Shown here piece by piece: positions 1-64,000 of a stretch of DNA of 64,000 bases. The notes beneath the pieces are model-generated. The model was given only the letters and a program-made list of their open reading frames with translations, made no database searches and had not been told where the DNA came from. The DNA is from Glutamicibacter sp. JL.03c (GTDB taxonomy: Bacteria; Actinomycetota; Actinomycetes; Actinomycetales; Micrococcaceae). Both the position numbers and the translations under genes were made by a program. How positions within the stretch are numbered: position 1 is the stretch's first letter; each line of letters opens with the position of its first letter. The DNA lies in assembly GCF_025854375.1 (NCBI RefSeq), contig NZ_CP107575.1, positions 248,001 to 312,000 of the forward strand. Reading direction: 5' to 3'.

Positions 1-241
1 GGATGCCGGCCACGAAGGCGGTCACCGCGGCAACGCGCTGGATGCCCAGCTCGCCGCCCGAGGAATCGGCGCCGGAAAGCACCAGCGGGTTGAGGACGAC
101 GATGTAGCTCATCGCGAAGAAGGTGGCGATGCCGCCGCGAACCTCGGTGGAGAACGTCGAACGCCGTTCCGAAATCTTGAAGTACCGGTCGATGCGCGCG
201 GCCGCAGACGTGCCGGAAGCAGTTTTGGTGGAGGAGGACAT
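1..241 (-). CDS. NCS2 (AzgA/PbuG-like) purine permease, N-terminal part
   Basis: Only the first 80 residues are in the window; the gene runs off the left edge. It starts at an ATG whose complement is at 239-241, with the opening residues MSSSTKTAS. A basic amphipathic stretch (RIDRYFKISERRSTFSTEVR) leads into a first membrane segment, GIATFFAMSYIVVLNPLVLS. That entry is typical of the azaguanine/hypoxanthine/guanine branch of NCS2 proton symporters in the inner membrane. A TAGAAT box lies six bases before the ATG, so the mRNA may be leaderless. Substrate cannot be told from this fragment; family assignment is fairly secure, purine type is an inference from the N-terminal pattern. Confidence 0.8.
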   Translation of the reverse strand, partial: MSSSTKTASGTSAAARIDRYFKISERRSTFSTEVRGGIATFFAMSYIVVLNPLVLSGADSSGGELGIQRVAAVTAFVAGI

Positions 242-247
242 GGAAAA

Positions 248-253
248 ATTCTA
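248..253 (-). promoter_or_regulatory. Probable -10 box of the purine permease gene
   Basis: TAGAAT on the minus strand ends six bases before the permease ATG. Transcription would start at or very near the start codon, which fits a leaderless mRNA. No convincing -35 box is visible upstream. Confidence 0.4.
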
Positions 254-411
254 TGTGGTTTTTGTTGCCTATCGATATCTGATTTCTGACTAACTAGGCA
301 CAATCAGAAATCTTTAGACCCAACTCACACCTAGTAACTGCCAAAGCAAGTACATTGGAGGTAAGGGAAATCACACCCGTGTTGATCTGAGGTTATGAAG
401 GAGCGAGTCAG

Positions 412-1386
412 ATGAGTGATGAAGCGCCAGTCGCAGCAGAAAAGATCGAAGGAATTGTTGTCGGTGTTGATGGTTCGCAGCAGAGCAAGTGCGCTTTGCG
501 GTGGGCTGAACGCGAGGCGGTGCGCCGCGGAAGCGTGCTGAATATCGTTTCCGCCTACACCATCCCGGTCTTCGCCGCGTCCTCCATGGATGCTGGATAT
601 TCGACCTTGGATGATGACCTGATCCGCGGGGGAGCCGAGGAGATCGTCCGGCAGGCACGGGCTGATCTTGAAGGCAGCCAGGCGCAGATCCGCACCTATA
701 TCGAGTCGGGGGACCCGGCCGGGGTGCTTCTGGATTTGAGCCGGGACGCCGAACTGGTCGTGGTTGGCACCCGCGGACGCGGTGGCTTCGTGGGGCGTTT
801 GCTCGGCTCCGTGTCCTCCGCGCTGCCGGCCCACTCCAAGTGCCCGACCGTCGTTGTGCCTCTGTGCATGTCCAAGGAACAGGAAAGCTCTGGCGACGCG
901 GCCGTTGAGCGCAAGTGCATCGTGGTCGGCGTGGATGGCTCTGACCGGGCCCGCTCCGCGGTGCTTGCCGCCGCCGATGCGGCCATCGCCAGCGACCTGA
1001 CCCTGCGCCTGATCTGCGCGGTTCCGCCGGTGGGCGCGGCGCTGGCGTGGATGCCGGCGACCATCGACCAGGAGGCCGTGCTGGAGGATGTCCGCTACCA
1101 GATGGGCGTGGGCACCAACTGGCTGCGTTCGCACTACCCGGAGCTGAAGATGGAAACCGATGTGGTTTCCGGGCCTCCGGTGGAAGTGCTGATCCGCGAG
1201 TCGGAGCATTCGGTGCTGACCGTGACCGGGTCACGCGGCCGTGGCGGATTTACCGGCATGCTGCTGGGCTCCACCTCGCAGGGCGTGCTGCACCATTCCA
1301 AGGGGCCGGTGATGGTGGTTCCCGATTCGGAGGATCCGCGCCTGGAGGACCGGAAGAACTTCGATACCCGGGCCCAGGAGCAGTAG
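412..1386 (+). CDS. Tandem universal stress protein (UspA family)
   Basis: 324 residues holding two Usp domains, at about 14-150 and 166-307. Each carries the ATP-binding signature of the family: VVGTRGRGGFVGRLLGS in the first and TGSRGRGGFTGMLLGS in the second. Two-domain Usp proteins of this length are common in actinobacteria and bind ATP in the cytoplasm during stress or growth arrest. The ATG at 412 has AAGGAG about 10 bases upstream. It is a single gene, divergent from the permease on its left, and ends before a strong hairpin shared with the convergent wall hydrolase gene. The specific stress role is unknown. Confidence 0.93.
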   Translation: MSDEAPVAAEKIEGIVVGVDGSQQSKCALRWAEREAVRRGSVLNIVSAYTIPVFAASSMDAGYSTLDDDLIRGGAEEIVRQARADLEGSQAQIRTYIESGDPAGVLLDLSRDAELVVVGTRGRGGFVGRLLGSVSSALPAHSKCPTVVVPLCMSKEQESSGDAAVERKCIVVGVDGSDRARSAVLAAADAAIASDLTLRLICAVPPVGAALAWMPATIDQEAVLEDVRYQMGVGTNWLRSHYPELKMETDVVSGPPVEVLIRESEHSVLTVTGSRGRGGFTGMLLGSTSQGVLHHSKGPVMVVPDSEDPRLEDRKNFDTRAQEQ

Positions 1387-1407
1387 GCGCCAGGAGCGCT
1401 GAGGACG

Positions 1408-1434
1408 ATCAAGCAGATCAAGCAGATCAAGCAG
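1408..1434. repeat. Three tandem copies of a 9-bp unit
   Basis: ATCAAGCAG is repeated three times without interruption between the stop of the Usp gene and the shared terminator. The last copy runs into the terminator stem. No function is apparent; slippage in non-coding DNA is the simplest explanation. Confidence 0.8.
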
Positions 1435-1470
1435 AAGGCCACGCACCCGATGGGTGCGTGGCCTTCTGCT
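1430..1470. terminator. Bidirectional terminator hairpin between Usp and NlpC/P60 genes
   Basis: A perfect 19-bp stem (1430-1448 with 1452-1470) and a 3-base loop lie between two convergent genes. The stem can end transcription from either side. There is no long U tract, as is usual in high-GC actinobacteria. Confidence 0.8.
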
Positions 1471-1492
1471 TGTCGGTTTGTCGGTGGCTGCT

Positions 1493-3121
1493 TTAGTAGC
1501 GAGCTGCCTTCGAGTACAGGTTGTTGACCCAGCTCAATGGCGTCACCGAAATACCTGCATTCGGGTTGCGGGCGTGGACCACGTTGCCGTTACCGATGTA
1601 GATCGCTACGTGGTAGAACGATGAGCCGCCATTGGAGGAGGAGAACACCAGGTCGCCCGGGCGCAGGTTGCTCAGCGACACGTACTGCGGAGCGCTGAAG
1701 AACTGCTGGGTCGAGGTGCGTGGCAGGCTGATGCCCGACTGGCTGAACGCGCGCTGCGAGAAGCTCGAGCAGTCGAACGCGTTAGGGCCGTTGCCGCCGT
1801 AGACGTAGTACTTGCTTGGATCGTCAGCGGTCTTCAAGGCCCAGGCGATGGCTGCCGAGTAGCTGCGGCCAGTATCTGGCTGCGGCTCTGGCTCTGGCTC
1901 AGCGGTCTTGGTTGGCTCGGGCTTTGGAGTCGGCTTGGGCGTCGGCTTAGGCTCGGCGGTCTTCGTCGGCTTTGGCTCGGCGGTCTTGGTCGGCTTTGGC
2001 TCGGCGGTCTTGGTCGGCTTTGGCTCGGCGGTCTTGGTCGGCTTTGGCTCGGCGGTCTTGGTTGGCTCCGGGGTAGGCTCGGCAGTCTTGGTAGGCTGGG
2101 GCTCCGGAGTCTTGGTCGGCTCGGCCTTCGGAGGCTCAGGCATCGCGGTTGGAGTCAGGGTATCGAGCTCCACAGCCTTGGGCTTGACCGTTGGCTCGTC
2201 CTCCGAATCGGTAGGTTCCAGTTCCTGCGGCTCTGCGACGGCCAGTGGCTGGACGGCCGCTGGCTTTTCCTCGGGAACTTCGGTGGTGTCCTCGGTGGCG
2301 ATAGCCTCTTCGAGGGCGGCTTCCTGTTCCTTGGCTTCCTTCTTCTCTACTGCCTTGCGAACTTCAGCTTCTTCCTTCTGCTGCAAGGTAGCGAGGTGGC
2401 CGATGAGCTCGTTGCGGAGCTTCTTCTCCGGCTCCACGGCGGATTCGTAAGTGTTTAGGGTGCTGTTGGCGGTGGCTGCAGCTGAATCGTAGTTCGCGGC
2501 GGCTTCCTCAGCGGCACTCTGGGCTGCGTCAGCGTATTCCTGCCACGCGGAGACCAATGCTTCTGCCTCGGCGGCAGTGTTGACCGACTGGACCTGCTGT
2601 TCGCTCAGTGCATCGATGGTGGCAGCCTTGTAGAAGAGGTCGCCTTCCTTGTTGTCATCCAGCAGCAATCCCAGGGTGGAGGTGCCGGCGCCGTTGCGGT
2701 AGATATCCGAAGCGATGGCACCTAAGTCCTTGCGGCTCTGTGCCAGGTAGGTCTTTGCGTAATCCAGCTGCTTGACTGCCTTCTCGGCTTCGGCGGTGCG
2801 CAGGTCGCGTTCTTCGCCGGCGGAGAGCAGGGATTCCTGTGCCTCGGCGGCTTCGGTTTCAACCCGCTGCAATTCAGCGCGGCTGGAGGCCAGGGATGCC
2901 TCGATGCGAGCGATCATGGCGTTCGTAGAGTCTTTGTTCTTTTTGGCTTCCTGGATCTCTGCATCCGTTGGCAGGGCCGAAGCGCTTGGTGCAGCTGCGA
3001 TGGAGACAGATGCAGGGAACGTAGCTGAAGTTGATGCGGACGCGGGCAGGGCACCTACAAGGCAAGATGCTGCTAAGGCCAGTGTGCTAGCGGCGACACC
3101 GAGCGTGTGGCGAGTAGCCAT
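1493..3121 (-). CDS. Secreted NlpC/P60 peptidoglycan endopeptidase (RipA-like)
   Basis: 542 residues from the ATG at 3121, chosen because GAGG sits six bases before it; an in-frame GTG 12 bases upstream is the alternative. A signal peptide covers about residues 1-35. Residues 40-300 are Ala/Glu-rich coiled coil, as in cell-division hydrolases that cut peptide stems between D-Glu and diaminopimelate or lysine. A Pro/Lys/Thr repeat linker follows, then a C-terminal NlpC/P60 domain with catalytic Cys about 451 (FDCSS), His about 504 (YHVAIYIGNG) and a third residue in VVHA. The linker probably spans or binds the wall. The architecture matches RipA-like hydrolases; exact bond and partners are inferred. 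Confidence 0.92.
   Translation of the reverse strand: MATRHTLGVAASTLALAASCLVGALPASASTSATFPASVSIAAAPSASALPTDAEIQEAKKNKDSTNAMIARIEASLASSRAELQRVETEAAEAQESLLSAGEERDLRTAEAEKAVKQLDYAKTYLAQSRKDLGAIASDIYRNGAGTSTLGLLLDDNKEGDLFYKAATIDALSEQQVQSVNTAAEAEALVSAWQEYADAAQSAAEEAAANYDSAAATANSTLNTYESAVEPEKKLRNELIGHLATLQQKEEAEVRKAVEKKEAKEQEAALEEAIATEDTTEVPEEKPAAVQPLAVAEPQELEPTDSEDEPTVKPKAVELDTLTPTAMPEPPKAEPTKTPEPQPTKTAEPTPEPTKTAEPKPTKTAEPKPTKTAEPKPTKTAEPKPTKTAEPKPTPKPTPKPEPTKTAEPEPEPQPDTGRSYSAAIAWALKTADDPSKYYVYGGNGPNAFDCSSFSQRAFSQSGISLPRTSTQQFFSAPQYVSLSNLRPGDLVFSSSNGGSSFYHVAIYIGNGNVVHARNPNAGISVTPLSWVNNLYSKAARY
1951..2066 (-). repeat. 24-bp coding repeats in the wall hydrolase linker
   Basis: Four 24-bp units (1951-1974, 1975-1998, 1999-2022, 2023-2046), nearly identical at DNA level, plus a diverged fifth, encode repeats of AEPKPTKT. 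The DNA identity indicates recent slippage, so the copy number probably varies between strains. Confidence 0.9.
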
Positions 3122-3133
3122 ATCGTTCCTCAC

Positions 3134-3658
3134 TAAGTTCTTGGATGACAGAGAGCGTTGAAACCGTGACTTCCTGAGGTGGAAAGATCACGATTAGGAC
3201 AAGGCTCCAAATAGCACATTAGGCCAACTGCAATACCCTTGGCAACACTATTCACACCAGTCACATGAATCCCAAACATGTAATTCACTTGAAGTTTTGC
3301 GCTGTGATCTGGGGGAACGCGAGATGGTACGAGTCGATTTTCCTGAAAGAAACCTTGGAAAAATTTTTGGAGACGCCCAGGTAGCCGTTATCAGAACGCA
3401 CTGATCATGAAGCTTCGGTAACGCAATGGAGGCATTCAATCGGCTCAGCTGGAGATCGTGGAGATCTGGCATCAAAAAGCCGCCTTTAAAAGGAACGGTT
3501 TTTGAGCGGCTTGGAGTCCGCGTCTTGGAACCGCGGCAAGCTGCGCCCGCTCGTGCAGCAATCCGGTGTGTTCTGCATCTCTTTCGAATCCGCTCTGGCC
3601 ACTGGATTCAGGAGGATTTGTGAGACGGATCTCAAAAGAACTTTTTGGATTTTCGGGC
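3134..3658. other. Gene-free interval upstream of the wall hydrolase
   Basis: About 520 bases with lower GC than the flanks. Short open frames here show no family features. The right part holds an AAGCCGC/GCGGCTT inverted repeat (about 3478-3509) that could be a weak terminator. The left part is the 5' leader of the wall hydrolase gene. I looked for a c-di-AMP (ydaO-type) riboswitch, common before such genes in actinobacteria, and did not recognise one. Confidence 0.5.
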
Positions 3659-4030
3659 TCACGACCACCCTAGATCGTGCAATTTTTCGTCGTCGATGCC
3701 AAAGTGATGGGCCACCTCATGCATGACCGTGATGCCGATTTCGCGAATCACTTCGTCCCTGGTTTCGCATGCGCGCAGCGTCGGGTTTTTGAAGATCGTA
3801 ATCTGGTCTGGCAGCGCGCCAATGCCCCAGTCTGAATCCCGCTCGGTCAGCGCTACACCCTCGTATAGCCCCAGAATTTCAAGGTTTTCTGGCTCTCCCG
3901 GCTGAGGCGTGTACTCGTCTTCGATGAAGAAGATAACGTTGTCCATCATGGCGAAAGCCGCCTCGGGAATGGCGTCGATCGCTTGCTCAACTAGCTGCTC
4001 GAACTCGTCGTCGCTGATCTCTGAAAGCAT
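3659..4030 (-). CDS. Small zincin-type metallopeptidase family protein
   Basis: 123 residues. The C-terminal part holds the zinc protease helix HEVAHHFGIDDEKLHDLGW, an HExxH motif followed by the conserved acidic stretch and terminal LGW seen in the small minimal-zincin family (formerly DUF1025, PF06262). The protein is acidic at the N terminus and full length for the family. It is cytoplasmic, with no signal peptide. Its gene points away from the tRNA cluster. Substrate is unknown for nearly all members, so only the metal-binding fold can be claimed. Confidence 0.88.
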   Translation of the reverse strand: MLSEISDDEFEQLVEQAIDAIPEAAFAMMDNVIFFIEDEYTPQPGEPENLEILGLYEGVALTERDSDWGIGALPDQITIFKNPTLRACETRDEVIREIGITVMHEVAHHFGIDDEKLHDLGWS

Positions 4031-4090
4031 GTTTTCAGCCTAGTTGGGGAGCATGGTTTTGGCATCGAAAAAATGGCCCGGGAGCCGATT

Positions 4091-4118
4091 TTGCGAAATC
4101 AAAAACCCCACGTATAGT
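4091..4118 (+). promoter_or_regulatory. Promoter of the tRNA cluster
   Basis: TTGCGA at 4091-4096 and TATAGT at 4113-4118, with a 16-bp spacer, form a good sigma-70-type promoter about 45 bases before tRNA-Glu. Confidence 0.65.
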
Positions 4119-4162
4119 TATTGGAGTCCGCTACGGAGACGCGAGAAACCGAAGCGACTTAG

Positions 4163-4235
4163 GCCCCCATCGTCTAGCGGCCTAGGACACCGCCCTTTCA
4201 CGGCGGCGGCACGGGTTCGAATCCCGTTGGGGGTA
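4163..4235 (+). tRNA. tRNA-Glu (TTC)
   Basis: 73 bases fold as a standard cloverleaf. The acceptor arm GCCCCCA pairs with TGGGGGT, with a G-U pair at the end. The anticodon loop reads CTTTCAC, giving TTC. The T arm ACGGGTTCGAATCCCGT is canonical. CCA is not encoded. It is the first gene of a four-tRNA cluster. Confidence 0.97.
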
Positions 4236-4239
4236 CAAG

Positions 4240-4292
4240 CAACTAATTCATTAGTTGTCAGATGGAGAAATCCATTGGCTTGCGAAAGCAAG
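4240..4292 (+). other. Three consecutive hairpins in the tRNA-Glu/tRNA-Asp spacer
   Basis: CAACTAAT-TC-ATTAGTTG (4240-4257), ATGGA-GAAA-TCCAT (4262-4275) and CTTGC-GAAA-GCAAG (4279-4292) follow one another. The last two are closed by GAAA tetraloops. They probably act as processing or stability elements in the tRNA precursor. Confidence 0.6.
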
Positions 4293-4365
4293 GCCCTGTA
4301 GCGCAGTTGGTTAGCGCGCCGCCCTGTCACGGCGGAGGTCGCGGGTTCAAGTCCCGTCAGGGTCG
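4292..4365 (+). tRNA. tRNA-Asp (GTC), copy 1
   Basis: 74 bases. Acceptor GGCCCTG pairs with CAGGGTC, anticodon loop CTGTCAC gives GTC, and the discriminator is G. The T arm GCGGGTTCAAGTCCCGT is canonical. The second Asp gene at 4548 appears identical base for base. Confidence 0.97.
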
Positions 4366-4368
4366 CTC

Positions 4369-4392
4369 AATTTACTAATCTATTAGTAAATT
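4369..4392 (+). terminator. AT-rich hairpin after the first tRNA-Asp
   Basis: AATTTACTAAT-CT-ATTAGTAAATT is a perfect 11-bp stem. It may be a processing signal or a weak terminator. AT-rich hairpins of this type also follow tRNA-Glu here. Confidence 0.45.
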
Positions 4393-4414
4393 TGGTGTCC
4401 ACTAAGTGGTACCA

Positions 4415-4487
4415 GGCTCTGTAGCTCAGTTGGTAGAGCGTTCGACTGAAAATCGAAAGGTCACCGGATCGACGCCGGTCGGAGCCA
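4415..4487 (+). tRNA. tRNA-Phe (GAA)
   Basis: 73 bases. Acceptor GGCTCTG pairs with CGGAGCC, including one G-U pair. The anticodon loop CTGAAAA gives GAA, and the discriminator is A. The T loop reads GATCGAC rather than TTCGAAT-type, a mild departure that still allows the usual T-stem pairing CCGG/CCGG. Confidence 0.95.
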
Positions 4488-4493
4488 CGCAGG

Positions 4494-4515
4494 CCCTCGG
4501 TTTACCGAGGGTTTT
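4494..4515 (+). terminator. Hairpin with T run after tRNA-Phe
   Basis: CCCTCGG-TTTA-CCGAGGG followed by TTTT is a compact intrinsic terminator or processing hairpin between tRNA-Phe and the second tRNA-Asp. Confidence 0.6.
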
Positions 4516-4547
4516 ACTGTGTGTATTGAAAGTTATTCAAAACACTA

Positions 4548-4621
4548 GGCCCTGTAGCGCAGTTGGTTAGCGCGCCGCCCTGTCACGGCGGAGGTCGCGG
4601 GTTCAAGTCCCGTCAGGGTCG
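4548..4621 (+). tRNA. tRNA-Asp (GTC), copy 2
   Basis: 74 bases matching the Asp gene at 4292-4365, with the same acceptor, GTC anticodon and G discriminator. Its own spacer differs, so this is a gene duplication with divergent flanks. Confidence 0.97.
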
Positions 4622-4628
4622 CCTGATA

Positions 4629-4660
4629 AGCAAATGCTCCGGTTTTCCGGGGCATTTGCT
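4629..4660. terminator. Terminator of the tRNA cluster and of the hypothetical gene at 4675
   Basis: AGCAAATGCTCCGG pairs with CCGGGGCATTTGCT (one G-U pair) around a TTTT loop, giving a 14-bp stem between the last tRNA and a convergent gene. Confidence 0.75.
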
Positions 4661-4674
4661 GTATCTGCGGATAT

Positions 4675-5529
4675 CTAGTTGGCTCGTCCCAAATGGCGTG
4701 GTCCCAGCCAGCGGTTGCTCAGCCTGCGATAGGCCGCGGCAGCGCCGGTCATGTCGCCATCATCCAAAGCCTGCAGGCCATCAAGCAGGTCATTGGGCGA
4801 ATCGTCAGGCCATACAATCTCAGCCAAAAGACCGTAGTCCAGCTCGATGACCGAGCGGCTATCAAAGGACTCCAGCCAACTGCCCAAGCTGCCCAGTTCT
4901 TCGAAAAGCTGCGACTGGGGCGCATGGGTCACCAGCGTCTGGACAGCCCAGGCAAGCCGCTCCACGGCCTGTTCAAAGCCGATGTACATGCGCGCGGTCT
5001 TGAGGTGCTCGCCTTCATGGATGACCTCTTGCTCATCATCTTCGCGGAACAACGCAAACCAGCTCAGTGGAATCCCCCAGGAAGACGTGCGGGTATGAAG
5101 GTGCGTCAGATCCCCGGCGAGCCGATCGGGATCCACCCGCTGCGCGTTCGCTTTCCGGGAGGCCGGCGGGACCAGGAGATCGAAGACTTCTGGGCGGATG
5201 GCCTCTTCGGCCTGCTCGGCTGCGAGCAGGCTGCGCGCCTGCAGCTGCCCGGGGCAGTAGCGGGTGTGTTCGGTGCCCTGGTAATCAAGGGTCTTGATGA
5301 CCCGGAAGAATTCGGGCTCATTGTGCGGGAAAGGGTCGGAAACGCTGCGCAAGGTGCGTTGCCATAGCCGCTCATTTTCGAACTCGTCCCATTGTGCGGC
5401 GGTGCGTTGCGGTGTGCGCAGAATGATCGACTGGGCCCAGTCTTCAAAGGTATCCAGCGGCTCGTAAACGCGCAGGTGTGCCGTGGCCGAGGTGAGTTCA
5501 TCGGTGGGCCCAGTCAATTTAGAGGTCAT
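4675..5529 (-). CDS. Conserved hypothetical protein, actinobacterial
   Basis: 284 residues, cytoplasmic, acidic, no membrane segment or recognised motif. The sequence is well ordered rather than low complexity: an N-terminal LRVYEPLDTFEDW segment, a central PPASRKANAQRVDPDRLAGDLTH segment and a C-terminal GGDMTGAAAAYRRL-like end (GDMTGAAAAYRRLSNRWLGP). I recall similar uncharacterised proteins in related actinobacteria, but name no function. It ends two bases from exonuclease III upstream in the same direction, so the two are probably cotranscribed. Confidence 0.75.
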   Translation of the reverse strand: MTSKLTGPTDELTSATAHLRVYEPLDTFEDWAQSIILRTPQRTAAQWDEFENERLWQRTLRSVSDPFPHNEPEFFRVIKTLDYQGTEHTRYCPGQLQARSLLAAEQAEEAIRPEVFDLLVPPASRKANAQRVDPDRLAGDLTHLHTRTSSWGIPLSWFALFREDDEQEVIHEGEHLKTARMYIGFEQAVERLAWAVQTLVTHAPQSQLFEELGSLGSWLESFDSRSVIELDYGLLAEIVWPDDSPNDLLDGLQALDDGDMTGAAAAYRRLSNRWLGPRHLGRAN

Positions 5530-5531
5530 GG

Positions 5532-6332
5532 CTAGTCCGCGAGCTCCACAATGACCGGTGCGTGGTCGCTGGCGCCCTTGCCCTTTCGTTCCTCCCGGTC
5601 AATGCTTGCCGAGGTGACTCGCGCGGTGAGCGCGGGGGACGTCAGGGAGAAATCGATACGCATGCCTTCGCCCTTGGGGAAGCGCAACTGGGTGTAATCC
5701 CAGTAGGTGTACTGGCCTTCGGTGTAGCCGCGGACGACATCGCTGAAGCCCAGATCTTCAAAAGCGGTGAACGCTGCGCGCTCGGGAGCCGAAACGTGTG
5801 TGAGCTTGTTCTCCAGGAAGAAATCAATGTCCCAGACATCTCCATCCTTCGGGGCGATATTCCAGTCGCCCATCAAGGCGATTTGGGCTTCCGGGTTCTC
5901 ATCGAGCCATTGCCCGGAACGCTGCTTGAGTTCATCGAGCCAGTTCAGCTTGTAGGCCATGTGCTCGTCGTCCAGGGCACGGCCGTTCGGGACGTACAGG
6001 CTCCAGATGCGCACGCCCCCGCAGGTTGCGGCGATGGCCCGAGGCTCCTGGATCGGGTTCTTGCCGCCCTTGCCGAATTCCGGCTGGCCCGGGAAGGTGC
6101 GCTGCACATCTTCAAGTCCTACGCGTGAAGCAATGGCTACGCCATTCCACTGGTTAACGCCGAAGTGCGCTACCTCGTAGTCGTTGTTCTCGAACAATTC
6201 CCACGGAAAATTCTCGTCTTTGCATTTCGTTTCCTGGATAGCCAGGACATCCACGTCGGTGCGGCGCAGCCAGTCCTCAACGCGGTCGGCGCGGGCTCGC
6301 AGCGAGTTCACATTCCAAGTTGCAATCTTCAC
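5532..6332 (-). CDS. xth: Exodeoxyribonuclease III (AP endonuclease)
   Basis: 266 residues, full length for the ExoIII branch of the endonuclease/exonuclease/phosphatase fold. Family motifs are in order: the N-terminal KIATWNVNSLRAR, the metal-binding QETKC (Glu), the LYVPNGR segment, the LMGDWNIAP Asp/Asn pair and the C-terminal RIDFSLTS and SDHAPV with catalytic Asp-His. The enzyme cuts DNA at abasic sites and trims 3' ends in base excision repair. It begins divergently from the 3-hydroxyisobutyryl-CoA hydrolase gene. Confidence 0.95.
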   Translation of the reverse strand: MKIATWNVNSLRARADRVEDWLRRTDVDVLAIQETKCKDENFPWELFENNDYEVAHFGVNQWNGVAIASRVGLEDVQRTFPGQPEFGKGGKNPIQEPRAIAATCGGVRIWSLYVPNGRALDDEHMAYKLNWLDELKQRSGQWLDENPEAQIALMGDWNIAPKDGDVWDIDFFLENKLTHVSAPERAAFTAFEDLGFSDVVRGYTEGQYTYWDYTQLRFPKGEGMRIDFSLTSPALTARVTSASIDREERKGKGASDHAPVIVELAD

Positions 6333-6383
6333 AAGTTCAACCTATCAAGTTTGCCGACCTGTGCCACTTCAATTTACTTGGAA

Positions 6384-6396
6384 GTCCGAGTATATT
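6384..6396 (+). promoter_or_regulatory. Candidate MarR operator and -10 box before the valine operon
   Basis: GTCCGAGTATATT matches 12 of 13 bases of the complement of the operator before the acyl-CoA dehydrogenase gene (GTCCAAGTATATT). It lies in an ACTTGGA-AG-TCCGAGT inverted repeat and includes TATATT, a plausible -10 box, about 40 bases before the start codon. Confidence 0.55.
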
Positions 6397-6434
6397 CGTG
6401 TGCAGAAGGTCACGCCAATCACTGCAAGGAGGCA

Positions 6435-7490
6435 ATGGTGCCGGAAATCCTGACCGAACGTCGCGGCCACTTGGGCCTGATCACGCTTAACCGCCCCAAG
6501 GTGCTGAACGCCTTGAACACCTCGATGTGCCAAATAATTCTTGATACTTTGCTTGCCTGGCGTGATGACCCCGACATCGCGCAGGTGGCGGTTCAGGGCG
6601 CGGGGGATCGTGGGCTCTGCGCAGGCGGCGACATCGTCGCCATCTACCAGGACATCAAGGAACGGACCGGATCCTCCGAGAATTTCTGGCGCATCGAATA
6701 CCAGCTGAACGTGCTCATCAATGAGTTTCCCAAGCCCTACATCGCGTTGATGAGCGGCATCGTCCTGGGTGGCGGCATCGGCATCTCCGCGCACGGCAGC
6801 CACCGAATCGTCACCGATTCGAGCAAATGCGGAATGCCAGAAGTCGGCATCGGCTTTTTCCCGGACGTCGGCGGCACGCACCTGCTGGCCAAGGCCCCGC
6901 ATGCCGCCGGCCGATTGGCGGCCCTGACCGGAAGCAAATTCGGTGCAGCCGATGCCATCCTCCTCGGACTGGCCGACAACTACGTGCCTGAGGACCAGCT
7001 GGCCCGGCTGCTGGTTGAGCTGGAAAGCGAATCAGCGCAGGCCGTCATCGAGAGGCACCGGCAAACCCCGCCGCCCGGCTACATGCATGAGCCCTGGGTT
7101 CGGGCCTTCGATGGGGAGAACCTGCGCGAGATATTGCTCTCGCTGCACTCCAGCCAGGCGCCCGCGGCGCAGGACATGGTCGAAACCCTGCGAGGTGCCT
7201 GCCCCAGCTCGGTGCGGCTGACCAACGAACTCATCCGGCGCGCCGGGGATGATCTCCGCGCGGATCTGCAGCGCGAATTCCGTGCCGCGCTGCATCGCCT
7301 GGATGACCCCGACTTCGCAGAAGGAATCAGGGCCGCGGTCATCGACAAGGACCGCACACCGCACTGGGTGGAATCGCTGCCCGGGTTGAGCCATGAACAA
7401 CGAACCGAACGGCATCTGGGTCCATTGCCGGGAGCCGAATTGAATTACGCCATGCTCGGCGCAAGCGCAGTAGAGAAGAGTGCATCATGA
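6435..7490 (+). CDS. 3-hydroxyisobutyryl-CoA hydrolase (crotonase fold)
   Basis: About 351 residues. The crotonase fold is clear: GLITLNRPKVLNALN near the start, the oxyanion-hole loop GLCAGGDIVAIYQD, then VLGGGIGIS and MPEVGIGFFPDVGGTHLLAK. The length and GGDI/GFFPDVG motifs separate the hydrolase from shorter enoyl-CoA hydratases. It releases 3-hydroxyisobutyrate in valine breakdown, and the next gene uses that product. AAGGAGG at 6426-6432 is only two bases from the ATG at 6435; the GTG at 6438 has better spacing and could be the real start. The stop overlaps the next start by four bases. Confidence 0.9.
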   Translation: MVPEILTERRGHLGLITLNRPKVLNALNTSMCQIILDTLLAWRDDPDIAQVAVQGAGDRGLCAGGDIVAIYQDIKERTGSSENFWRIEYQLNVLINEFPKPYIALMSGIVLGGGIGISAHGSHRIVTDSSKCGMPEVGIGFFPDVGGTHLLAKAPHAAGRLAALTGSKFGAADAILLGLADNYVPEDQLARLLVELESESAQAVIERHRQTPPPGYMHEPWVRAFDGENLREILLSLHSSQAPAAQDMVETLRGACPSSVRLTNELIRRAGDDLRADLQREFRAALHRLDDPDFAEGIRAAVIDKDRTPHWVESLPGLSHEQRTERHLGPLPGAELNYAMLGASAVEKSAS

Positions 7491-8383
7491 GCGACAAGCC
7501 AACGATCGGCTTTCTGGGAATGGGGCACATGGGATTGCCCATGGCCATCAACCTGCATCGCGCCGGATACCAGCTCAAGGGATTCGACGTGGTTCCGGCT
7601 GCCGTGCAGGCCGCGCGGGAGGCGGGGATCCGGACGGTGGCCAGCGGCGCCGAAGCCGCCGTCGACGTGGACATCGTGCTGACCATGTTCCCCTCCGGGC
7701 AACATGTGCTTGATGCCTACGATCAATATCTGCTCAAGAGCGCCAAGCCCAATACGCTGTTCCTGGAATGCTCCACCATTGATGTCGCCCAAGCCCGGCA
7801 GGCCGCGGAACTGGCCGTGGCAGCCGGCCATCGCAGCGCGGACGCGCCGGTTTCCGGCGGTGTCGTGGGCGCGGAAGCCGGGACGCTGACCTTCATGCTC
7901 GGTGCGCAGGCAGAGGACCTGGCCGAGATCACCGGGGTCCTGGAGCACATGGGCAAGCGGATCGTGCACTGCGGCGGCTATGGCGCCGGGCAAGCTGCCA
8001 AGGTCTGCAATAACATGCTGCTGGGCATCTCGATGATCGGCGCGGCAGAAGCCTTCGTGCTCGGTGAGCGCCTCGGCCTGGAGCATCAGGCGCTCTTCGA
8101 CGTGATCTCCTCGGCCTCGGGCCAGTGCTGGGCCGTGACCACCAACTGCCCGGTGCCCGGTCCGGTGCCCACCTCGCCGGCCAATCGGGATTACCAGCCC
8201 GGGTTCGCCGCGGCACTGATGGCCAAGGATCTCGGGCTGGCCAGCAATGCCCTGGCGCACACCGACACGGATGCCCAGCTCGGGTCCCTGGCCTCGGAGC
8301 TGTATCGGAAGTTCAGCGACGAGGGCAATGCCGGAACGGACTTCTCCGGCATCATCAACGCCATCCGCGACGGTTCCCTATAG
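7487..8383 (+). CDS. mmsB: 3-hydroxyisobutyrate dehydrogenase
   Basis: 298 residues of the beta-hydroxyacid dehydrogenase family. The N-terminal dinucleotide-binding motif is IGFLGMGHMGLPMAINL, the substrate loop is APVSGGVVGAEAGTLTFM, and the catalytic Lys is in GAGQAAKVCNNML. It oxidises 3-hydroxyisobutyrate to methylmalonate semialdehyde with NAD(P). ATGA overlap with the hydrolase gene shows translational coupling. Its stop overlaps the stop of the convergent MarR gene, with no room for a terminator. Other short-chain hydroxyacids are possible substrates, but the neighbour makes hydroxyisobutyrate most likely. Confidence 0.93.
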   Translation: MSDKPTIGFLGMGHMGLPMAINLHRAGYQLKGFDVVPAAVQAAREAGIRTVASGAEAAVDVDIVLTMFPSGQHVLDAYDQYLLKSAKPNTLFLECSTIDVAQARQAAELAVAAGHRSADAPVSGGVVGAEAGTLTFMLGAQAEDLAEITGVLEHMGKRIVHCGGYGAGQAAKVCNNMLLGISMIGAAEAFVLGERLGLEHQALFDVISSASGQCWAVTTNCPVPGPVPTSPANRDYQPGFAAALMAKDLGLASNALAHTDTDAQLGSLASELYRKFSDEGNAGTDFSGIINAIRDGSL

Positions 8384-8881
8384 GAAATCCCCGGAGGCCT
8401 TGCGGAAGCGGGCGAGGATCTCGAAAAGCTGGGTGGCGTCCTTGCCCGAAAGGTTGCTCTGGGCGAAAAGCTGCTCATTGAGGTCATCGCGGGCCGCCTC
8501 CAGGACCTTTTGGCCGTTGGCGGTCAGCTCCAGCAATCGGGTGCGCCCATCGGTCGGGTGCGCAATGCGGCGCACCAGGCCGGTGGATTCCAGGCGGTCC
8601 ACCGAATTGGTCAGGCTGGTGGCGTGGACCTGGAGCAGGTCACTGGCCTGGCTCATCGGCAGCGAACCCCGCTTGGAGAAACCCAAGAGGGCCAGGACCT
8701 CGAAGCGGGCAAAGGTCAGCCCATGCGGTTTGAGGATCGTATCGGCGCGCTGCAGGAAGATCGAGGCAGTGCGCATGACCGCGGTGATCGCGGCCATGGA
8801 ATCAGCTTGGGCTGTCCAGCCATGCGAAATCCACTGTTCCCGGGCCTGGGCAATCGGGTCGCGCGGCAACGGAGAAGTCAT
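8378..8881 (-). CDS. MarR family transcription regulator of the valine cluster
   Basis: 167 residues. The winged-helix region reads LTFARFEVLALLGFSKRGSLPMSQASDLLQ then VHATSLTNSVDRLESTGLVRR, the MarR recognition helix and wing. The gene sits between mmsB and the acyl-CoA dehydrogenase gene, divergent from the latter. A GTCCAA-N8-TTGGAC palindrome fills the shared 72-bp promoter, and a related sequence precedes the hydrolase gene. It probably represses both units and responds to an acyl-CoA or acid intermediate; ligand is an inference. Confidence 0.9.
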   Translation of the reverse strand: MTSPLPRDPIAQAREQWISHGWTAQADSMAAITAVMRTASIFLQRADTILKPHGLTFARFEVLALLGFSKRGSLPMSQASDLLQVHATSLTNSVDRLESTGLVRRIAHPTDGRTRLLELTANGQKVLEAARDDLNEQLFAQSNLSGKDATQLFEILARFRKASGDFL

Positions 8882-8906
8882 TTAAATACCCCCATAAGAA
8901 GACCTA

Positions 8907-8926
8907 GTCCAACAATATACTTGGAC
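8907..8926. promoter_or_regulatory. MarR operator in the MarR/acyl-CoA dehydrogenase promoter
   Basis: GTCCAA and TTGGAC form a perfect 6-bp inverted repeat with an 8-base spacer. TATACT (8916-8921) on the plus strand and TATATT on the minus strand overlap it, so binding could block both divergent promoters. Confidence 0.65.
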
Positions 8927-8953
8927 ATCCTAAGGTTTGGAAGGAGAACCCCC

Positions 8954-10096
8954 ATGGACCTACTAGGAGTGGCGCAACAGCTCAGCGCTCAAGAACATGA
9001 ACGCCTGCTTCACGTGCGGGAACTGGTGCAGGACAAAATCCGCCACCAGTCCATCGCCTACTGGAACCGCGAAGAATTCCCCCAGGATCTGGTAGCGCTG
9101 CTCGCCGGGCACGGGCTGGGAAGTCTGCAGCTGGAAGACTGCTCGCATCTGCTGCGCGGATTGATCCACGCCGAAATCGCCCGCGCCGACATCTCGCTGT
9201 CCTCGGTGGTGGGCATCCACAATGAACTCGTGGTCGGGATGATCCATGAATTCGGCTCCGCGCAGCAGCAGGCCCAATGGCTGCCCAAGCTCACCGCCTT
9301 CGAAGCCTTCGGCGCCTTTGCCCTGACCGAACCCGAGCATGGCTCGGATATTGCCGGGGGAGTGCAGAGCACCGCCCGGCGCGACGGGGACGAGTACGTG
9401 ATTTCCGGGGCCAAACGCTGGATCGGCATGGGAACCTTCAGCGACTTCGCACTGATCTGGGCCAAAGACGAGGGCAGTGGGGACCTCGGCGCCTACCTCG
9501 TGGAATCCGATCGTCCCGGCTACAGTGCCACCAAGATCGAGCACAAGATCGGGCTGCGGATCATGCAGAATGCGGATATCACCCTGGAGCAGGTGCGCAT
9601 TCCGGTGGCGAATAAGCTTCCCGGCGCCACCTGTTTTGCCTCCGCCAACGGCCTGCTGATGCAATCGCGGGCCTGGGTCGGCTGGCAGGCTGTTGGCGCG
9701 ATGATGGCAACCCTGGATATCTGCCGGGCCTACGCCGGGACACGCCAGCAGTTCGGCCAGCCCATCGCCTCTTTCCAGCTGATCCAGCAGTCCCTGGCTG
9801 AAATCGCCGGGAACCTGAGCCTGTGCTTGTCGATGATGAGCGATATCGCCCGCAAGCAGGAGCGGGGGGATCTGCAGATGGTTGATGCGGCCATGGCGAA
9901 GTCCACCGCCACCCGTCTGGCGCGCGAATCGGCGGCGCTGGGCCGGGCCTTGCTGGGCGGCAATGGGGTGGTCAGCGACTTCGAGATGGCGAAGGTGTTC
10001 TGCGACGTGGAAATCCTCCACACCTATGAGGGGACCTACGAGATCAATTCGCTGATCGTGGGCCGGGCGCTCACCGGGATCAGCGCGTTCGCCTAA
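8954..10096 (+). CDS. Acyl-CoA dehydrogenase family protein
   Basis: 380 residues, full length for the FAD acyl-CoA dehydrogenase family. Landmarks are FGAFALTEPEHGSDI (flavin contact), YVISGAKRWIGMGTFSD, RQQFGQPIASFQLIQ and, near the C terminus, LHTYEGTYEINSLIVGRALTG with the catalytic Glu. That last segment resembles glutaryl-CoA dehydrogenase. Its place beside hydroxyisobutyryl-CoA hydrolase and mmsB suggests it acts in branched-chain amino-acid degradation, for example on isobutyryl-CoA. Sequence subfamily and context do not fully agree, so substrate is left open. ATG at 8954 follows AAGGAG with good spacing. Confidence 0.9.
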   Translation: MDLLGVAQQLSAQEHERLLHVRELVQDKIRHQSIAYWNREEFPQDLVALLAGHGLGSLQLEDCSHLLRGLIHAEIARADISLSSVVGIHNELVVGMIHEFGSAQQQAQWLPKLTAFEAFGAFALTEPEHGSDIAGGVQSTARRDGDEYVISGAKRWIGMGTFSDFALIWAKDEGSGDLGAYLVESDRPGYSATKIEHKIGLRIMQNADITLEQVRIPVANKLPGATCFASANGLLMQSRAWVGWQAVGAMMATLDICRAYAGTRQQFGQPIASFQLIQQSLAEIAGNLSLCLSMMSDIARKQERGDLQMVDAAMAKSTATRLARESAALGRALLGGNGVVSDFEMAKVFCDVEILHTYEGTYEINSLIVGRALTGISAFA

Positions 10097-10104
10097 AAGC
10101 CAAT

Positions 10105-10140
10105 GGCCAGCTCCCCGCGAAGCCGCGGGGGGAGCTGGCC
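10105..10140. terminator. Hairpin between acyl-CoA dehydrogenase and nadE
   Basis: GGCCAGCTCCCCGCG pairs with the complementary run ending at 10140 around a short loop. It lies between two convergent genes and can terminate both. Confidence 0.75.
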
Positions 10141-10176
10141 GCTAAAAGCTCAGTGCTCAGCGGATCACGGGCCAGT

Positions 10177-11001
10177 TCAGGCCCGCCACCACGTGTCCCA
10201 GTAGGTCGCTGGCACCGCGCGCTTATGGCGTGATGCGACAAAGCGCTTTTCAATGGCTTCCGCGGCCGCTTCGGCAACCTCGCGGCCCTCGAGGTAATCG
10301 TCGATCTGGTCGTAGGTCAGGCCGAGTTCGTCCTCATCGGCGCGCTGCGGCTGGCCATCGAGCAGGTCCGCGGTGGGCTTCTTGGACCAGAGCAGTTCTG
10401 GGGCCTGCAATTCACGCAGCAGGGCTTGGTTCTGGCGCTTGTTCAAGCCGGCCAACGGCAAAAGATCGGCGCCGCCATCACCGAATTTGGTGAAGAACCC
10501 GGTGACGGATTCGGCGGCGTGGTCGGTGCCCAGCACCAGCATTCCGCGGTCGCCCGCGATGGCGTACTGCACGATCATGCGGGTGCGGGCCTTCGCGTTG
10601 CCGCGGTTGAAGTCGCTGATCTTCGGGTGCCCGGCATCGGTGATCGCCTCATCGAGCGCGGCGACCGGCTTGGCGATATTCACCTCGAATTGCTCATCGG
10701 CGGCAATGAAGTCCATGGCCGCGGCGGCGTCGGCGGCATCCTGCTGCACACCGTGGGGAAGGCGTACCGAAACGAAGCGTGCTTCGCCTCCGGCCTCGCG
10801 GACTTCCTGGACTGCCAGTTGAGCCAGGCGACCGGCCAGGGTGGAATCGATGCCGCCGGAAATCCCCAGGACAAAACCCTTGGCACCGGTGGCCGACAGG
10901 TAGTCCTTGAGGAAATCAACACGACGGCGGATCTCCTGCGCGGCGTCGATTTCCGGGCGCACGCCCAACTCTTCAATGATCTCTGCTTGCAATTCACGCA
11001 T
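10177..11001 (-). CDS. nadE: NAD+ synthetase, ammonia-dependent
   Basis: 274 residues. The P-loop pyrophosphatase motif [16 protein letters not shown] binds [16 protein letters not shown] and [26 protein letters not shown] form the deamido-NAD and ammonia sites, and [25 protein letters not shown] closes the fold. There is no glutaminase domain, so ammonia is the direct donor. The enzyme makes the last step of NAD synthesis. It is a single gene, convergent with the acyl-CoA dehydrogenase gene. Confidence 0.96.
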
Positions 11002-11100
11002 GTCTTTAATCCTAGGCAGTTGGCATGGCCACGGCGCGCCAGGTGCCGCGTTTGCCTCGAAATTTAATCTGTTCTCAACATACGCAGCAATGGCCTGTGG

Positions 11101-11538
11101 CTACGCCTGCTCGTCTTCTGGTTTCCAGCCGAGGCTGCGGGCCATCTTTTCCAGGGTCTGCACTACCGCGTCATATTCCGAGCCGTCTAGATCCTCTCCG
11201 AACTGCGTGCGGATCTTCTCCACGAGCTCGCCGAGCTTCAGCAGCGAGACATGGCCGCGGTCAGTGATCGAGTACACGCCATCCTGCGCGGTGACCCATC
11301 CCGATTCCACCAGCTCGGCCAAGTGCTCGCTCAACGATTGCGGCTCATCCTCGGAAGCGAAGAACGGGGAGAGCCCGGCGTTCAGCTGCGCCTCGGTGGC
11401 GGGCTGATGCTCCAGCAGGTTGAGCACCTGCCACTGCCGGCGTGTCACGCCATGTTCTTCCAAGGTCGCTGCAAACTGCTCGTCAATCAGCGAATCCACC
11501 AATTTCAACCAGTAACCCAAGGGGCGTTGTGCGTTCAT
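11101..11538 (-). CDS. MarR-type winged-helix protein
   Basis: 145 residues with a winged helix in the first half (RRQWQVLNLLEHQPATEAQLN, then a helix SLSEHLAELVESGWV and a wing reading DGVYSITDRG) and a helical C-terminal dimerisation half ending SLGWKPEDEQA. It is divergent from pyrE with only 39 bases between starts, so the two promoters overlap. Target and ligand are unknown. The DNA-binding helix is less typical than in the MarR protein at 8378, so the family call is moderate. Confidence 0.75.
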   Translation of the reverse strand: MNAQRPLGYWLKLVDSLIDEQFAATLEEHGVTRRQWQVLNLLEHQPATEAQLNAGLSPFFASEDEPQSLSEHLAELVESGWVTAQDGVYSITDRGHVSLLKLGELVEKIRTQFGEDLDGSEYDAVVQTLEKMARSLGWKPEDEQA

Positions 11539-11564
11539 AAAATCAGCCTAGCGATGATGCCGAC

Positions 11565-11570
11565 TAGAAT
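11565..11570 (+). promoter_or_regulatory. -10 box of a probably leaderless pyrE mRNA
   Basis: TAGAAT ends seven bases before the pyrE ATG, so RNA would begin at about the A of the start codon. No clear -35 box is seen. Confidence 0.5.
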
Positions 11571-11577
11571 CGAGGGT

Positions 11578-12135
11578 ATGAGCGAAACCAGCGCCCGTGA
11601 GCGACTAAAAGAACTGATCCAAGAACTTGCCATTGTGCGCGGCAAGGTCATCCTGTCTTCGGGCAAGGAAGCTGACTACTACATCGATTTGCGCCGAGTG
11701 ACCCTGCACCAGGAGGCCTCGGGCCTGGTGGGCGAGGTCATGCTGGAGCTGCTTGATGAAGCGCAGCTGGAGTTCACCAATGTGGGCGGGCTGACCATGG
11801 GCGCAGACCCGGTGGGCACCGCCATCATGCACACCGCACGTGCCAAGGATCGCGCGATTGACGCGTTTGTGGTGCGCAAGGCGCAGAAGTCCTACGGCAT
11901 GGGCCGCCAAGTCGAGGGCCCGAGCGTCGAGGGCCGCGACGTGATTGTGCTCGAGGATACTTCCACCACCGGCGGCTCTGCGCTGACCGCAGTTGAAGGC
12001 GTGCGCAAGGCAGGCGGCAACGTCATTGCCGTGGCCGTGATCGTGGACCGCGATACCGGAGCCAAGGAGCGCATCGAGGCCGAAGCCGGGGTGCCGTACC
12101 TGTTCGCCTACGGCAAGGATGAGCTGGGCCTGTAG
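11578..12135 (+). CDS. pyrE: Orotate phosphoribosyltransferase
   Basis: 185 residues. The PRPP-binding motif VIVLEDTSTTGGSALTAVEG has the paired acidic residues and glycine loop of the family, and GKVILSSGKEADYYIDLRRV is the orotate-binding N terminus. The enzyme joins orotate to PRPP to give OMP in pyrimidine synthesis. The gene stands alone, away from other pyr genes, which is usual in actinobacteria. The ATG at 11578 has a -10 box right before it and only a weak ribosome site. A terminator hairpin follows. Confidence 0.96.
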   Translation: MSETSARERLKELIQELAIVRGKVILSSGKEADYYIDLRRVTLHQEASGLVGEVMLELLDEAQLEFTNVGGLTMGADPVGTAIMHTARAKDRAIDAFVVRKAQKSYGMGRQVEGPSVEGRDVIVLEDTSTTGGSALTAVEGVRKAGGNVIAVAVIVDRDTGAKERIEAEAGVPYLFAYGKDELGL

Positions 12136-12160
12136 CCAGCGCCCACATCCCTGCCTGGCA

Positions 12161-12194
12161 CCCGCCATTCCGGATCTTCCGGGATGGCGGGTTT
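12161..12194 (+). terminator. Terminator after pyrE
   Basis: CCCGCCATTCCGG pairs with CCGGGATGGCGGG around a 5-base loop, followed by a short T run. It also faces the convergent ABC permease gene. Confidence 0.75.
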
Positions 12195-12317
12195 GCCTAT
12201 GGCAGGCGGGAATGCGCATCAACAACAGTTCTCGGTACGGTTCCTTTGCAGACCCGCCCGCGTCATCGGGGCGCAGGAGTCCATGGCATACGCACCATCA
12301 CGTACTTTGGATGAGTT

Positions 12318-13043
12318 CTACGCGGTGCGTCGGCGCAGGGTCAGCGATCCGACAAGCAGCGCCACGACGATCCACGCACCAATCAGCAGCATGCTGAATC
12401 CAGTGTCCGAATCCGTGGTTCCTGCAGCGACATCAGAGAGGGCGTCGATGGCATGGGACAGCGGCAGCCAGTCGCCGATGGATTCAAGGACTGAGGGAAG
12501 CTGTTCTCGGGGAAGGATGATTCCTGCCAGCAGGAATTGGGGGACGATTAAGGCAGGCATGAACTGCACGACCTGGAATTCCGTATGGGCGAAGGCGCTG
12601 GCCATAAGCCCGAGGCTGATTCCCAGCAGGGCGTCCAGCGCCGCCACCGCAAACATCAACCAAAAACTGCCCGAGATTTCCAAGCCGCAAACCCAGACGG
12701 CAAAGCTCGAGGCAATGATGGTTTGAACGATGGCGATCATGGTGAAAGCCAGTGCGTAACCAAAGATGAATTCGCCCTTGGCTAGCGGCATGCTCAGAAG
12801 CCGTTCAAGCGTGCCACTGCGCCGTTCTCGCAGAGTGGCGATGCTGGTTACCAGGAACATCACGACAAAGGGAAACAGGGCAATCATGGAAGGGCCGATA
12901 CGTTGAAAAGCAGGTGTATCGGTGAATATCCAAGCAATTAATCCAATCAGCAGGCTGGGGACCACGAGCATCAGGGCAATGGTCCTCGGGTCGTGGCGGA
13001 CTTGGTTCAGCACCCTGCCAGTGGTGGCTAAAGTTCTGCGCAT
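12318..13043 (-). CDS. ABC-2 type exporter permease
   Basis: 241 residues with six predicted membrane segments: MLVVPSLLIGLIAWIF, MIALFPFVVMFLVTSIATL, a GYALAFTMIAIVQTIIASSFAVWVCG stretch, FWLMFAVAALDALLGISLGL, VVQFMPALIVPQFLLAGIIL and a C-terminal IGAWIVVALLVGSL. The ERRSGTLERLLSMP loop is the hallmark of ABC-2 permeases. Its ATG overlaps the stop of the ATPase gene by one base (TAATG), so the two are made together. Substrate unknown; with a TetR gene upstream, a drug or toxic lipid is plausible. Confidence 0.9.
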   Translation of the reverse strand: MRRTLATTGRVLNQVRHDPRTIALMLVVPSLLIGLIAWIFTDTPAFQRIGPSMIALFPFVVMFLVTSIATLRERRSGTLERLLSMPLAKGEFIFGYALAFTMIAIVQTIIASSFAVWVCGLEISGSFWLMFAVAALDALLGISLGLMASAFAHTEFQVVQFMPALIVPQFLLAGIILPREQLPSVLESIGDWLPLSHAIDALSDVAAGTTDSDTGFSMLLIGAWIVVALLVGSLTLRRRTA

Positions 13044-13837
13044 TATTTGCTCCCATCTGCGCTGGCACGGTGCCGGGGTGCCGAATCAGGGGCAGGGGTG
13101 GCATTGTCGCGTGAATTCGAGGCGCCTGCATCAATGAGTTTCAAAAATGCGGTATCCGGATCGGTGGCGCCGGTGCGTTCCATGAGTTCGTACGGTGTCA
13201 GTTGCGCGAGTATTTTTCCCTCTCGGAGCAACAGGATTTGATCGCAACGCATGGCTTCATCCATAACGTGGCTGGACACCACCAAGCACAAGCCGGTGGC
13301 GGCCAGCTGGGCGAACAGGTCCCACAAATCTGCGCGCAGCACCGGATCAAGCCCGACCGTTGGCTCGTCAAGGATGACAATTTCAGGGCTGCCCAGCAGC
13401 GCGATGGCAAGTGAGACGCGATTGCGTTGGCCACCCGAGAGGTCAATGACCAGGCGGGAAGCCTGCTCAGTTAGGTCAGTGCCCTGAATGACACGATTTA
13501 CCTCTTCATCGGGGAGCCCAAGAATTTTGGCGAAATAGGCGACGTTCTGCCTTACCGTCAGATCGTCGTAGACACTTGCTGCCTGGGTCATGTAGCCGAC
13601 TTTGTGACGCAGGGCCTTGCTCCCTGAGGGCAGCCCGAGGACGGTGACGGTGCCGCTGGTGATGATCTGGTTGCCAACGATGCTGCGCAGCAACGTGCTC
13701 TTACCGCTTCCACTGGGACCAAGCAGCCCGATGATCTTGCCTGCTTCAAGCTGGAAGCTCAGCTGGTCCAGGACCAGGTTCTTGCCCCTCTTGACGTTGA
13801 GCTCTTGCACGTCGATGCAAGCTGATTTATTCATCAT
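13043..13837 (-). CDS. ABC exporter ATP-binding protein
   Basis: 264 residues from the ATG at 13837. Walker A is LLGPSGSGKSTLL, the signature is VIDLSGGQRNRVSLA, Walker B is EIVILDEPTVGLDP, and the switch His is in VVSSHVMDEA. It pairs with the ABC-2 permease. A longer reading from a TTG at 13873 is possible, but that TTG is part of a promoter-like sequence whose RNA would start at about 13838, so the ATG at 13837 is preferred and the mRNA would be leaderless. Confidence 0.9.
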   Translation of the reverse strand: MMNKSACIDVQELNVKRGKNLVLDQLSFQLEAGKIIGLLGPSGSGKSTLLRSIVGNQIITSGTVTVLGLPSGSKALRHKVGYMTQAASVYDDLTVRQNVAYFAKILGLPDEEVNRVIQGTDLTEQASRLVIDLSGGQRNRVSLAIALLGSPEIVILDEPTVGLDPVLRADLWDLFAQLAATGLCLVVSSHVMDEAMRCDQILLLREGKILAQLTPYELMERTGATDPDTAFLKLIDAGASNSRDNATPAPDSAPRHRASADGSK

Positions 13838-13844
13838 ATAGTGA

Positions 13845-13873
13845 ATTAGAGACGCGTTTGGCGGACAAGTCAA
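13845..13873 (-). promoter_or_regulatory. Promoter of the ABC exporter pair
   Basis: TTGACT (13868-13873), a 17-bp spacer and TCTAAT (13845-13850) on the minus strand. The -35 box overlaps the end of the TetR gene. Predicted RNA start is next to the ATPase ATG. Confidence 0.6.
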
Positions 13874-14541
13874 TGCTTTTGGGCAGGAAGATCCCCGGTG
13901 AGGTAGCGCTGAATTGTTGGTGCTACAAGTTCGATGAGCTCATCATCATCCATGGAGGCCAAGGGCTCCAAGGAAACAACGTACCTGGCGATAATCAGGC
14001 CGATGAACTGGCTGGCCACTAGTGCAACACGCGCTTCTGCCGTTTCCGGGGGCAGGCGAGCGCCCACACGGGAAAAGATCTCTTTCTGGATGAACGGCTT
14101 CAAAATTTTTGTGGCGTTGTTGCTGGAGATCATTCCTCGGACCATGGCTATCGCAGGCGGCTGGAATGCTGGTTTTCGCCAGGTGCTGATCAGGGCACTG
14201 GTCAGCGAATAGCCCAATTCTTCTAGCGGCGCGGTTACCGCCTGCCCAATGATGGCTGCCGGGTTGACCGGAAGGTGCATGGTCTGGATGAAGAGCTCGC
14301 TCTTGTCCTTGAAATAGTGGTGCACCAAAGCTGGATCCACTGAGGCACGGCGGGCCACGGAACGCAGGCTCGCCCCCTCGAAGCCGGCATGGGCGAATTC
14401 CTTGGATGCGGCTTTGAGGATCTTGGACTTTGTTGCTCCGGTGGTACTTCCCTTGGGGCGTCCGCGTTTACGGGCACCGGGAACTTCATTGGCTGCTGGT
14501 TCACTCACTGCTTCAGGATACGTCGCGGGTCGCAGATTCAC
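13870..14541 (-). CDS. TetR family regulator of the ABC exporter
   Basis: 223 residues. A basic N-terminal tail (RKRGRPKG) precedes the TetR helix-turn-helix: ILKAASKEFAHAGFEGASLR then SVARRASVDPALVHHYFKDKSEL. The C-terminal half is helical and should bind the effector. It lies directly upstream of, and in the same direction as, the ABC ATPase and permease genes; the exporter promoter begins inside its last codons. Control of that exporter is the likely job, the ligand unknown. Confidence 0.9.
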   Translation of the reverse strand: MNLRPATYPEAVSEPAANEVPGARKRGRPKGSTTGATKSKILKAASKEFAHAGFEGASLRSVARRASVDPALVHHYFKDKSELFIQTMHLPVNPAAIIGQAVTAPLEELGYSLTSALISTWRKPAFQPPAIAMVRGMISSNNATKILKPFIQKEIFSRVGARLPPETAEARVALVASQFIGLIIARYVVSLEPLASMDDDELIELVAPTIQRYLTGDLPAQKH

Positions 14542-14555
14542 GGATGTCCCGGGAA

Positions 14556-14590
14556 ACGCTGAAGGCCGGGCAAAGCCCGGCCTTCAGCGT
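14556..14590 (-). terminator. Terminator after the HAD hydrolase gene
   Basis: A perfect 15-bp stem, 14556-14570 with 14576-14590, and a 5-base loop lie just past the HAD stop codon. Confidence 0.8.
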
Positions 14591-14600
14591 GCATCGAGAA

Positions 14601-15443
14601 CTACTTCTTCGTTGCAGGAGTTTCAGTTGGCTGCGCGCCCTTGGACAGTTCTGCATGCAGGTTCGCTACAGATGGGTACTGCAGGTCCGGGCGGAACGGG
14701 AAGGTGTCCATATCTTCGCGGCCTGTGATGCCGGTGAAGACCAGAGCGGTCAGCAGACCAGCTTCCATGCCAGCGACAATGTCGGTGTCCATGCGGTCGC
14801 CAATCATGGCCGTTGTTTCCGAATGCGCATCGATGCGGTTCAATGCGGAACGGAACATCATTGGGTTCGGCTTGCCCACCACGTATGGTTCGCGATTGGT
14901 TGCTCGAGAGATCAATGCGGCGATGGCGCCCGTTGCAGGCAAGAGGCCTTCGGCCGATGGGCCGGTGGCGTCCGGGTTGGTGGCGATGAACTTGGCGCCA
15001 CCTTCGATGAGCCTGATTGCCTTGGTGATGGCTTCGAAGGAGTAGGTGCGGGTCTCGCCCAGCACCACGTAGTCCGGGTTCTGGTCGGTCATGATGAACC
15101 CGGCATCATGCAAAGCCGTGGTCAAACCCGCTTCACCGATCACAAAGGTGCGGCCACCTGGACGCTGGCGGGCCAGGAACTCTGCCGTGGCCATAGCCGA
15201 GGTCCAGATGTTCTCTTCCGGCACATCCAAGCCCGAAGCGAGCAGGCGGGCGCGGAGGTCGCGCGGAGTGTAAATGGAGTTGTTGGTCAAGACGAGGAAT
15301 CGCAGATCGTTTTCACGCCAGTACCCCAACAACTCTGCGGCACCCTTTACGGCCTGATTTTCATGGACAAGAACGCCGTCCATATCAGTGAGCCAGCACT
15401 GGATGTCATGGACAGTACGTGCGGCGCGGTTGGTAGTCGTCAC
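14601..15443 (-). CDS. HAD-IIA family phosphatase (NagD-like)
   Basis: 280 residues. Motif I is CWLTDMDGVLVHE with the nucleophile Asp and acid Asp, motif II LVLTNNS, and motif III/IV GKPNPMMF and MIGDRMDTDIVAGMEAGL. A C2-type cap lies between motifs II and III. NagD-like enzymes dephosphorylate nucleotides or sugar phosphates; some act as phosphoglycolate or p-nitrophenyl phosphatases. It is a single gene. The substrate cannot be told from sequence. Confidence 0.92.
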   Translation of the reverse strand: MTTTNRAARTVHDIQCWLTDMDGVLVHENQAVKGAAELLGYWRENDLRFLVLTNNSIYTPRDLRARLLASGLDVPEENIWTSAMATAEFLARQRPGGRTFVIGEAGLTTALHDAGFIMTDQNPDYVVLGETRTYSFEAITKAIRLIEGGAKFIATNPDATGPSAEGLLPATGAIAALISRATNREPYVVGKPNPMMFRSALNRIDAHSETTAMIGDRMDTDIVAGMEAGLLTALVFTGITGREDMDTFPFRPDLQYPSVANLHAELSKGAQPTETPATKK

Positions 15444-15581
15444 GAGGTGAAGTCCTCCCTGATGAAATTGTGGTGGGAGCTATCTGCGTTGAAAGATTCC
15501 CCTGCTATTAAAAAGACTACACAGCCTCGGGGAATTGCGCCGTGAACAAGGGCACGATGAGAAAGAACTACGCTTAATACC

Positions 15582-16238
15582 GTGAATCAAGAAACACATG
15601 AGCCAGTGAACGACCCCAGCGAGCAGCATGTCATCGGAGTAGGCCCCTGGGAAGGGGAACTGCCAACTGAAGCGAAGTATGACCCGGAGCTGCTGGCCAG
15701 CGGCGACCGGCGCAATGTCGCGGACAAATACCGTTACTGGACGATGGACGCCATCATCGCCGATCTGGATGAGCGTCGCCATGATTTCCACATCGCCATA
15801 GAGAATTGGCAGCATGACATGAATATCGGCACCGTGGTGCGCAGTGCCAACGCATTCTTGGCCAAGGAAGTCCACATCATTGGCCGCCGCCGCTGGAACC
15901 GTCGAGGTGCAATGGTGACAGATCGTTACCAACACGTGCGCCACCATCCGACTGTGGAGGATTTTGTTACCTGGGCTGAAGCCGAGGGGCTCACGATCCT
16001 GGGAATCGATATCTTCCCGGATTCCGTGCCGCTGGAAACCTACGACCTTCCGAAGGATTGCGTATTGGTGTTTGGCCAAGAAGGACCCGGTTTGAGCCCT
16101 GAAGTCCACGCCGCTGCCAAGGACACCTTGTCAATTGAACAATTCGGATCAACCCGGTCCATTAATGCCGCTTCCGCGGCTGGAATTGCCATGCATGCGT
16201 GGGTTCGCAGGCATGTTTTCGGGCAACGAGTTGGCTAA
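15582..16238 (+). CDS. TrmH/SpoU family RNA methyltransferase
   Basis: 218 residues from a GTG at 15582. The SPOUT knot motifs are in order: NIGTVVRSANAFLAKEVHII (motif 1 with catalytic Arg), VFGQEGPGLSPEV (motif 2) and the SAM-binding SIEQFGSTRSINAASAAGIA (motif 3). It should 2'-O-methylate ribose in tRNA or rRNA. The N-terminal 60 residues are an extra segment not needed for the fold. The target site is unknown. Confidence 0.9.
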   Translation: MNQETHEPVNDPSEQHVIGVGPWEGELPTEAKYDPELLASGDRRNVADKYRYWTMDAIIADLDERRHDFHIAIENWQHDMNIGTVVRSANAFLAKEVHIIGRRRWNRRGAMVTDRYQHVRHHPTVEDFVTWAEAEGLTILGIDIFPDSVPLETYDLPKDCVLVFGQEGPGLSPEVHAAAKDTLSIEQFGSTRSINAASAAGIAMHAWVRRHVFGQRVG

Positions 16239-16291
16239 CGCAGAAATTAATACTGAAGAGTATTAGTCGAGCATCTGGATTAGTTACATTT

Positions 16292-16320
16292 TTGCGCTTA
16301 CGCTGTTAATCGGTTATGAA
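16292..16320 (+). promoter_or_regulatory. Promoter of the M23 peptidase gene
   Basis: TTGCGC (16292-16297), 17-bp spacer, TATGAA (16315-16320). RNA would start near 16327, which rules out the upstream GTG at 16324 as start codon. Confidence 0.55.
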
Positions 16321-16344
16321 AATGTGATCTGGGAGCGAGTGGCT

Positions 16345-17718
16345 GTGAAACGACGTCATCAAGTGAACCACGACTTATTGCTGCCCGGATTACCTCGACG
16401 CAAGAACCCCGTGGTGATCTGGTCGACCTCTATCGTTGCCGCACTGGGGCTCACCGGCGCGTTGGCAATCCCCATCGTCGCGCAGCCAGCCGATTCGCGC
16501 CAGGGCGATGTCGAGGTGTCCATGGATGCCGTCGCGGATTACTCCCTTACCGACGGCCCCATTTTTGTTAGCGCAGATGCTCCTCTGAACGCCTTCGGCG
16601 CTTCCGGCAAAGATCTGGCCATCGATGGGCGCCCCCTGGGCATGATCGAGGGCGCCGCGGAGACTTCCGAATCAAGTGGCAGCGGAGAAGAATCCACCGC
16701 GTTGCTGGCCGGCACCGTTGGCGAACTCGGCAAGCTTCCTGGCGATCTCCAACTGATGCATCCGGTGACAACGCGTCGGATCTCCAGCCCCTACGGCTGG
16801 CGCGCGAATCCGACCGGTCCAGGCAACCAGATCCACATCGGCCAGGACTACCCGATTTCATGCGGCTCCCCGGTGTACGCGTCCGAGGATGGCACCGTTT
16901 CGGTTTCCGCGTGGGCCGGCCATTCGGGCATGCGCGTGACCATTGATCACGGCTTCAACGTCCAAACCGGTTATAGCCACAACTCGAAGCTCATCGCGAA
17001 GGTGGGCCAGCGCGTCAAGCAGGGCGAGCTGATTGCCCTGGCTGGCACCACCGGCAACTCGACCGGCTGCCACGTGCACTTCGAAGTCATCATCGATGGC
17101 CGCTGGCACGACCCCCGTAACTACCTTCCGCTGATCCCAGGCCAGCGCCAGGCGATGATCGATTCGCAGCGTCTGACCGTGAATGCGAATACCGCACCCA
17201 AGGGCAACGGTTCGCAGAACTCGGGCCAGTCCAATAATGCGCCTGATCCGGACATCATCGTTCCCGAGAACGACGAAACCCCATACATTCCTGCTCCGAC
17301 GCCGCGTCCTGCGCCTACGAAGTCGGCCAAGCCGGCTCCAAGCCAGAGCGAGGGCGAGAGCGAAAGCCCAACCGGCACGAAGAGCCCCAGCGATTCGACC
17401 TCGCCATCCGAGAACGAGTCCGAATCGCCGACGAACAACCAGTCACCGACTGCGAAGCCTACGCCGACGAAAGCTCCATCCAAAACGTCATCGCCAGAAG
17501 GCACAACGACGCCTCCACCATCAACTGACAAGGATCCGGATGGCCAGCAACCTTCAAGCCCGGCGCCAACAACGAACAAAGTTCCACATACCAGCGATGA
17601 GCCGTCGACTACCAAGACCGGAAGCGTGCAATCGCCGACAGGATCGAGTTCCTCTTTCCTCGGGATAACGCTTGACCCGACCAAAGGTGCGAGCCTTTCA
17701 GCCTCGATCACCGAATAA
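16345..17718 (+). CDS. Secreted M23 family metallopeptidase with Ser/Pro/Thr-rich tail
   Basis: 457 residues from the GTG at 16345, picked because GGGAG lies nine bases before it and the promoter reading excludes GTG at 16324. A signal or anchor segment VVIWSTSIVAALGLTGALAIPIVA is near residues 25-45. The LytM/M23 domain (about 135-260) has the zinc ligands in QIHIGQDYP and HVHFEVI. The last 180 residues are a disordered Ser/Pro/Thr/Glu tail that may span the wall. The enzyme should cut peptidoglycan cross-bridges outside the membrane. Confidence 0.9.
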   Translation: MKRRHQVNHDLLLPGLPRRKNPVVIWSTSIVAALGLTGALAIPIVAQPADSRQGDVEVSMDAVADYSLTDGPIFVSADAPLNAFGASGKDLAIDGRPLGMIEGAAETSESSGSGEESTALLAGTVGELGKLPGDLQLMHPVTTRRISSPYGWRANPTGPGNQIHIGQDYPISCGSPVYASEDGTVSVSAWAGHSGMRVTIDHGFNVQTGYSHNSKLIAKVGQRVKQGELIALAGTTGNSTGCHVHFEVIIDGRWHDPRNYLPLIPGQRQAMIDSQRLTVNANTAPKGNGSQNSGQSNNAPDPDIIVPENDETPYIPAPTPRPAPTKSAKPAPSQSEGESESPTGTKSPSDSTSPSENESESPTNNQSPTAKPTPTKAPSKTSSPEGTTTPPPSTDKDPDGQQPSSPAPTTNKVPHTSDEPSTTKTGSVQSPTGSSSSFLGITLDPTKGASLSASITE

Positions 17719-17722
17719 ATAT

Positions 17723-17797
17723 CCACTGTCAGGCCGATGGCCGTCTGCTACGGGTGTTCCACTCGTTTCAGGCGGCCGTTGCCATTGAGAACAGTGG
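17723..17797 (+). other. Long-range inverted repeat in the fba leader region
   Basis: CCACTGT (17723-17729) and ACAGTGG (17791-17797) enclose about 60 bases that hold further GGCC-rich complementary runs. It could be the terminator of the M23 gene or a structured leader before fba. Weak evidence only. Confidence 0.3.
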
Positions 17798-17914
17798 TTC
17801 GTTAGCGTGTCACGATATGAGATTTTAGGTAGAGATAGTGACCTAGGCGATAGGATGGATGGCGAACCGCCGTCAATGGAGACGCGAAACCTCGCTAATC
17901 ACCAGGAGTGAAGC

Positions 17915-18937
<1,023 letters not shown>

Positions 18938-18939
18938 AT

Positions 18940-19356
18940 ATGGTCGGCGAAAACCTGTTGGGCATTCCAGAAACCCTGCTCCCCGAAGAGTCGGAGGTTC
19001 TGGCGCGCCTTGAAGCTGGAGACGAGCCAACTGATCTGGCCGCTCAGTTCCCATCATCTTCGTTGGTCTGGGCGCTGCTGGCCGATGAGGCGCACGGCGA
19101 AGGCCGCACCGTGGAATCCTACGCGTTCGCGCGCGTGGGCTACCACCGCGGCCTTGACTCGTTGCGCAAAGCCGGTTGGCGTGGCCAGGGACCAGTGCCT
19201 TGGAGCCACGAGCCTAACCGCGGCTTCCTCCGCTCGCTCTACGCGCTGGGCCGTGCGGCCGCAGCCATCGGCGAAGCCGAAGAAGTCGATCGCATCGGCA
19301 AGTTCCTGAACGATTCGGATGCTTCCGCCAAGGCTGACATCGAAGCTGGCAAGTAA
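18940..19356 (+). CDS. DUF3151 domain-containing protein
   Basis: 138 residues, starting two bases after the fba stop. Family features include the N-terminal ENLLGIPETLLPEE, a TPR-like middle (SSLVWALLADEA, SYAFARVGYHRGLDSLRKAGWRG) and the PVPWSHEPNRGFLRSLYALG segment. DUF3151 proteins are found next to fba or purA across actinobacteria, and no function is established. The tight coupling to fba suggests a role in or near central carbon metabolism. No own promoter is seen, and a terminator hairpin follows. Confidence 0.9.
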   Translation: MVGENLLGIPETLLPEESEVLARLEAGDEPTDLAAQFPSSSLVWALLADEAHGEGRTVESYAFARVGYHRGLDSLRKAGWRGQGPVPWSHEPNRGFLRSLYALGRAAAAIGEAEEVDRIGKFLNDSDASAKADIEAGK

Positions 19357-19374
19357 GTACCGGAACTGACGTCA

Positions 19375-19411
19375 AACGGCGGCTCGTCTCATGAAGAGGC
19401 GGGCCGCCGTT
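19375..19411 (+). terminator. Terminator after fba-DUF3151
   Basis: AACGGCGGCTCGTCTC pairs with GAGGCGGGCCGCCGTT (two G-U pairs) around ATGAA. Confidence 0.75.
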
Positions 19412-19528
19412 CGCCGCTCAAGAGCGTTTCGAAGTCTGATGTGAGCGGAAAGTTACCTTATTTCAACAGGCGAAAACATATAGGCGCAGGTCAAGTCTCA
19501 TTCAGTAATATGAGGGCATTCTCATCCT

Positions 19529-19568
19529 GTTCTACTTTTGCCTTCATTCTGTTCACCTAATGTTCACC
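19529..19568 (+). promoter_or_regulatory. PHO-box-like array of 11-nt direct repeats
   Basis: Four units start every 11 nt: GTTCTAC (19529), GCCTTCA (19540), GTTCACC (19551) and GTTCACC (19562). The last two form GTTCACC-N4-GTTCACC, the core of the PhoP binding site described in Streptomyces. The array ends 40 bases before the DUF4956 start codon, a normal place for an activator. Confidence 0.7.
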
Positions 19569-19608
19569 TAGAAGGGATTATCACTCCACACTATTGAAAG
19601 GGATAAGA

Positions 19609-20280
19609 ATGTTGTCATTCTGGACAGGACTAGCCTCAAACGTCATCGGCATTACCGTGCTGGTGTACTTCGTGTACTTCCGTCGGCACTTCCGCCGTGA
19701 CCTCGTACTTGCGTACATCGCCTTGAGCATGGGGATCTTCGCGGTCACCTTGCTGCTTTCCGGCAGCGGAGCAGGCATGGGGCTGGGTCTTGGCCTCTTC
19801 GGCATCCTTTCAATCATCCGCCTTCGGTCGGATACGCTGACCCAGGAAGAAGTCGCGTACTACTTCATTTCCCTGGCCATTGGTTTGGTCAACGGATTGC
19901 ATCCGGATCCGGCATGGTTGGCACCGTCGGCCACCGCGGCTCTGGTGCTGGTCATGTTCCTGGCGGATCACCCAAGTTTCGCCCCGCGGACCGAACGCCA
20001 GACGGTGACCTTGGAGAAGGCCTATCCCAAGAAGGCTGATCTCCAGTCGGCTCTGGAAGAACTGCTTGATGCAAAGATCCTGCGCACCGTGGTCGTCGAG
20101 CTGGATATGGTTCGTGACCTGACCATCGTTGACGTTCGCTTCCGCATCAATGCCGCTTCGCCGGATAGCAACTGCGCCAAGGCGGAGAACTATGCAGGAA
20201 CCTACGAACTGGCCAAGGGGCAAAGCGCTTCCCAGAATTCTTCGGTGCAGAACGGAGCCAAGCAGGAGTCCTGGTCCTAA
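19609..20280 (+). CDS. DUF4956 membrane protein
   Basis: 223 residues from the ATG at 19609, preceded by AAAGGGAT; a TTG 15 bases upstream is less likely. Three to four membrane helices fill the N-terminal half (WTGLASNVIGITVLVYFVYF, LVLAYIALSMGIFAVTLLLS, a Gly-rich GLGLGLFGILSII and a LVNGLHPD... AALVLVMFLA pair), with the conserved LRSDTLTQEEVAYYFISLAIGL between. A cytoplasmic ferredoxin-like tail follows. DUF4956 proteins are often coded beside VTC-domain proteins, as here, where the stop and next ATG overlap (TAATG). A role in moving or handling the polymer made by the partner is an inference. Confidence 0.88.
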   Translation: MLSFWTGLASNVIGITVLVYFVYFRRHFRRDLVLAYIALSMGIFAVTLLLSGSGAGMGLGLGLFGILSIIRLRSDTLTQEEVAYYFISLAIGLVNGLHPDPAWLAPSATAALVLVMFLADHPSFAPRTERQTVTLEKAYPKKADLQSALEELLDAKILRTVVVELDMVRDLTIVDVRFRINAASPDSNCAKAENYAGTYELAKGQSASQNSSVQNGAKQESWS

Positions 20281-21098
20281 TGCCTGCGCTCGATAGCCGT
20301 AATCAAACTGACCAGGCGACAAAGGCTCGCGAAGCATTGGAACAAGCCGTTGACTGCCGAGAACCGATCAGCCTGGAAGAAGTCGTGTCCGAGGCCGCGC
20401 TTCAAACTCGTGTTGATAAGAAATTCTTGCTCGCTCCACAACAGTTCACTGCACTATCGGAACGCCTAGGCGAGAAGTTCAAGGTCATGCAGATCGATGG
20501 CCTTCGCACCTTCCGCTATGAATCCGTGTACTTCGATACCGAAGACTTTGACCAGTATCGGGCGCACCGGCAAGGGCGGCGCAGACGCTACAAGGTCCGC
20601 TCTCGAACCTACGCTGATACCGGGCTATCCATGTTCGAGATCAAGACCAAGGGCCTGCGCGGGGCAACCGTGAAACACCGGATCCAGCAGGACCTGCATC
20701 GGTCGGGCGAGCTGACCGAAGAAAACCTGCAGTTCCTGGAATCCGTATTGCTTAGCGAATACGGCCAAGGAGTCCCTGAACTGCAACCGGTGCTAGACAG
20801 CTCCTATACGCGTGCCACCTTTGTGAACCCCATCGATTCCGAACGATTGACCTGCGATGTCGAACTGGGGTACGCCAACTCCAAGACACACATCAACGGG
20901 CCAGACTTGATTGTCGTCGAGACGAAGTCTGCCGATGGCCGTGGAGCCGCTGACCGGGCTCTGGCTGAGCTGGGAATTAGGGAAGTGTCCATGTCCAAGT
21001 ACTGCATCGGAGTGGCTCTGCTCAATCCGCATCTGCCGGCAAACCGCTGGAGCCGGCTGCTGCAGCAAAACTTTGTCCCGGATCCCAGCCTGAGCTAG
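20280..21098 (+). CDS. VTC-domain polyphosphate polymerase-like protein
   Basis: 272 residues. The triphosphate-tunnel VTC fold shows in RVDKKFLLAPQQF, RYESVYFDTEDFDQYRAH, RRRRYKVRSRTYAD, MFEIKTKG and LIVVETKSADG: alternating basic and acidic residues that line the tunnel and bind ATP, polyphosphate and metal. In yeast Vtc4 this domain makes polyphosphate from ATP. Here it is a lone cytoplasmic domain, with the membrane part supplied by the overlapping DUF4956 gene. The upstream PHO-like repeats support a phosphate role. Activity is inferred from the family, not shown. Confidence 0.87.
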   Translation: MPALDSRNQTDQATKAREALEQAVDCREPISLEEVVSEAALQTRVDKKFLLAPQQFTALSERLGEKFKVMQIDGLRTFRYESVYFDTEDFDQYRAHRQGRRRRYKVRSRTYADTGLSMFEIKTKGLRGATVKHRIQQDLHRSGELTEENLQFLESVLLSEYGQGVPELQPVLDSSYTRATFVNPIDSERLTCDVELGYANSKTHINGPDLIVVETKSADGRGAADRALAELGIREVSMSKYCIGVALLNPHLPANRWSRLLQQNFVPDPSLS

Positions 21099-21114
21099 AC
21101 CTTGCGCTGGCAAG

Positions 21115-21783
21115 CTATTTTGCGGCTGCCAGCCGGTAGCCGAAGCCGCGGACAGTCTCGAAGCGTGAAGAGCCGAGCTTGTTGCGAAGGTAGCGGACAT
21201 ACACGTCAACCACGTTGGAACCTGGATCAAAATCGTAGCCCCAGACCCGCGAAAGCAGCTGTTCCCGGCTGAGCACCTGGCCTGGGTTGCGCAAGAATGC
21301 TTCGGCCAGGGCGAATTCGCGGGCTGAAAGATCCACTTCGGTCGAATCCACGGTGACCCTTCGGCGCAGCAGATCCATGTGCAGGTTTTCATGGGTCAAA
21401 GACGAAACTTCGGGGGCGTTGTCCTCGGTCCGCAAGCGCAGCCGTACTCGGGCAAGCAGCTCATCAAAGTGGAATGGCTTGGCCATGTAGTCATCCGCGC
21501 CGTTTTGCAATCCGGCGACAGTGTCTTCAACGCTTCCGCGAGCGGTCAGGATGATGACCGGGGTGGTGATCTGCGCTGCCCGCAGTCGACGCAGAACGGA
21601 GAATCCATCTTCATCCGGCAAGCCCAAATCCAGGATGATCAATTCATGCTCGCCGTCGAGCGCCTGGGTGAATCCGTCGTGGCCGGTCTCGGCAATGGAG
21701 GAGGTCAGCCCGGCAGCCCGCAGCCCCTTGGCGACAAAGGAGCTAATTCGGGGTTCATCTTCGACGATCAATATTTGGCTCAT
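21115..21783 (-). CDS. OmpR/PhoB family response regulator
   Basis: 222 residues. The receiver domain has the acidic pair EDE at 8-10, the phosphoacceptor Asp52 in LIILDLGLPD, Thr in IILTARG and Lys in MAKPF. The C-terminal winged helix reads LSAREFALAEAFLRNPGQVLSREQLL then VVDVYVRYLRNKLG. It is the last gene of a three-gene operon; its start overlaps the kinase stop by four bases. It converges on the VTC gene. Likely target is the 11-bp direct repeat before the operon. Confidence 0.95.
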   Translation of the reverse strand: MSQILIVEDEPRISSFVAKGLRAAGLTSSIAETGHDGFTQALDGEHELIILDLGLPDEDGFSVLRRLRAAQITTPVIILTARGSVEDTVAGLQNGADDYMAKPFHFDELLARVRLRLRTEDNAPEVSSLTHENLHMDLLRRRVTVDSTEVDLSAREFALAEAFLRNPGQVLSREQLLSRVWGYDFDPGSNVVDVYVRYLRNKLGSSRFETVRGFGYRLAAAK

Positions 21784-23234
21784 GCTTCCTTGCTTCCAGT
21801 CGACAGCGGCAAATCAATATAGAACGTGGAACCCTTGCTTGGCTCCGAGTTTACCCAGACGCGGCCACCGTGCGTTTCGGCGATGGCTTGCACAATATTC
21901 AATCCCAAGCCGGACCCCGAGGAACGTGCAGAGTTCTGCCCGCGTCCAAAGCGTTCAAAGATGCGTTCCAGGTCCTCGGCTTGGATGCCGATGCCGGCGT
22001 CGGAGACCCACCAACGCAGGGTGGTCTCTCCATGTCCGTTTCGCAGGATCTCGTTGCCCAAGGCAATGCGGCTATCATCTTCGGAAAATTTCACGGCATT
22101 GGCGCATAGCTGCAGCATGGCCTGGGTCAGGCGTATCGGGTCCAGTTTGACGGTAGCCTCGGTGCGGTAGTCGATACGCCATTGACGCTGGCCGAGACCG
22201 CGGGCCTTGTCCAGGATGTCATCGAGTAGCTTGCCCACTTGTACCGGCTCAATCTGCAGGAAGTCCGTACGATTGGACTTGGCCAGCGTCACCAAGTCAT
22301 TGATCAGCAGGGACATGCGACCCAATTCATCCATGGCGATATCGCGGCTCTGCTTCACATCCTGCGGGTCATCAGGATCCATCAATTCCAGATGGCCGTT
22401 GATGATGGTCACCGGCGTGCGCAACTCATGTCCCACATCGTCCAGCAATTGGCGTTGGGCCTTGAGCGCGCCCTCGAGGCGGTCCAGCATTTCGTTGACC
22501 GTGACGGTCAGGTCTGCGAACTCGTCATTGCCGGAGACTTCAATACGCTGGGAGACGTCGGTTTCAGAGATCTGCTGCGCAGTAGTCTGCAACTTGCGAA
22601 TCGGTTCAAGCATTCGCCCCACTACCAGCCAGGCCGCCAGGGCCGAGAGTGCCATGACCGAAGCGCCCACGGCGCTGTAGATCACGAAGTTCCGGTCATT
22701 GGCAACGGATTCGGCCGAGTAGTCATAGGCCAAGACGAATGAGCCGCGCTCATGATCGGCCGGCAATCTCACCGGTACCACCACGGCACGATACGTGGCG
22801 ATATCCGTTTTTATGGAGCCCAGCCGGATGTGGTTGCTGTCTTGGACTTGGAAGGCCCAGTCGATGAATTCGGGATCGTCTTCCAGCCGGGTGCCCACGA
22901 TGTCCGGCGCAGTCCAACGGACCTCCTTGCCGACAAGGGAGACCATTCCCTGCTTGGGGGAGGGCAAGGTGCGCTGCATGGCGATGTAGAGCAGGTCCTC
23001 GGCATGCTCGAATCGTTTCATGGTTCGCGGGTCGACACCCGTTTCGGTCAGCACGCCGAATTCCTTGACGGAACGGGAGAGCGATTCATCAAGACGTTCA
23101 TTGAGCTCGTGGCGTTGCACGGCGAAGCTGGCAGCGCCAGCGGCAACCAGTGCCAGGCCGACCAAAAGCAGCATGCCGGTAAGCACGCGTGCGCGGATGG
23201 ACCATCGGCGTTCGGGTGCTTTAGTCATCGTCAT
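21780..23234 (-). CDS. Sensor histidine kinase
   Basis: 484 residues. Membrane helix 1 at about 17-38, an extracytoplasmic sensor of about 140 residues, helix 2 at about 184-206, HAMP, then HisKA with His269 in DDVGHELRTP, and a HATPase domain with NAVKFSEDD, DAGIGIQAEDLERIFERF and GSGLGLNIV. It is an EnvZ/CreC-like class I kinase. Its first codons overlap the end of the acidic-tail gene, and its stop overlaps the regulator start, so the three are translationally linked. The signal is unknown; the acidic neighbour hints at cations or envelope state. Confidence 0.93.
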   Translation of the reverse strand: MTMTKAPERRWSIRARVLTGMLLLVGLALVAAGAASFAVQRHELNERLDESLSRSVKEFGVLTETGVDPRTMKRFEHAEDLLYIAMQRTLPSPKQGMVSLVGKEVRWTAPDIVGTRLEDDPEFIDWAFQVQDSNHIRLGSIKTDIATYRAVVVPVRLPADHERGSFVLAYDYSAESVANDRNFVIYSAVGASVMALSALAAWLVVGRMLEPIRKLQTTAQQISETDVSQRIEVSGNDEFADLTVTVNEMLDRLEGALKAQRQLLDDVGHELRTPVTIINGHLELMDPDDPQDVKQSRDIAMDELGRMSLLINDLVTLAKSNRTDFLQIEPVQVGKLLDDILDKARGLGQRQWRIDYRTEATVKLDPIRLTQAMLQLCANAVKFSEDDSRIALGNEILRNGHGETTLRWWVSDAGIGIQAEDLERIFERFGRGQNSARSSGSGLGLNIVQAIAETHGGRVWVNSEPSKGSTFYIDLPLSTGSKEA

Positions 23235-23664
23235 CTACGTCGTCGGCCTCGTCATCGTCGTCATCAGGCTCGTAATCGTCATCGTCGTCGTCATCGTAGT
23301 TTTGGTTCCCTGACGGTGGCAATGGGGTGACGGTTTTCTTAGGTGGAGCCGGAGCGGACGGCTTTGGCTTGGGGTTGACCGTTGGCGTTGGCTTCGGCGC
23401 AGGCTTTTTCGTAGAGCTGCTTGGTTTGGGGGTGGGGGATGGCGTGGGCTTCTTGGTCTGGGATGCGGAGGGGCTTGGTGCTGGTGTTGGGCCGTTAGGT
23501 ACTCCGCTGGTCGGGGAGGGGGACTCTTCTTCGAAGATGAATCCTTCACCTAGATCTTGATCCGAGGGGCCGCCCAAGGCGCGGCTGATCCCGAAGGCTC
23601 CCAAGCAGATGATCGCCACCACGGCGATGGAAGCCACGATGCGGCGCAACATTTCCTTTCCCAT
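23221..23664 (-). CDS. Membrane-anchored protein with Pro-rich stalk and Asp-rich tail
   Basis: 147 residues. An N-terminal anchor or signal segment (RIVASIAVVAIICLGAFGIS, residues about 8-27) is followed by a Ser/Pro/Thr/Lys stalk and an acidic tail of some 35 residues, mostly Asp, that should lie outside the cell. No known domain is present. Such a tail could bind Ca, Mg or other cations. The last 14 bases overlap the start of the histidine kinase gene in another frame: the Asp codons GATGACGATGAC supply the kinase ATG codons. It is the first gene of the operon with the kinase and regulator. Confidence 0.8.
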   Translation of the reverse strand: MGKEMLRRIVASIAVVAIICLGAFGISRALGGPSDQDLGEGFIFEEESPSPTSGVPNGPTPAPSPSASQTKKPTPSPTPKPSSSTKKPAPKPTPTVNPKPKPSAPAPPKKTVTPLPPSGNQNYDDDDDDDYEPDDDDDEADDVDDDD

Positions 23665-23685
23665 GCGACCTATTGTTCCGGATGC

Positions 23686-23703
23686 AAATGAGATCTAAAT
23701 GAG
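23686..23703 (-). promoter_or_regulatory. 11-bp spaced direct repeat before the two-component operon
   Basis: AAATGAG occurs at 23686-23692 and 23697-23703 on the plus strand (CTCATTT twice on the transcribed strand), exactly 11 bp apart. That is the spacing bound by OmpR-family dimers. It lies about 20 bases before the first start codon, over the expected -35 region, suggesting autoactivation. Confidence 0.55.
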
Positions 23704-23733
23704 AGATGCCACTAGATGACGGCGCAAGCAGAG

Positions 23734-24219
23734 CTAGCGCAGGTGCTCAAAAATGATCACTGTTTGGGTTGAAGAAAACGCGCGATTCGATCCGAGATGA
23801 GCCGCGACAAAGGTGCGCAGATCATCAATGCTCCGGGTGGCGACCCGGACCAATAGATCAGGTGATCCACCGAGCACGAAGACCTCCTTGACCTCCGGCA
23901 GCTGCTGCAGTGACTTCGCCGAGGAAAGCAATCGGTCCCGGGCCGAGGGGGAGACGAGCACAGAAATCATCGCGTTGACCGTGACGCCAAGCAGTTTTTC
24001 ATTGATCGCCGTGTGGTATCCGGTGATGATTCCGGCGGTGGATAGTGCCTTGACCCGGCCGAGGCACGTCGAAGGAGCAATGCCCACCGTGGCAGCGAGA
24101 AGGTTGTTCGGAATCCGGGCGTCTTTGCTTAGTTCCGAGAGGATGGCTAGATCCGTGGCATCAATGCGAACAGGATTCGGCACGGCATCGCCTTGCACTT
24201 CCCAGAGGGAATTTTCCAC
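23734..24219 (-). CDS. Lrp/AsnC family regulator
   Basis: 161 residues. The N-terminal helix-turn-helix is DATDLAILSELSKDARIPNNLLAATVGIAPSTCLGRVKAL, and the C-terminal ACT-like (RAM) domain ends VATRSIDDLRTFVAAHLG. It is divergent from kynureninase. Lrp-type regulators of kynurenine use (KynR) are known in pseudomonads, so control of kynU and the permease by kynurenine or an aromatic amino acid is likely. A TTTCAT-N5-ATGAAA palindrome lies just before its start codon. Confidence 0.9.
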   Translation of the reverse strand: MENSLWEVQGDAVPNPVRIDATDLAILSELSKDARIPNNLLAATVGIAPSTCLGRVKALSTAGIITGYHTAINEKLLGVTVNAMISVLVSPSARDRLLSSAKSLQQLPEVKEVFVLGGSPDLLVRVATRSIDDLRTFVAAHLGSNRAFSSTQTVIIFEHLR

Positions 24220-24229
24220 GGATATCTCG

Positions 24230-24246
24230 TTTCATTCTTTATGAAA
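24230..24246. promoter_or_regulatory. Palindrome before the Lrp and kynureninase genes
   Basis: TTTCAT-TCTTT-ATGAAA, a perfect 6-bp inverted repeat, lies 10 bases before the Lrp start codon and about 80 before kynU. It is a plausible Lrp operator. Confidence 0.45.
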
Positions 24247-24323
24247 GTTCGGAATCAGTCGCATGATCTTGTGTTTGATTCTACGATAACTACAGCGTGG
24301 AGAACTGAAATCCTAGGAGAAGA

Positions 24324-25604
24324 ATGTCTACCGAGTTGACTCGCCAAGCCTTGTCCCAGCTGGACGCAGTGGATCCCTTGACGGCTTTCGCTGACCGTTT
24401 CATCTTGCCGGAGGACACCATTTACCTTGATGGAAACTCTCTCGGTGCTCTGCCCAAGGGCGCTGCTGAACGCGCCGCTCAGGTGGTGAGCGAAGAATGG
24501 GGACAGGGCCTGATCCGCTCATGGAACACCGCAGGATGGTTCGATCTGCCTCTGAAGCTGGGCGACAAGCTGGGAAGCTTGCTTGGAGGGAAACCCAATG
24601 AAACAGCCATCACCGACACCACCACGCTGAACCTGTTCAAAGCTTTGGCCTCGGCACTGCGCACGCAGAAAGCCGATGCACCACAGCGCCGAGTGATCCT
24701 GACAGAACGCGATAATTTCCCCACCGACATCTACATTGCCGAAGGCCTGGCCGATCTGGTCAACTCCCTGTCCCAGGAGACCGGCATCGCGTACGAGGTG
24801 AAGCTCATCGATGACGAGGCTTCCTTGCGCGCGGCCTTGGATGACAGTGTGGCCGTGGTGGCACTGTCGCACGTGAATTACCGAACCGGCGCCATGTGGA
24901 ACATGGATGCGATCACCGCTGCGATCCACGCTTCCGGTGCGTTGGTAATCTGGGATCTGGCACATGCCGCAGGGGCTGTGCCGGTGGACCTGAACGCCGC
25001 GGATGCTGACTACGCGGTGGGCTGCACCTACAAGTACCTCAACGGCGGACCAGGCTCGCCGGCCTTCATCTGGGTCAACGCCCGCCACCACGAACGTTTC
25101 TGGCAGCCGCTGTCGGGCTGGTGGTCCCATAACAAGCCCTTCGAAATGTCGCAAAGCTACACTCCAGCCAATGACATCCGCCGCTTCATGTGCGGCACCC
25201 AGCCAATGACTTCGCTGGCCATGGTCGAGGTGGGGCTCGACATCGCCTTGGAAGCCGATATGGCCCAGGTGCGAGCCAAGTCGCTGGAACTCGTCGATCT
25301 GTTCATTGCCCTGGTGGAGACTCGATGCGTTGGTTATGGGCTGGAACTGGTGACCCCACGCGAACACCCGGCACGGGGCAGCCACGTGAGCTTCCGCCAC
25401 GAGCATGGCTATGAAATCATCGCCGCGCTGATCGACCAAGGTGTCATCGGCGATTACCGGGAACCCGAGGTCCTGCGCTTCGGCATCACCCCGCTGTACC
25501 TGACGCGCACCGATATCTGGGATGCTGTGGAGAAGCTGCGTGAAATTCTGCACACCAACGCATGGCAGCGCGAAGAGTACGCCGTGCGAAATGCCGTGAC
25601 CTAG
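24324..25604 (+). CDS. kynU: Kynureninase
   Basis: 426 residues, standard length. PLP-fold landmarks are [21 protein letters not shown] at the start, the NEWGQGL-like [28 protein letters not shown] with the PLP-binding Asp, and the Schiff-base Lys in [17 protein letters not shown]. The C-terminal [21 protein letters not shown] is conserved. It splits L-kynurenine into anthranilate and alanine. No tryptophan dioxygenase or formamidase gene is next to it, so the locus probably serves imported kynurenine or a pathway split over the genome. The permease gene follows in the same direction. Confidence 0.95.
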
Positions 25605-25725
25605 CCGGAAAGCAACAGCACCCCGCTTAACTGCACCAATGCTGGCCTGCCAAGGCCAGAGTACGCTTATACGCAGCACGGCATGATCTGATGCCGTGCT
25701 GTTCGTATGAGTTTTAGGAGCATTG

Positions 25726-27096
25726 TTGGGCAAGCAGCCGGTACGCGCCGCTGACGTCGGGTCGGGTCTGAAGAAATCACTCACTCCCGCGCAGATGTCC
25801 ATGATCGCTCTGGGCAGCGCCATTGGCACCGGACTTTTTGCCGGCAGCAAGCTGGCCATCATGATGGCTGGGCCATCGGTGATCCTCAGCTACGTGGTCG
25901 GTGGGGTAATTGCCCTGCTGGTAATGGGCGCGCTCGCCGAAATGACAGTCAAGCAACCGGTGGCGGGATCTTTCGGTGTCTACGCTGAACGCTATCTAGG
26001 TCCATTCGCCGGGTACCTGACCAAGTATCTGTATTGGTCCGCACTGATTTTCGCAGTGGGCACCGAGGTCAGTGCCGTCGGTGAATATATGCAGTACTGG
26101 TTCCCGCAGATCCCTGGCATATGGTGGGTAGGAATTTTCTCAGCAGTGCTCTTGGCCGTGAATTTTGCCAGCGTGAAGATTTTCGGAACCACAGAGTACT
26201 GGTTCTCCGCCATCAAGGTCTTCGCCGTGCTGGCTTTCATCATCATCGCGCTGTGGTTGGTCTTCCATGATCCTCAAGACCAGTTCGGGCTACATAACTA
26301 CAGCGCTGAGAATGGGTTCTTCGCGAACGGATTATTTGGCACCTGGAGTGCGGTAATCGTTGCAATTTTTTCCTATATGGGCATTGAAGCAATTTCAATC
26401 GCGGCAGCCGAGGCGCATAACCCGAAGGTTGCGGTGCGCAAATCCTTCAAGGTGTCCTTCCTGAGGCTTTTGCTGTTCTATGTATTCACCATGGCGCTGA
26501 TTCTGGCAGTGGCGCCCACTAGCGAGTTGATTTCCGGGGGGTCCCCATTTGTCACGGTGATGTCGCAGGTCGGCATTCCCTTTGCCGACTCCATGCTGAA
26601 CTTCGTACTGATTGTTGCTGCCCTATCAGCGATGAACGCCCAGTTGTACGCCGCAACGCGCATGCTGCATTCCCTGGCCGATTCGGGTCATGCGCCGCGT
26701 ATTGCACATCGGACCAACGGCGCCGGCGCGCCGATCCATGCGGTGTGGATGTCCGCCGGGGGCATTGCAGTGGCCGCGCTGGTTTATGCGCTGGTCCCTG
26801 AAGGCGGGTTTGGCATCATGCTGTCCTTGGCCACCTTCGGTGCTCTGGCTACGTGGTTCATGATCCTGCTAACTCACGTATCGTTCCGGCGCAGGGTGAC
26901 TCAGGAACGTGAGGCATTGGAATTCAAATTATTCGGCTACCCGGCAGCGTCGATCCTCGGGGCCTTGCTGCTCGCTGGCTTGCTGGTCACATCATTCTTT
27001 GTTCCCCAGTTCAAGTACACGATGATTTTCGGCGTTCCCTTTGTGATTGTCCTGACGGTTATCTACCGAATAATTTTTGCCGCAAGGAGCCAATGA
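25726..27096 (+). CDS. APC-family amino-acid permease
   Basis: About 456 residues and 12 membrane helices. The entry SLTPAQMSMIALGSAIGTGLFAGSKLAI is the classic APC unwound helix 1, and GALAEMTVKQPVAGSFGVYAERYLG the conserved helix 2-3 region of the GABA/aromatic permease branch. TTG at 25726 is chosen because AGGAG is five bases before it; the TTG at 25723 is too close. It lies 120 bases after kynU in the same direction, so tryptophan, kynurenine or another aromatic amino acid is a likely cargo. That cargo is an inference. Confidence 0.9.
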   Translation: MGKQPVRAADVGSGLKKSLTPAQMSMIALGSAIGTGLFAGSKLAIMMAGPSVILSYVVGGVIALLVMGALAEMTVKQPVAGSFGVYAERYLGPFAGYLTKYLYWSALIFAVGTEVSAVGEYMQYWFPQIPGIWWVGIFSAVLLAVNFASVKIFGTTEYWFSAIKVFAVLAFIIIALWLVFHDPQDQFGLHNYSAENGFFANGLFGTWSAVIVAIFSYMGIEAISIAAAEAHNPKVAVRKSFKVSFLRLLLFYVFTMALILAVAPTSELISGGSPFVTVMSQVGIPFADSMLNFVLIVAALSAMNAQLYAATRMLHSLADSGHAPRIAHRTNGAGAPIHAVWMSAGGIAVAALVYALVPEGGFGIMLSLATFGALATWFMILLTHVSFRRRVTQEREALEFKLFGYPAASILGALLLAGLLVTSFFVPQFKYTMIFGVPFVIVLTVIYRIIFAARSQ

Positions 27097-27113
27097 CCGC
27101 GCCGTGGGGTGGT

Positions 27114-27401
27114 TCATGGATGCCGCAGGCGGAAAAAGGAAGTCCCGGCAATCTCGTGCGCACCAGGAACGAGCAATATCCGGAGATTTGCGTTGAACTC
27201 CCCGACAATGACGTGAGACGGATCCAATATTCTGTCCACAAGAACCGGATTTTCTGGCTCCAGGATCCAACGTTCGCCGTCAGCTGCAATCGTCACTTGG
27301 CCAGAAGGGTGGTCAATCCAGAATCGCGCGCTCACCCAGTCTGAAGCGAACCGTGTAGCGCCTCGGGGAAGGGTTAGGGGTTGTTCAATGAAGCCTGCCA
27401 T
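27114..27401 (-). CDS. Small hypothetical protein
   Basis: 95 residues, soluble, no recognised domain. The composition is protein-like (FIEQPLTLPRGATRFASDWV, then a hydrophobic RILDPSHVIVGEFNANLRILLVPG). It faces the permease stop with 17 bases between. The ribosome site is weak (AAGGCG 8 to 14 bases before the ATG), and an opposite-strand frame of similar length overlaps it, so its reality is uncertain. Confidence 0.4.
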   Translation of the reverse strand: MAGFIEQPLTLPRGATRFASDWVSARFWIDHPSGQVTIAADGERWILEPENPVLVDRILDPSHVIVGEFNANLRILLVPGAHEIAGTSFFRLRHP

Positions 27402-27745
27402 GGTGACGATCGCCTTTTCGCTCGTTGCTCTTGCCCAGGCGCTCTTGCGCTTGCGGCCGCTTCTTCATCCGAACCACCCGCCGTACAACTGTGGGGTTGG
27501 TGCCTGATCAGTCGGAGCTTTGCTGAAGCCAGCATCTAGTGGTCTCAGCGATCAGAACTCGTGAAGCTGGTTTCATGCTATAAAAACTCTCAATCCAGGC
27601 ACAACGTTTTTTCGGGGACCGCAATGTGAGTTCATTTTTTGCTTAGTGTTGCGCGGCGTTGGCTCGCGGACCAGAAACTGGACCGGCACTAAGATCGTAG
27701 GGTGCCATCTAGTTAGGTGGTACCCCGATTCTTCAAGGAGCGATA
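27402..27745. other. Intergenic region before thymidine kinase
   Basis: About 340 bases with no convincing gene. An imperfect palindrome GGTGCCA-N10-TGGTACC lies at 27701-27724, just before the tdk ribosome site, and could be an operator or leader hairpin. Nothing else stands out. Confidence 0.4.
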
Positions 27746-28369
27746 GTGGCCAAGTTGTATTTCCGCTACGGGGCAATGAATTCTGGCAAGTCCACGAGTT
27801 TGCTTCAGGCCGCCTTTAACTATGAAGAACGCGGCCAACGAATCTTATTGGCCAAGCCGGGAGTTGATACCAAGGGCGAAAACTCCATCGTTTCGCGCCT
27901 GGGGATCAAGCGCGTCGCCGATTTCACCATCGGCCCTGAAGATCATGTCCGGGGGCAATTTGCCGCGCACAGCTTGGGCGATGACCCCGATGCCCTGCTG
28001 CCGCATGTGGACGCCCCGCCTGTGGCCTGCCTCCTCGTGGATGAAGCCCAGTTCCTGACGCGCGAGCAGGTGGATGACCTCCTGCGAATCGCCGTATTGG
28101 ACAACGTGCCGGTGTTGGCCTACGGCATTCGCACCGACTTCCGCACCCACGCATTTCCAGGTTCGGCCCGCTTGATGGAGCTTGCCCATTCATTGGAAGA
28201 GTTGAAGACCATCTGCCGTTGCGGACGCAAGGCCATGTTCAATACCCGGCGAGTTGGCGAAGCCGTGGTCTTTGATGGGGACCAGGTAGCCATCGACGGA
28301 GAAGATGTCTGGTACGAGTCGTTGTGCGCTTCTTGCTATCTCGAAGTTTCCGGCGGGAAACTGAGCTAG
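27746..28369 (+). CDS. tdk: Thymidine kinase
   Basis: 207 residues from a GTG with AAGGAG upstream. Walker A is YGAMNSGKSTSLLQAA, the base-binding Asp-Glu is in LLVDEAQFLTREQVDDL, and the lasso has the zinc cysteines CRCGRKA and CASC. This is the type II (bacterial tetramer) kinase that phosphorylates thymidine with ATP in the salvage pathway. A single gene with its own promoter region. Confidence 0.95.
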   Translation: MAKLYFRYGAMNSGKSTSLLQAAFNYEERGQRILLAKPGVDTKGENSIVSRLGIKRVADFTIGPEDHVRGQFAAHSLGDDPDALLPHVDAPPVACLLVDEAQFLTREQVDDLLRIAVLDNVPVLAYGIRTDFRTHAFPGSARLMELAHSLEELKTICRCGRKAMFNTRRVGEAVVFDGDQVAIDGEDVWYESLCASCYLEVSGGKLS

Positions 28370-28524
28370 GTGTCAGCCTGCTGACCTGCTGCTCAAGCTT
28401 CAAGCAAGAGTAGAGGCAACTGGAATCCACGATGGAGTCCGGAAGCCCGCACCTCCCTGGGATGGCAGGGGTCGCTGCCGCTGGGACTGCTTCATCGTGA
28501 CGCAGCACAAGGCTCTCGCCTGGC

Positions 28525-29061
28525 CTATCGGGTCAATAATCCAGCGACCGCTCTTTGCAATCCCCAGTCGAACCCATCAGCAACCGGCGTATTAAGATCC
28601 AGCTGCACGAGGTTCTGGCGGAATGCCACAGACCCCAAGATATGGTTGAGCAAGAGCTGCTGTCCATGACGGGCGTTTTCGTGGGAGAGACCCGATGCTT
28701 CCAGAAGCTCTCTCAATTGGACAATGGGCGCTAAGTCGGAGGCCTGCATTGCTGTGGCAACTTCAATGACTTCAGGACTGTCCTGGATCGGCAGCAACGC
28801 CAAGTAGAGCCGGCGGGCGAGCTGGAGAATTGCCAGTTCGGGACTGGTGAAATGACTGGCATTGACCGTGAGCTGCGGAGTGTTAAGCAGTTTGGCTGCC
28901 ACCTGTGCCAGCAACTCCTGCTTATTTTTCACATGCCAGTAGAGTGCGCCAACCTGGACATCCAATTCCTTGGCCAAGCGGCGCATTGACAAGTCAGCCA
29001 ATCCGAACTGTTGCAGGATGTCGACCGCGGTATCCACGACCATTAACTGAGTCAATGCCAT
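28525..29061 (-). CDS. TetR family regulator (TetR-C tetracycline-repressor-like)
   Basis: 178 residues. The helix-turn-helix is AVDILQQFGLADLSMRRLAKELDVQVGALYWHVKNKQELL, the exact pattern of the tetracycline-repressor subfamily. The C-terminal part is helical (LARRLYLALLPIQDSPEV). It follows the glutamine amidotransferase-type hydrolase gene by 39 bases in the same direction and could be cotranscribed with it. Target and ligand are unknown. Confidence 0.9.
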   Translation of the reverse strand: MALTQLMVVDTAVDILQQFGLADLSMRRLAKELDVQVGALYWHVKNKQELLAQVAAKLLNTPQLTVNASHFTSPELAILQLARRLYLALLPIQDSPEVIEVATAMQASDLAPIVQLRELLEASGLSHENARHGQQLLLNHILGSVAFRQNLVQLDLNTPVADGFDWGLQRAVAGLLTR

Positions 29062-29100
29062 GTGATCAAGTCTAGCCTCAGGCCGTGAAATGTCTTGCTG

Positions 29101-29973
29101 CTAGCCCTTGCTGAGCGCTGGAACCGGGCCGTAGGCATCCTCGCACTGGCGTTCCAACCGGCTAATCAGGGTTCGAAGTTGACCGGAAGCTGTGTGCGAG
29201 TGCTCTGGATGCCATTGCACTGCCGTGACGGGCGCGGACTCATGCACCACAGCTTCGATAATGTCATCGGTCGACATGGCGGCAATTTGCAGACCCGCAC
29301 CCAGCTCGTGAATTGCCTGGTGATGAGTGCACTTGTGGCTTTCCTTGGCAGACAGATCGTATTCGAGCCCGGAAATGATCGAATCCAGATGGGTATCAAC
29401 AAAAGGATCACTACCAGTGCCGCGATGGGCATCCGTGTTGCTCAAATGCTGGATCAAAGTACCACCCAACGCAACGTTCAGCAGTTGCAGGCCGCGGCAA
29501 ATGCCGAGCAGAGGGGTCTTGGTTCCAATAGCGTGCTGGATGGCTGCAATCTGGTTGCGGTCCGAAGCTATCTCGTGGGAGCCCCCTCCGGGGTATGCGC
29601 TGGTTAGTCCGTAGAGGGACGGGTCGACGTCTTCGCCGCCCATGATGATCACGGCATCGGCCGCATCAACGATCTGCAACGTCTGCTCGAGGCTTAGATC
29701 ATTGCAGGGGACCAGCGCGGCGTTGTGCCCGGCACCGATGATCTGACCGACGACGTTCTCATTGAGCTCATCAAGTTCCAACTGGAATTGCGGATTGTGC
29801 GGACGAGACTCGCGAATATGCAGGACCGAGAATTCTAAAGGTGCCAAGACCAGCTCCAACGTGTGCTTTGCGGGCCCGAAGCGATGGCCCGAGAAGGTTG
29901 ATACCCCCATCGTATGGGGTCTGGATTTCTCTTCTAAATCATCGATGTTTCCTGCATATTTCCAGCTGTTCAT
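29101..29973 (-). CDS. Class I glutamine amidotransferase-type gamma-glutamyl hydrolase (PuuD-like)
   Basis: 290 residues. The catalytic triad is visible: nucleophile Cys in LLGICRGLQLLNVALGG, and His and Glu in VQWHPEHSH. The conserved VIIMGGEDVDPSLYG is typical of the gamma-Glu-GABA hydrolase (PuuD) family, which releases glutamate from gamma-glutamylated amines. The first 20 residues before MGVSTFSGHRFG may not be real; an internal ATG at about 29910 is an alternative. No other puu genes are nearby. Role in polyamine or amine use is inferred. Confidence 0.87.
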   Translation of the reverse strand: MNSWKYAGNIDDLEEKSRPHTMGVSTFSGHRFGPAKHTLELVLAPLEFSVLHIRESRPHNPQFQLELDELNENVVGQIIGAGHNAALVPCNDLSLEQTLQIVDAADAVIIMGGEDVDPSLYGLTSAYPGGGSHEIASDRNQIAAIQHAIGTKTPLLGICRGLQLLNVALGGTLIQHLSNTDAHRGTGSDPFVDTHLDSIISGLEYDLSAKESHKCTHHQAIHELGAGLQIAAMSTDDIIEAVVHESAPVTAVQWHPEHSHTASGQLRTLISRLERQCEDAYGPVPALSKG

Positions 29974-30222
29974 CTATATCAACTTGCTAATAAAGCCACG
30001 TCGGAAGCTAATAATTGCCATTCAGAATATCGCTGCCGAGCGGCACCGCCAACAAGAAGTCAGCTGATGACCGGCCTTTTACAAAGAATTCACACGGCCG
30101 ATATTTGACCTGTGAAACGAAACATTGCGTTGCCTAATAGAAACGGATCGGAAAGCACAGCGGAATGTTCCATCGATAGCTTGAGGTTGCTCGCAAACAC
30201 TACTTCGAAAGGGGCGCCCATC

Positions 30223-31461
30223 ATGGAAGCCGCTGACATGGCATGGCTCCTGGCGGCATTCGCCATGGTCCTGCTGATGTTCCCAGGTCTGGCAATGCTC
30301 TACGGTGGCATGCTCAACGGACGCAATGTCCTGAACATGATGCTGATGGTGCTCAGCGCACTGGCGGTGACCGGCGTGGTGTACGTCGTCATCGGCCACG
30401 GACTGGTTCTTGGTGACTCGCTCGGGGGCGCGGGCATCATCGGGAACCCTCTCGAGTACACCTTCTTCTCCGACTTCATGACTGACGATGAAGCAGGAGG
30501 AACCTTCTGGGGCGCGTTCTACATCCTCTTTGCAGCCATCTCCGTGGCACTCGTTGCTTCCGGTGCCGCAGGTCGCATGAAGTTCGGCGCCTGGCTGGTC
30601 TTCGTGGCCCTATGGATCGTCCTGGTCTACTGCCCGCTGGGCCACTGGGTCTTCGCCCTGGATAATCCAGAAGCCGGCACGATCGGCGGCTGGATGCGCA
30701 ATCAACTCGGTTTCCACGATTTCGCTGGTGGCACCGCGGTACACATGAATGCTGGCGCGGCAGGCCTGGCACTGGCTTTGGTCTTGGGCAAGCGCAAAAT
30801 GCACCCTGGCCGTCCGCATAACCTCCCGCTGATGATGATCGGCGTGGGCTTGCTTGCTACTGGCTGGATGGGGTTCAACGGCGGCACCGCCGGCGGGGCG
30901 AATTTCATGGCACAGTACGTCATTCTCACCACTTTGCTGGCTCTGTGCGGCGGCATGCTCGGATTCATCACGATTGAACGTGTTCGTGACGGGCATGCCA
31001 CCATGCTTGGTTTGGGAACCGGCGCTATTGCAGGCATGGTCGGCATCACCCCGGTGGCCGACGCAGTGGGACCCGTCGGTGCCTTGATGGTGGGCTTCCT
31101 CGCCGCCGCAGCTGCTGCCTGGGCCATTACATGGAAGCGACGTCACCAGATTGATGACTCGCTGGACGTCTTTGCCGTGCACGGCATCGCCGGTATCACC
31201 GGCTCGCTCTTTGCAACCTTCTTCGCCAATCCACAGGCGCCAGGCGAGATGGCAGGCATCTTCTTCGGCGGGCACATCGCCGAGTTGGGCCACGAGCTGA
31301 TCGCGATTGCCGCCACCTTGGTCTACAGCTTCGCCATGACCTTTGCCATCGCCTGGGTGATGAACAAGATTTCCCCGATCCGTGTCAGCGAGACGGATGA
31401 GGAAGCTGGATTGGATAACTCCATCCATGCCGAATCCGCCTATGACAGCCGTCAGTTCTAG
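30223..31461 (+). CDS. amtB: Ammonium transporter
   Basis: 412 residues from the ATG at 30223, which has GAAAGGGG eight bases before it. Eleven membrane helices begin with MAWLLAAFAMVLLMFPGLAMLYGGML. The family signature is FHDFAGGTAVHMNAGAAGLALAL, and the twin-His pore residue lies in VHGIAGITGSLFATFF. It conducts ammonium or ammonia across the inner membrane under nitrogen limitation. The PII gene follows by 24 bases, the classic amtB-glnK pair, where PII plugs the channel when nitrogen is ample. Confidence 0.95.
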   Translation: MEAADMAWLLAAFAMVLLMFPGLAMLYGGMLNGRNVLNMMLMVLSALAVTGVVYVVIGHGLVLGDSLGGAGIIGNPLEYTFFSDFMTDDEAGGTFWGAFYILFAAISVALVASGAAGRMKFGAWLVFVALWIVLVYCPLGHWVFALDNPEAGTIGGWMRNQLGFHDFAGGTAVHMNAGAAGLALALVLGKRKMHPGRPHNLPLMMIGVGLLATGWMGFNGGTAGGANFMAQYVILTTLLALCGGMLGFITIERVRDGHATMLGLGTGAIAGMVGITPVADAVGPVGALMVGFLAAAAAAWAITWKRRHQIDDSLDVFAVHGIAGITGSLFATFFANPQAPGEMAGIFFGGHIAELGHELIAIAATLVYSFAMTFAIAWVMNKISPIRVSETDEEAGLDNSIHAESAYDSRQF

Positions 31462-31485
31462 CGACCTGCACAGAAAGGCTCCGCC

Positions 31486-31833
31486 ATGAAACTTATTACC
31501 GCAGTGATCAAGCCCATCAGGCTCGAATCCATCTGTTCCGAACTGGAAAAGGCCGGCTTCTCGGGAGTAACGGCCACTGAAGTCCAGGGCCGTGGAGCCC
31601 AAGGTGGGCGCACCGAGTACTACCGAGGACAGGAGTTCTCGGTGATGTTCCGGACCAAGATCCGTTTGGAACTTCTGGTCTCAGAATCAGATCTGGAACG
31701 GGCATTGGACATTATTGTCCGCACTGCCAAGACCGGTGAAAACGGTGAAATTGGCGACGGAAAGGTCTGGGTTTCCTCTTTGGAACAGATCATCCGTGTG
31801 CGCACCGGTGAAACCGGCGAAGCAGCCATCTAA
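31486..31833 (+). CDS. glnK: PII nitrogen regulatory protein with Phe at position 51
   Basis: 115 residues, about the usual 112. The N terminus MKLITAVIKPIRLE and the C-terminal GEIGDGKVWVSSLEQIIRVRTGE (B and C loops, ATP and 2-oxoglutarate binding) are canonical. The T loop reads TEYYRGQEFSVMF: position 51, Tyr in most GlnB/GlnK (RGAEY), is Phe. In actinobacteria Tyr51 is the site of adenylylation by GlnD, so that control looks lost; Tyr45 and Tyr46 remain. It should still bind ATP/ADP and 2-oxoglutarate and gate AmtB. Confidence 0.93.
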   Translation: MKLITAVIKPIRLESICSELEKAGFSGVTATEVQGRGAQGGRTEYYRGQEFSVMFRTKIRLELLVSESDLERALDIIVRTAKTGENGEIGDGKVWVSSLEQIIRVRTGETGEAAI

Positions 31834-31871
31834 GTTTGAACGTTTAGAAGAATCCAACGAAGGAGCTCAAC

Positions 31872-33002
31872 ATGACTACTATCAACTTCCGCTACCTTAG
31901 CGAACAGGACATGATTGCCGCAGGCGTCACCGACATCACCCGATGCACCGACGTCATGGAAGAGGCACTGATCCTGTTGCGCAACGGCGACTACCGAATG
32001 GCCGGCGAAAACGGCAACTCGCACGGTGCGATGATCACCTTCCCGAAGGACCCAGAGCACGAGGGCATGCCCTGTGATGGGCCGGACCGCCGTTTCATGG
32101 CCATGCCGGCCTACCTCGGTGGCCGCTTCGGAACTACCGGAGTGAAGTGGTACGGCTCGAACACCGAGAACCGTGCCAAGGGGCAGCCTCGTTCCATCCA
32201 CCTCTTCACGCTGAATGACACCGACACCGGTGCTCCGATGGCCGTGATGAGTGCCAACTTGCTCAGCGCCTACCGCACCGGGGCTGTTCCGGGTGTGGGC
32301 GTGAAGCACCTGGCCAAGCAGGATGCCAAGGTGGCCGCAGTGGTTGGTCCTGGCGTCATCGCCAAGTCTGTTATTGATGCGACCCTGTCCCTGCGTCCGA
32401 GCATTGACACCGTGACCATCAAGGGTCGTTCTGCTGCTGGCGTGGAGACCTTCGCACAGTACATCCGTGAAAACTTCCCCCAGGTGACCTCGGTGGTGGT
32501 CGCAGAAACCATTGAAGAAGCCATCAAGGATGCAGATGTCATCATGGCAACCACCAGCACTGACATCAAGGGCTCCGAGGCTTTCCCTTACTTCCCAACC
32601 GCCGCGATCAAGCCCGGAGCTCTCTTGCTGCTGCCAGCCGCTGCTCGTTTTGATGATGATTTCATCATCAACGGTGCACGTCTGGTCCTCGACGCCCGCG
32701 GTCTGTATGACGCATGGGCTGAGGAATATGGAACGCAGGCTTACCAGCTGCTGGGCATTCCGGGCACGCACTTCCACGATTTGATGCGTGAAGGCAAGCT
32801 CCCCGAATCCAAGCTGGAGGAGATCGCGGACGTTGCCACCGGCAAGATTCCAGCTCGCCGCAATGACGAGGAAATCATCCTCTACTCTGTAGGCGGCATG
32901 CCGATTGAAGATGTGGCTTGGGCTACCGATTTGTACCAGTCGGCCGAGGAGAAGAACATCGGCCAGGTGCTGAATTTGTGGCAGACCCCGGTGCTCGCCT
33001 AA
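31872..33002 (+). CDS. Ornithine cyclodeaminase/mu-crystallin family dehydrogenase
   Basis: 376 residues, longer than the 320-350 of typical members. The fold shows in FRYLSEQDMIAAGVTDITRC, the substrate segment FMAMPAYLGGRFGTTGVKWYGSN, LLSAYRTGAVPGVGVKHLA and the NAD-binding VAAVVGPGVIAKSVIDA. Such proteins reduce imines or remove ammonia from amino acids; relatives in this group are labelled tyramine oxidase subunit B in databases, as I recall. AAGGAG before the ATG, 38 bases after glnK, places it in the amtB-glnK operon, so a link to ammonium from amines or amino acids is likely. Confidence 0.87.
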   Translation: MTTINFRYLSEQDMIAAGVTDITRCTDVMEEALILLRNGDYRMAGENGNSHGAMITFPKDPEHEGMPCDGPDRRFMAMPAYLGGRFGTTGVKWYGSNTENRAKGQPRSIHLFTLNDTDTGAPMAVMSANLLSAYRTGAVPGVGVKHLAKQDAKVAAVVGPGVIAKSVIDATLSLRPSIDTVTIKGRSAAGVETFAQYIRENFPQVTSVVVAETIEEAIKDADVIMATTSTDIKGSEAFPYFPTAAIKPGALLLLPAAARFDDDFIINGARLVLDARGLYDAWAEEYGTQAYQLLGIPGTHFHDLMREGKLPESKLEEIADVATGKIPARRNDEEIILYSVGGMPIEDVAWATDLYQSAEEKNIGQVLNLWQTPVLA

Positions 33003-33040
33003 GGATTTAGGACCCGGGAAACCGGACCTGGATAAACGTA

Positions 33041-33081
33041 GATCCCCGAAAAGCGGAGTGTGGCCGCTGTTCGGGGATCTG
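33041..33081 (+). terminator. Terminator of the amtB-glnK-dehydrogenase operon
   Basis: AGATCCCCGAAAAGCGG pairs with CCGCTGTTCGGGGATCT (one A/G mismatch) around a 7-base loop, 38 bases after the stop. Confidence 0.75.
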
Positions 33082-33694
33082 CCATGTCGGGGACAAAGCT
33101 CGTGCGTCGTGGAAGGGCTGTCGTGGTCGCTAAAGTTTGCCCAACGCGCCCGGCGGGTCGATCCACATCGCGTCCAGCTACCTCAGTCTCAACGACGAGC
33201 ATTCCAAGAAGTTGTATTCCCGGGTCGTAGACGTTCAACAGTGGCTATGAGTTTACCTGTGCGATGGCGCATGCGTGTGGGAGCCAGACCAGTGGTTCGT
33301 TTTCGTAATGCGGGCGGTCTGAGAAAAACATGAATCTATTTCGAATCCTGCAGTGCTCACAGTTTCCGGAGTTCTCAGATATGCTGCCGATTTTCCTCAG
33401 TGCCACGCTGCTTTGGCCGCAAGGGGAGCGTTCATTGGGAACCTTTTTCTGAAGCTTGCCGCGTGGATTGTTCTTCGAGAAGTGCAAGCGCCTTTTCGCA
33501 CGCGTTTCTGATCCTGTTCAACGCGCCAACGATGCTTATGGTTGCGAACATGATCATGACAATTAGAACTACGAGTAGCCATGTGAGATCCATGGCTCAA
33601 CTCTTCCAGACAATCTGACGGGCGTCGATTCTTCAAGCATGCTGCTACGGAGCGGCACAGGCGGGTCGAGTTGTCCGAGGGTGTGTTATTCACC

Positions 33695-33714
33695 GAACGC
33701 TCTACGGGACACTA
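33695..33714 (+). repeat. TACGGGACAC motif, copy 1
   Basis: GAACGCTCTACGGGACACTA. It shares 14 of its first 16 bases or more with copy 2 at 34451, and TACGGGACAC with copy 3 at 38699, all in the same orientation. Confidence 0.55.
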
Positions 33715-33773
33715 ATGCCATCTCCGTGCAAGGCGAGGTGTTACTCCAGCGCTCCCAATGCCAGAATTGCCTT

Positions 33774-34373
33774 ATGAGCCTCGATACGCCACTAATTCTG
33801 ATCGGGCCGGCCGCAACTGGAAAATCGACCCTAGGCGAAATAGTTGCCGCCAATTTGTCAGTTCCATTTGTCGATATAGATGAAATCGCCGAGCCATACT
33901 AAGAGGAATCCGGCTGGAACCTCGAAAAACTTGCGCATAGAAGTTCAGTGGTTGGACGCGTTGCCGCCGAAAGAGAATGGGAAGGTGCCCGAGCACACGC
34001 TGTTTGCCGCGAGTTGGAAGAGCATCCTGACGCGGTTATTGCTTTGGGCGCGGGCCACACCTCGTACAAGAATGAGAATCATCTCCAACACGTTAGGAAC
34101 GCATTGAAAGATGCGCCCTGGGTATTACTTGTCTTGCCTTCGGCAGACCGGGCCGAAGCACTCAGCACGCTGCGCAACAGGTCGCAGGAGTCAAAAGCAA
34201 CGGACTGGATCAGCTCAGGACATGATTTTCTTGCAGAATGGCTCGATGACCGAGGAACACGGAGTTTGGCCACTGAAATCATGATCACAGGTAGCGAAAC
34301 GCCCGAGCTCACGGCCAAGAGAATCGTGGCGATGCTTCAACACACCAGCTCTTGGGTAACCACCGGCGATTGA
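33774..34373 (+). pseudogene. P-loop kinase-like gene broken by an in-frame stop
   Basis: One reading frame spans 33774-34373 with a single TAA at 33900-33902. Before it: MSLDTPLILIGPAATGKSTL (Walker A) and VPFVDIDEIAEPY, resembling shikimate kinase-type small P-loop kinases. After it, in the same frame: EESGWNLEKLAHRSS, then AAEREWEGARAHAVC and VIALGAGHTSYKN, the expected continuation. Without the stop it would code for 199 residues. A single base change (for example from TAC, TAT or GAA-type sense codon) explains it. Restart at a downstream codon would lack the P-loop. Exact substrate unknown. Confidence 0.75.
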
Positions 34374-34450
34374 ATCGACCAACCCGATTTGAACTTTCAA
34401 GGATTTGCCCGATGCCAGAGAAAGCTGTCCCTTAAGTCGGTCCGTAAGAG

Positions 34451-34470
34451 GAACCCTCTACGGGATATCT
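34451..34470 (+). repeat. TACGGGA motif, copy 2
   Basis: GAACCCTCTACGGGATATCT. An upstream CCGTAAGAGG makes an imperfect inverted repeat with its CCTCTACGG part. It lies between the broken kinase gene and the ABC ATPase gene. Confidence 0.5.
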
Positions 34471-34502
34471 TGTAAATAGCGTAGCTGCTTGCGTCCGAGT
34501 AC

Positions 34503-35315
34503 CTAGGATCTCGCCGTAATTTCGGATGGGTCTCCAGCCCGCGCGAGCCACCTGTTACCTCGATGCTCGATCTGAATGGGGTATGAAAAACACTGCGAGA
34601 TCATGTGGGTAGTCAGCACCTCGCGAGAGTATCCCGATGCAAGAATCTTGCCGTCCTTCACGAGCGTCGCGTGGGAGGTCGTGCTGGGCAGCTCTTCAAG
34701 ATGATGAGTGACTAGAACAGTGGCCAGCAAGGGCTGAGTGTGGTGAAGGTGGTCGATAGTGTCTAGGAGTCGTTCGCGGGCCGCCACGTCAAGTCCGGTA
34801 GACGGCTCATCGAGCAGCAGCAACGGAGGGTTAGGCAAGAGTGCTCGGGCAATCAGGGCGCGTCCCCGTTCGCCCTGAGAGAGTATTGGCCATCGTGCAT
34901 CAATCTTGGTAGCCAAGCCGAGCATGGAGATTAATTCGTGTGCCCTGGCAAGGGTTTTAGGATCTGGAGCCCACCGAGGCACGAGTTCTGTGCTGCCAGT
35001 GGCCCCGGTGAGAACCACCTCTAACACGGTCAGTGGTGAACGAATCTGATGACGGGGGTTGACGTGGCCTATGGAATGACGGAGTTTGCGGATATCAACA
35101 CGGCCCAATTGATGACCCAAAACGTAAACAGCACCCCGGGTCGGATGGTTAACCGCACCACATAAGCTCAAGATGGTGCTCTTGCCCGCCCCATTGGCTC
35201 CGAGCAAGGCCCAGTGTTCTCCGGCATTTACGGTGAAATTGATGTCGGACAAGATCTGACTGGACTCTCGGATGAAATCGACACTTCGCAGGGACAGCAC
35301 TTCTGTGGCGTTCAT
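34503..35315 (-). CDS. ABC transporter ATP-binding protein (ModF/YlmA-like)
   Basis: 270 residues from the ATG at 35315, which overlaps the stop of the upstream MFS gene (TGATG). Walker A is LLGANGAGKSTILSLCGAV, the signature is atypical, PILSQGERGRALIARALL, and Walker B is PLLLLDEPSTGLD; the switch His is in VLVTHHLEEL. The signature SQGER and order match soluble ABC ATPases of the YlmA/ModF kind rather than exporters with a nearby permease. No permease gene is adjacent. Cotranscribed with the MFS gene. Function unclear. Confidence 0.88.
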   Translation of the reverse strand: MNATEVLSLRSVDFIRESSQILSDINFTVNAGEHWALLGANGAGKSTILSLCGAVNHPTRGAVYVLGHQLGRVDIRKLRHSIGHVNPRHQIRSPLTVLEVVLTGATGSTELVPRWAPDPKTLARAHELISMLGLATKIDARWPILSQGERGRALIARALLPNPPLLLLDEPSTGLDVAARERLLDTIDHLHHTQPLLATVLVTHHLEELPSTTSHATLVKDGKILASGYSREVLTTHMISQCFSYPIQIEHRGNRWLARAGDPSEITARS

Positions 35316-36532
35316 CAGCAATTTCCTTCGATTAGGGTTGGCTCCACGGGGGAAGGCTCGGTGCGTCGTTCTGTCAGGATCCAAGATAGTGCGAAGCCAG
35401 CAATAAGTACGACTGTCATGATGACGAAGACTGACCACACGGTATAACGGTCAGCTACCACTCCTAACAACGGGCTGATGACTCCACCCAAGGACAAGGT
35501 CAGGCCCAGCGTGACGCCGCTTGCGACGCCGATACGATTGGGCAAGTATGAGTGGGAAAGCGTGATCTGGGCAGCGAAGGGAATAAATAAGTTGACTCCT
35601 AGCGCAGCTGTCGCGATCGTGAGTGTCAGCTCGGTTGGGGCAAGCACCATCGCCGCAGTTGAGCATGCTGCCAGCAAGTAGCCTGCTCGGATGACGCGCA
35701 ACCGACCGAAGCGGTCGGCGAAAAAGCCGCCTATGAGCGTGCCGAGCGCGCCGGCTGCTGGGAACACCGATAACGCCACTGCGGCTTCCGCCGTCGAGGA
35801 CTGGAACTTTTCCGTGGCATATAGGGAAATGAACGTTGATGTCCCGACATAGGCAATGGACCACGTTGCCAAGACTGCTGTGAGCCAAGCAAATAACCTC
35901 CAGCTATCGGACACAATGGGCGCCTGGATAGACGGGGAAGGAATCATTATTGCTACTGGCGACGAGATGTCGGTCCACGTTGCCGCCATATAGACCAGGC
36001 CGAGAATGATGGCTGGAATTATTAGCCAAAGCGTTCCGGAAAGGCCGAACCAGCCCACGACAAGAACCACGGCGGCAGGTGCCAAGGCGACCCCAAGGTT
36101 GCCTCCTACGGAGAAGAAGCTCATTGAGCTATTGGAACCGCCCCCTGCTTCTCGTGCTTCCATGGTCGCCGCAGGGTGATATGCGGCAACGCCTACGCCC
36201 GATGCGGCAATAACTACCCAGGCGGCCCAATAGGACTCAACGAAGATTCCGCTCAGAGCCACTCCGACACCAGCGAGGATAAGTCCTGCAAGGCTCAGCC
36301 AGCGCAACCTGTAGCGGTCGCTGAGGTACCCGAAAAGAGGCTGGGCAACGCTGGACAGTGCAGTAGATGCCAGCGCAATCCCGGCGACCGCAGCATAGGT
36401 GTAGTGCGCATGCAGCACGAAAAAGGGCAACAATGCCGCGACTGCTCCGGTGTAGAAGTCGTTACCAGCATGCGTGGCTGTCAGTGCCAGTAATTTGCTT
36501 CGACTTCTCGTGTCGGTTCGAGATAAGGCCAC
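35315..36532 (-). CDS. MFS exporter (fosmidomycin-resistance-like)
   Basis: 405 residues from the GTG at 36532, with AGGAG six bases before it; the longer open frame to 36709 has no ribosome site. Twelve helices start with LLALTATHAGNDFYTGAVAALLPFF, and the motif-A-like loop is PLFGYLSDRYRLRW. The HAGNDFY and AAYHPAATMEAREAG segments match Fsr-type drug efflux proteins. It is divergent from a GntR regulator, with a 9-bp inverted repeat in its leader. Drug or metabolite efflux is likely; cargo unknown. Confidence 0.88.
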   Translation of the reverse strand: MALSRTDTRSRSKLLALTATHAGNDFYTGAVAALLPFFVLHAHYTYAAVAGIALASTALSSVAQPLFGYLSDRYRLRWLSLAGLILAGVGVALSGIFVESYWAAWVVIAASGVGVAAYHPAATMEAREAGGGSNSSMSFFSVGGNLGVALAPAAVVLVVGWFGLSGTLWLIIPAIILGLVYMAATWTDISSPVAIMIPSPSIQAPIVSDSWRLFAWLTAVLATWSIAYVGTSTFISLYATEKFQSSTAEAAVALSVFPAAGALGTLIGGFFADRFGRLRVIRAGYLLAACSTAAMVLAPTELTLTIATAALGVNLFIPFAAQITLSHSYLPNRIGVASGVTLGLTLSLGGVISPLLGVVADRYTVWSVFVIMTVVLIAGFALSWILTERRTEPSPVEPTLIEGNC

Positions 36533-36568
36533 TGAGAATCTCCTGGAATAGTTTGCGCTACATAGTCG

Positions 36569-36592
36569 TGCGCGCATTGGAGCATGCGCGCA
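36569..36592. promoter_or_regulatory. Inverted repeat before the MFS exporter gene
   Basis: TGCGCGCAT-N6-ATGCGCGCA, a perfect 9-bp inverted repeat 37 bases before the MFS start codon and 150 before the GntR gene. A candidate operator or leader hairpin. Confidence 0.45.
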
Positions 36593-36744
36593 GAGGGGTG
36601 CGCTCATCAGACATGAATACCTCCCACGACCTTTTCGCCTCGCCCGTTTACCCGCAGCAGAAAGGCTGCAGGGGTGCCGCGTTGGGTCGCGGTGGGATAG
36701 ACTATACACAACTCCTCAGACAAGTAGCGAAGCAAGGTTCACAA

Positions 36745-37419
36745 TTGGCTCAAGTTAAACGCACTCCGCTGGCCGATCAAGCCGCAGAACTTCTACTCGA
36801 TCGCATTCGCTCCGGCGAATGGCCGCTGGGTGCGAAATTGCCGGGCGAAACGACATTGGCCCCGCAGCTCGGCGTGGGGCGTTCCACGGTTCGGGAGGCA
36901 ATCGGCCAATTGGTCGGCAAATCGGTCCTGCAGACGAGGCAAGGAGCCGGGGTCTTCGTTGTAGCTTTGGACGCAAGCGAAGACTGGGACGTCGTGCTGC
37001 GCCGGGCCGATATTGCCTCGGTGATCGAGGCTCGTATCGCGATTGAGTCAGAAGCAGCATCGCTCGCTGGTGCGAAGAGAACGGCTCAGCAACTGCGCTT
37101 GATTCGCCGCATGCTCAAGCAAAGGGAGGAGTGTAAAGGTACTCGAGATGAGTATGTCGATGCCGACATGAGGTTTCATCGTGCCGTGGTCGAAGCTTCC
37201 AACAACCCCGTTCTACTGGAACTCTTCGATACTTTTGTTCCGAGGCTGCGCCAATCCATGATCGAGATGCTCCGTATCGGCAAGCCGCCCCAAGCTGACA
37301 TTGATCACGCATCCCACGAAGCAATTGTGGAAGCCATCGCGGATCAGGACTGTGCTAGAGCTGCCAAATCCAGCAGAACTCATCTTGAATCGCTCAAAGC
37401 GGCGATCTCAGCGCGCTAG
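36745..37419 (+). CDS. FadR-type GntR family regulator
   Basis: 224 residues from a TTG at 36745 with AAGG about seven bases before it; no ATG fits, and a TATACA box at 36703-36708 suggests RNA starts near 36715, after the ATG at 36613. The winged helix is PLADQAAELLLDRIRSGEWPLGAKLPGETTLAPQLGVGRSTVREAIGQL (positions about 7-60). The C-terminal FCD domain has the metal-binding pattern ADMRFHRAVVEASNNP with His residues in the helical bundle and SHEAIVEAI. It is divergent from the MFS-ABC pair, its probable target. Confidence 0.85.
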   Translation: MAQVKRTPLADQAAELLLDRIRSGEWPLGAKLPGETTLAPQLGVGRSTVREAIGQLVGKSVLQTRQGAGVFVVALDASEDWDVVLRRADIASVIEARIAIESEAASLAGAKRTAQQLRLIRRMLKQREECKGTRDEYVDADMRFHRAVVEASNNPVLLELFDTFVPRLRQSMIEMLRIGKPPQADIDHASHEAIVEAIADQDCARAAKSSRTHLESLKAAISAR

Positions 37420-37565
37420 CTTGGAACCGGTGCTGAGCCGGATTTTTCAAACATAAGGCACGGGAGGTCGAAGCCCATGTTCGTATAAGGAACCTTTATC
37501 GGGCAGTAAAGTCGTCGTCTAGCTTTTATACACAGGCCAGGGAGGTGGCGCGGTAGGTTTGGGTC

Positions 37566-37991
37566 ATGACACCGATTCGCAGATCTGTATACGGACTTTC
37601 AGCAGGTGCTTTCGCTGCCCTATTGACTGGATGCTCAATTGACACACTGATCTGGGGAGGCGATGGCGCCCAGGTGATTCAAACGACCGAGAAGTTTGTG
37701 AGCGACTTAGCTTCGGGCAAAACATCAGTCATTGTCTGCACTGACTCCGTAGCGGACCTAGGCGCGCCCAGTGATTGGTCAGGGCTTTCTGTGGGTGAAC
37801 CGGAAAAGTTTACCCCGGAGTATTGGGATGACCAGGTGGCGCTGGACCCTCAGTGGAGCATCAATCTGGAAGGGCTCCCTGGGGACGCAGTGCCTGGCAT
37901 CCGCTATCCCGGAGACGTCTTCTACCGTGAGACCGACGAAGGGTTATGCGTGGTCGACGTTGCATGGTCAACGCTCCTTAGTGTGAACTGA
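37566..37991 (+). CDS. Small lipoprotein of unknown function
   Basis: 141 residues. Signal peptide residues 1-20 end in a lipobox, LLTGC, so the mature protein begins at about Cys23 and is anchored to the outer face of the membrane. The mature part is acidic and soluble, with two further Cys (VIVCTDS and GLCVVDV) that may form a disulfide. No family recognised. ATG at 37566 has AGGTTTGGGT upstream, a weak ribosome site. Confidence 0.75.
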   Translation: MTPIRRSVYGLSAGAFAALLTGCSIDTLIWGGDGAQVIQTTEKFVSDLASGKTSVIVCTDSVADLGAPSDWSGLSVGEPEKFTPEYWDDQVALDPQWSINLEGLPGDAVPGIRYPGDVFYRETDEGLCVVDVAWSTLLSVN

Positions 37992-38106
37992 CCGGCTAGG
38001 GGCAGCGGCGTTAGACCGTTCCATATGCGGAACCTTCAATGCGATAAACGTTGCGCGATTCGCCTGGGATTTCAGTCTGTGTCCGGGAGATCTGTTGCGG
38101 CGCTGA

Positions 38107-38412
38107 TCAAGCAATGCGGTAAACAACGACCACGGGATGACCAGAAAGTTTGCGAATTTCATAGCCTGCAGCGGACAGAGCCTCCCGAAGCGATCCGTCT
38201 GCGACGGAGGCAAGGAACTGGTCGACGGTTCCGTTTACCTGCCCCAGCAGTTCCAACCCGATCGGTTCGCCGAAAATATCTAGGTCCACATTGACTCCGA
38301 ATGGGAGCGTGGTGTTTTCGACTTCCGCTGTCTCCCCGCTTGGTTCACCGGTTAGCGCGATGTATCCGGCACCGGCTTCCCTGTCATATGTCATGCTCAA
38401 TGGCTTGTTCAT
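38107..38412 (-). CDS. DUF2283 domain-containing protein
   Basis: 101 residues. The N-terminal LSMTYDREAGAGYIALTGEPSGETAEVE is the DUF2283 pattern (a short beta domain with YDxEAxAxYI). Family function is unknown; some members sit in toxin-antitoxin-like or accessory regions. It converges on the lipoprotein gene and is followed by a long gene-free stretch. No ribosome site stands out. Confidence 0.75.
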   Translation of the reverse strand: MNKPLSMTYDREAGAGYIALTGEPSGETAEVENTTLPFGVNVDLDIFGEPIGLELLGQVNGTVDQFLASVADGSLREALSAAGYEIRKLSGHPVVVVYRIA

Positions 38413-39125
38413 GAGCCCTTCTAGGTTTCGTACGGCGGATTCGGGTTGGTGGCGATGGAACTACCCACAATAGTTCCATCACGTGGCATCGTTCTCTTCT
38501 ATCGCTTTTCAAGCGATGGTGAATATCTATTGAGGCTCTGGGCACCGTGTGGCGGTGGCAACACAGAATTCTCGAATCATCTGCACTGCGGGTCCGGACT
38601 GTAATGAATCCAAAAGAGCACCTCTTTGCCACCGGAACAGTCTCAAAGTCCCCAAAAGCGGTAATCCATATGTTCGACAGCAGATCGTCCCGCAAGACGG
38701 TCCTCATACGGGACACCTAATCCGTTAACTGGGTATGTTTTCGAAACTCCGAGTTTTCAAAGATTTCAGAGTCCCGTAAACCCCGCCCGAGAAAATGCCC
38801 GGTGAAGGGGCCTTTTACGGACGCCAAAAACGACTGTTTTTGAAAGGACAAGTAAACTCTGACAGATTGCCGAGGCATTCGTTGCTCCGTCCTGCCTAGC
38901 GCCCGAAACCCGCTTGAGAATCGTCCGTCGTCAAGTGGCATGCGCGAATACAACGAGTGACAGCCAGCAAGTGGTCGTTGTATTTCCACTCCGTCCAGAT
39001 CGCTAATCGCAGTTGCCAGCGATATGGATATGCCTGGTGAATTTTCTGGTGCGCTAGAGGCGCAACACAGCTGTCGAACTTAACCGAATGCTTACATTGT
39101 CCCGGACGGTTTTTGCGAGGTGGGA
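38413..39125. other. Gene-free interval with repeat motif copy 3
   Basis: About 710 bases. Two open frames on the minus strand (38384-38716 and 38717-38989) have no recognisable domain and are probably not genes. The third TACGGGACAC motif lies at 38705-38714, and an imperfect inverted repeat CCCGTAAACCCC / GGGGCCTTTTACGG spans about 38774-38820. These look like the worn ends of a mobile element, but no transposase remains. Confidence 0.45.
38699..38718 (+). repeat. TACGGGACAC motif, copy 3
   Basis: GGTCCTCATACGGGACACCT. Same orientation as copies 1 and 2; with GTCCCG at 38687-38692 it makes a GTCCCG/CGGGAC inverted repeat. Confidence 0.5.
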
Positions 39126-40364
39126 TCAGATCAGCAAAGCTGACAAGGCATCAGCCAAAGCCTCAGCGCCGAGTTCCGCATCCGCATCTTCTACATATTC
39201 TTCAGGGGAGTGGGAGATGCCGTTGGGGTTGCGAACAAAAATCATGGCGCTTGGTACGTGCCCTGCCAGGACTCCAGCATCATGCCCCGCACCTGTATCG
39301 AGTACCGGAGCGTTGGGAAGCGCCAACCCAAGTTGTCCTGAAAGCTTTGCATCAAAACTTACAGTTGGACTCAATGATTCTTGGGAGAATTCGAGGGTGC
39401 AGCCCTCTTCTGCCGCGATGAGACGCGCTGATTCATGGATCTCCTGCACTACGCTGGCAGTGACTGCGTCATCTGGATGACGTACGTCGAGCCAGAAATC
39501 CACTCGTGAGGCAATGACGTTGGTTCCGCCAGGTACCGGGTGCAGGCGGCCCACGGTGGCTCGGGCGTTATCCCGTGAACGGGCAATGTGCTGCACCGCT
39601 GCAATGCTCCGGGCAGCAGCTACCATTGGGTCCTTGCGGTCGGACATCAGCGTGGTTCCTGCGTGGTTGCCTTGTCCCCGCATGCTCAGCTTCCAGCGCC
39701 CGTGGCCAAGGATGGAACCGCCGATGGCCACCGGATGGTCCAGATCGGCCAAGCCAAGTCCCTGCTCCACATGCAACTCAACGAAGACACCAATCTGTCC
39801 TAAGAGGCGGCGGTCTGGGCCGATAAATCGTGGGTCAAGTCCGTTTTTGACGGCAACGTCGGCAAAACTATTGCCGTCGGGATCCCTCAGATTCAAAGCC
39901 TTGTTCCGATCAATGGCTCCGGTGAGCAGGCGTGAGCCCAAGCAGGCCACACCAAATCGTGAGCCTTCCTCTTCCGGGAACACCACAATGGCCATGGCGC
40001 GAGTGCGAACTAAACTCCGTGAGCGCAATAAATCAATAGCAACCAATGCGCTGGCTACGCCCAATGGGCCGTCGAAAGGTCCACCACCGGGAACCGAGTC
40101 GAGGTGGCTGCCGGTGACAACGGCATTGGTGCGGATTCCTGTCGGCAGATCCCACCAGGCCCAGAGCGCGCCGTTGCCGTCTTGTTCAACGCTCAGTTGG
40201 CGCCTGGTGGCCTGCTCAATGAACCAGGTGCGCAAATCAATTTCGGCGCTGGAATATACCGGACGGGAATAGCCTCCTCGCAACTGGTCTTGACCGGTGC
40301 TGGCAATACTTGCCATGAGCTCGGTGACCGTCGTCGTGGGTAGGTCTAGGGGAATATTGAACAT
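39126..40364 (-). CDS. M20 family amidohydrolase (N-carbamoyl-amino-acid hydrolase/allantoate type)
   Basis: 412 residues. Metal ligands of the AllC/HyuC group are in order: VTGSHLDSVPGGGPFDGPLG, FPEEEGSRFG, VELHVEQGLGL and SHSPEEYVEDAD. It opens N-carbamoyl amino acids or allantoate, releasing ammonia and carbon dioxide. The next gene upstream in the same operon is a sarcosine/N-methyl amino-acid oxidase, 32 bases away, so N-carbamoylsarcosine or a related N-methylated carbamoyl compound is a fair guess. No other purine-ring genes are nearby, which argues against allantoate. Confidence 0.85.
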   Translation of the reverse strand: MFNIPLDLPTTTVTELMASIASTGQDQLRGGYSRPVYSSAEIDLRTWFIEQATRRQLSVEQDGNGALWAWWDLPTGIRTNAVVTGSHLDSVPGGGPFDGPLGVASALVAIDLLRSRSLVRTRAMAIVVFPEEEGSRFGVACLGSRLLTGAIDRNKALNLRDPDGNSFADVAVKNGLDPRFIGPDRRLLGQIGVFVELHVEQGLGLADLDHPVAIGGSILGHGRWKLSMRGQGNHAGTTLMSDRKDPMVAAARSIAAVQHIARSRDNARATVGRLHPVPGGTNVIASRVDFWLDVRHPDDAVTASVVQEIHESARLIAAEEGCTLEFSQESLSPTVSFDAKLSGQLGLALPNAPVLDTGAGHDAGVLAGHVPSAMIFVRNPNGISHSPEEYVEDADAELGAEALADALSALLI

Positions 40365-40396
40365 GGGATTCTCCGAAAGGTCTTCTGCTCGGGCTG

Positions 40397-41563
40397 TTAA
40401 GCCATGACTTTGGCGTGGGATGCGAGGCGGAAAAGCTCAGGGGTTTCACGCGCCCCAGTGGCAAGATCGGCAGCCAATTCGCCGAGCAACGGGCCGAACT
40501 TGGCTCCATGGCCCGAGCAAGGGGAGAGGATGGTGATGCCATCTGCTTCGTCCAAGATGAAATCTTCGGTGGGAGTCGAGCTGAAAATGCAGGTGGTCTC
40601 GGCATAGGGGGTGGGATCCAGGCCTGGTAGGTATTTTTTCACGTACTCGACCACGCGTTCGCGATTGGCCGGGTCGATCTGGCCATTTTGCTGGCTGGCC
40701 GTATCCATGCGTCGCCCCGCCATGTATTCGGCAACCTTTTGTCCGCGGAAGTTGGCATCACGTCCCCCAGGCAGACCGTAGGACTTGAAGGCAGGATCCT
40801 TGTGGATATAGGTGGGCCACGCCAGGCGGGCCTCTGGATCCTGGTCCCGGTAGGAGAAGTGGTAGGCGTTCTCTTGATAAACATTCATCTTTGGAACGCT
40901 GTGCACAAAGCCTGTTGGCAGCGGCAGGTTGCCCAGCAATTCCGGCAACCAGCCGCCCGCGGCAACGATGATTTTCGATGCGAAGTAGGTGCGTCCGTCT
41001 ACCGACGTCAGCTTATATCCGTTAGCGGTGGCTTCGACGGAAGCGACCGGCCATTGGGTTTCTACCTGGGCCCCGTGAGCCTGGGCTTGAGCCACCATTG
41101 CCTGTACTGAACGTTCAGCATCAAGCACTCCCGCACCGGGGTGCCAGAGAACTTCGGTGTCAAAGTTGATTCCATTAAAGCGGTTGCGAGCTTCGGTGGC
41201 GGAGAGCAGCTCATGCTCTATTCCGGCGTTCGCGAGAACGCCTGCGAGTTGGCGTGGGTTGCGCAAGGGCCCATAGTCCACCGAGCCGCAGGGGTTGATC
41301 AGCTGACTGCCACTGGCTTCTTCGAGTTCATCCCAGGCTTTGCGCGCCTGAACAACAAGGTCCGTGTAGAGCTGGTTGGGGTAGGCGTAGCGGAAGATGC
41401 GTGCTGAGCCGTGCGAACTGGCATCATCAGCAGCAGGGACCTTGCGCTCCAGCAGAGCTACTTCATGGCCTCGCTGGGCCAACCTCCATGCTGCAGACGA
41501 GCCGGCGAGACCTGCTCCGATGACAACGTATTCTGCAGAGGGTGACAGGGTCGGGGTGCTCAT
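40397..41563 (-). CDS. Monomeric sarcosine oxidase/N-methyl-L-tryptophan oxidase family
   Basis: 388 residues. FAD-binding YVVIGAGLAGSSAAWRLAQRGH at the start, and near the C terminus ETTCIFSSTPTEDFIL, whose Cys matches the residue that holds FAD covalently in MSOX and SolA. It oxidises N-methyl amino acids to the parent amino acid with formaldehyde and peroxide. First gene of an operon with the M20 hydrolase, divergent from a LysR regulator that probably controls both. Substrate (sarcosine versus other N-methyl amino acid) is open. Confidence 0.9.
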   Translation of the reverse strand: MSTPTLSPSAEYVVIGAGLAGSSAAWRLAQRGHEVALLERKVPAADDASSHGSARIFRYAYPNQLYTDLVVQARKAWDELEEASGSQLINPCGSVDYGPLRNPRQLAGVLANAGIEHELLSATEARNRFNGINFDTEVLWHPGAGVLDAERSVQAMVAQAQAHGAQVETQWPVASVEATANGYKLTSVDGRTYFASKIIVAAGGWLPELLGNLPLPTGFVHSVPKMNVYQENAYHFSYRDQDPEARLAWPTYIHKDPAFKSYGLPGGRDANFRGQKVAEYMAGRRMDTASQQNGQIDPANRERVVEYVKKYLPGLDPTPYAETTCIFSSTPTEDFILDEADGITILSPCSGHGAKFGPLLGELAADLATGARETPELFRLASHAKVMA

Positions 41564-41617
41564 GGTTTGCTCCTGATGTGGGCATCTTTGTTGTTCTATC
41601 TCTAGTAACCCACGAAT

Positions 41618-41658
41618 ATTATTAGCGCGTCCAATACTTTTTACCTAGACATTATTAG
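41618..41658. promoter_or_regulatory. Repeated ATTATTAG in the oxidase/LysR intergenic region
   Basis: ATTATTAG occurs at 41618-41625 and 41651-41658, 33 bp (three helical turns) apart, between divergent genes. The spacing suits a LysR tetramer. Confidence 0.4.
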
Positions 41659-41680
41659 TTTCTGTGCAAAGATTGAATGC

Positions 41681-42565
41681 ATGGAACTCCGACACCTCCA
41701 CTACTTCCTCGTTGTTGCCGAGCATTTGCACTTCGGACGTGCCGCTGAAGAACTTCGCATGTCGCAGCCGCCATTGACGGTCGCGGTGAAAAAGCTGGAG
41801 CAAGAGCTGGGCGTGCAACTCTTTGACCGCACGACCCGTAGCGTAATGCTCACGCCCGCGGGGCGAATGTACTTGGAACGGATCAAGCCATTGTTGGCGG
41901 ACCTGGATAAAGCCAATCAGGAACTCACCGAGGCGGGGCTGGGGCTGCGCGGACGACTCAACGTCGGATTTGTCAGTTCTGCTAGTTATGCCACCATGCC
42001 CTCGGCGCTGCGCAGGTTTCGCGAACTGCGGCCAAACGTGGAGCTGGCGCTGCACCCGCTGACTACCGACGAGCAGATTGAAAAGCTGCTGGAAAATAAT
42101 CTTGATCTCGGAATTCTGCGCGACCCAACGAGAGTGCCAGGAGTTGAGCTGCAAGAGATCCATTCGGAGCCACTGGTGGTGGCGCTTCCGGCAGGCCATC
42201 GTTTGAGTGCCAAGGAGCAGATCAAGGCAGAAGATCTTGCTGATGAAGACTTTGTTCTTTTCCCCTACAAGTACATGAGTGGTTTCTATTCCCTGGTGCA
42301 CTCATTATTCGACGGGTGCACGCCACCTCGGATTGTGGAACGAGCCATTCATCAGGAGACCATTCTTGGGCTTGTTGCTGCCGGGCTGGGCGTATCAATC
42401 CTGCCTTCCTCGGTATCGCGTTTCCAAATGCCCGAAGTGTCGTTCCACCCGTTGGCCGGCGAGCCAAAGACCAGACTCTACGCGGGGATGGGTGCCCCGA
42501 ATCCTGCGGCCCAGGTCTTCCAGCAGTGCTTACTTGAGGCGGAGCTTCAAGCCCGAATTAACTAG
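41681..42565 (+). CDS. LysR family regulator
   Basis: 294 residues. The N-terminal helix-turn-helix is MELRHLHYFLVVAEHLHFGRAAEELRMSQPPLTVAVKKLEQELG and a periplasmic-binding-like effector domain follows. The DNA-binding part and LFDRTTRSVMLTPAG resemble the BenM/CatM-type group that senses aromatic or organic acids. It is divergent from the oxidase-carbamoylase pair with 117 bases between, and should activate it. Its last codons overlap the first operator of the next TetR gene. Confidence 0.92.
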   Translation: MELRHLHYFLVVAEHLHFGRAAEELRMSQPPLTVAVKKLEQELGVQLFDRTTRSVMLTPAGRMYLERIKPLLADLDKANQELTEAGLGLRGRLNVGFVSSASYATMPSALRRFRELRPNVELALHPLTTDEQIEKLLENNLDLGILRDPTRVPGVELQEIHSEPLVVALPAGHRLSAKEQIKAEDLADEDFVLFPYKYMSGFYSLVHSLFDGCTPPRIVERAIHQETILGLVAAGLGVSILPSSVSRFQMPEVSFHPLAGEPKTRLYAGMGAPNPAAQVFQQCLLEAELQARIN

Positions 42566-42615
42566 ACAGATCGGTATAAATTTACTAGCCTCTTAAGCTA
42601 GACAGATCAGTCTAG
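42562..42615 (+). promoter_or_regulatory. Tandem operators of the TetR-DMT operon
   Basis: CTAGACAGATCAGTCTAG (42598-42615) is a near-perfect palindrome, and CTAGACAGATCGGT at 42562-42575 repeats its left side 36 bp upstream. The first overlaps the LysR stop codon. Both lie within 66 bases of the TetR start, as expected for autorepression. Confidence 0.65.
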
Positions 42616-42627
42616 TTTGGAGTTGTC

Positions 42628-43197
42628 ATGTCACCTCGTGTCGCGGTCCGCACGAAGCTGCTGGACGCAGCTGCCCAGCTTTTCTATGCCGAGGGGATAT
42701 CGGCTACCGGGATCGATGCGGTGGTTGCCAAGGCAGGCGTGGCCAAAATGAGCCTCTACAACAACTTCGAATCAAAAACCGGTTTGGTGATGGCCTATCT
42801 GCAGGCCCGTCATCAAGAATGGCTTGATCTCTATCAGGCGCGCCTGGAAAAGGCGAGTGCTGGCGCTGGAGGGGTACTAGCGGTGGTCGATGCATACATT
42901 GATCACGCCGAAGCTGGCTATGAACATGGCTTCCGGGGTTGCGGACTGCTCAATGCTGCTGCTGAATTACCAGCGGGGGACCCGGGGCGTACGATCGTTG
43001 CGGCTCACAAGCTCCAGGTAGAGCAGCTTCTTGCCAGCCATCTGGAACTACTGACGACGAAAAAACAGGCCGCGCCCTTGGCCGGGCAAATATCTTTCCT
43101 GCTTGAAGGCGCGATATCTCGTGCCGGTCTGGAGGGCAACAGCACCCTGCTTTTGCGAGCTCGGGCGATGATTAGCGGCATGGTCGAAGCGCTGTGA
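42628..43197 (+). CDS. TetR family regulator
   Basis: 189 residues. Helix-turn-helix: LLDAAAQLFYAEGISATGIDAVVAKAGVAKMSLYNNFESKTGL. The C-terminal ligand domain has the FRGCGLLNAAAELP segment. Its stop overlaps the start of the DMT transporter (GTGA), so the two form one unit behind two TAGACAGATC palindromes. It should repress itself and the exporter. The inducer is unknown. Confidence 0.92.
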   Translation: MSPRVAVRTKLLDAAAQLFYAEGISATGIDAVVAKAGVAKMSLYNNFESKTGLVMAYLQARHQEWLDLYQARLEKASAGAGGVLAVVDAYIDHAEAGYEHGFRGCGLLNAAAELPAGDPGRTIVAAHKLQVEQLLASHLELLTTKKQAAPLAGQISFLLEGAISRAGLEGNSTLLLRARAMISGMVEAL

Positions 43198-44195
43198 ACC
43201 AGGTGCGCAACCATGGCGCGGGCACAGCGATAGGCCTCTTGCTAGTCGCCTCCATCCTCTGGGGGACTACAGGCACCGTGGCCGCTCAGGCACCCGAGGT
43301 ATCACCACTTGCCATTGGTGCGGCCTCACTGGGAATCGGCGGACTGTTGCAGTGCCTAGTGGGAGCACGCTCAGTCTGGGGGAGCCGATACTTACTAGCC
43401 AAAAACAAGGGCATGGTGTTTTTTGGTGGGGTGAACGTCATGATTTACCCTCTGGCCTTCTACAGCTCAATGTCCCTAGGCGGAGTTGCGCTGGGCACTG
43501 TCATCTCCCTGGGGACGGCGCCGCTCTTTTCCGGAATCCTAGAACGCCTGGCCGACGGCGCCCGGTTGACGGTGCGCTGGTACTTCGCGGCGACCCTAGG
43601 TATTCTGGGCAGCACCTTACTAGGTTTCTCCCGTGCGACGGATAGTGGCAGCGGAGGCTCTGAAGTGGTAGCGGGCTGCCTACTGGGGCTTGTTGCCGGG
43701 GGCAGTTATGCCTGTTATTCATGGGCTACCGGACGATTGCTGAGAACCGGAATTGCCCGTCAAAGTGCGGTGGGCTCCGTCTTCGGGGTTGGTGGCTTGC
43801 TACTCATGCCGGTGCTGGTCGCCACCGGAGGACCTTTGCTTTCCAGCACCCATAATCTGATGGTCGCTACCTATTTGGCGGTCATTCCAATGTTTCTGGG
43901 CTATCTCATATTTGGTATGGCGCTGGCCAAGGTGCCGGCGAGTACCGCTACTACCGTCACGCTCAGCGAACCAGCCGTCGCAGCAGCGCTGGCCGTTGGT
44001 CTACTCAATGAACGGTTGGGAATCGCAGGTTGGTCAGGTATGGCGCTGATAGCGGTTGCGGTACTGATTTTATTGGTGTGGAGCCCGAGGTGTGGGCGAG
44101 TGACGTGTTCGGTGCCTACGCACCAAAAATCTTGCTCTCAAGGAATTCGTTGCGGAATTTGCCAGCAGGATCCAAGCGCCGTGCCAGCGAAATGA
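43194..44195 (+). CDS. EamA/DMT family transporter with extended C terminus
   Basis: 333 residues from a GTG that overlaps the TetR stop. Ten membrane helices from TAIGLLLVASILWGTTGTVAA to GWSGMALIAVAVLILLVW form two EamA halves. Normal members end there, at about residue 300; here the frame runs on for some 33 residues rich in Cys and Lys that are antisense to the last 80 bases of the alditol oxidase gene. The tail is probably a read-on after loss of an earlier stop. Small-molecule export under TetR control. Confidence 0.9.
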   Translation: MNQVRNHGAGTAIGLLLVASILWGTTGTVAAQAPEVSPLAIGAASLGIGGLLQCLVGARSVWGSRYLLAKNKGMVFFGGVNVMIYPLAFYSSMSLGGVALGTVISLGTAPLFSGILERLADGARLTVRWYFAATLGILGSTLLGFSRATDSGSGGSEVVAGCLLGLVAGGSYACYSWATGRLLRTGIARQSAVGSVFGVGGLLLMPVLVATGGPLLSSTHNLMVATYLAVIPMFLGYLIFGMALAKVPASTATTVTLSEPAVAAALAVGLLNERLGIAGWSGMALIAVAVLILLVWSPRCGRVTCSVPTHQKSCSQGIRCGICQQDPSAVPAK

Positions 44196-45384
44196 AGTCA
44201 CTAAACTTCGGGTACAGCTTCTCCAGTTCGGTTGCCGTGGCGGCAAAGAGCTTGCCCCAATGCGGACGAGCGGCAAAAGTTGCGAGAGCTGATTCAACCT
44301 GCGGAAGAATTGCCTCGACCGCCTGCTGCTGCGGCTTCCACGTAAAGTGCAGGGCAATGCCGTCGCGGCCGTAATTGCCGCTGAGCCACAACTCATCGGC
44401 GGCGATGGTCCGTACCTCTGCCACCAGCAGCATCGGGGTGACTACCGAGGAAAGCTCGCGCATTGCGGTCATGGCCGCAACAGCGTATTTACGTGGGACC
44501 AGATATTCAGTCTGCAACTCAGCACCGGCACTGGGCATGAAGTCCATGCGGAAATGCGAGAGACGATCCGACCAAGGCCCAGCCACCCCGAGCTGTTCGC
44601 TGCAGATCGCGCCATCGGCTCCGGGCAATGGGTGCATCGGAACACTCGCCGCCAGACCGCCGAATTTTCCCTGATCAATATCATCGAGAAGTGCATCGCC
44701 AACACGACGCTTGAGCCATGTTTGGCCCACCACGTCCCCGCTCCAATCGGTGAACAGGCTGACACTGTAGGCAGAGGCCTGGATTCCATCAAAGTTGTTC
44801 AGAACTTTGTCCCAGGACAGCTGCTCATACACGGTTTGCTGCACATCAAAGCTCGGAACGATATCCAAGGTCAGATGTGTGATCACGCCTAGCGCGCCAA
44901 GGGACACCACATAACCGTTGAATTCCGGGGCGTTTCGATTGACCGAGAGCTTCGAACCATCGGCCAGCACGAGTTCGATCGCGCTGACGGCGGTAGCCAG
45001 GTTGCCGTGGGCTTCGCCCGAACCATGGGTACCAGTGGATACCGCGCCGGCCACCGAGATATGCGGCAGCGAAGCGAGATTCTGCAGCGCAAAACCGGCG
45101 GCGTGCAGCGCATCGGCCAGCGCGCCATAGGTGGTCCCGCCACTGACGCGCACGCTCATGGACTGCGCATCGATGTCAATGACTGCAGGCATCTTGGCCA
45201 GGCAGATCATGGTTCCGCTGGTATCGGCAATGTCATTAAAGGAATGGCGGGAACCCAGCACGCGCACCTTGCTGGCGGCGCGCACCTGTTCCTGCAGCTG
45301 CTCGGTGCTGGTGGGGTGCAGCAGTTCGCTGGTCCGGTACTCACGGTTTCCTGCCCAATTGAGTTCCTTGGTCTCTGGCTCCAC
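44116..45384 (-). CDS. FAD-linked alditol/xylitol oxidase
   Basis: 422 residues. The FAD domain begins with KVRVLGSRHSFNDIADTSG, whose His corresponds to the covalent FAD ligand of Streptomyces alditol oxidase, followed by VRVSGGTTYGALADALHAAGFALQNL and GAVSTGTHGSGEAHGNL. The C-terminal end is DPAGKFRNEFLESKIFG. It oxidises a terminal hydroxyl of xylitol or sorbitol with oxygen, giving xylose and peroxide. Nine bases separate it from xylulokinase, which with xylose isomerase would take the product on. Gluconolactone or arabinono-lactone oxidase activity is a less likely option. Confidence 0.88.
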   Translation of the reverse strand: MEPETKELNWAGNREYRTSELLHPTSTEQLQEQVRAASKVRVLGSRHSFNDIADTSGTMICLAKMPAVIDIDAQSMSVRVSGGTTYGALADALHAAGFALQNLASLPHISVAGAVSTGTHGSGEAHGNLATAVSAIELVLADGSKLSVNRNAPEFNGYVVSLGALGVITHLTLDIVPSFDVQQTVYEQLSWDKVLNNFDGIQASAYSVSLFTDWSGDVVGQTWLKRRVGDALLDDIDQGKFGGLAASVPMHPLPGADGAICSEQLGVAGPWSDRLSHFRMDFMPSAGAELQTEYLVPRKYAVAAMTAMRELSSVVTPMLLVAEVRTIAADELWLSGNYGRDGIALHFTWKPQQQAVEAILPQVESALATFAARPHWGKLFAATATELEKLYPKFSDFISLARRLDPAGKFRNEFLESKIFGA

Positions 45385-45393
45385 GGCCGATCC

Positions 45394-46821
45394 TTACTTC
45401 TCTAGCCACTGGCTGGAAACCAGCGAACGGTACCGTTCCAGAACGTGCGGTGTTGTCTCTGCTGCGGGGATTTCGGTGGAGTCCTGGGTCCACTGCGGGA
45501 ATGCTCCGGCCAGCACCCCGGCGGCTTGCCGTGCGGCGCCATCTGCCACATATTCGCCCGGGGCCGGAACGAGGATTGGCAGTCCCAGCACCTGGGCTGC
45601 GATCTGCTGCACCGCTGCGGACTGGGCTCCGCCGCCTACCAGGATGATGCGCTGGGCGTGGACCCCTTGGGCTTCAAGCGCGCGCAGCCCATCGGCCAGC
45701 GAGCAGACGATTGCTTCCACCGCGCTGCGTGCCACGTTGGGTGCGGTGTAATTCGCGCGGGTGATTTCATGCAGCGAACCGGTGGCATCTGGCAGGTTCG
45801 GGGTGCGCTCGCCGTCGAAATAGGGGATCAGCGTCAGGCCATCGCAGCCCGGGTTTGCTGACAGGGCGAGGTCGTTGAGCTCTGCCAGACTCACCTGCAG
45901 CAGGTTGGCCGTGGCATCGAAGACCCGGGTGGCATTCAGCGTGCACACCAGCGGAAGGTAGTTTCCGGTGGCATCGGCAAACCCGGCCACCAGCCCGCTG
46001 GTGTCTGCCGACGGGGCATCGGCGACGGCGAAGACCGTGCCGGAAGTGCCCAGGGACATCACCACGTCCCCCACGGCGGCGCCGACCCCTAATCCGGCGG
46101 CGGCGTTATCGCCCGCACCGGGACCGATCAGCGCGCCGGTGGCAGTGCGGCCAATGGCTTCCAGCGGGCCCGCGACTATGGGCAGGACCGGGTTGTGCCC
46201 CAGATGCTGCTGCAGGGCCTGCAAGTCATAAGAATTCCCGGCAGCCCGGTAGTACCCGGTACCCGAAGCATCGGAGCGGTCGGTGTGCAGTGCGGCCAAG
46301 CCCTCTGCGCCGCTGCCCGGGCCGTAGCCAGCCAGGCGCCAGGACAGCCAGTCGTGGGGCAGGCAGACCGCGGCGACCTTGGCCGCATTCTCCGGTTCAT
46401 TGTCCTTGAGCCAACGAAGCTTGGTCAGGGTGATTGACGAGACTGGCAGGGTGCCGGTGCGACCTGCCCAGTAGGCGGCGCCGGCCTGGCTGTCACCGTC
46501 GCCGGCCTCGGCGATGATGTCGCGGGCCGCCTGCGCGCTGCGGGTATCGTTCCACAGCAGCGCAGGGCGGATCACCGCACCGGTGGCATCCAGCACCACC
46601 ATGCCGTGCTGTTGCCCACCCACCGAGATCGCAGCCACATCATCCAGGCCGCCTGCCTGGCCGATCGCTTCTTGCAGGGCGGTCCACCAGAACTCCGGGT
46701 CCACTTCGGTGCCATCCGGGTGGCTGGCGCGTCCGGAGCGGATCAATGCCCCGGTGTCGGCGTCGCGGATGACAACCTTGCAGGACTGGGTGGAGGAGTC
46801 GATGCCGGCTACAAGCGTCAT
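45394..46821 (-). CDS. xylB: Xylulokinase
   Basis: 475 residues of the FGGY kinase family. The start [18 protein letters not shown] holds the phosphate-binding loop; [13 protein letters not shown] and [10 protein letters not shown] are the substrate motifs, and [16 protein letters not shown] with [23 protein letters not shown] the C-terminal ATP part. It phosphorylates D-xylulose to xylulose 5-phosphate. Second gene of the xylA-xylB-alditol oxidase operon. Confidence 0.95.
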
Positions 46822-46859
46822 AGAGTGTGGCTGCTTTCTACGGTGGGTTCTGGCAGGGC

Positions 46860-48107
<1,248 letters not shown>

Positions 48108-48179
48108 TATGGTCGGAGATGCGCTAGAGTCAATAGCGAGCAGTGAACGATTCGTCCGTAGAATTCCCAAGGAGAAGGC

Positions 48180-49415
48180 ATGCGCCAGCCAGCGACTACC
48201 TCCCGAGCCGCAGCATCTTCGGCCCCGGGCAATGTTGGCGATGTGCGCAAAGCCAACCTGGCCAGGGTCCTGTCGGCAATCGCAGCGGCAGGGGAAGACC
48301 AGCGGCTGTCGCGCGCCGATGTTGCGCAACTCAGCCAGCTCACCAAGGCCTCGGTCTCCAGCTTGGTCGCCGACCTTCTGGCCGCCGGCCTGGTCGTTGA
48401 AATTGGCGTGCACCGCGACGGGGAACGCGGCCGACCCTCGGTGGGCCTGGTGCTGAATCCCGCACGCTGTGTCATGGGCATGGAAATCAACGTTGACTAC
48501 ATTGCCGCCGGGCTGGTGGACCTCAGCGGCAAACTGCTGGCTCACGAGATCCTGCCCCGCGCCAATCACAGCTCAACAGCCGGTGAGGTGCTGGCTGCGC
48601 TGGGGGAGCTGAGCCAGAGGCTCCAAGCTGCCGCCCAAGCCCAGGGCCTGATGATCCTCGGTGCAGGGTTGGCCGTTCCCGGCCTGGTCAACGAAGAACA
48701 TTTCACCGTCCTGCAGGCACCAAACCTGGGCTGGATCCAGCAGGAACTCGACGTGGCAGCATTGCTGCCCGAACCCCCAACCCGCTTCCGGCTCTTTAAC
48801 GAAGCCAACGCCTCAGCGCTGGCCCAACAGCAATTGATGGACGCGCAAGAGAACGACTTCCTCTTCGTCTCCGGGGAAGTGGGCATTGGCGGCGGAGTGA
48901 TCATCGGCGCTGAACTCTTTGTCGGGACCCAAGGCCATGCCGGCGAACTCGGCCATGTGGTGATCGCACCCGACGGCAAAATCTGCAGCTGCGGCGGACG
49001 CGGTTGCCTGGAGACCATTGCCGGGCAGGAGGCCATTCTGGCCGCCGCCAACCTCGGTGCTGGCGCCGACAGCGCACCGCGTCAAGAGCGAATCAGCCAG
49101 CTCTACCAGGCACTGGAAACCGGAACTGAAACCGCGGTGAACGCGGTAGCCGAGGCCGGAAAATCCTTGGGAATCGCCGTGGCTTCGGCCCTGCGCCTCT
49201 ACAACGTTTCCACCGTCGTCTTTGGCGGGCACTTCGCCGCCCTTGAACGATGGATGCGTCCAGCGATGGAAGCCAGCCTCCAGGTGCATGCGCCCAGCAT
49301 TGCCGAACAGGCGCAGTTGCTGTGTTCGCCTCTGGGCCAAACCGGTGCACTGGTCGGTGCTGCGCGCAGCGTGGTGGGGGACCTGCTGGAGGCTCCGTAC
49401 CGGCTGGTGGATTAG
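48180..49415 (+). CDS. ROK family transcription repressor (XylR-like)
   Basis: 411 residues. An N-terminal winged helix (NLARVLSAIAAAGEDQRLSRADVAQLSQLTKASVSSLVADLLAAGLV) precedes the ROK sugar-binding domain with GEVGIGGGVIIGAELF and the zinc motif ICSCGGRGCLETI. It should repress xylA-xylB and the alditol oxidase gene until xylose binds. Divergent from xylA. Its stop overlaps the stop of the convergent MerR gene by a few bases. Confidence 0.92.
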   Translation: MRQPATTSRAAASSAPGNVGDVRKANLARVLSAIAAAGEDQRLSRADVAQLSQLTKASVSSLVADLLAAGLVVEIGVHRDGERGRPSVGLVLNPARCVMGMEINVDYIAAGLVDLSGKLLAHEILPRANHSSTAGEVLAALGELSQRLQAAAQAQGLMILGAGLAVPGLVNEEHFTVLQAPNLGWIQQELDVAALLPEPPTRFRLFNEANASALAQQQLMDAQENDFLFVSGEVGIGGGVIIGAELFVGTQGHAGELGHVVIAPDGKICSCGGRGCLETIAGQEAILAAANLGAGADSAPRQERISQLYQALETGTETAVNAVAEAGKSLGIAVASALRLYNVSTVVFGGHFAALERWMRPAMEASLQVHAPSIAEQAQLLCSPLGQTGALVGAARSVVGDLLEAPYRLVD

Positions 49416-50209
49416 GGAGTGCCGACCGGCTGCTGAAGTTCGGTCACCCAATCCGCCTGGTCATCGGACACGGCGCGCACGTAGACTTCACGGCACGGAC
49501 CGGACGGGACTAAACCGCGGGCCAGGACTTCTTCGTGCACGGCTTGCCAGCTTTCATGGACGGTGTCCATGGAGCCAAGGTGCACTCCGCAGATGGCTTC
49601 GGGCGCCGCGGAAAGCTCGATGATCTCGACATCGGCTAGGTTCTGGGCGCTCGTGGCGTAACCGGCGATGACCTCGACTCCATCCTCGGTACCGTTGTAT
49701 TGCGCAATGGGTGCGGCAAGGCTTTCGCCTTGGAGAGACTGCGCGATGCTGTCGAAAAGCGGGCCGATGCGTCCGGCGATTTCAGGCTGCTCGGCCACCG
49801 TGAAGCGGCCGGCAGCCAAGCGTACCGCGGGCAGCGGCTTGTGGATGATTTCAATGCGTGACATGAGGTTCTCCTTGGAAATGAGTTGCAGACGCCGCTG
49901 CACATCAGCCAAGCGCTGCGTGGCCAGCGGGTGCTCGGCCTCAACCTGAGCCTGGCGAATGTGCAACAGGCCGGCAATTTTTTCTGCTCTCGCACCTTGA
50001 TCCAGGATCAAAGAAATTTCTTCGAGTCCGAATCCCAGATCCCGCAAGGCAACAATCTGATGCAAGCGCTGAAGCTGGGAAGGGTCGTAGGAGCGATAAC
50101 CGCTAAACGGGTCCACATGGGCGGGTCTGAGCAGGCCGGCAGTATCCCAGTGCCGCAACATGCGGAGGGTGACCTGGCCGATCTGGGCAAACATCCCGAT
50201 GGATAGCAT
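49412..50209 (-). CDS. MerR family regulator with GyrI-like effector domain
   Basis: 265 residues. The MerR DNA-binding part is MLSIGMFAQIGQVTLRMLRHWDTAGLLRPAHVDPFSGYRSYDPSQLQRL (1-50), then a coiled coil and, from about residue 115, a GyrI-like small-molecule domain (IEIIHKPLPAVRLAAGRFT). BmrR/TipA-type proteins of this layout sense drugs. A CCCT...AGGG palindrome with TTGACC lies at its own promoter. No transporter is coded beside it. Confidence 0.9.
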   Translation of the reverse strand: MLSIGMFAQIGQVTLRMLRHWDTAGLLRPAHVDPFSGYRSYDPSQLQRLHQIVALRDLGFGLEEISLILDQGARAEKIAGLLHIRQAQVEAEHPLATQRLADVQRRLQLISKENLMSRIEIIHKPLPAVRLAAGRFTVAEQPEIAGRIGPLFDSIAQSLQGESLAAPIAQYNGTEDGVEVIAGYATSAQNLADVEIIELSAAPEAICGVHLGSMDTVHESWQAVHEEVLARGLVPSGPCREVYVRAVSDDQADWVTELQQPVGTP

Positions 50210-50223
50210 TCTTCAGTTCTCCG

Positions 50224-50246
50224 CCCTCACACTGTGTCAGGGTCAA
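50224..50246 (-). promoter_or_regulatory. MerR-type palindrome at the MerR gene promoter
   Basis: CCCTCACACTGTGTCAGGG (50224-50242) matches its complement at 16 of 19 positions. On the minus strand it is joined to a TTGACC -35 box, the usual layout of MerR-controlled promoters. The -10 box is poor. Confidence 0.5.
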
Positions 50247-50344
50247 GTCTGCGTCAGAAAGTCGCCGATATCCATGTTTAAGCTCGACTCCGTGACGTAC
50301 AACTCGAGATTCACTAATCGTTTCGGTAAACTTTGGTCGTAAGA

Positions 50345-50422
50345 GCCCCTAACTCTTGCAACGGACCTTCGGGTTTCAGCGAGCAGGACAGGGGCATATT
50401 TTTTGCCCGGCACCGTGCCGGG
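50345..50422 (+). other. Structured leader of purA
   Basis: GCCCCT (50345-50350) and AGGGGC (50390-50395) could close a domain, followed by ATATTTTTT and a hairpin CCCGGCAC-C-GTGCCGGG (50406-50422). The region lies between a possible promoter (TAAACT at about 50327) and the purA ribosome site. It could be an attenuator; no known riboswitch class was recognised. Confidence 0.35.
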
Positions 50423-50473
50423 ACGGCGCTAAGCACGCCGCAACCGCTGCTTATAAGCAAGGGGGAGGATCCC

Positions 50474-51763
50474 ATGCCAGCAATCGTGATCGTCGGAGCC
50501 CAATGGGGCGATGAGGGTAAAGGAAAAGCTACCGACCTGCTCGGTGGCAAGGTCGACTACGTAGTCAAGCCAAACGGCGGCAACAACGCCGGGCATACCG
50601 TGGTCGTCGGAGGCGAGAAGTACGAGCTCAAGCTCCTTCCAGCCGGCATCCTTTCCCCCAACGCCACTCCGATTATCGGCAACGGCTGCGTGGTGAACCT
50701 TGAAGCCCTCTTTGACGAGATCGACGGCCTGGAATCCCGTGGCGCCGATACCTCGAAGCTGCGCGTCTCGGCCAACGCGCACCTGGTGGCCCCGTACCAC
50801 CAGACCATGGACAAGGTCACCGAGCGCTTCCTGGGCAAGCGTGCCATCGGCACCACCGGACGCGGCATCGGCCCGGCCTACATGGACAAGGTCGGACGCC
50901 TGGGCATCCGCGTGCAGGACGTCTTCGACGAGTCGATCCTGCGCCAGAAGGTCGAAGGCGCGCTGCTGCAGAAGAACGAGCTGCTGGTCAAGATCTACAA
51001 CCGCCGCAGCGTCGAGGTCGAGGAAATCGTGCAGTACTTCCTCTCCTATGCTGAGCGCCTTCGCCCGCTGGTCATCGACTCCACCTACGAGCTGAACAAG
51101 GCCCTGGACGAGGACAAGGTGGTGCTGATGGAAGGCGGCCAGGCCACCTTCCTGGACGTGGACCACGGCACCTACCCGTTCGTGACTTCCTCGAACCCAA
51201 CCGCTGGCGGCGCATCGGTAGGCTCGGGCATCGGCCCGACGCGCATCACCCGCTCCATCGGCATCATCAAGGCGTACACCACCCGTGTGGGTGCCGGTCC
51301 ATTCCCGACCGAGCTCTTCGATGAGATGGGCATCTACCTGCAGAAGACCGGTGGCGAGTTCGGCGTGAACACCGGCCGCCCACGTCGTTGCGGCTGGTAC
51401 GACGCGGTGCTGGCTCGCCACGCTTCGCGCGTGAACGGCTTCACCGACTACTTCGTGACCAAGCTGGATGTGCTCACCAACATCGAGCAGATCCCAGTGT
51501 GCGTGGCCTATGACGTAGACGGCGTCCGCCACGATGAAATGCCAATGACGCAGACCGACTTCCACCATGCGAAGCCGATCTTCGAGTACTTCCCGGGCTG
51601 GACCGAGGACATCTCTGGCGCGCAGACCATGGAAGATCTTCCGGAGAACGCCCGGAACTACATCCTGGCCTTGGAGAAGATCTCCGGCACCCGGATCTCC
51701 GCCATCGGCGTGGGCCCGGACCGCGATCAGACCATCGTGCGCCACGATCTGATCCAGGACTAG
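50474..51763 (+). CDS. purA: Adenylosuccinate synthetase
   Basis: 429 residues. The GTP loop [19 protein letters not shown]-binding [46 protein letters not shown] and [15 protein letters not shown] are all intact. It joins IMP and aspartate with GTP in AMP synthesis. The ATG at 50474 has a strong GGGGGAGGA ribosome site. Upstream lies a possible structured leader, and a strong terminator follows. Codons are biased as for a highly expressed gene. Confidence 0.97.
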
Positions 51764-51772
51764 ATCCCGGGC

Positions 51773-51825
51773 AAAAAGGAGCCACTGCCACCCAGTAATT
51801 GATGGGTGGCAGTGGCTCCTTTTTG
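51773..51825 (+). terminator. Terminator of purA
   Basis: AAAAAGGAGCCACTGCCACC and its complement pair around an 8-base loop (22-bp stem including TGGG), ending in five Ts: the strongest intrinsic terminator in the window. Confidence 0.92.
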
Positions 51826-51957
51826 TGCGCCGGTTTCCTTGCCACATTGGTCGTGAGATTCGGACCAGCCCAGACGACAACGCTAAGAATGAATGGCGCC
51901 GGCAGGTTGTGCCGGGCTGAAGCAATCAGCATGCAGATGGAACGCGAAAGACCCCGA

Positions 51958-52358
51958 ATGCCAGAACAGATCACCGTCAGCGCCGTCATCATCAGGAACG
52001 AAGCGGGACAGGTTCTGACGATCCGCAAATGAGATGCAGCATTATTCATGTTCCCCGGTGGCAAGCCAGAGCTTGAGAGTCGGCTATCGACACGGCGGTG
52101 CGAGAAGAGAGCGAAGAGCTGGGTGTCAGTTTGGATCCAGCTTTGCTCCGCCGTTTTGGGACCTTCACTGCCCCGGCAGCCAATGAGGTCGGTCGAAACG
52201 TCGAAGCCACCGTATTTCACCATCCTTTGGTACCGGTTGGTGAGCCGCTGTCTGAAATCGAAGAGCTGCAGTGGACCGACCCTGCCGCGCAACTGAATGA
52301 GCTTGCTCCGTTGCTCAAAGACGTGGTCTTCCCGGCTTTATTCGCTGGCCCTCGAAAG
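51958..52358 (+). pseudogene. NUDIX hydrolase, decayed
   Basis: From ATG 51958 the frame reads MPEQITVSAVIIRNEAGQVLTIRK then meets TGA at 52030 (probably once CGA). The next codons give DAALFMFPGGKPE, the start of a Nudix box. A one-base loss near 52073 then shifts the frame: the expected ESAIDTAVREESEELGV is read in the next frame, from about 52076. The remainder (FTAPAANEVGRNVEATVF and on to ALFAGPRK) follows with no further break. Two lesions make a working NUDIX protein impossible without recoding. Confidence 0.8.
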
Positions 52359-52939
52359 ATTCAGAGCCTGGCAGTGTTCACCGGCTCGGTATATCGGGCA
52401 CCTTACCTGTTTATGAGCAGGCGGCAGAAGACTTCGCACGTGCTGTTGCGGATTCGGGGCGAGCCATCGTTTATGGCGGTGGACGCGTGGGCTTGATGGG
52501 AACTATCGCTGATGCGGCGAGAACAGCCGGCGGAGAAGTTTTCGGGGATATGCCGCAGGTCCTGGTTGATGGCGAACTGGCGCATCCAGGGCTAACAAGA
52601 CTCGAAGTTGTGCCGGACATGCATGCACGCAAGCGCCGCATGCCGGAACTGGCCGATGGTTGTGTCGGCTTGCCAGATGGTGCCGGGGCCTTGGACGAGC
52701 TCTGTGGAGTAGGGACCTGGCGGCAGCCGGGAAACCATGCGAAACCAGTAGCCTTTCTGGACGTCGACGGATTCTGGCAGCCATTGCGGAGCATGCTGGA
52801 TCGCAGGCATGGCCAGGGGGTCCAAGACCTGCAGTTCCGCGACTCGCCGGTGGTGGCCAGTGAACCACAAGCGCTTTTGGATGCCCTGTCCGTGCGGCAG
52901 GCTCCGGCAGCCGAATCGAGCACAGGGTCCAAGAACTAA
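52359..52939 (+). pseudogene. LOG family (cytokinin-riboside hydrolase-like) protein, decayed
   Basis: IQSLAVFTGS is read in one frame at 52359-52388 with ATT where an ATG start would be; a base loss at about 52389-52396 then moves the frame to GTLPVYEQAAEDFARAVADS, IVYGGGRVGLMGTIADAA and VVPDMHARKRRMPELADG. The family motif PGGxGTxxE is altered to PDGAGALDE. The rest is intact to the stop at 52939. Loss of start, frame and motif indicates a dead gene, decaying with the NUDIX gene just before it. Confidence 0.78.
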
Positions 52940-52955
52940 TGCACAAGGAACAATT

Positions 52956-52999
52956 CGAGCCCTGTGCCCAGCGGTTTGCACCGCTGGGCACAGGGCTCG
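52956..52999. terminator. Terminator between the LOG pseudogene and the symporter gene
   Basis: CGAGCCCTGTGCCCAGCGG pairs perfectly with CCGCTGGGCACAGGGCTCG around TTTGCA, a 19-bp stem between convergent genes. Confidence 0.85.
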
Positions 53000-53032
53000 G
53001 ATTCTTGGGTCCGACTCGGTATTTCTAGCGGA

Positions 53033-54562
53033 TCAGAGCGTAGGCTCTTGTGCCGTTGCATTCACCGGGGCATCCTGGGCCTTGCCGGCAACGCGCAGGT
53101 TCCAGTGGTCAATCACTTGTCGGTTCGTGGTCTTGGTCAGCAGCGAAACAATAATGAACGCTGCTGCCGAAGCGATCAGGCCGTAGTAGATCGGTTCGTT
53201 GGCGTAGACGCCATCGAACTTGTTCTCGGCTTGGATCTCCAAGATGATCATCGCGCCCAGGGTTACCAGGGAGCCAGCAGCCATGGAGGCCGTGGCCCCG
53301 ACACCGTTGCCGCGCTTCCACAGCAGGCCGCCGATGATTGCCACCAGCAAACCGCCCACCAGAATGTCGTAAGCGATGGTCAGTGCGGCGACCACGTCGT
53401 CCACCAGGATGGCCAAGGTGACAGTGACGACGCCTAGCACCATGACCCAGATGCGGTTCGCGCGGACGTCGTGCTCAGGGTTCTCATTCGAGTTGACCTG
53501 GATCTGCTTTCCGAACCAGCTAGCCACAAATGGAGTCACGTCGGTGCGTGCCACGGTGGCTGCGGCGATCAAGGCGCCCGAGGCCGTGGACATCATGGCG
53601 GCAACAGCCGCGGCCATCACCAGGCCGCCCACAGCTACTGGCAGCAGCTGCGTTGCGACCTCTGCGTAAACGACGTCCTTATTGTCCGCGGCGCCAGCGA
53701 TCTCAGGCAGTGCTACCTTTGCGGCCATGCCGATCAACGCGCCTGCTGCGCCGTAGATGATGCAGTAGATGCCAGCAGTCATGCCGCCCCAGCGAGCTAC
53801 CTTGGGAGTCTTGGCCGTGAAGACGCGCTGCCAGATGTCCTGGCCGATGAGCAGGCCGAGGGTATAGACCACGAAGTAGGTGATGATCGACTGCAAGCCG
53901 ATGCCGGTGAAGCTGAAGAACTCAGCATCCACGCGTTCGCGGATGCCGTCCAGGCCGCCGGCTGCGTGCATGGAGAATGGAAGCATCAGGGCGAAAATGC
54001 CGATGGTCTTGATGATGAACTGGACCTGGTCGGCAAGGGTAATGGACCACATGCCGCCGATGGTCGAGTAGACCACCACGATCAGGCCGCCAATGGCGAT
54101 GGCTACCCACTTTTCCCAGCCGAAGAGCACCACGAAGATGGTGGCGTAGGCGCTGGTCGAGGTTGCGCAGAGCATCAGCGTGTAGGCCAGCATGACAATG
54201 CCGGAGGTGTTGGTAGCCGCCGCGCTGCCGTAACGCAGGCTGAGCATCTGCGAGACGGTGAAGACCTTGAGCTTCTGCAAGGTTGGCGCGAAGAACACCG
54301 AAAGGAGAATGACGCCGGCGCCGATGGCGACCACGAGCCACATGCCTGAGATGCCCCATTTGTATCCCAGGCCCACGCCGCCCACGGTGGAGGCGCCGCC
54401 AAGCACGACTGCGGCCATGGTTCCGGTATAGAGGAACGGACCGAGGCGGCGGCCGGCGACTAGATAGTCGCTGCTGTTTTTGGTGCGGGACTTGCCCCAC
54501 CATCCGAACGCGAGCATTGCGGCGAGATATAACGCGACAATGGTCCCATTGATGACTTCCAT
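53033..54562 (-). CDS. Sodium:solute symporter (SSS family)
   Basis: 509 residues, 13 or so membrane helices. The start NGTIVALYLAAMLAFGWWGKSRTKNSSDYLVAGRRLGPF and GTMAAVVLGGASTVGGVGLGYKWGISGMW carry the SSS sodium-site and substrate motifs; VYSTIGGMWSITLADQVQFIIK is the family signature. It imports a solute with sodium. Divergent from a thiamine-diphosphate enzyme, with 355 bases between, so the cargo may be the substrate of that enzyme or an organic acid. Not determinable from sequence. Confidence 0.92.
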   Translation of the reverse strand: MEVINGTIVALYLAAMLAFGWWGKSRTKNSSDYLVAGRRLGPFLYTGTMAAVVLGGASTVGGVGLGYKWGISGMWLVVAIGAGVILLSVFFAPTLQKLKVFTVSQMLSLRYGSAAATNTSGIVMLAYTLMLCATSTSAYATIFVVLFGWEKWVAIAIGGLIVVVYSTIGGMWSITLADQVQFIIKTIGIFALMLPFSMHAAGGLDGIRERVDAEFFSFTGIGLQSIITYFVVYTLGLLIGQDIWQRVFTAKTPKVARWGGMTAGIYCIIYGAAGALIGMAAKVALPEIAGAADNKDVVYAEVATQLLPVAVGGLVMAAAVAAMMSTASGALIAAATVARTDVTPFVASWFGKQIQVNSNENPEHDVRANRIWVMVLGVVTVTLAILVDDVVAALTIAYDILVGGLLVAIIGGLLWKRGNGVGATASMAAGSLVTLGAMIILEIQAENKFDGVYANEPIYYGLIASAAAFIIVSLLTKTTNRQVIDHWNLRVAGKAQDAPVNATAQEPTL

Positions 54563-54917
54563 GGATTTCCCCGATGCGAGTGAGAATGCTTACTATCAGT
54601 AAACTTTTATTTCTCAATAGGCTACTTGTGCGAGCTACGACAGATCAATGCCTCCCGGGTTTATGTCTGTGAGCTGGCCCGCTGATGGGTGTGATAAACA
54701 TTACTGTTCTACAGTTCTGAAAAATATAGACAATTTGCCTAGAAATATGCATCACAGCGTGCATGGTGTCATAGTTGCGTAGTAATAGGCATTCACGGTG
54801 CGCAATTGGGTCATCTTTAGTACTGTTTTGCGACAACGCAACGTTGAATCACTGGCTTGAGTGCCATCAATTGCCGTTGCGTCTGACGATTTCCCGCAAC
54901 CAGAAAGACGCCTACAG
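54563..54917. other. Divergent promoter region with inverted repeats
   Basis: 355 bases between the symporter and the thiamine-diphosphate enzyme, low GC. TTGCG-ACAA-CGCAA (54828-54841) is a perfect inverted repeat about 77 bases before the enzyme start, and ATGCA-N8-TGCAT lies near 54747-54764. No gene. Probably shared regulation of both genes. Confidence 0.5.
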
Positions 54918-56573
54918 ATGAGTGAAAATGCCCAAGGCCTGACAAAGAAGTCAGCCGGACATGTCATTGTCGATACACTTGCCGCGCACGGCGTTGAACG
55001 AGCCTACGTTGTTCCGGGCGAAAGCTACCTGGATGTCCTCGATGGACTGCACAACTCATCCATTGAGACCGTCGTATGCCGCCACGAAGGCGGAGCTACC
55101 TACATGGCTGAAGCCGAAGGCAAGATGCACCAGCGTCCCGGCATCGCCATGGTGACCCGAGGACCGGGCGCCGCCAACGCGCACGTCGGGCTGCACACCG
55201 CTTGGCAGGACTCCACTCCGCTGGTGCTTTTTGTCGGCCTGATTCCTTTTGAGCACCGCGAGAAGGAAGCCTTCCAGGAATTCGACCCGAAGGCCTGGTT
55301 CGGCACTGGAGCCAAGCGCGTCATGATCCTGGACCATGCGGATCGCGCCAGCGAAGTCGTCGCCGAAGCGATGTTCGCAGCCATGTCCGGCCGTCCTGGC
55401 CCCGTGGTAGTCGGCCTCCCGGAAGATATCATCCGCAACGAGATTTCTGCCGAACTGCACCCGGAAATTCCGGTCGCCACCGGCGGCATGACCGTGACGG
55501 ACTGGAAATCGCTGAACACCGCCTTGCAGGAAGCGGACAAGCCGCTGTTCATATTCGGCGGCAACGACTGGTCGCCGCAGGGCGCAGCCGATTTCACCCG
55601 CTGGCTCGAAGAGCATGACCTCCCGGCCGCCGCCGAATGGCGTTGCGAAGGCACCGTCCCGTTCAACTCGCCTTCCTACGTTGGGCCCATCGGCTACGGG
55701 CGTCCCAAGCCGACCTATGACCTGCTGGAAGAAACCGATCTGCTGATCTTCGTTGGGACTGTGCCGGGCGACGTGATCACCGACGGATTCAATGTCCGAC
55801 AGAACTGGGAGAAGAAAAACTTCCTGGTCACCATCGATCCTTCGTTGCGCGGACGCTCCGGTCCGGTATCGCACCAGATCGTGGCCAAGCCCGATGTGTT
55901 TGTCCGCGACTTGCTGTTGATGGACTTGCCGGTGAAGGACTCCTGGAAAGAATGGACTTCGCGAATGCGTGGCGAGCAGGAGAAATTCGCAGCGCTGCCA
56001 ACCCCGGTGCCGGCCGATGGGCCAGCCAAGATGGCAACCCTGATGTCGAATCTGGTCAACGCGTTGCCTGAGGACGCCATGGTCACTTTCGGAGCTGGCG
56101 AGCACACCAACTGGGCCCACCGCTACTTCCCGACCAACGGATATGCCTCGATGCTCTCGGCGCGCAATGGCTCCATGGGCTATTCCATTCCATCGGCAGT
56201 GGCTGCGTCGCTGAACTACCCAGGGCGCCGAGTAGTGACCATCGCAGGTGACGGAGAATTCCTGATGAATGGCCAGGAACTGGCCACGGCAACCCAATAC
56301 GGCGCCACGCCACTGGTGGTCATCATGGACAACCAGCAATACGGCACCATTCGCACCCACCAGGAACGCCAGTACCCTGAACGCGTTTCCGGCACTCAGC
56401 TGATAAATCCTGATTTCGCCTTGATGGCCCAGTCCTTTGGCGGCTTCGGGGTCCGGGTGGAAAAGGACGCCGATGTTCCAGCAGCCCTGGATGCCGCGGT
56501 GAAGGCAATCGACGAGAACAAGACCTTTGCGTTGATCCACCTGATCGTGGAGCAGGGCGTCAAGGCCTACTAA
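54918..56573 (+). CDS. Thiamine-diphosphate-binding enzyme (acetolactate-synthase/decarboxylase-like)
   Basis: 551 residues from the ATG at 54918. The catalytic Glu is in AYVVPGESYLDVLDGL, a central NAD/FAD-like domain follows, and the TPP motif is IAGDGEFLMNGQELATAT with the closing NQ in VIMDNQQYGTIRTH. The order PYR, central, PP is that of acetolactate synthase, oxalyl-CoA decarboxylase and related lyases; the group is labelled thiamine pyrophosphate-binding protein. Divergent from the sodium symporter. The substrate is not evident; ilvN-type small subunit is absent, so anabolic acetolactate synthase is unlikely. Confidence 0.88.
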   Translation: MSENAQGLTKKSAGHVIVDTLAAHGVERAYVVPGESYLDVLDGLHNSSIETVVCRHEGGATYMAEAEGKMHQRPGIAMVTRGPGAANAHVGLHTAWQDSTPLVLFVGLIPFEHREKEAFQEFDPKAWFGTGAKRVMILDHADRASEVVAEAMFAAMSGRPGPVVVGLPEDIIRNEISAELHPEIPVATGGMTVTDWKSLNTALQEADKPLFIFGGNDWSPQGAADFTRWLEEHDLPAAAEWRCEGTVPFNSPSYVGPIGYGRPKPTYDLLEETDLLIFVGTVPGDVITDGFNVRQNWEKKNFLVTIDPSLRGRSGPVSHQIVAKPDVFVRDLLLMDLPVKDSWKEWTSRMRGEQEKFAALPTPVPADGPAKMATLMSNLVNALPEDAMVTFGAGEHTNWAHRYFPTNGYASMLSARNGSMGYSIPSAVAASLNYPGRRVVTIAGDGEFLMNGQELATATQYGATPLVVIMDNQQYGTIRTHQERQYPERVSGTQLINPDFALMAQSFGGFGVRVEKDADVPAALDAAVKAIDENKTFALIHLIVEQGVKAY

Positions 56574-56601
56574 GGGCAAAGCTGCAAGCAAACATGTAAT
56601 T

Positions 56602-56633
56602 CCAATGGGTATCGTTTATGCGGTACCCGTTGG
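56602..56633 (+). terminator. Hairpin after the thiamine-diphosphate enzyme gene
   Basis: CCAATGGGTA pairs with TACCCGTTGG (one G-U) around 12 bases, 30 bases past the stop. It supports an AAA ATPase start downstream of it rather than at the ATG at 56605. Confidence 0.45.
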
Positions 56634-56658
56634 ATGCTTTAAGTGGCAGAGTGGTCAG

Positions 56659-57960
56659 ATGAAGTCCGCCAGCAACAACTCGCAAGAGTGGAGCTCTCGC
56701 ATCATGAATGATCCCCTGATCGCCAGCCTCTTGCGCGCCGTGGAAGCGGCGCCGGGGGAACACGAATTGCGCCTTCATCTGGCCCAGCAACTGCATCGGG
56801 CCAACCGTGCCGCTGAGGCTCTGGCGCATATCAACATCGTGGTCCAAAACGACCCCGGAAATGCTGCCGCCTTGCAATTGCTCGGCCAAGTCAGCGCAGC
56901 GCTCATGGGCGGCGCGAGGGAAGAACCAGCTCCCGAACCGGCTTCAGCCACGCCGCAAAACACCGAGCAACCAGGCTTTGACTGGGACGCGGCGGCGCAG
57001 CAATTCGAGCAGTCCGTGCCAGCGCCCTTTGCAGAACCCGCAATCCGGATGGGCGAGAGCACGGAAACCGTTGCCCCGGTAGAGCCGACGGGCCAGCGCA
57101 TCACCCTGGCCGATGTAGGCGGCCTTCAGAACGTCAAGGACCGGCTCAATGAATCGTTCCTGGCGCCGATGCGCAACGCCGCCATCGCCAAGGCCTTTGG
57201 CAAATCCCTGCGCGGCGGGCTGCTGCTCTATGGTCCTCCGGGGTGCGGAAAGACCTTTGTGGCCCGTGCTGTGGCTGGCGAGCTCCAAGCCAACTTCATG
57301 GCTGTCACCATGACCGACATTCTCGATTCTCACATCGGAGAAACCGAAAAGAACATCAAGGCCATCTTCGATCAGGCCCGCAGCAATTCGCCAACCGTTC
57401 TCTTCCTTGATGAGGTAGATGCCCTGGGCTTGCGCCGGGGGTCTTTGACCGGCAGCGCCTCGTGGCTACGCCAGATGGTCAACCAGCTTCTCCTGGAGAT
57501 GGATTCGCTCTCCTCGAATAATGATGGGCTCTACGTACTCGCCGCGACCAACCATCCTTGGGATTTGGATGAGGCCTTGCTGCGTCCTGGCCGCTTGGAC
57601 CGTGCCGTGCTGGTCACTGCGCCGGACCTGCCAGCGCGTGAATCCATCCTGCGCTTTCACCTGGAGCGCCGCCCGATCGCCGGTATTGATCTGAAATGGA
57701 TTGCCGAGCAAACTGACGGATTCTCCGGAGCGGACCTGGAGCATTTGTGCACCACCGCGGCCGAGAAAGCCATGATGCAGTCCATCGAGCGCAATGAAGT
57801 GCTGCCCGTGGATATGACGCATATCCACACAGCCATGAAAGAAGTGAAGCCATCGACCCTGCCATGGCTGGAATCGGCTCGCAATGTCGTGCGCTTCAGC
57901 AACGAGAACGGCCGATATGACGAGCTGGCTGATTACCTGGTCGCCAGGAAACTGCTCTAG
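56659..57960 (+). CDS. AAA ATPase with N-terminal TPR-like region
   Basis: 433 residues from the ATG at 56659; 56605 lies in a hairpin and 56704 is possible. Residues 15-85 form a TPR-like helix pair (ELRLHLAQQLHRANRAAEALAHINIVVQNDP), then a Pro/Ala/Glu linker. The AAA domain (about 150-420) has Walker A GPPGCGKT at 192-199, Walker B TVLFLDEVDAL at 246-255, the second-region-of-homology ATNHPWDLDEALLRPGRLDR with Arg finger, and the sensor LEHLCTTAAEKAM. It is Cdc48-like: a ring ATPase that unfolds or remodels proteins. The next gene, 21 bases on, codes for a TPR membrane protein, probably its partner. Confidence 0.9.
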   Translation: MKSASNNSQEWSSRIMNDPLIASLLRAVEAAPGEHELRLHLAQQLHRANRAAEALAHINIVVQNDPGNAAALQLLGQVSAALMGGAREEPAPEPASATPQNTEQPGFDWDAAAQQFEQSVPAPFAEPAIRMGESTETVAPVEPTGQRITLADVGGLQNVKDRLNESFLAPMRNAAIAKAFGKSLRGGLLLYGPPGCGKTFVARAVAGELQANFMAVTMTDILDSHIGETEKNIKAIFDQARSNSPTVLFLDEVDALGLRRGSLTGSASWLRQMVNQLLLEMDSLSSNNDGLYVLAATNHPWDLDEALLRPGRLDRAVLVTAPDLPARESILRFHLERRPIAGIDLKWIAEQTDGFSGADLEHLCTTAAEKAMMQSIERNEVLPVDMTHIHTAMKEVKPSTLPWLESARNVVRFSNENGRYDELADYLVARKLL

Positions 57961-57981
57961 CCCAAGCAGGAAAGGCGCCGC

Positions 57982-59598
57982 ATGGAATTTGACGTCCTCT
58001 ACACCAGAATCAGCCACTACCTGGCGACTGGCAGGGAAGCCGAAGCCATCAGCCTGCTTAAGGATAATCTCAACGAGTATCAGCAGGTTGCCGGATTCTG
58101 GATGCTCTATTCTGCCTGCCACCTGAATATGGAACAGTGGGACGAAGCCGAGGCCACCGCACGGGCGGCGTTAGGGCTGAACCCTGAACATCCAGTAGCC
58201 GGAGAACAACTGGCGGTCGCGCTCTCCAGGCTGCACCGCCGCGATGAAGCCTTGGCGACGATCCAGCAGGTCATTGCCGTGGAACCGGAGTATGCTCGTG
58301 GTCATCACCTGCTGGGAATGATCCTGCTGGGAAATGTGCAGAATAATGACGAGCGGATCCTGGCACGCCAGGCCACCGAACATGCGCTGATGCTGGAGCC
58401 GGAAAACCCTGACTTCTATCAAGGCGCCGCACTCGCAGCCGATATGGCCGGGGACCAGCGCAGCGCGCTGAAGCACCTCGAGGCAGGACTGCGCATCGAC
58501 CCGCATCACTGGGGCCTTCTGCGTTCAGCCGGAAGCATCGAGCAAGGCCACAAGATCGTGGGGGACCACGGCCAACTGCTGCGTGGCATGCTGGCCAGCG
58601 ACCCCATGAATGAAAAGCTGCACGAGGACTACGCAGTGAACTTCCTCGCCAAGCAGGCGGTTTATGCGAACCGTTGGTGGCTGTTCATTCCTCTTCTTGC
58701 GGCCGTCTCTTCTTTCGGGGTTGGTGCCAGCCTGCCGGTGCTCCTTATCGCTATTGCGCTGGTGTCACTTTGCGCCGGGCTCTTTGCCTGGTGGAATATC
58801 AGCACCTTCAAGAAGACCGTGAAGTCCCTCCCAGCTGGATATATCAAAGATATTCATGCCCGCTTTCCGAGCCTGCCCAAAGCCACCCGCGCATACCAGA
58901 TCAGCTGGAGCGCAGCCGTCATCGGAGCGGTTGCAGGTTGCTTTGCTCCAGTGGCGGGAGCGATCATGATGATTCTTGGTGCCGCGACGGGCCGGGTAGG
59001 CGCGGCGCTGATCTACCGGGAGATTTCGGGCCCTCCGAAAGATCGCCAGGACCCTGAGGATCGCCGGATACACCTGGTGCGCCTGAGCGGTGGATACGCT
59101 GCTGGGTTCTGGAAACGTGTCCTATTGGTATTGGCTCATCTGATTCTTTTTGGCGTATGCATGGCGCATCCCAGCCAGCTGGCCGCAGTGCCCCTGGGAT
59201 CGGCAGGACTTGGCCTCTTGGTCATCGGCGCAGTCCTGGCATATTGCCAACTCCGCTTGGGATTCACGGATAACGCCTTCGCGTACGGGCTCGCGGTGAG
59301 CTCCTCAGCAAAATCGAGGGGATTCGCCTTGCTCCGGGGCAACCTGGGCGGACTGTACTTCATTGCCGTGCATTTGGTGTTCGGGCTCATCGCCTTCGCA
59401 GTGTCCCTCACGCTGCTCGGTGGCATCCCTCAGCCCTCAGAGGATTCAGTCGGCCCCGTGGACGATGGGCCTGGCGGGCCGGTCGAGCTGACGCCCGAAC
59501 AGCTTGACCAGCTGACCAGATCACCTGCACCGAAGCTCGATGACTTCAGCTTTTCACCTATGCCTGATCTGCTCGACGTCCCTTCTCTGGATCAGTAG
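57982..59598 (+). CDS. TPR-repeat membrane protein, partner of the AAA ATPase
   Basis: 538 residues. Residues 1-200 are at least four TPR-like repeats (LYTRISHYLATGREAEAISLLKDNL, WMLYSACHLNMEQWDEAEATARAALGLNPEHP and so on). From about 230 the protein is membranous: WWLFIPLLAAVSSFGVGASL, then VLLIAIALVSLCAGLFAWW, AAVIGAVAGCFAPVAGAIMMILG, and three more C-terminal helices. An acidic tail ends at PMPDLLDVPSLDQ. No enzyme motif. AGGAAAGG precedes the ATG. The TPR part likely recruits clients or the ATPase to the membrane. I know no described function. Confidence 0.85.
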   Translation: MEFDVLYTRISHYLATGREAEAISLLKDNLNEYQQVAGFWMLYSACHLNMEQWDEAEATARAALGLNPEHPVAGEQLAVALSRLHRRDEALATIQQVIAVEPEYARGHHLLGMILLGNVQNNDERILARQATEHALMLEPENPDFYQGAALAADMAGDQRSALKHLEAGLRIDPHHWGLLRSAGSIEQGHKIVGDHGQLLRGMLASDPMNEKLHEDYAVNFLAKQAVYANRWWLFIPLLAAVSSFGVGASLPVLLIAIALVSLCAGLFAWWNISTFKKTVKSLPAGYIKDIHARFPSLPKATRAYQISWSAAVIGAVAGCFAPVAGAIMMILGAATGRVGAALIYREISGPPKDRQDPEDRRIHLVRLSGGYAAGFWKRVLLVLAHLILFGVCMAHPSQLAAVPLGSAGLGLLVIGAVLAYCQLRLGFTDNAFAYGLAVSSSAKSRGFALLRGNLGGLYFIAVHLVFGLIAFAVSLTLLGGIPQPSEDSVGPVDDGPGGPVELTPEQLDQLTRSPAPKLDDFSFSPMPDLLDVPSLDQ

Positions 59599-59737
59599 CA
59601 GCCGCCGGAAATCGCGCGGTCGAAAAGATCACAATCCAACCGAAGTTTCTGTCTTGGCATGCTCGCCCTGAAGAAATAAGATGAATTGCTACCGAATTAC
59701 ATGAAGCAAAAACCCCGACCACGAGGTGGATAATCAG

Positions 59738-60106
59738 ATGGCAATGATGAGCGAAGAGCTCATTGAGCAGTGGGCTGACGCAACCGCTGAAATCTACAAT
59801 GAGTCCTTGACTGGCATCAACCTGAGCCGTCTGCCCGAGGCAGTGGCTCAGTACGTCGAACTTTTTGCGCAGAGCGAGAATCTGACGTTTAACGAAGATG
59901 CCACCCCCACCGATTACTTTGAGCATCACCCATTCGTTGCGGTGACTGCAGTGCTTAACAGCCCTGAGGCCCTGGAGGTCTTGGACGGAGATGCGCAGGA
60001 CGCGCTGGATTCAATGGCTGACTTCACTGAAGCCTGGTACAACTTCGACCTTGAGCAAGAACCGGAGTTGGGCATTTCCGAGGCAGACGACGAAGAAGAC
60101 TGGTAA
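59738..60106 (+). CDS. Small acidic hypothetical protein
   Basis: 122 residues from the ATG at 59738, with GAGGTGG about 8-14 bases before it. Soluble, helical and strongly acidic, with a tail reading LEQEPELGISEADDEED. No domain recognised. It lies 139 bases after the TPR protein in the same direction and may belong to its unit. A terminator hairpin follows. Confidence 0.65.
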   Translation: MAMMSEELIEQWADATAEIYNESLTGINLSRLPEAVAQYVELFAQSENLTFNEDATPTDYFEHHPFVAVTAVLNSPEALEVLDGDAQDALDSMADFTEAWYNFDLEQEPELGISEADDEEDW

Positions 60107-60124
60107 ACACCAGTAGCGCAATTG

Positions 60125-60163
60125 ACCGGCGCCAGGCAAAGAATTGCTTGGTGCCGGTTTTTG
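60125..60163 (+). terminator. Terminator after the small acidic gene
   Basis: ACCGGCGCCAGGCAA pairs with TTGCTTGGTGCCGGT (two G-U pairs) around AGAA, followed by TTTTTG: a good intrinsic terminator. Confidence 0.85.
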
Positions 60164-60222
60164 TCTACCCGAATCTTCTGAAAGCTATTCCCATTAACCG
60201 GCGAGAGTGCAACGATTCCGGT

Positions 60223-60654
60223 ATGAGCCAGTTCAGTGTTTTTGAAAGCACCGTTCTCATACATCTTCCGGTGCACCGCGTCTGGGAATTGCTCACCGAC
60301 TGGGCAGCAGCTCCCTTGTGGATCCATGGGATTGGTTCCATGCATTCAGATGACCCCGAATTGAAGGTGGGCACCAATCTGGTCTATAGAGTCGCAGGCC
60401 ACGAACGGGCCTACCGCGTTCATGAACTCATCGATAATCGATTGCTCATTCTCCACACCTCAGAAAATCCGGACGGACTGTCCTACCGATACGATCTCAA
60501 AGACGACGCGGGGTACACCGAGGTGGTGCTGCAAGTGGCGATCATCAATCCTGATTTGAGCGTGGAACAGTGTGAAGAACTCGCGGCGAACGTTCGCGAA
60601 AGCGAGGGGGACAAGCTGGACCAGCTGCGTCTCTATGCTGAACAAGCACCCTGA
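60223..60654 (+). CDS. SRPBCC family protein
   Basis: 143 residues from the ATG at 60223, after the terminator; a longer frame from 60148 overlaps the terminator and is rejected. The START-like fold is seen in VFESTVLIHLPVHRVWELLTDWAAAPLWIHG and VGTNLVYRVAGHERAYRVHELIDNRLLILHT. Members bind a lipid or polyketide-like ligand in a cavity, often with no known role. Its stop is three bases from the convergent deacetylase gene. Confidence 0.85.
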   Translation: MSQFSVFESTVLIHLPVHRVWELLTDWAAAPLWIHGIGSMHSDDPELKVGTNLVYRVAGHERAYRVHELIDNRLLILHTSENPDGLSYRYDLKDDAGYTEVVLQVAIINPDLSVEQCEELAANVRESEGDKLDQLRLYAEQAP

Positions 60655-60657
60655 TCA

Positions 60658-61410
60658 CTACTGCTGCGCCGGATCGTGCGGAGCCGATGAATACACCACG
60701 GAATTCTCCATTTCCCCAGCGAAGAGCTGGTCCACAGTCACCGGGGCATAGCCCTTGGCTCGCAACTGCGACACCATTTCGGGAATGGCCTGGACGGTGG
60801 TCTTGCGAGGATCATGCATCAGGACAATGGACCCCGGCCGGACCGCATCCATCGTGACCTTCACGATCTTTTCGGAATCCTTCAACCGCCCATCATGGGA
60901 ATGGATGTCCCAAAGCACCAGTGGGTAAGGGACTAGCTGATTGTGAGCCGTGTCGTGATGCCCTAGCGGCGGCCGGAAAACGCTGGGGCTCCGTCCCGTC
61001 GCCTTTTTGATGGCTGCATCGGTGCGTTCCAGCTGTTGTTTCAGCTGTTGGGCTGACAGCTTGGTGATATCCGAATGGTCCCAGGTGTGGCTGCCGATCT
61101 GGTGGCCTTCATTTGCCATGCGCTGGAGCGTGCCGGGGAGCTTTTGGACCTTGCTTCCAATGAGGAAGAACGTGGCAGGGGTTTCGGTGGCCTTCAACGT
61201 ATCCAGCAACTCATCGGTGAACTGATCCGGGCCATCGTCAAATGTGAGCGCGACGCAGCTCTGCACGGAACAATCAATTTGTTCGCTGGCGGACTGGCTG
61301 GGAGATTGGGCCTGCGGCTCTGCCCCGGTGGGGGCAGAGCAGGACGCGGCACTTGTGGCGCCAAGCAGTGCCATGGCAAGCATGATCCAGCGGGAAAGTT
61401 GTCGGCTCAT
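60658..61410 (-). CDS. Polysaccharide deacetylase lipoprotein (NodB fold)
   Basis: 250 residues from the ATG at 61410. A signal peptide with lipobox (ATSAASC) anchors it outside the membrane. The NodB motifs are VALTFDDGPDQF (metal and catalytic Asp), GSHTWDHSDI (metal His residues), VFRPPLGHHD, VLWDIHSHDGR and IVLMHDP. It removes acetyl from wall or surface polysaccharide such as peptidoglycan GlcNAc. The frame reaches 61551, but the lipobox argues for 61410. Confidence 0.9.
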   Translation of the reverse strand: MSRQLSRWIMLAMALLGATSAASCSAPTGAEPQAQSPSQSASEQIDCSVQSCVALTFDDGPDQFTDELLDTLKATETPATFFLIGSKVQKLPGTLQRMANEGHQIGSHTWDHSDITKLSAQQLKQQLERTDAAIKKATGRSPSVFRPPLGHHDTAHNQLVPYPLVLWDIHSHDGRLKDSEKIVKVTMDAVRPGSIVLMHDPRKTTVQAIPEMVSQLRAKGYAPVTVDQLFAGEMENSVVYSSAPHDPAQQ

Positions 61411-61547
61411 CTTTCTAGTGTTATCCGAGGTGGCGAGATTGGTACAGGGCGCCACAGCGGTTGGGCCGAAAATTCCCCAACCGTTCAACTGCGGTGCGCG
61501 GGGATGCGAGAGCAAGCCGAGGAGTGAACCTCGGCAATGGCCCGGGT

Positions 61548-62843
61548 TCACCCCTCGCTAATGGGCAAGGGCTCGTCTACCAGCGGATGTTCCACTTCGT
61601 CGCGAGCGAACTTTCCAGCCCACCACGCGATAATTCCGAAGACTGGCGAGGCGAGGCCCGCGATGACAAATATCGACGGCAGGCTCAGAACCTGGGTGAG
61701 GGGTCCTGCGACCGCCATGGACAGCGGCATCAACGCCAGCGAAACGAAGAAGTCGAGGCTGGAAATCCGGCCCAGCAACCGGCTGGGCACCCTGCGTTGC
61801 AAGAGCGTTCCCCAGATGACCATGCCCACCGCATCGGTGATGCCGAAGGCCAAGAGGATGATGAACAGCATCCATGCTTCATCAACATAGCCGACCAGGG
61901 CCAAGGGCAGGGTGCCCAGGCACCAGCAAGCGGTCATCAAGCTCAGATAGCGGCGCGGAAATTTAGCCGAGGCAATCAGCAATGAACCGAGCGCTGATCC
62001 GATGCCGAAGAACGCCAAGGCGAAACTGAAAAGTTTCGCATCGCCGTGCAGGTGGTCGCTGACGATAAAGGGCAACAGCACTTCGAAAGGACCGATGAAG
62101 GTGAATACGGAGATGACCGAAAACAACAAGGTCCATAGCAGCCAGCGGGTGTGCACGGTGTAGCCGACACCCTCGCGCAATTGGCGGACAATGCCCGGTT
62201 TCGCTTCGCCATCAGCGACCGCTACGGCGTTGTAGGCTTCCCGGTTGGGAATCCTGCGCAGCATCAGCAAGGCGGACAAATGCACCAAGGCCACGCCGAT
62301 GATGGCGTGGGCCGGTGACAGTGCAGCGACGAGGAATCCGGCGGCCATGGGACCCAGCGCGGTATGCACCACGGGTCGCACGGTCCCTTCCAGCCCGTTG
62401 GCGGCCAGAAGCTGATCGCTGGGCAGCATCTTGGGCAGCAATGCAGAGTAGGACGGATAGAAGAATGCTGATCCGGCGCCCATGAAGAATCCGGCCACCA
62501 TCAGATGCCATAGTTCCAGGGCGCCGGAAATTGCGAGAATCGCGGTGATGCTCATCAGGGCAAAGGAAAAGGTCTCCACCAGCAGCACAATGCGACGGCA
62601 TGAATGCCGGTCTGCCATGATGCCGCCGAACAGCACGAAACACAGCAGGCCCGCGGCGTTGGCGGTGGCGACCATGGACAGTTCTACCGGTCCGCCGTCC
62701 AGCCGGCGTACCTGGTAGACCATGGCCACGCTCCACATGCCCGCGGCAAAGGTCGAGAAAACAAGGGCGCTGGCCAGCAGGGCGTAATCGCGGATGGCGA
62801 AGGGCTTGATGAGGCGCAGCGCAGAGGTCTTGAGCGCGCTCAT
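61548..62843 (-). CDS. MFS exporter (EntS/MefA-like branch)
   Basis: 431 residues, 12 membrane helices. AIRDYALLASALVFSTFAAGMWSVAMVYQV opens helix 1, FGGIMADRHSCRRIV is the motif-A loop, and PVVHTALGPMAAGFLVAALSP and DEAWMLFIILLAFGITDAVGMVIWGTLLQRRVPSRLLGRISSLD the conserved C-terminal part of the MFS_3 group, which export siderophores or macrolides. Single gene; stop is 137 bases upstream of the deacetylase start. Cargo unknown. Confidence 0.88.
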   Translation of the reverse strand: MSALKTSALRLIKPFAIRDYALLASALVFSTFAAGMWSVAMVYQVRRLDGGPVELSMVATANAAGLLCFVLFGGIMADRHSCRRIVLLVETFSFALMSITAILAISGALELWHLMVAGFFMGAGSAFFYPSYSALLPKMLPSDQLLAANGLEGTVRPVVHTALGPMAAGFLVAALSPAHAIIGVALVHLSALLMLRRIPNREAYNAVAVADGEAKPGIVRQLREGVGYTVHTRWLLWTLLFSVISVFTFIGPFEVLLPFIVSDHLHGDAKLFSFALAFFGIGSALGSLLIASAKFPRRYLSLMTACWCLGTLPLALVGYVDEAWMLFIILLAFGITDAVGMVIWGTLLQRRVPSRLLGRISSLDFFVSLALMPLSMAVAGPLTQVLSLPSIFVIAGLASPVFGIIAWWAGKFARDEVEHPLVDEPLPISEG

Positions 62844-62924
62844 GCAAACTCCTACGTTAGTGCGTGAATATCATCATCCGCCAAGTGATTGGGTTCTGTC
62901 AATCAGTATTTTAGACACAAAAAC

Positions 62925-62950
62925 GGGGAACAAGCCGTAGCTTGTTCCCC
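62925..62950. terminator. Terminator of ptsH
   Basis: GGGGAACAAGC-CGTA-GCTTGTTCCCC, a perfect 11-bp stem, with a T run on both strands (GGATTTTT on plus, GTTTTTGTG on minus). It ends ptsH transcription from the right and lies behind the MFS promoter. Confidence 0.88.
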
Positions 62951-62968
62951 GGATTTTTGAGCTAAGAA

Positions 62969-63247
62969 TTACTCAGCGTCGTGGTCGGTCTCCAAGATGG
63001 TGACCAGCTGGTCAAGGGCAGCTTCTGCGCCCTCGCCCTCGGCACGCAGCACCACGGTAGTGCCGTGCTCGGCACCCAGGCCCATGAGCGAGAGGATGCT
63101 CGAAGCGTCCATGGCCTCGTCCGCTGGCTCGCCTTCCAGGGCGATGGTGACCTCTACCGGAAGCTCTGCTGCCGCTTCGGCGAAGATGGCCGCCGGGCGG
63201 GCGTGCAGGCCGACGCGGCTGCCGATGATTGCTTTACGTTCTGCCAT
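62969..63247 (-). CDS. ptsH: Phosphocarrier protein HPr
   Basis: 92 residues. The active His15 is in VGLHARPA, which takes phosphate from Enzyme I, and the Ser46-type regulatory region is in DASSILSLMGLG, though the Ser position is less clear than in Firmicutes. The start has TGAAGGAGCC upstream (minus strand). It passes phosphate from Enzyme I to sugar-specific PTS proteins. Its gene is 52 bases downstream of the Enzyme I gene in the same direction. Confidence 0.95.
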   Translation of the reverse strand: MAERKAIIGSRVGLHARPAAIFAEAAAELPVEVTIALEGEPADEAMDASSILSLMGLGAEHGTTVVLRAEGEGAEAALDQLVTILETDHDAE

Positions 63248-63299
63248 GATGGCTCCTTCAGGATCTTGTGATCGGTCGTTGAGGATAAATTCTAGTGGC

Positions 63300-64000
63300 C
63301 TACAGGCCGAAGCGGTCCAGCTCGCTCAGCTCGGCGCGCACGGCGCTGCGGGCCAACTCGGCAGACGGCGCATCCAATGCCAGCTTGGCCAGGCGCTGGG
63401 CCTTGGCGAAGTCCACGGTCTGCAGTACTGCGGAGACCGGAGCCAACGCGCGCTTGTTCATCGACAAGGTGGTGACACCCAGGCCCACCAGGACCACGGC
63501 TAGCGCAGGGTCGGCTGCGGCCTCGCCGCACACGCCCACCGGCTTGCCATCGGCGCTCTGCGCGCCCGCGGTAGTGGCCGCGACCATGTGCAGCACCGCT
63601 GGCTGCCATGGGTCGTTGAGCTCGGCCAAGGTGCCCAGCTGGCGGTCCGCGGCCATGGTGTACTGGGTCAGGTCATTGGTGCCAATGGAGACGAAGTCAC
63701 AGCGCTGCAGGATCTGGCCGGCCAGAATTGCGGCCGAAGGAACCTCGATCATGGTTCCAGCGGTAGCCAGGCCAGCGGCCCGAGCCATCTTTGCGAAATC
63801 CTCAGCCTCGGCCGGGGTGGAGATCATCGGGGCCATCACCCAGACATCCGCCTCGTGCTCGCTGGCCGCCTGCGCGATGGCCTTGAGCTGGCGCTCCAGC
63901 ACACCGGGGCTGGACAGGTCGGTGCGGTAGCCGCGCACACCCAGCGCAGGATTCGGCTCGCTGGAGTCGGTCAGGAAAGGCAGCGGCTTATCCGCGCCGG
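63300..64000 (-). CDS. ptsI: PTS Enzyme I, C-terminal part
   Basis: The gene runs off the right edge; 233 residues of the C-terminal PEP-binding domain are visible. Motifs are ALGVRGYRTDLSSPGVLERQLKAI (from the edge), VMAPMISTPAEAEDF, GTMIEVPSAA, FVSIGTNDLTQYTMAADR and PVGVCGEAAADP with the catalytic Cys. Enzyme I takes phosphate from PEP and gives it to HPr. HPr is coded next in the same direction, so this is a ptsI-ptsH pair. The N-terminal active His is outside the window. Confidence 0.95.
   Translation of the reverse strand, partial: GADKPLPFLTDSSEPNPALGVRGYRTDLSSPGVLERQLKAIAQAASEHEADVWVMAPMISTPAEAEDFAKMARAAGLATAGTMIEVPSAAILAGQILQRCDFVSIGTNDLTQYTMAADRQLGTLAELNDPWQPAVLHMVAATTAGAQSADGKPVGVCGEAAADPALAVVLVGLGVTTLSMNKRALAPVSAVLQTVDFAKAQRLAKLALDAPSAELARSAVRAELSELDRFGL

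Follow-up and report, generated by a model that had tools for sequence, protein, structure and literature searches.

A conserved TCTCAT array and a neighbouring two-component system as the probable control of a DUF4956-VTC operon in Glutamicibacter

Our comparison of promoters across the family suggests that an operon for a VTC-type polyphosphate polymerase in Glutamicibacter is probably driven by the response regulator of a neighbouring two-component system, acting from an 11-nt-phased TCTCAT array, and that a PHO-box-like GTTCACC pair in the same promoter has a secondary part. The window, by which we mean the whole stretch of DNA analysed, covers 64,000 nt (C1:248001-312000) of a 3.59-Mb single-contig Glutamicibacter genome. 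The features discussed here are the following.

19510..19547, plus strand: 11-nt-phased array, predicted site of the neighbouring response regulator
19551..19568, plus strand: PHO-box-like pair GTTCACC-N4-GTTCACC (exact, 0 mismatches), candidate PhoP site, secondary and probably negative
19558..19563, plus strand: predicted -10 hexamer TAATGT, exactly 10 nt past the last array unit
19609..20280, plus strand: DUF4956 membrane protein, 223 aa, predicted partner or channel (PF16316, E 7.8e-59)
20280..21098, plus strand: VTC-domain protein, 272 aa, predicted polyphosphate polymerase (PF09359, E 2.8e-29)
21115..21783, minus strand: OmpR-family response regulator, predicted activator of the VTC operon and of its own operon
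21780..23234, minus strand: sensor histidine kinase, 484 aa (HisKA, HAMP, HATPase_c)
23221..23664, minus strand: small protein, first gene of the two-component operon (sequence read directly)
23704..23672, minus strand: promoter of the two-component operon, TCTCAT-N5-TCTCAT, 10 nt, AACAAT

The operon that the original prediction placed behind the repeats is real, as both Pfam matches attest: the DUF4956 gene, starting at ATG 19609, and the VTC gene share one overlapping base and form an operon. Convergent to it lies the two-component operon (21115-23664, minus strand), which encodes the regulator, the kinase and a small Asp-rich protein. The latter consists of a hydrophobic N-terminal stretch, a Pro-rich linker and an Asp-rich tail, and a Pfam search at E 0.001 assigned it to no family. 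The nearest named relatives of the window VTC protein are from Glutamicibacter, with 93% in Glutamicibacter sp. JC586. Elsewhere in the window, positions 4163-4623 hold a cluster of tRNA genes for Glu, Asp, Phe and Asp, both Asp genes being of the tRNA-Asp(GTC) type.

Two superposed elements in the DUF4956-VTC promoter

Across the family, 54 of 197 genomes gave a VTC match in our search. For comparison we took 38 of the 47 VTC places outside the genus, leaving out G088, G137, G143 and the split matches of G050, G127 and G131; the matches in these last three genomes fall into two pieces slightly apart, possibly broken or rearranged genes. A midpoint-rooted tree of 63 proteins, comprising these 38 and all 25 genus places, resolved group A (34 rows including the window, 16 from the genus and 18 from outside it) and groups B/C (29 rows including the genome's second copy). 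A small number of rows, including L124, sit on long branches, and as the species are related the counts given below are not independent events.

Two identical GTTCACC units, at 19551-19557 and 19562-19568, follow each other at an exact 11-nt step, and the last of them ends 40 nt (counted as a 7-mer) or 36 nt (as an 11-mer) before the DUF4956 start codon, both as originally described. The original prediction had counted four such units. The GTTCACC pair stands, but the two units upstream do not, since GTTCTAC (19529) and GCCTTCA (19540) agree with the consensus at 5/7 and 2/7 positions. They read better as TCTACT (19531) and CTTCAT (19542), members of another 11-nt array that begins further upstream and runs 2 nt out of register with the pair. 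What had been taken for a four-unit PHO array is two superposed elements.

The exact pair occurs once in the 3.59-Mb genome; six genomic sites lie within one mismatch of it (one exact, five with one mismatch), compared with none for a reversed control pattern, and its match was not equalled in any of 200 dinucleotide-shuffled versions of the 200-nt stretch upstream. GTTCACC direct repeats constitute the PHO box of Streptomyces PhoP (PMC4415409, PMC2605767), and the motif was rightly named in the original prediction, as it stands before pstS and phoU of the genus. GTTAACC-N4-GTTCACC (one mismatch) precedes 18 of 25 pstS-type genes, namely the main pstS, one per genome in all 18 genus genomes, while upstream of the other seven, a second pstS type, no PHO site was found at up to two mismatches. 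A further PHO site (C1:565007-565024) lies between a PhoR-like kinase gene and the divergent phoU (PF01895); this kinase gene is followed by one for an OmpR-family regulator, with no NCBIfam model over cut-off.

The scan of related DUF4956-VTC promoters that was proposed along with the original prediction, scored at up to three mismatches, placed the pair at -58 to -62 in 12 of the 16 Glutamicibacter promoters of group A and missed it in four (L042, L044, L046, L047); conservation at that place ended with the genus (0/18 outside), and the paralogous B/C promoters had no GTTCACC-type pair (0/29). Four of the 18 group A promoters outside the genus carry a GTTCACC-like pair elsewhere upstream (shuffle expectation 0.13), three of them among the six loci of genus g23, at -127 to -138 and upstream of the array, and one within the array of L124. 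The 12 carriers form one clade of the VTC tree (support 88/98), which argues for a single origin. The pair looks like a later addition in this Glutamicibacter clade and not like an ancestral control element; a PHO array as ancestral operator was rejected, given its absence from the four genus loci and, at that place, from all 18 loci outside.

The second element is older and more widely distributed. Its units in the window are ATGAGG (19510, inverted), TCTCAT (19520), TCTACT (19531) and CTTCAT (19542). The pattern used for scoring, ATGAGA-N4-TCTCAT-N5-TCTCCT-N5-TCTCAT at a threshold of 8 mismatches in 23, was drawn by eye from the scored promoters, so that its fit to the same set is partly circular; on these terms the array precedes 33 of 34 orthologous group A operons and none of the 29 paralogous B/C operons. 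Outside the genus every group A promoter but that of L145 passed (17 of 18, with 0 to 5 mismatches), as did all 16 from the genus (with 2 to 5), against shuffle expectations of 0.15 and 0.16, respectively, and 0.11 for B/C. More independent tests come from the best matches in the window, from the two-component promoter, from a strict pattern in 197 genomes and from an exact pattern across the genus, the last three being taken up in the next section. Within the 64-kb window, the best plus-strand match is 19510-19547 itself, with 3 mismatches to the strict pattern, and the best minus-strand match is the promoter of the two-component operon.

Exactly 10 nt past the array, xAnnnT is present in 32 of 33 group A promoters and TAnnnT in 29 (L145 left out; L132 and L139 counted from the fourth unit), whereas at other gaps from 4 to 21 nt at most 8 of 33 promoters fit xAnnnT. 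The single failure, L124, is a stretch that ended at the chosen start codon; by eye, CAGAGT follows there. This conserved gap sets the predicted -10 at TAATGT, 19558-19563, and the GTTCACC pair thus lies over it. In E. coli pho promoters, 11-nt direct repeats bound by the OmpR/PhoB family stand about 10 nt before the -10. The window promoter resembles this type in having phased repeats in place of a -35 at a fixed distance from the -10, but differs in its TCTCAT unit, its unnamed regulator and the inverted ATGAGA unit that often heads the array. The pair, for its part, has two 11-nt units with a GTTCACC core like the Streptomyces PHO box, from which it differs in its place over the predicted -10 and its restriction to one clade.

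These positions bear directly on the low-phosphate activation originally proposed. PhoP activating the operon from the pair could claim in its favour an exact PHO consensus unique in the genome, the same motif before the main pstS and phoU, and the GTTCACC-like pairs of g23 and L124; however, the pair straddles the predicted -10 and has no place upstream of it, it is missing from a quarter of the genus orthologues and, at that place, from all loci outside, and it is the TCTCAT array that precedes 33 of 34 operons, which makes such activation quite improbable. Only a little less improbable is that the neighbouring regulator binds the entire stretch, GTTCACC included, as one longer array without PhoP. 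The step is the same, and GTTCAC shares TCA and a pyrimidine with TCTCAC, a unit seen at other array promoters, but the pair is out of the TCTCAT register, extends past the -10 and, in the other 20 promoters, its columns hold no more information than the flanks (0.44 versus 0.43 bits). We would give somewhat more room, while still doubting it, to the idea that nothing binds the pair, which would then be promoter sequence inherited within one clade. Its single origin fits this well, yet within the 12-species clade the pair columns outside the -10 carry 1.56 bits versus 1.05 in the flanks, and the pair matches the pstS and phoU boxes. We favour the reading in which the TCTCAT array is the operator and phosphate control is probably secondary, recent and opposite in sign to the original proposal: covering the -10, PhoP, if bound, should block and lower transcription and not activate it.

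The neighbouring two-component system as candidate regulator

The promoter of the two-component operon itself carries the array. All 16 loci examined have TCTCAT-N5-TCTCAT followed after 10 nt by xAnnnT, upstream of the kinase start by 367 to 479 nt; the match is exact in 14 of them and has one mismatch in one and two in another. These loci are the window and 15 of 18 named loci, L119 being left out because the contig ends and L116 and L122 for want of a kinase match. This promoter stands directly before the small Asp-rich gene in the window, a gene whose like was not detected in L111, L114, L115, L117 and L118. Across the genus, 15 of 18 genomes have the exact pattern, each of them once, and controls never have it; judged by coordinates, in 14 of these 15 it adjoins the regulator or (G002, G004, G006, G007) lies within 3.3 kb of a VTC match. 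In G016 the whole block of VTC operon and two-component genes is absent and the promoter alone remains, between a DUF3151 and an Lrp-type gene (L293, G016:C5:34000-46000, near 7079).

A strict three-unit array yielded 49 sites (42 places once overlapping registers were merged) in 39 of the 197 family genomes, compared with one for the reversed pattern. In 11 of the 39 a match falls at the group A VTC promoter; the Glutamicibacter VTC promoters, the window's with its 3 mismatches included, are too degenerate to be caught. A regulator orthologue is present in 38 of these 39 genomes and in 61 of the 158 others (99 of 197 overall; Fisher p 2e-12, kinship ignored), with orthology cut at 51% identity or more, a value set after seeing that the next best match was at 43%. 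Array and regulator gene are also physically close: in G040, G067 and G125 the array has the regulator gene on one side and the VTC operon on the other, and in six genomes without a group A operon (G029, G037, G064, G087, G106, G122) its distance to the regulator gene is about 0.5 to 1.3 kb. Among group A genomes, the orthologue was found in 16 of 18 outside the genus and in all 11 sampled operon carriers within it. G111 has neither array nor orthologue, and G018 (L124) has the array without the orthologue. Regulator and VTC operon are neighbours at 8 of the 18 group A loci outside the genus; at the other ten (L124, L128, L132, L134, L139, L144, L145, L149, L156, L159) the stretch of about 10 kb gave no regulator match.

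The array is found at further promoters in other genera, before small Pro/Ser/Thr-rich proteins (at least one, L203, with an Asp-rich tail), a flavin amine oxidoreductase-like protein, a putative glycosyltransferase and others. At 28 such places, some of them close relatives, xAnnnT follows at 10 nt in 20; those that fail are L163, L170, L177, L178-L181, which may face an opposite-strand gene, and L207. The gene behind the array is FAD amine oxidoreductase-like at L166-L169, L171, L213 and L214, as assigned by Pfam for L166 and by sequence likeness for the rest. A second meeting place of both motifs is found upstream of a protein that contains a P-loop-like motif and falls in no Pfam family (L005 1440-2737, G000:C1:509607-510904), where an ATGA/TCTCATC-like block accompanies GTTCATC-N4-GTTAACC; the homologue of this protein in L177 has the TCTCAT array.

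An alignment of 12 kinases gave no clue to the stimulus. A CutR-type regulator, as in Streptomyces, was considered for the array and rejected, its reported motif TAWATAAA differing from TCTCAT, and a literature search for TCTCAT with a response regulator and a direct repeat returned no paper about such a system, judging by titles. A close parallel in actinobacterial control is PolS-PolR of Microlunatus phosphovorus, a two-component system acting on ppk, ppgk, pit and pstS (PMC6754071). It is likewise tied to polyphosphate genes, and its site GTTCACnnnnnGTTCaC fits the GTTCACC pair; it differs in these targets, and the term VTC does not appear in the main text of that paper.

The VTC-domain protein, its partner and the second polyphosphate route

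The structural model of the VTC protein (pLDDT 85.9, from 18 sequences) had yeast Vtc4 as its top match, with a Foldseek E of 2.5e-11 and a Z of 15.9 (rmsd 3.3 Å over 212 residues). The other best matches among solved folds were Vtc3 (Z 15.8) and Vtc2 (15.5), and the triphosphatase ygiF had 13.2; with Vtc3 and Vtc2 level with Vtc4 and ygiF near, the fold by itself is no proof of a polymerase. In a search with a profile of 28 VTC sequences, Vtc4 was found at E 1.6e-7 and Vtc2 at 3.8e-4. The window protein resembles the yeast Vtc proteins in fold and profile, and by profile is nearest to Vtc4, in keeping with the original assignment.

K48, K105, R107 and K122 are invariant in the 28 sequences and face Vtc4 K200, R264, R266 and K281 (R264 being a Lys here; the numbering of K200 and K281 was derived from that of R264 and R266). 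Changing R264 and R266 together with E426 impaired Vtc4 (PMC9911596), and E214 may be the counterpart of E426, an assignment made apart from the alignment. The protein shares with Vtc4 an R-x3-K start and is without ExExK, a motif of the hydrolases. Polyphosphate synthesis by the window protein is, on this basis, plausible but unproven. Alternative roles would be that of a tunnel-fold phosphatase, of a tunnel protein without catalytic activity or of an enzyme acting on some other phosphate compound, possibilities to which the fold scores of the non-catalytic Vtc3 and Vtc2 and of the hydrolase ygiF lend some weight. Against them stand the profile, the invariant basic residues facing the Vtc4 active site and the Vtc4-like start in place of the hydrolase motif, and we consider them possible though unlikely.

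The low-confidence model of the DUF4956 protein (pLDDT 49.7) has five long helices plus a small domain at the C terminus. A kinship with MgtC, suggested by eye, was dismissed on a profile comparison (probability under 3%). No SPX domain was found: Pfam at E 0.001 gives VTC alone in the 272-aa protein and DUF4956 alone in its partner. Compared with the yeast VTC complex, the window system shares the tunnel fold, the compared catalytic Lys/Arg residues and a membrane component encoded along with it, but differs in the absence of a detected SPX domain, in having its membrane part as a separate DUF4956 protein and, probably, in being under two-component control. Our literature search found no paper joining DUF4956 and the VTC domain by name. 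Accessory cotH-PPP-DUF4956 genes have been described beside Pel clusters (PMC7112168), where a gene named as a poly-phosphate polymerase is paired with DUF4956; the window operon differs in having no cotH directly beside it.

A cotH gene is present in a second operon of this genome, DUF4956-VTC-CotH (L123, G000:C1:1320800-1334000, 4211-7429). Its promoter is different, with neither PHO pair nor TCTCAT array and with its own conserved upstream block, roughly TGACCTGC-N-CCTTAG. Paralogous DUF4956 operons at L142, L136 and L155 are preceded by GGCACAG-N4-RGCACAG, also an 11-nt direct repeat, so these may answer to yet another OmpR-family regulator. Ppk1 is present in all 18 genus genomes searched, that of the window included, and with this second operon and Ppk1 in the same genome the original contrast with the usual Ppk route is wrong as stated. 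The 14 kb around ppk1 contain neither the array nor an exact PHO box, the best PHO-like site there having 2 mismatches.

Proposed mechanism and its implications

We postulate that the kinase (21780-23234) phosphorylates the response regulator (21115-21783), which would bind the TCTCAT array in the place of a -35 and recruit RNA polymerase to TAATGT 10 nt further on, as at a class-II-type promoter. The regulator would also activate its own operon, and with it the Asp-rich protein and the kinase. The VTC operon would then supply a VTC-type polyphosphate polymerase, with a cytosolic tunnel domain, and a DUF4956 membrane partner; if yeast VTC is a guide, the polymer may be pushed across the membrane during synthesis. 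A PHO-box pair was presumably added over the -10 in one clade of Glutamicibacter, where PhoP may damp the operon when phosphate is scarce. We consider it likely that the neighbouring regulator drives the operon from the array and that the pair is secondary.

Beyond this, one could imagine that the two-component system senses envelope or cation stress and answers with surface polyanions, namely the Asp-rich protein and polyphosphate exported by DUF4956-VTC, with a PhoP veto in one clade. We offer this as speculation with a low chance of being correct; if true, it would be a bacterial counterpart of the synthesis-coupled translocation of yeast.

The overlap of sites for two OmpR-family regulators illustrates how an 11-nt repeat can pass for a single PHO array. 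Our analysis puts forward a concrete candidate operator, with its regulator and promoter, for a VTC-type operon of a bacterium. As this organism has Ppk1 as well, deletion of a single regulator would make it possible to test why a bacterium maintains two routes to polyphosphate.
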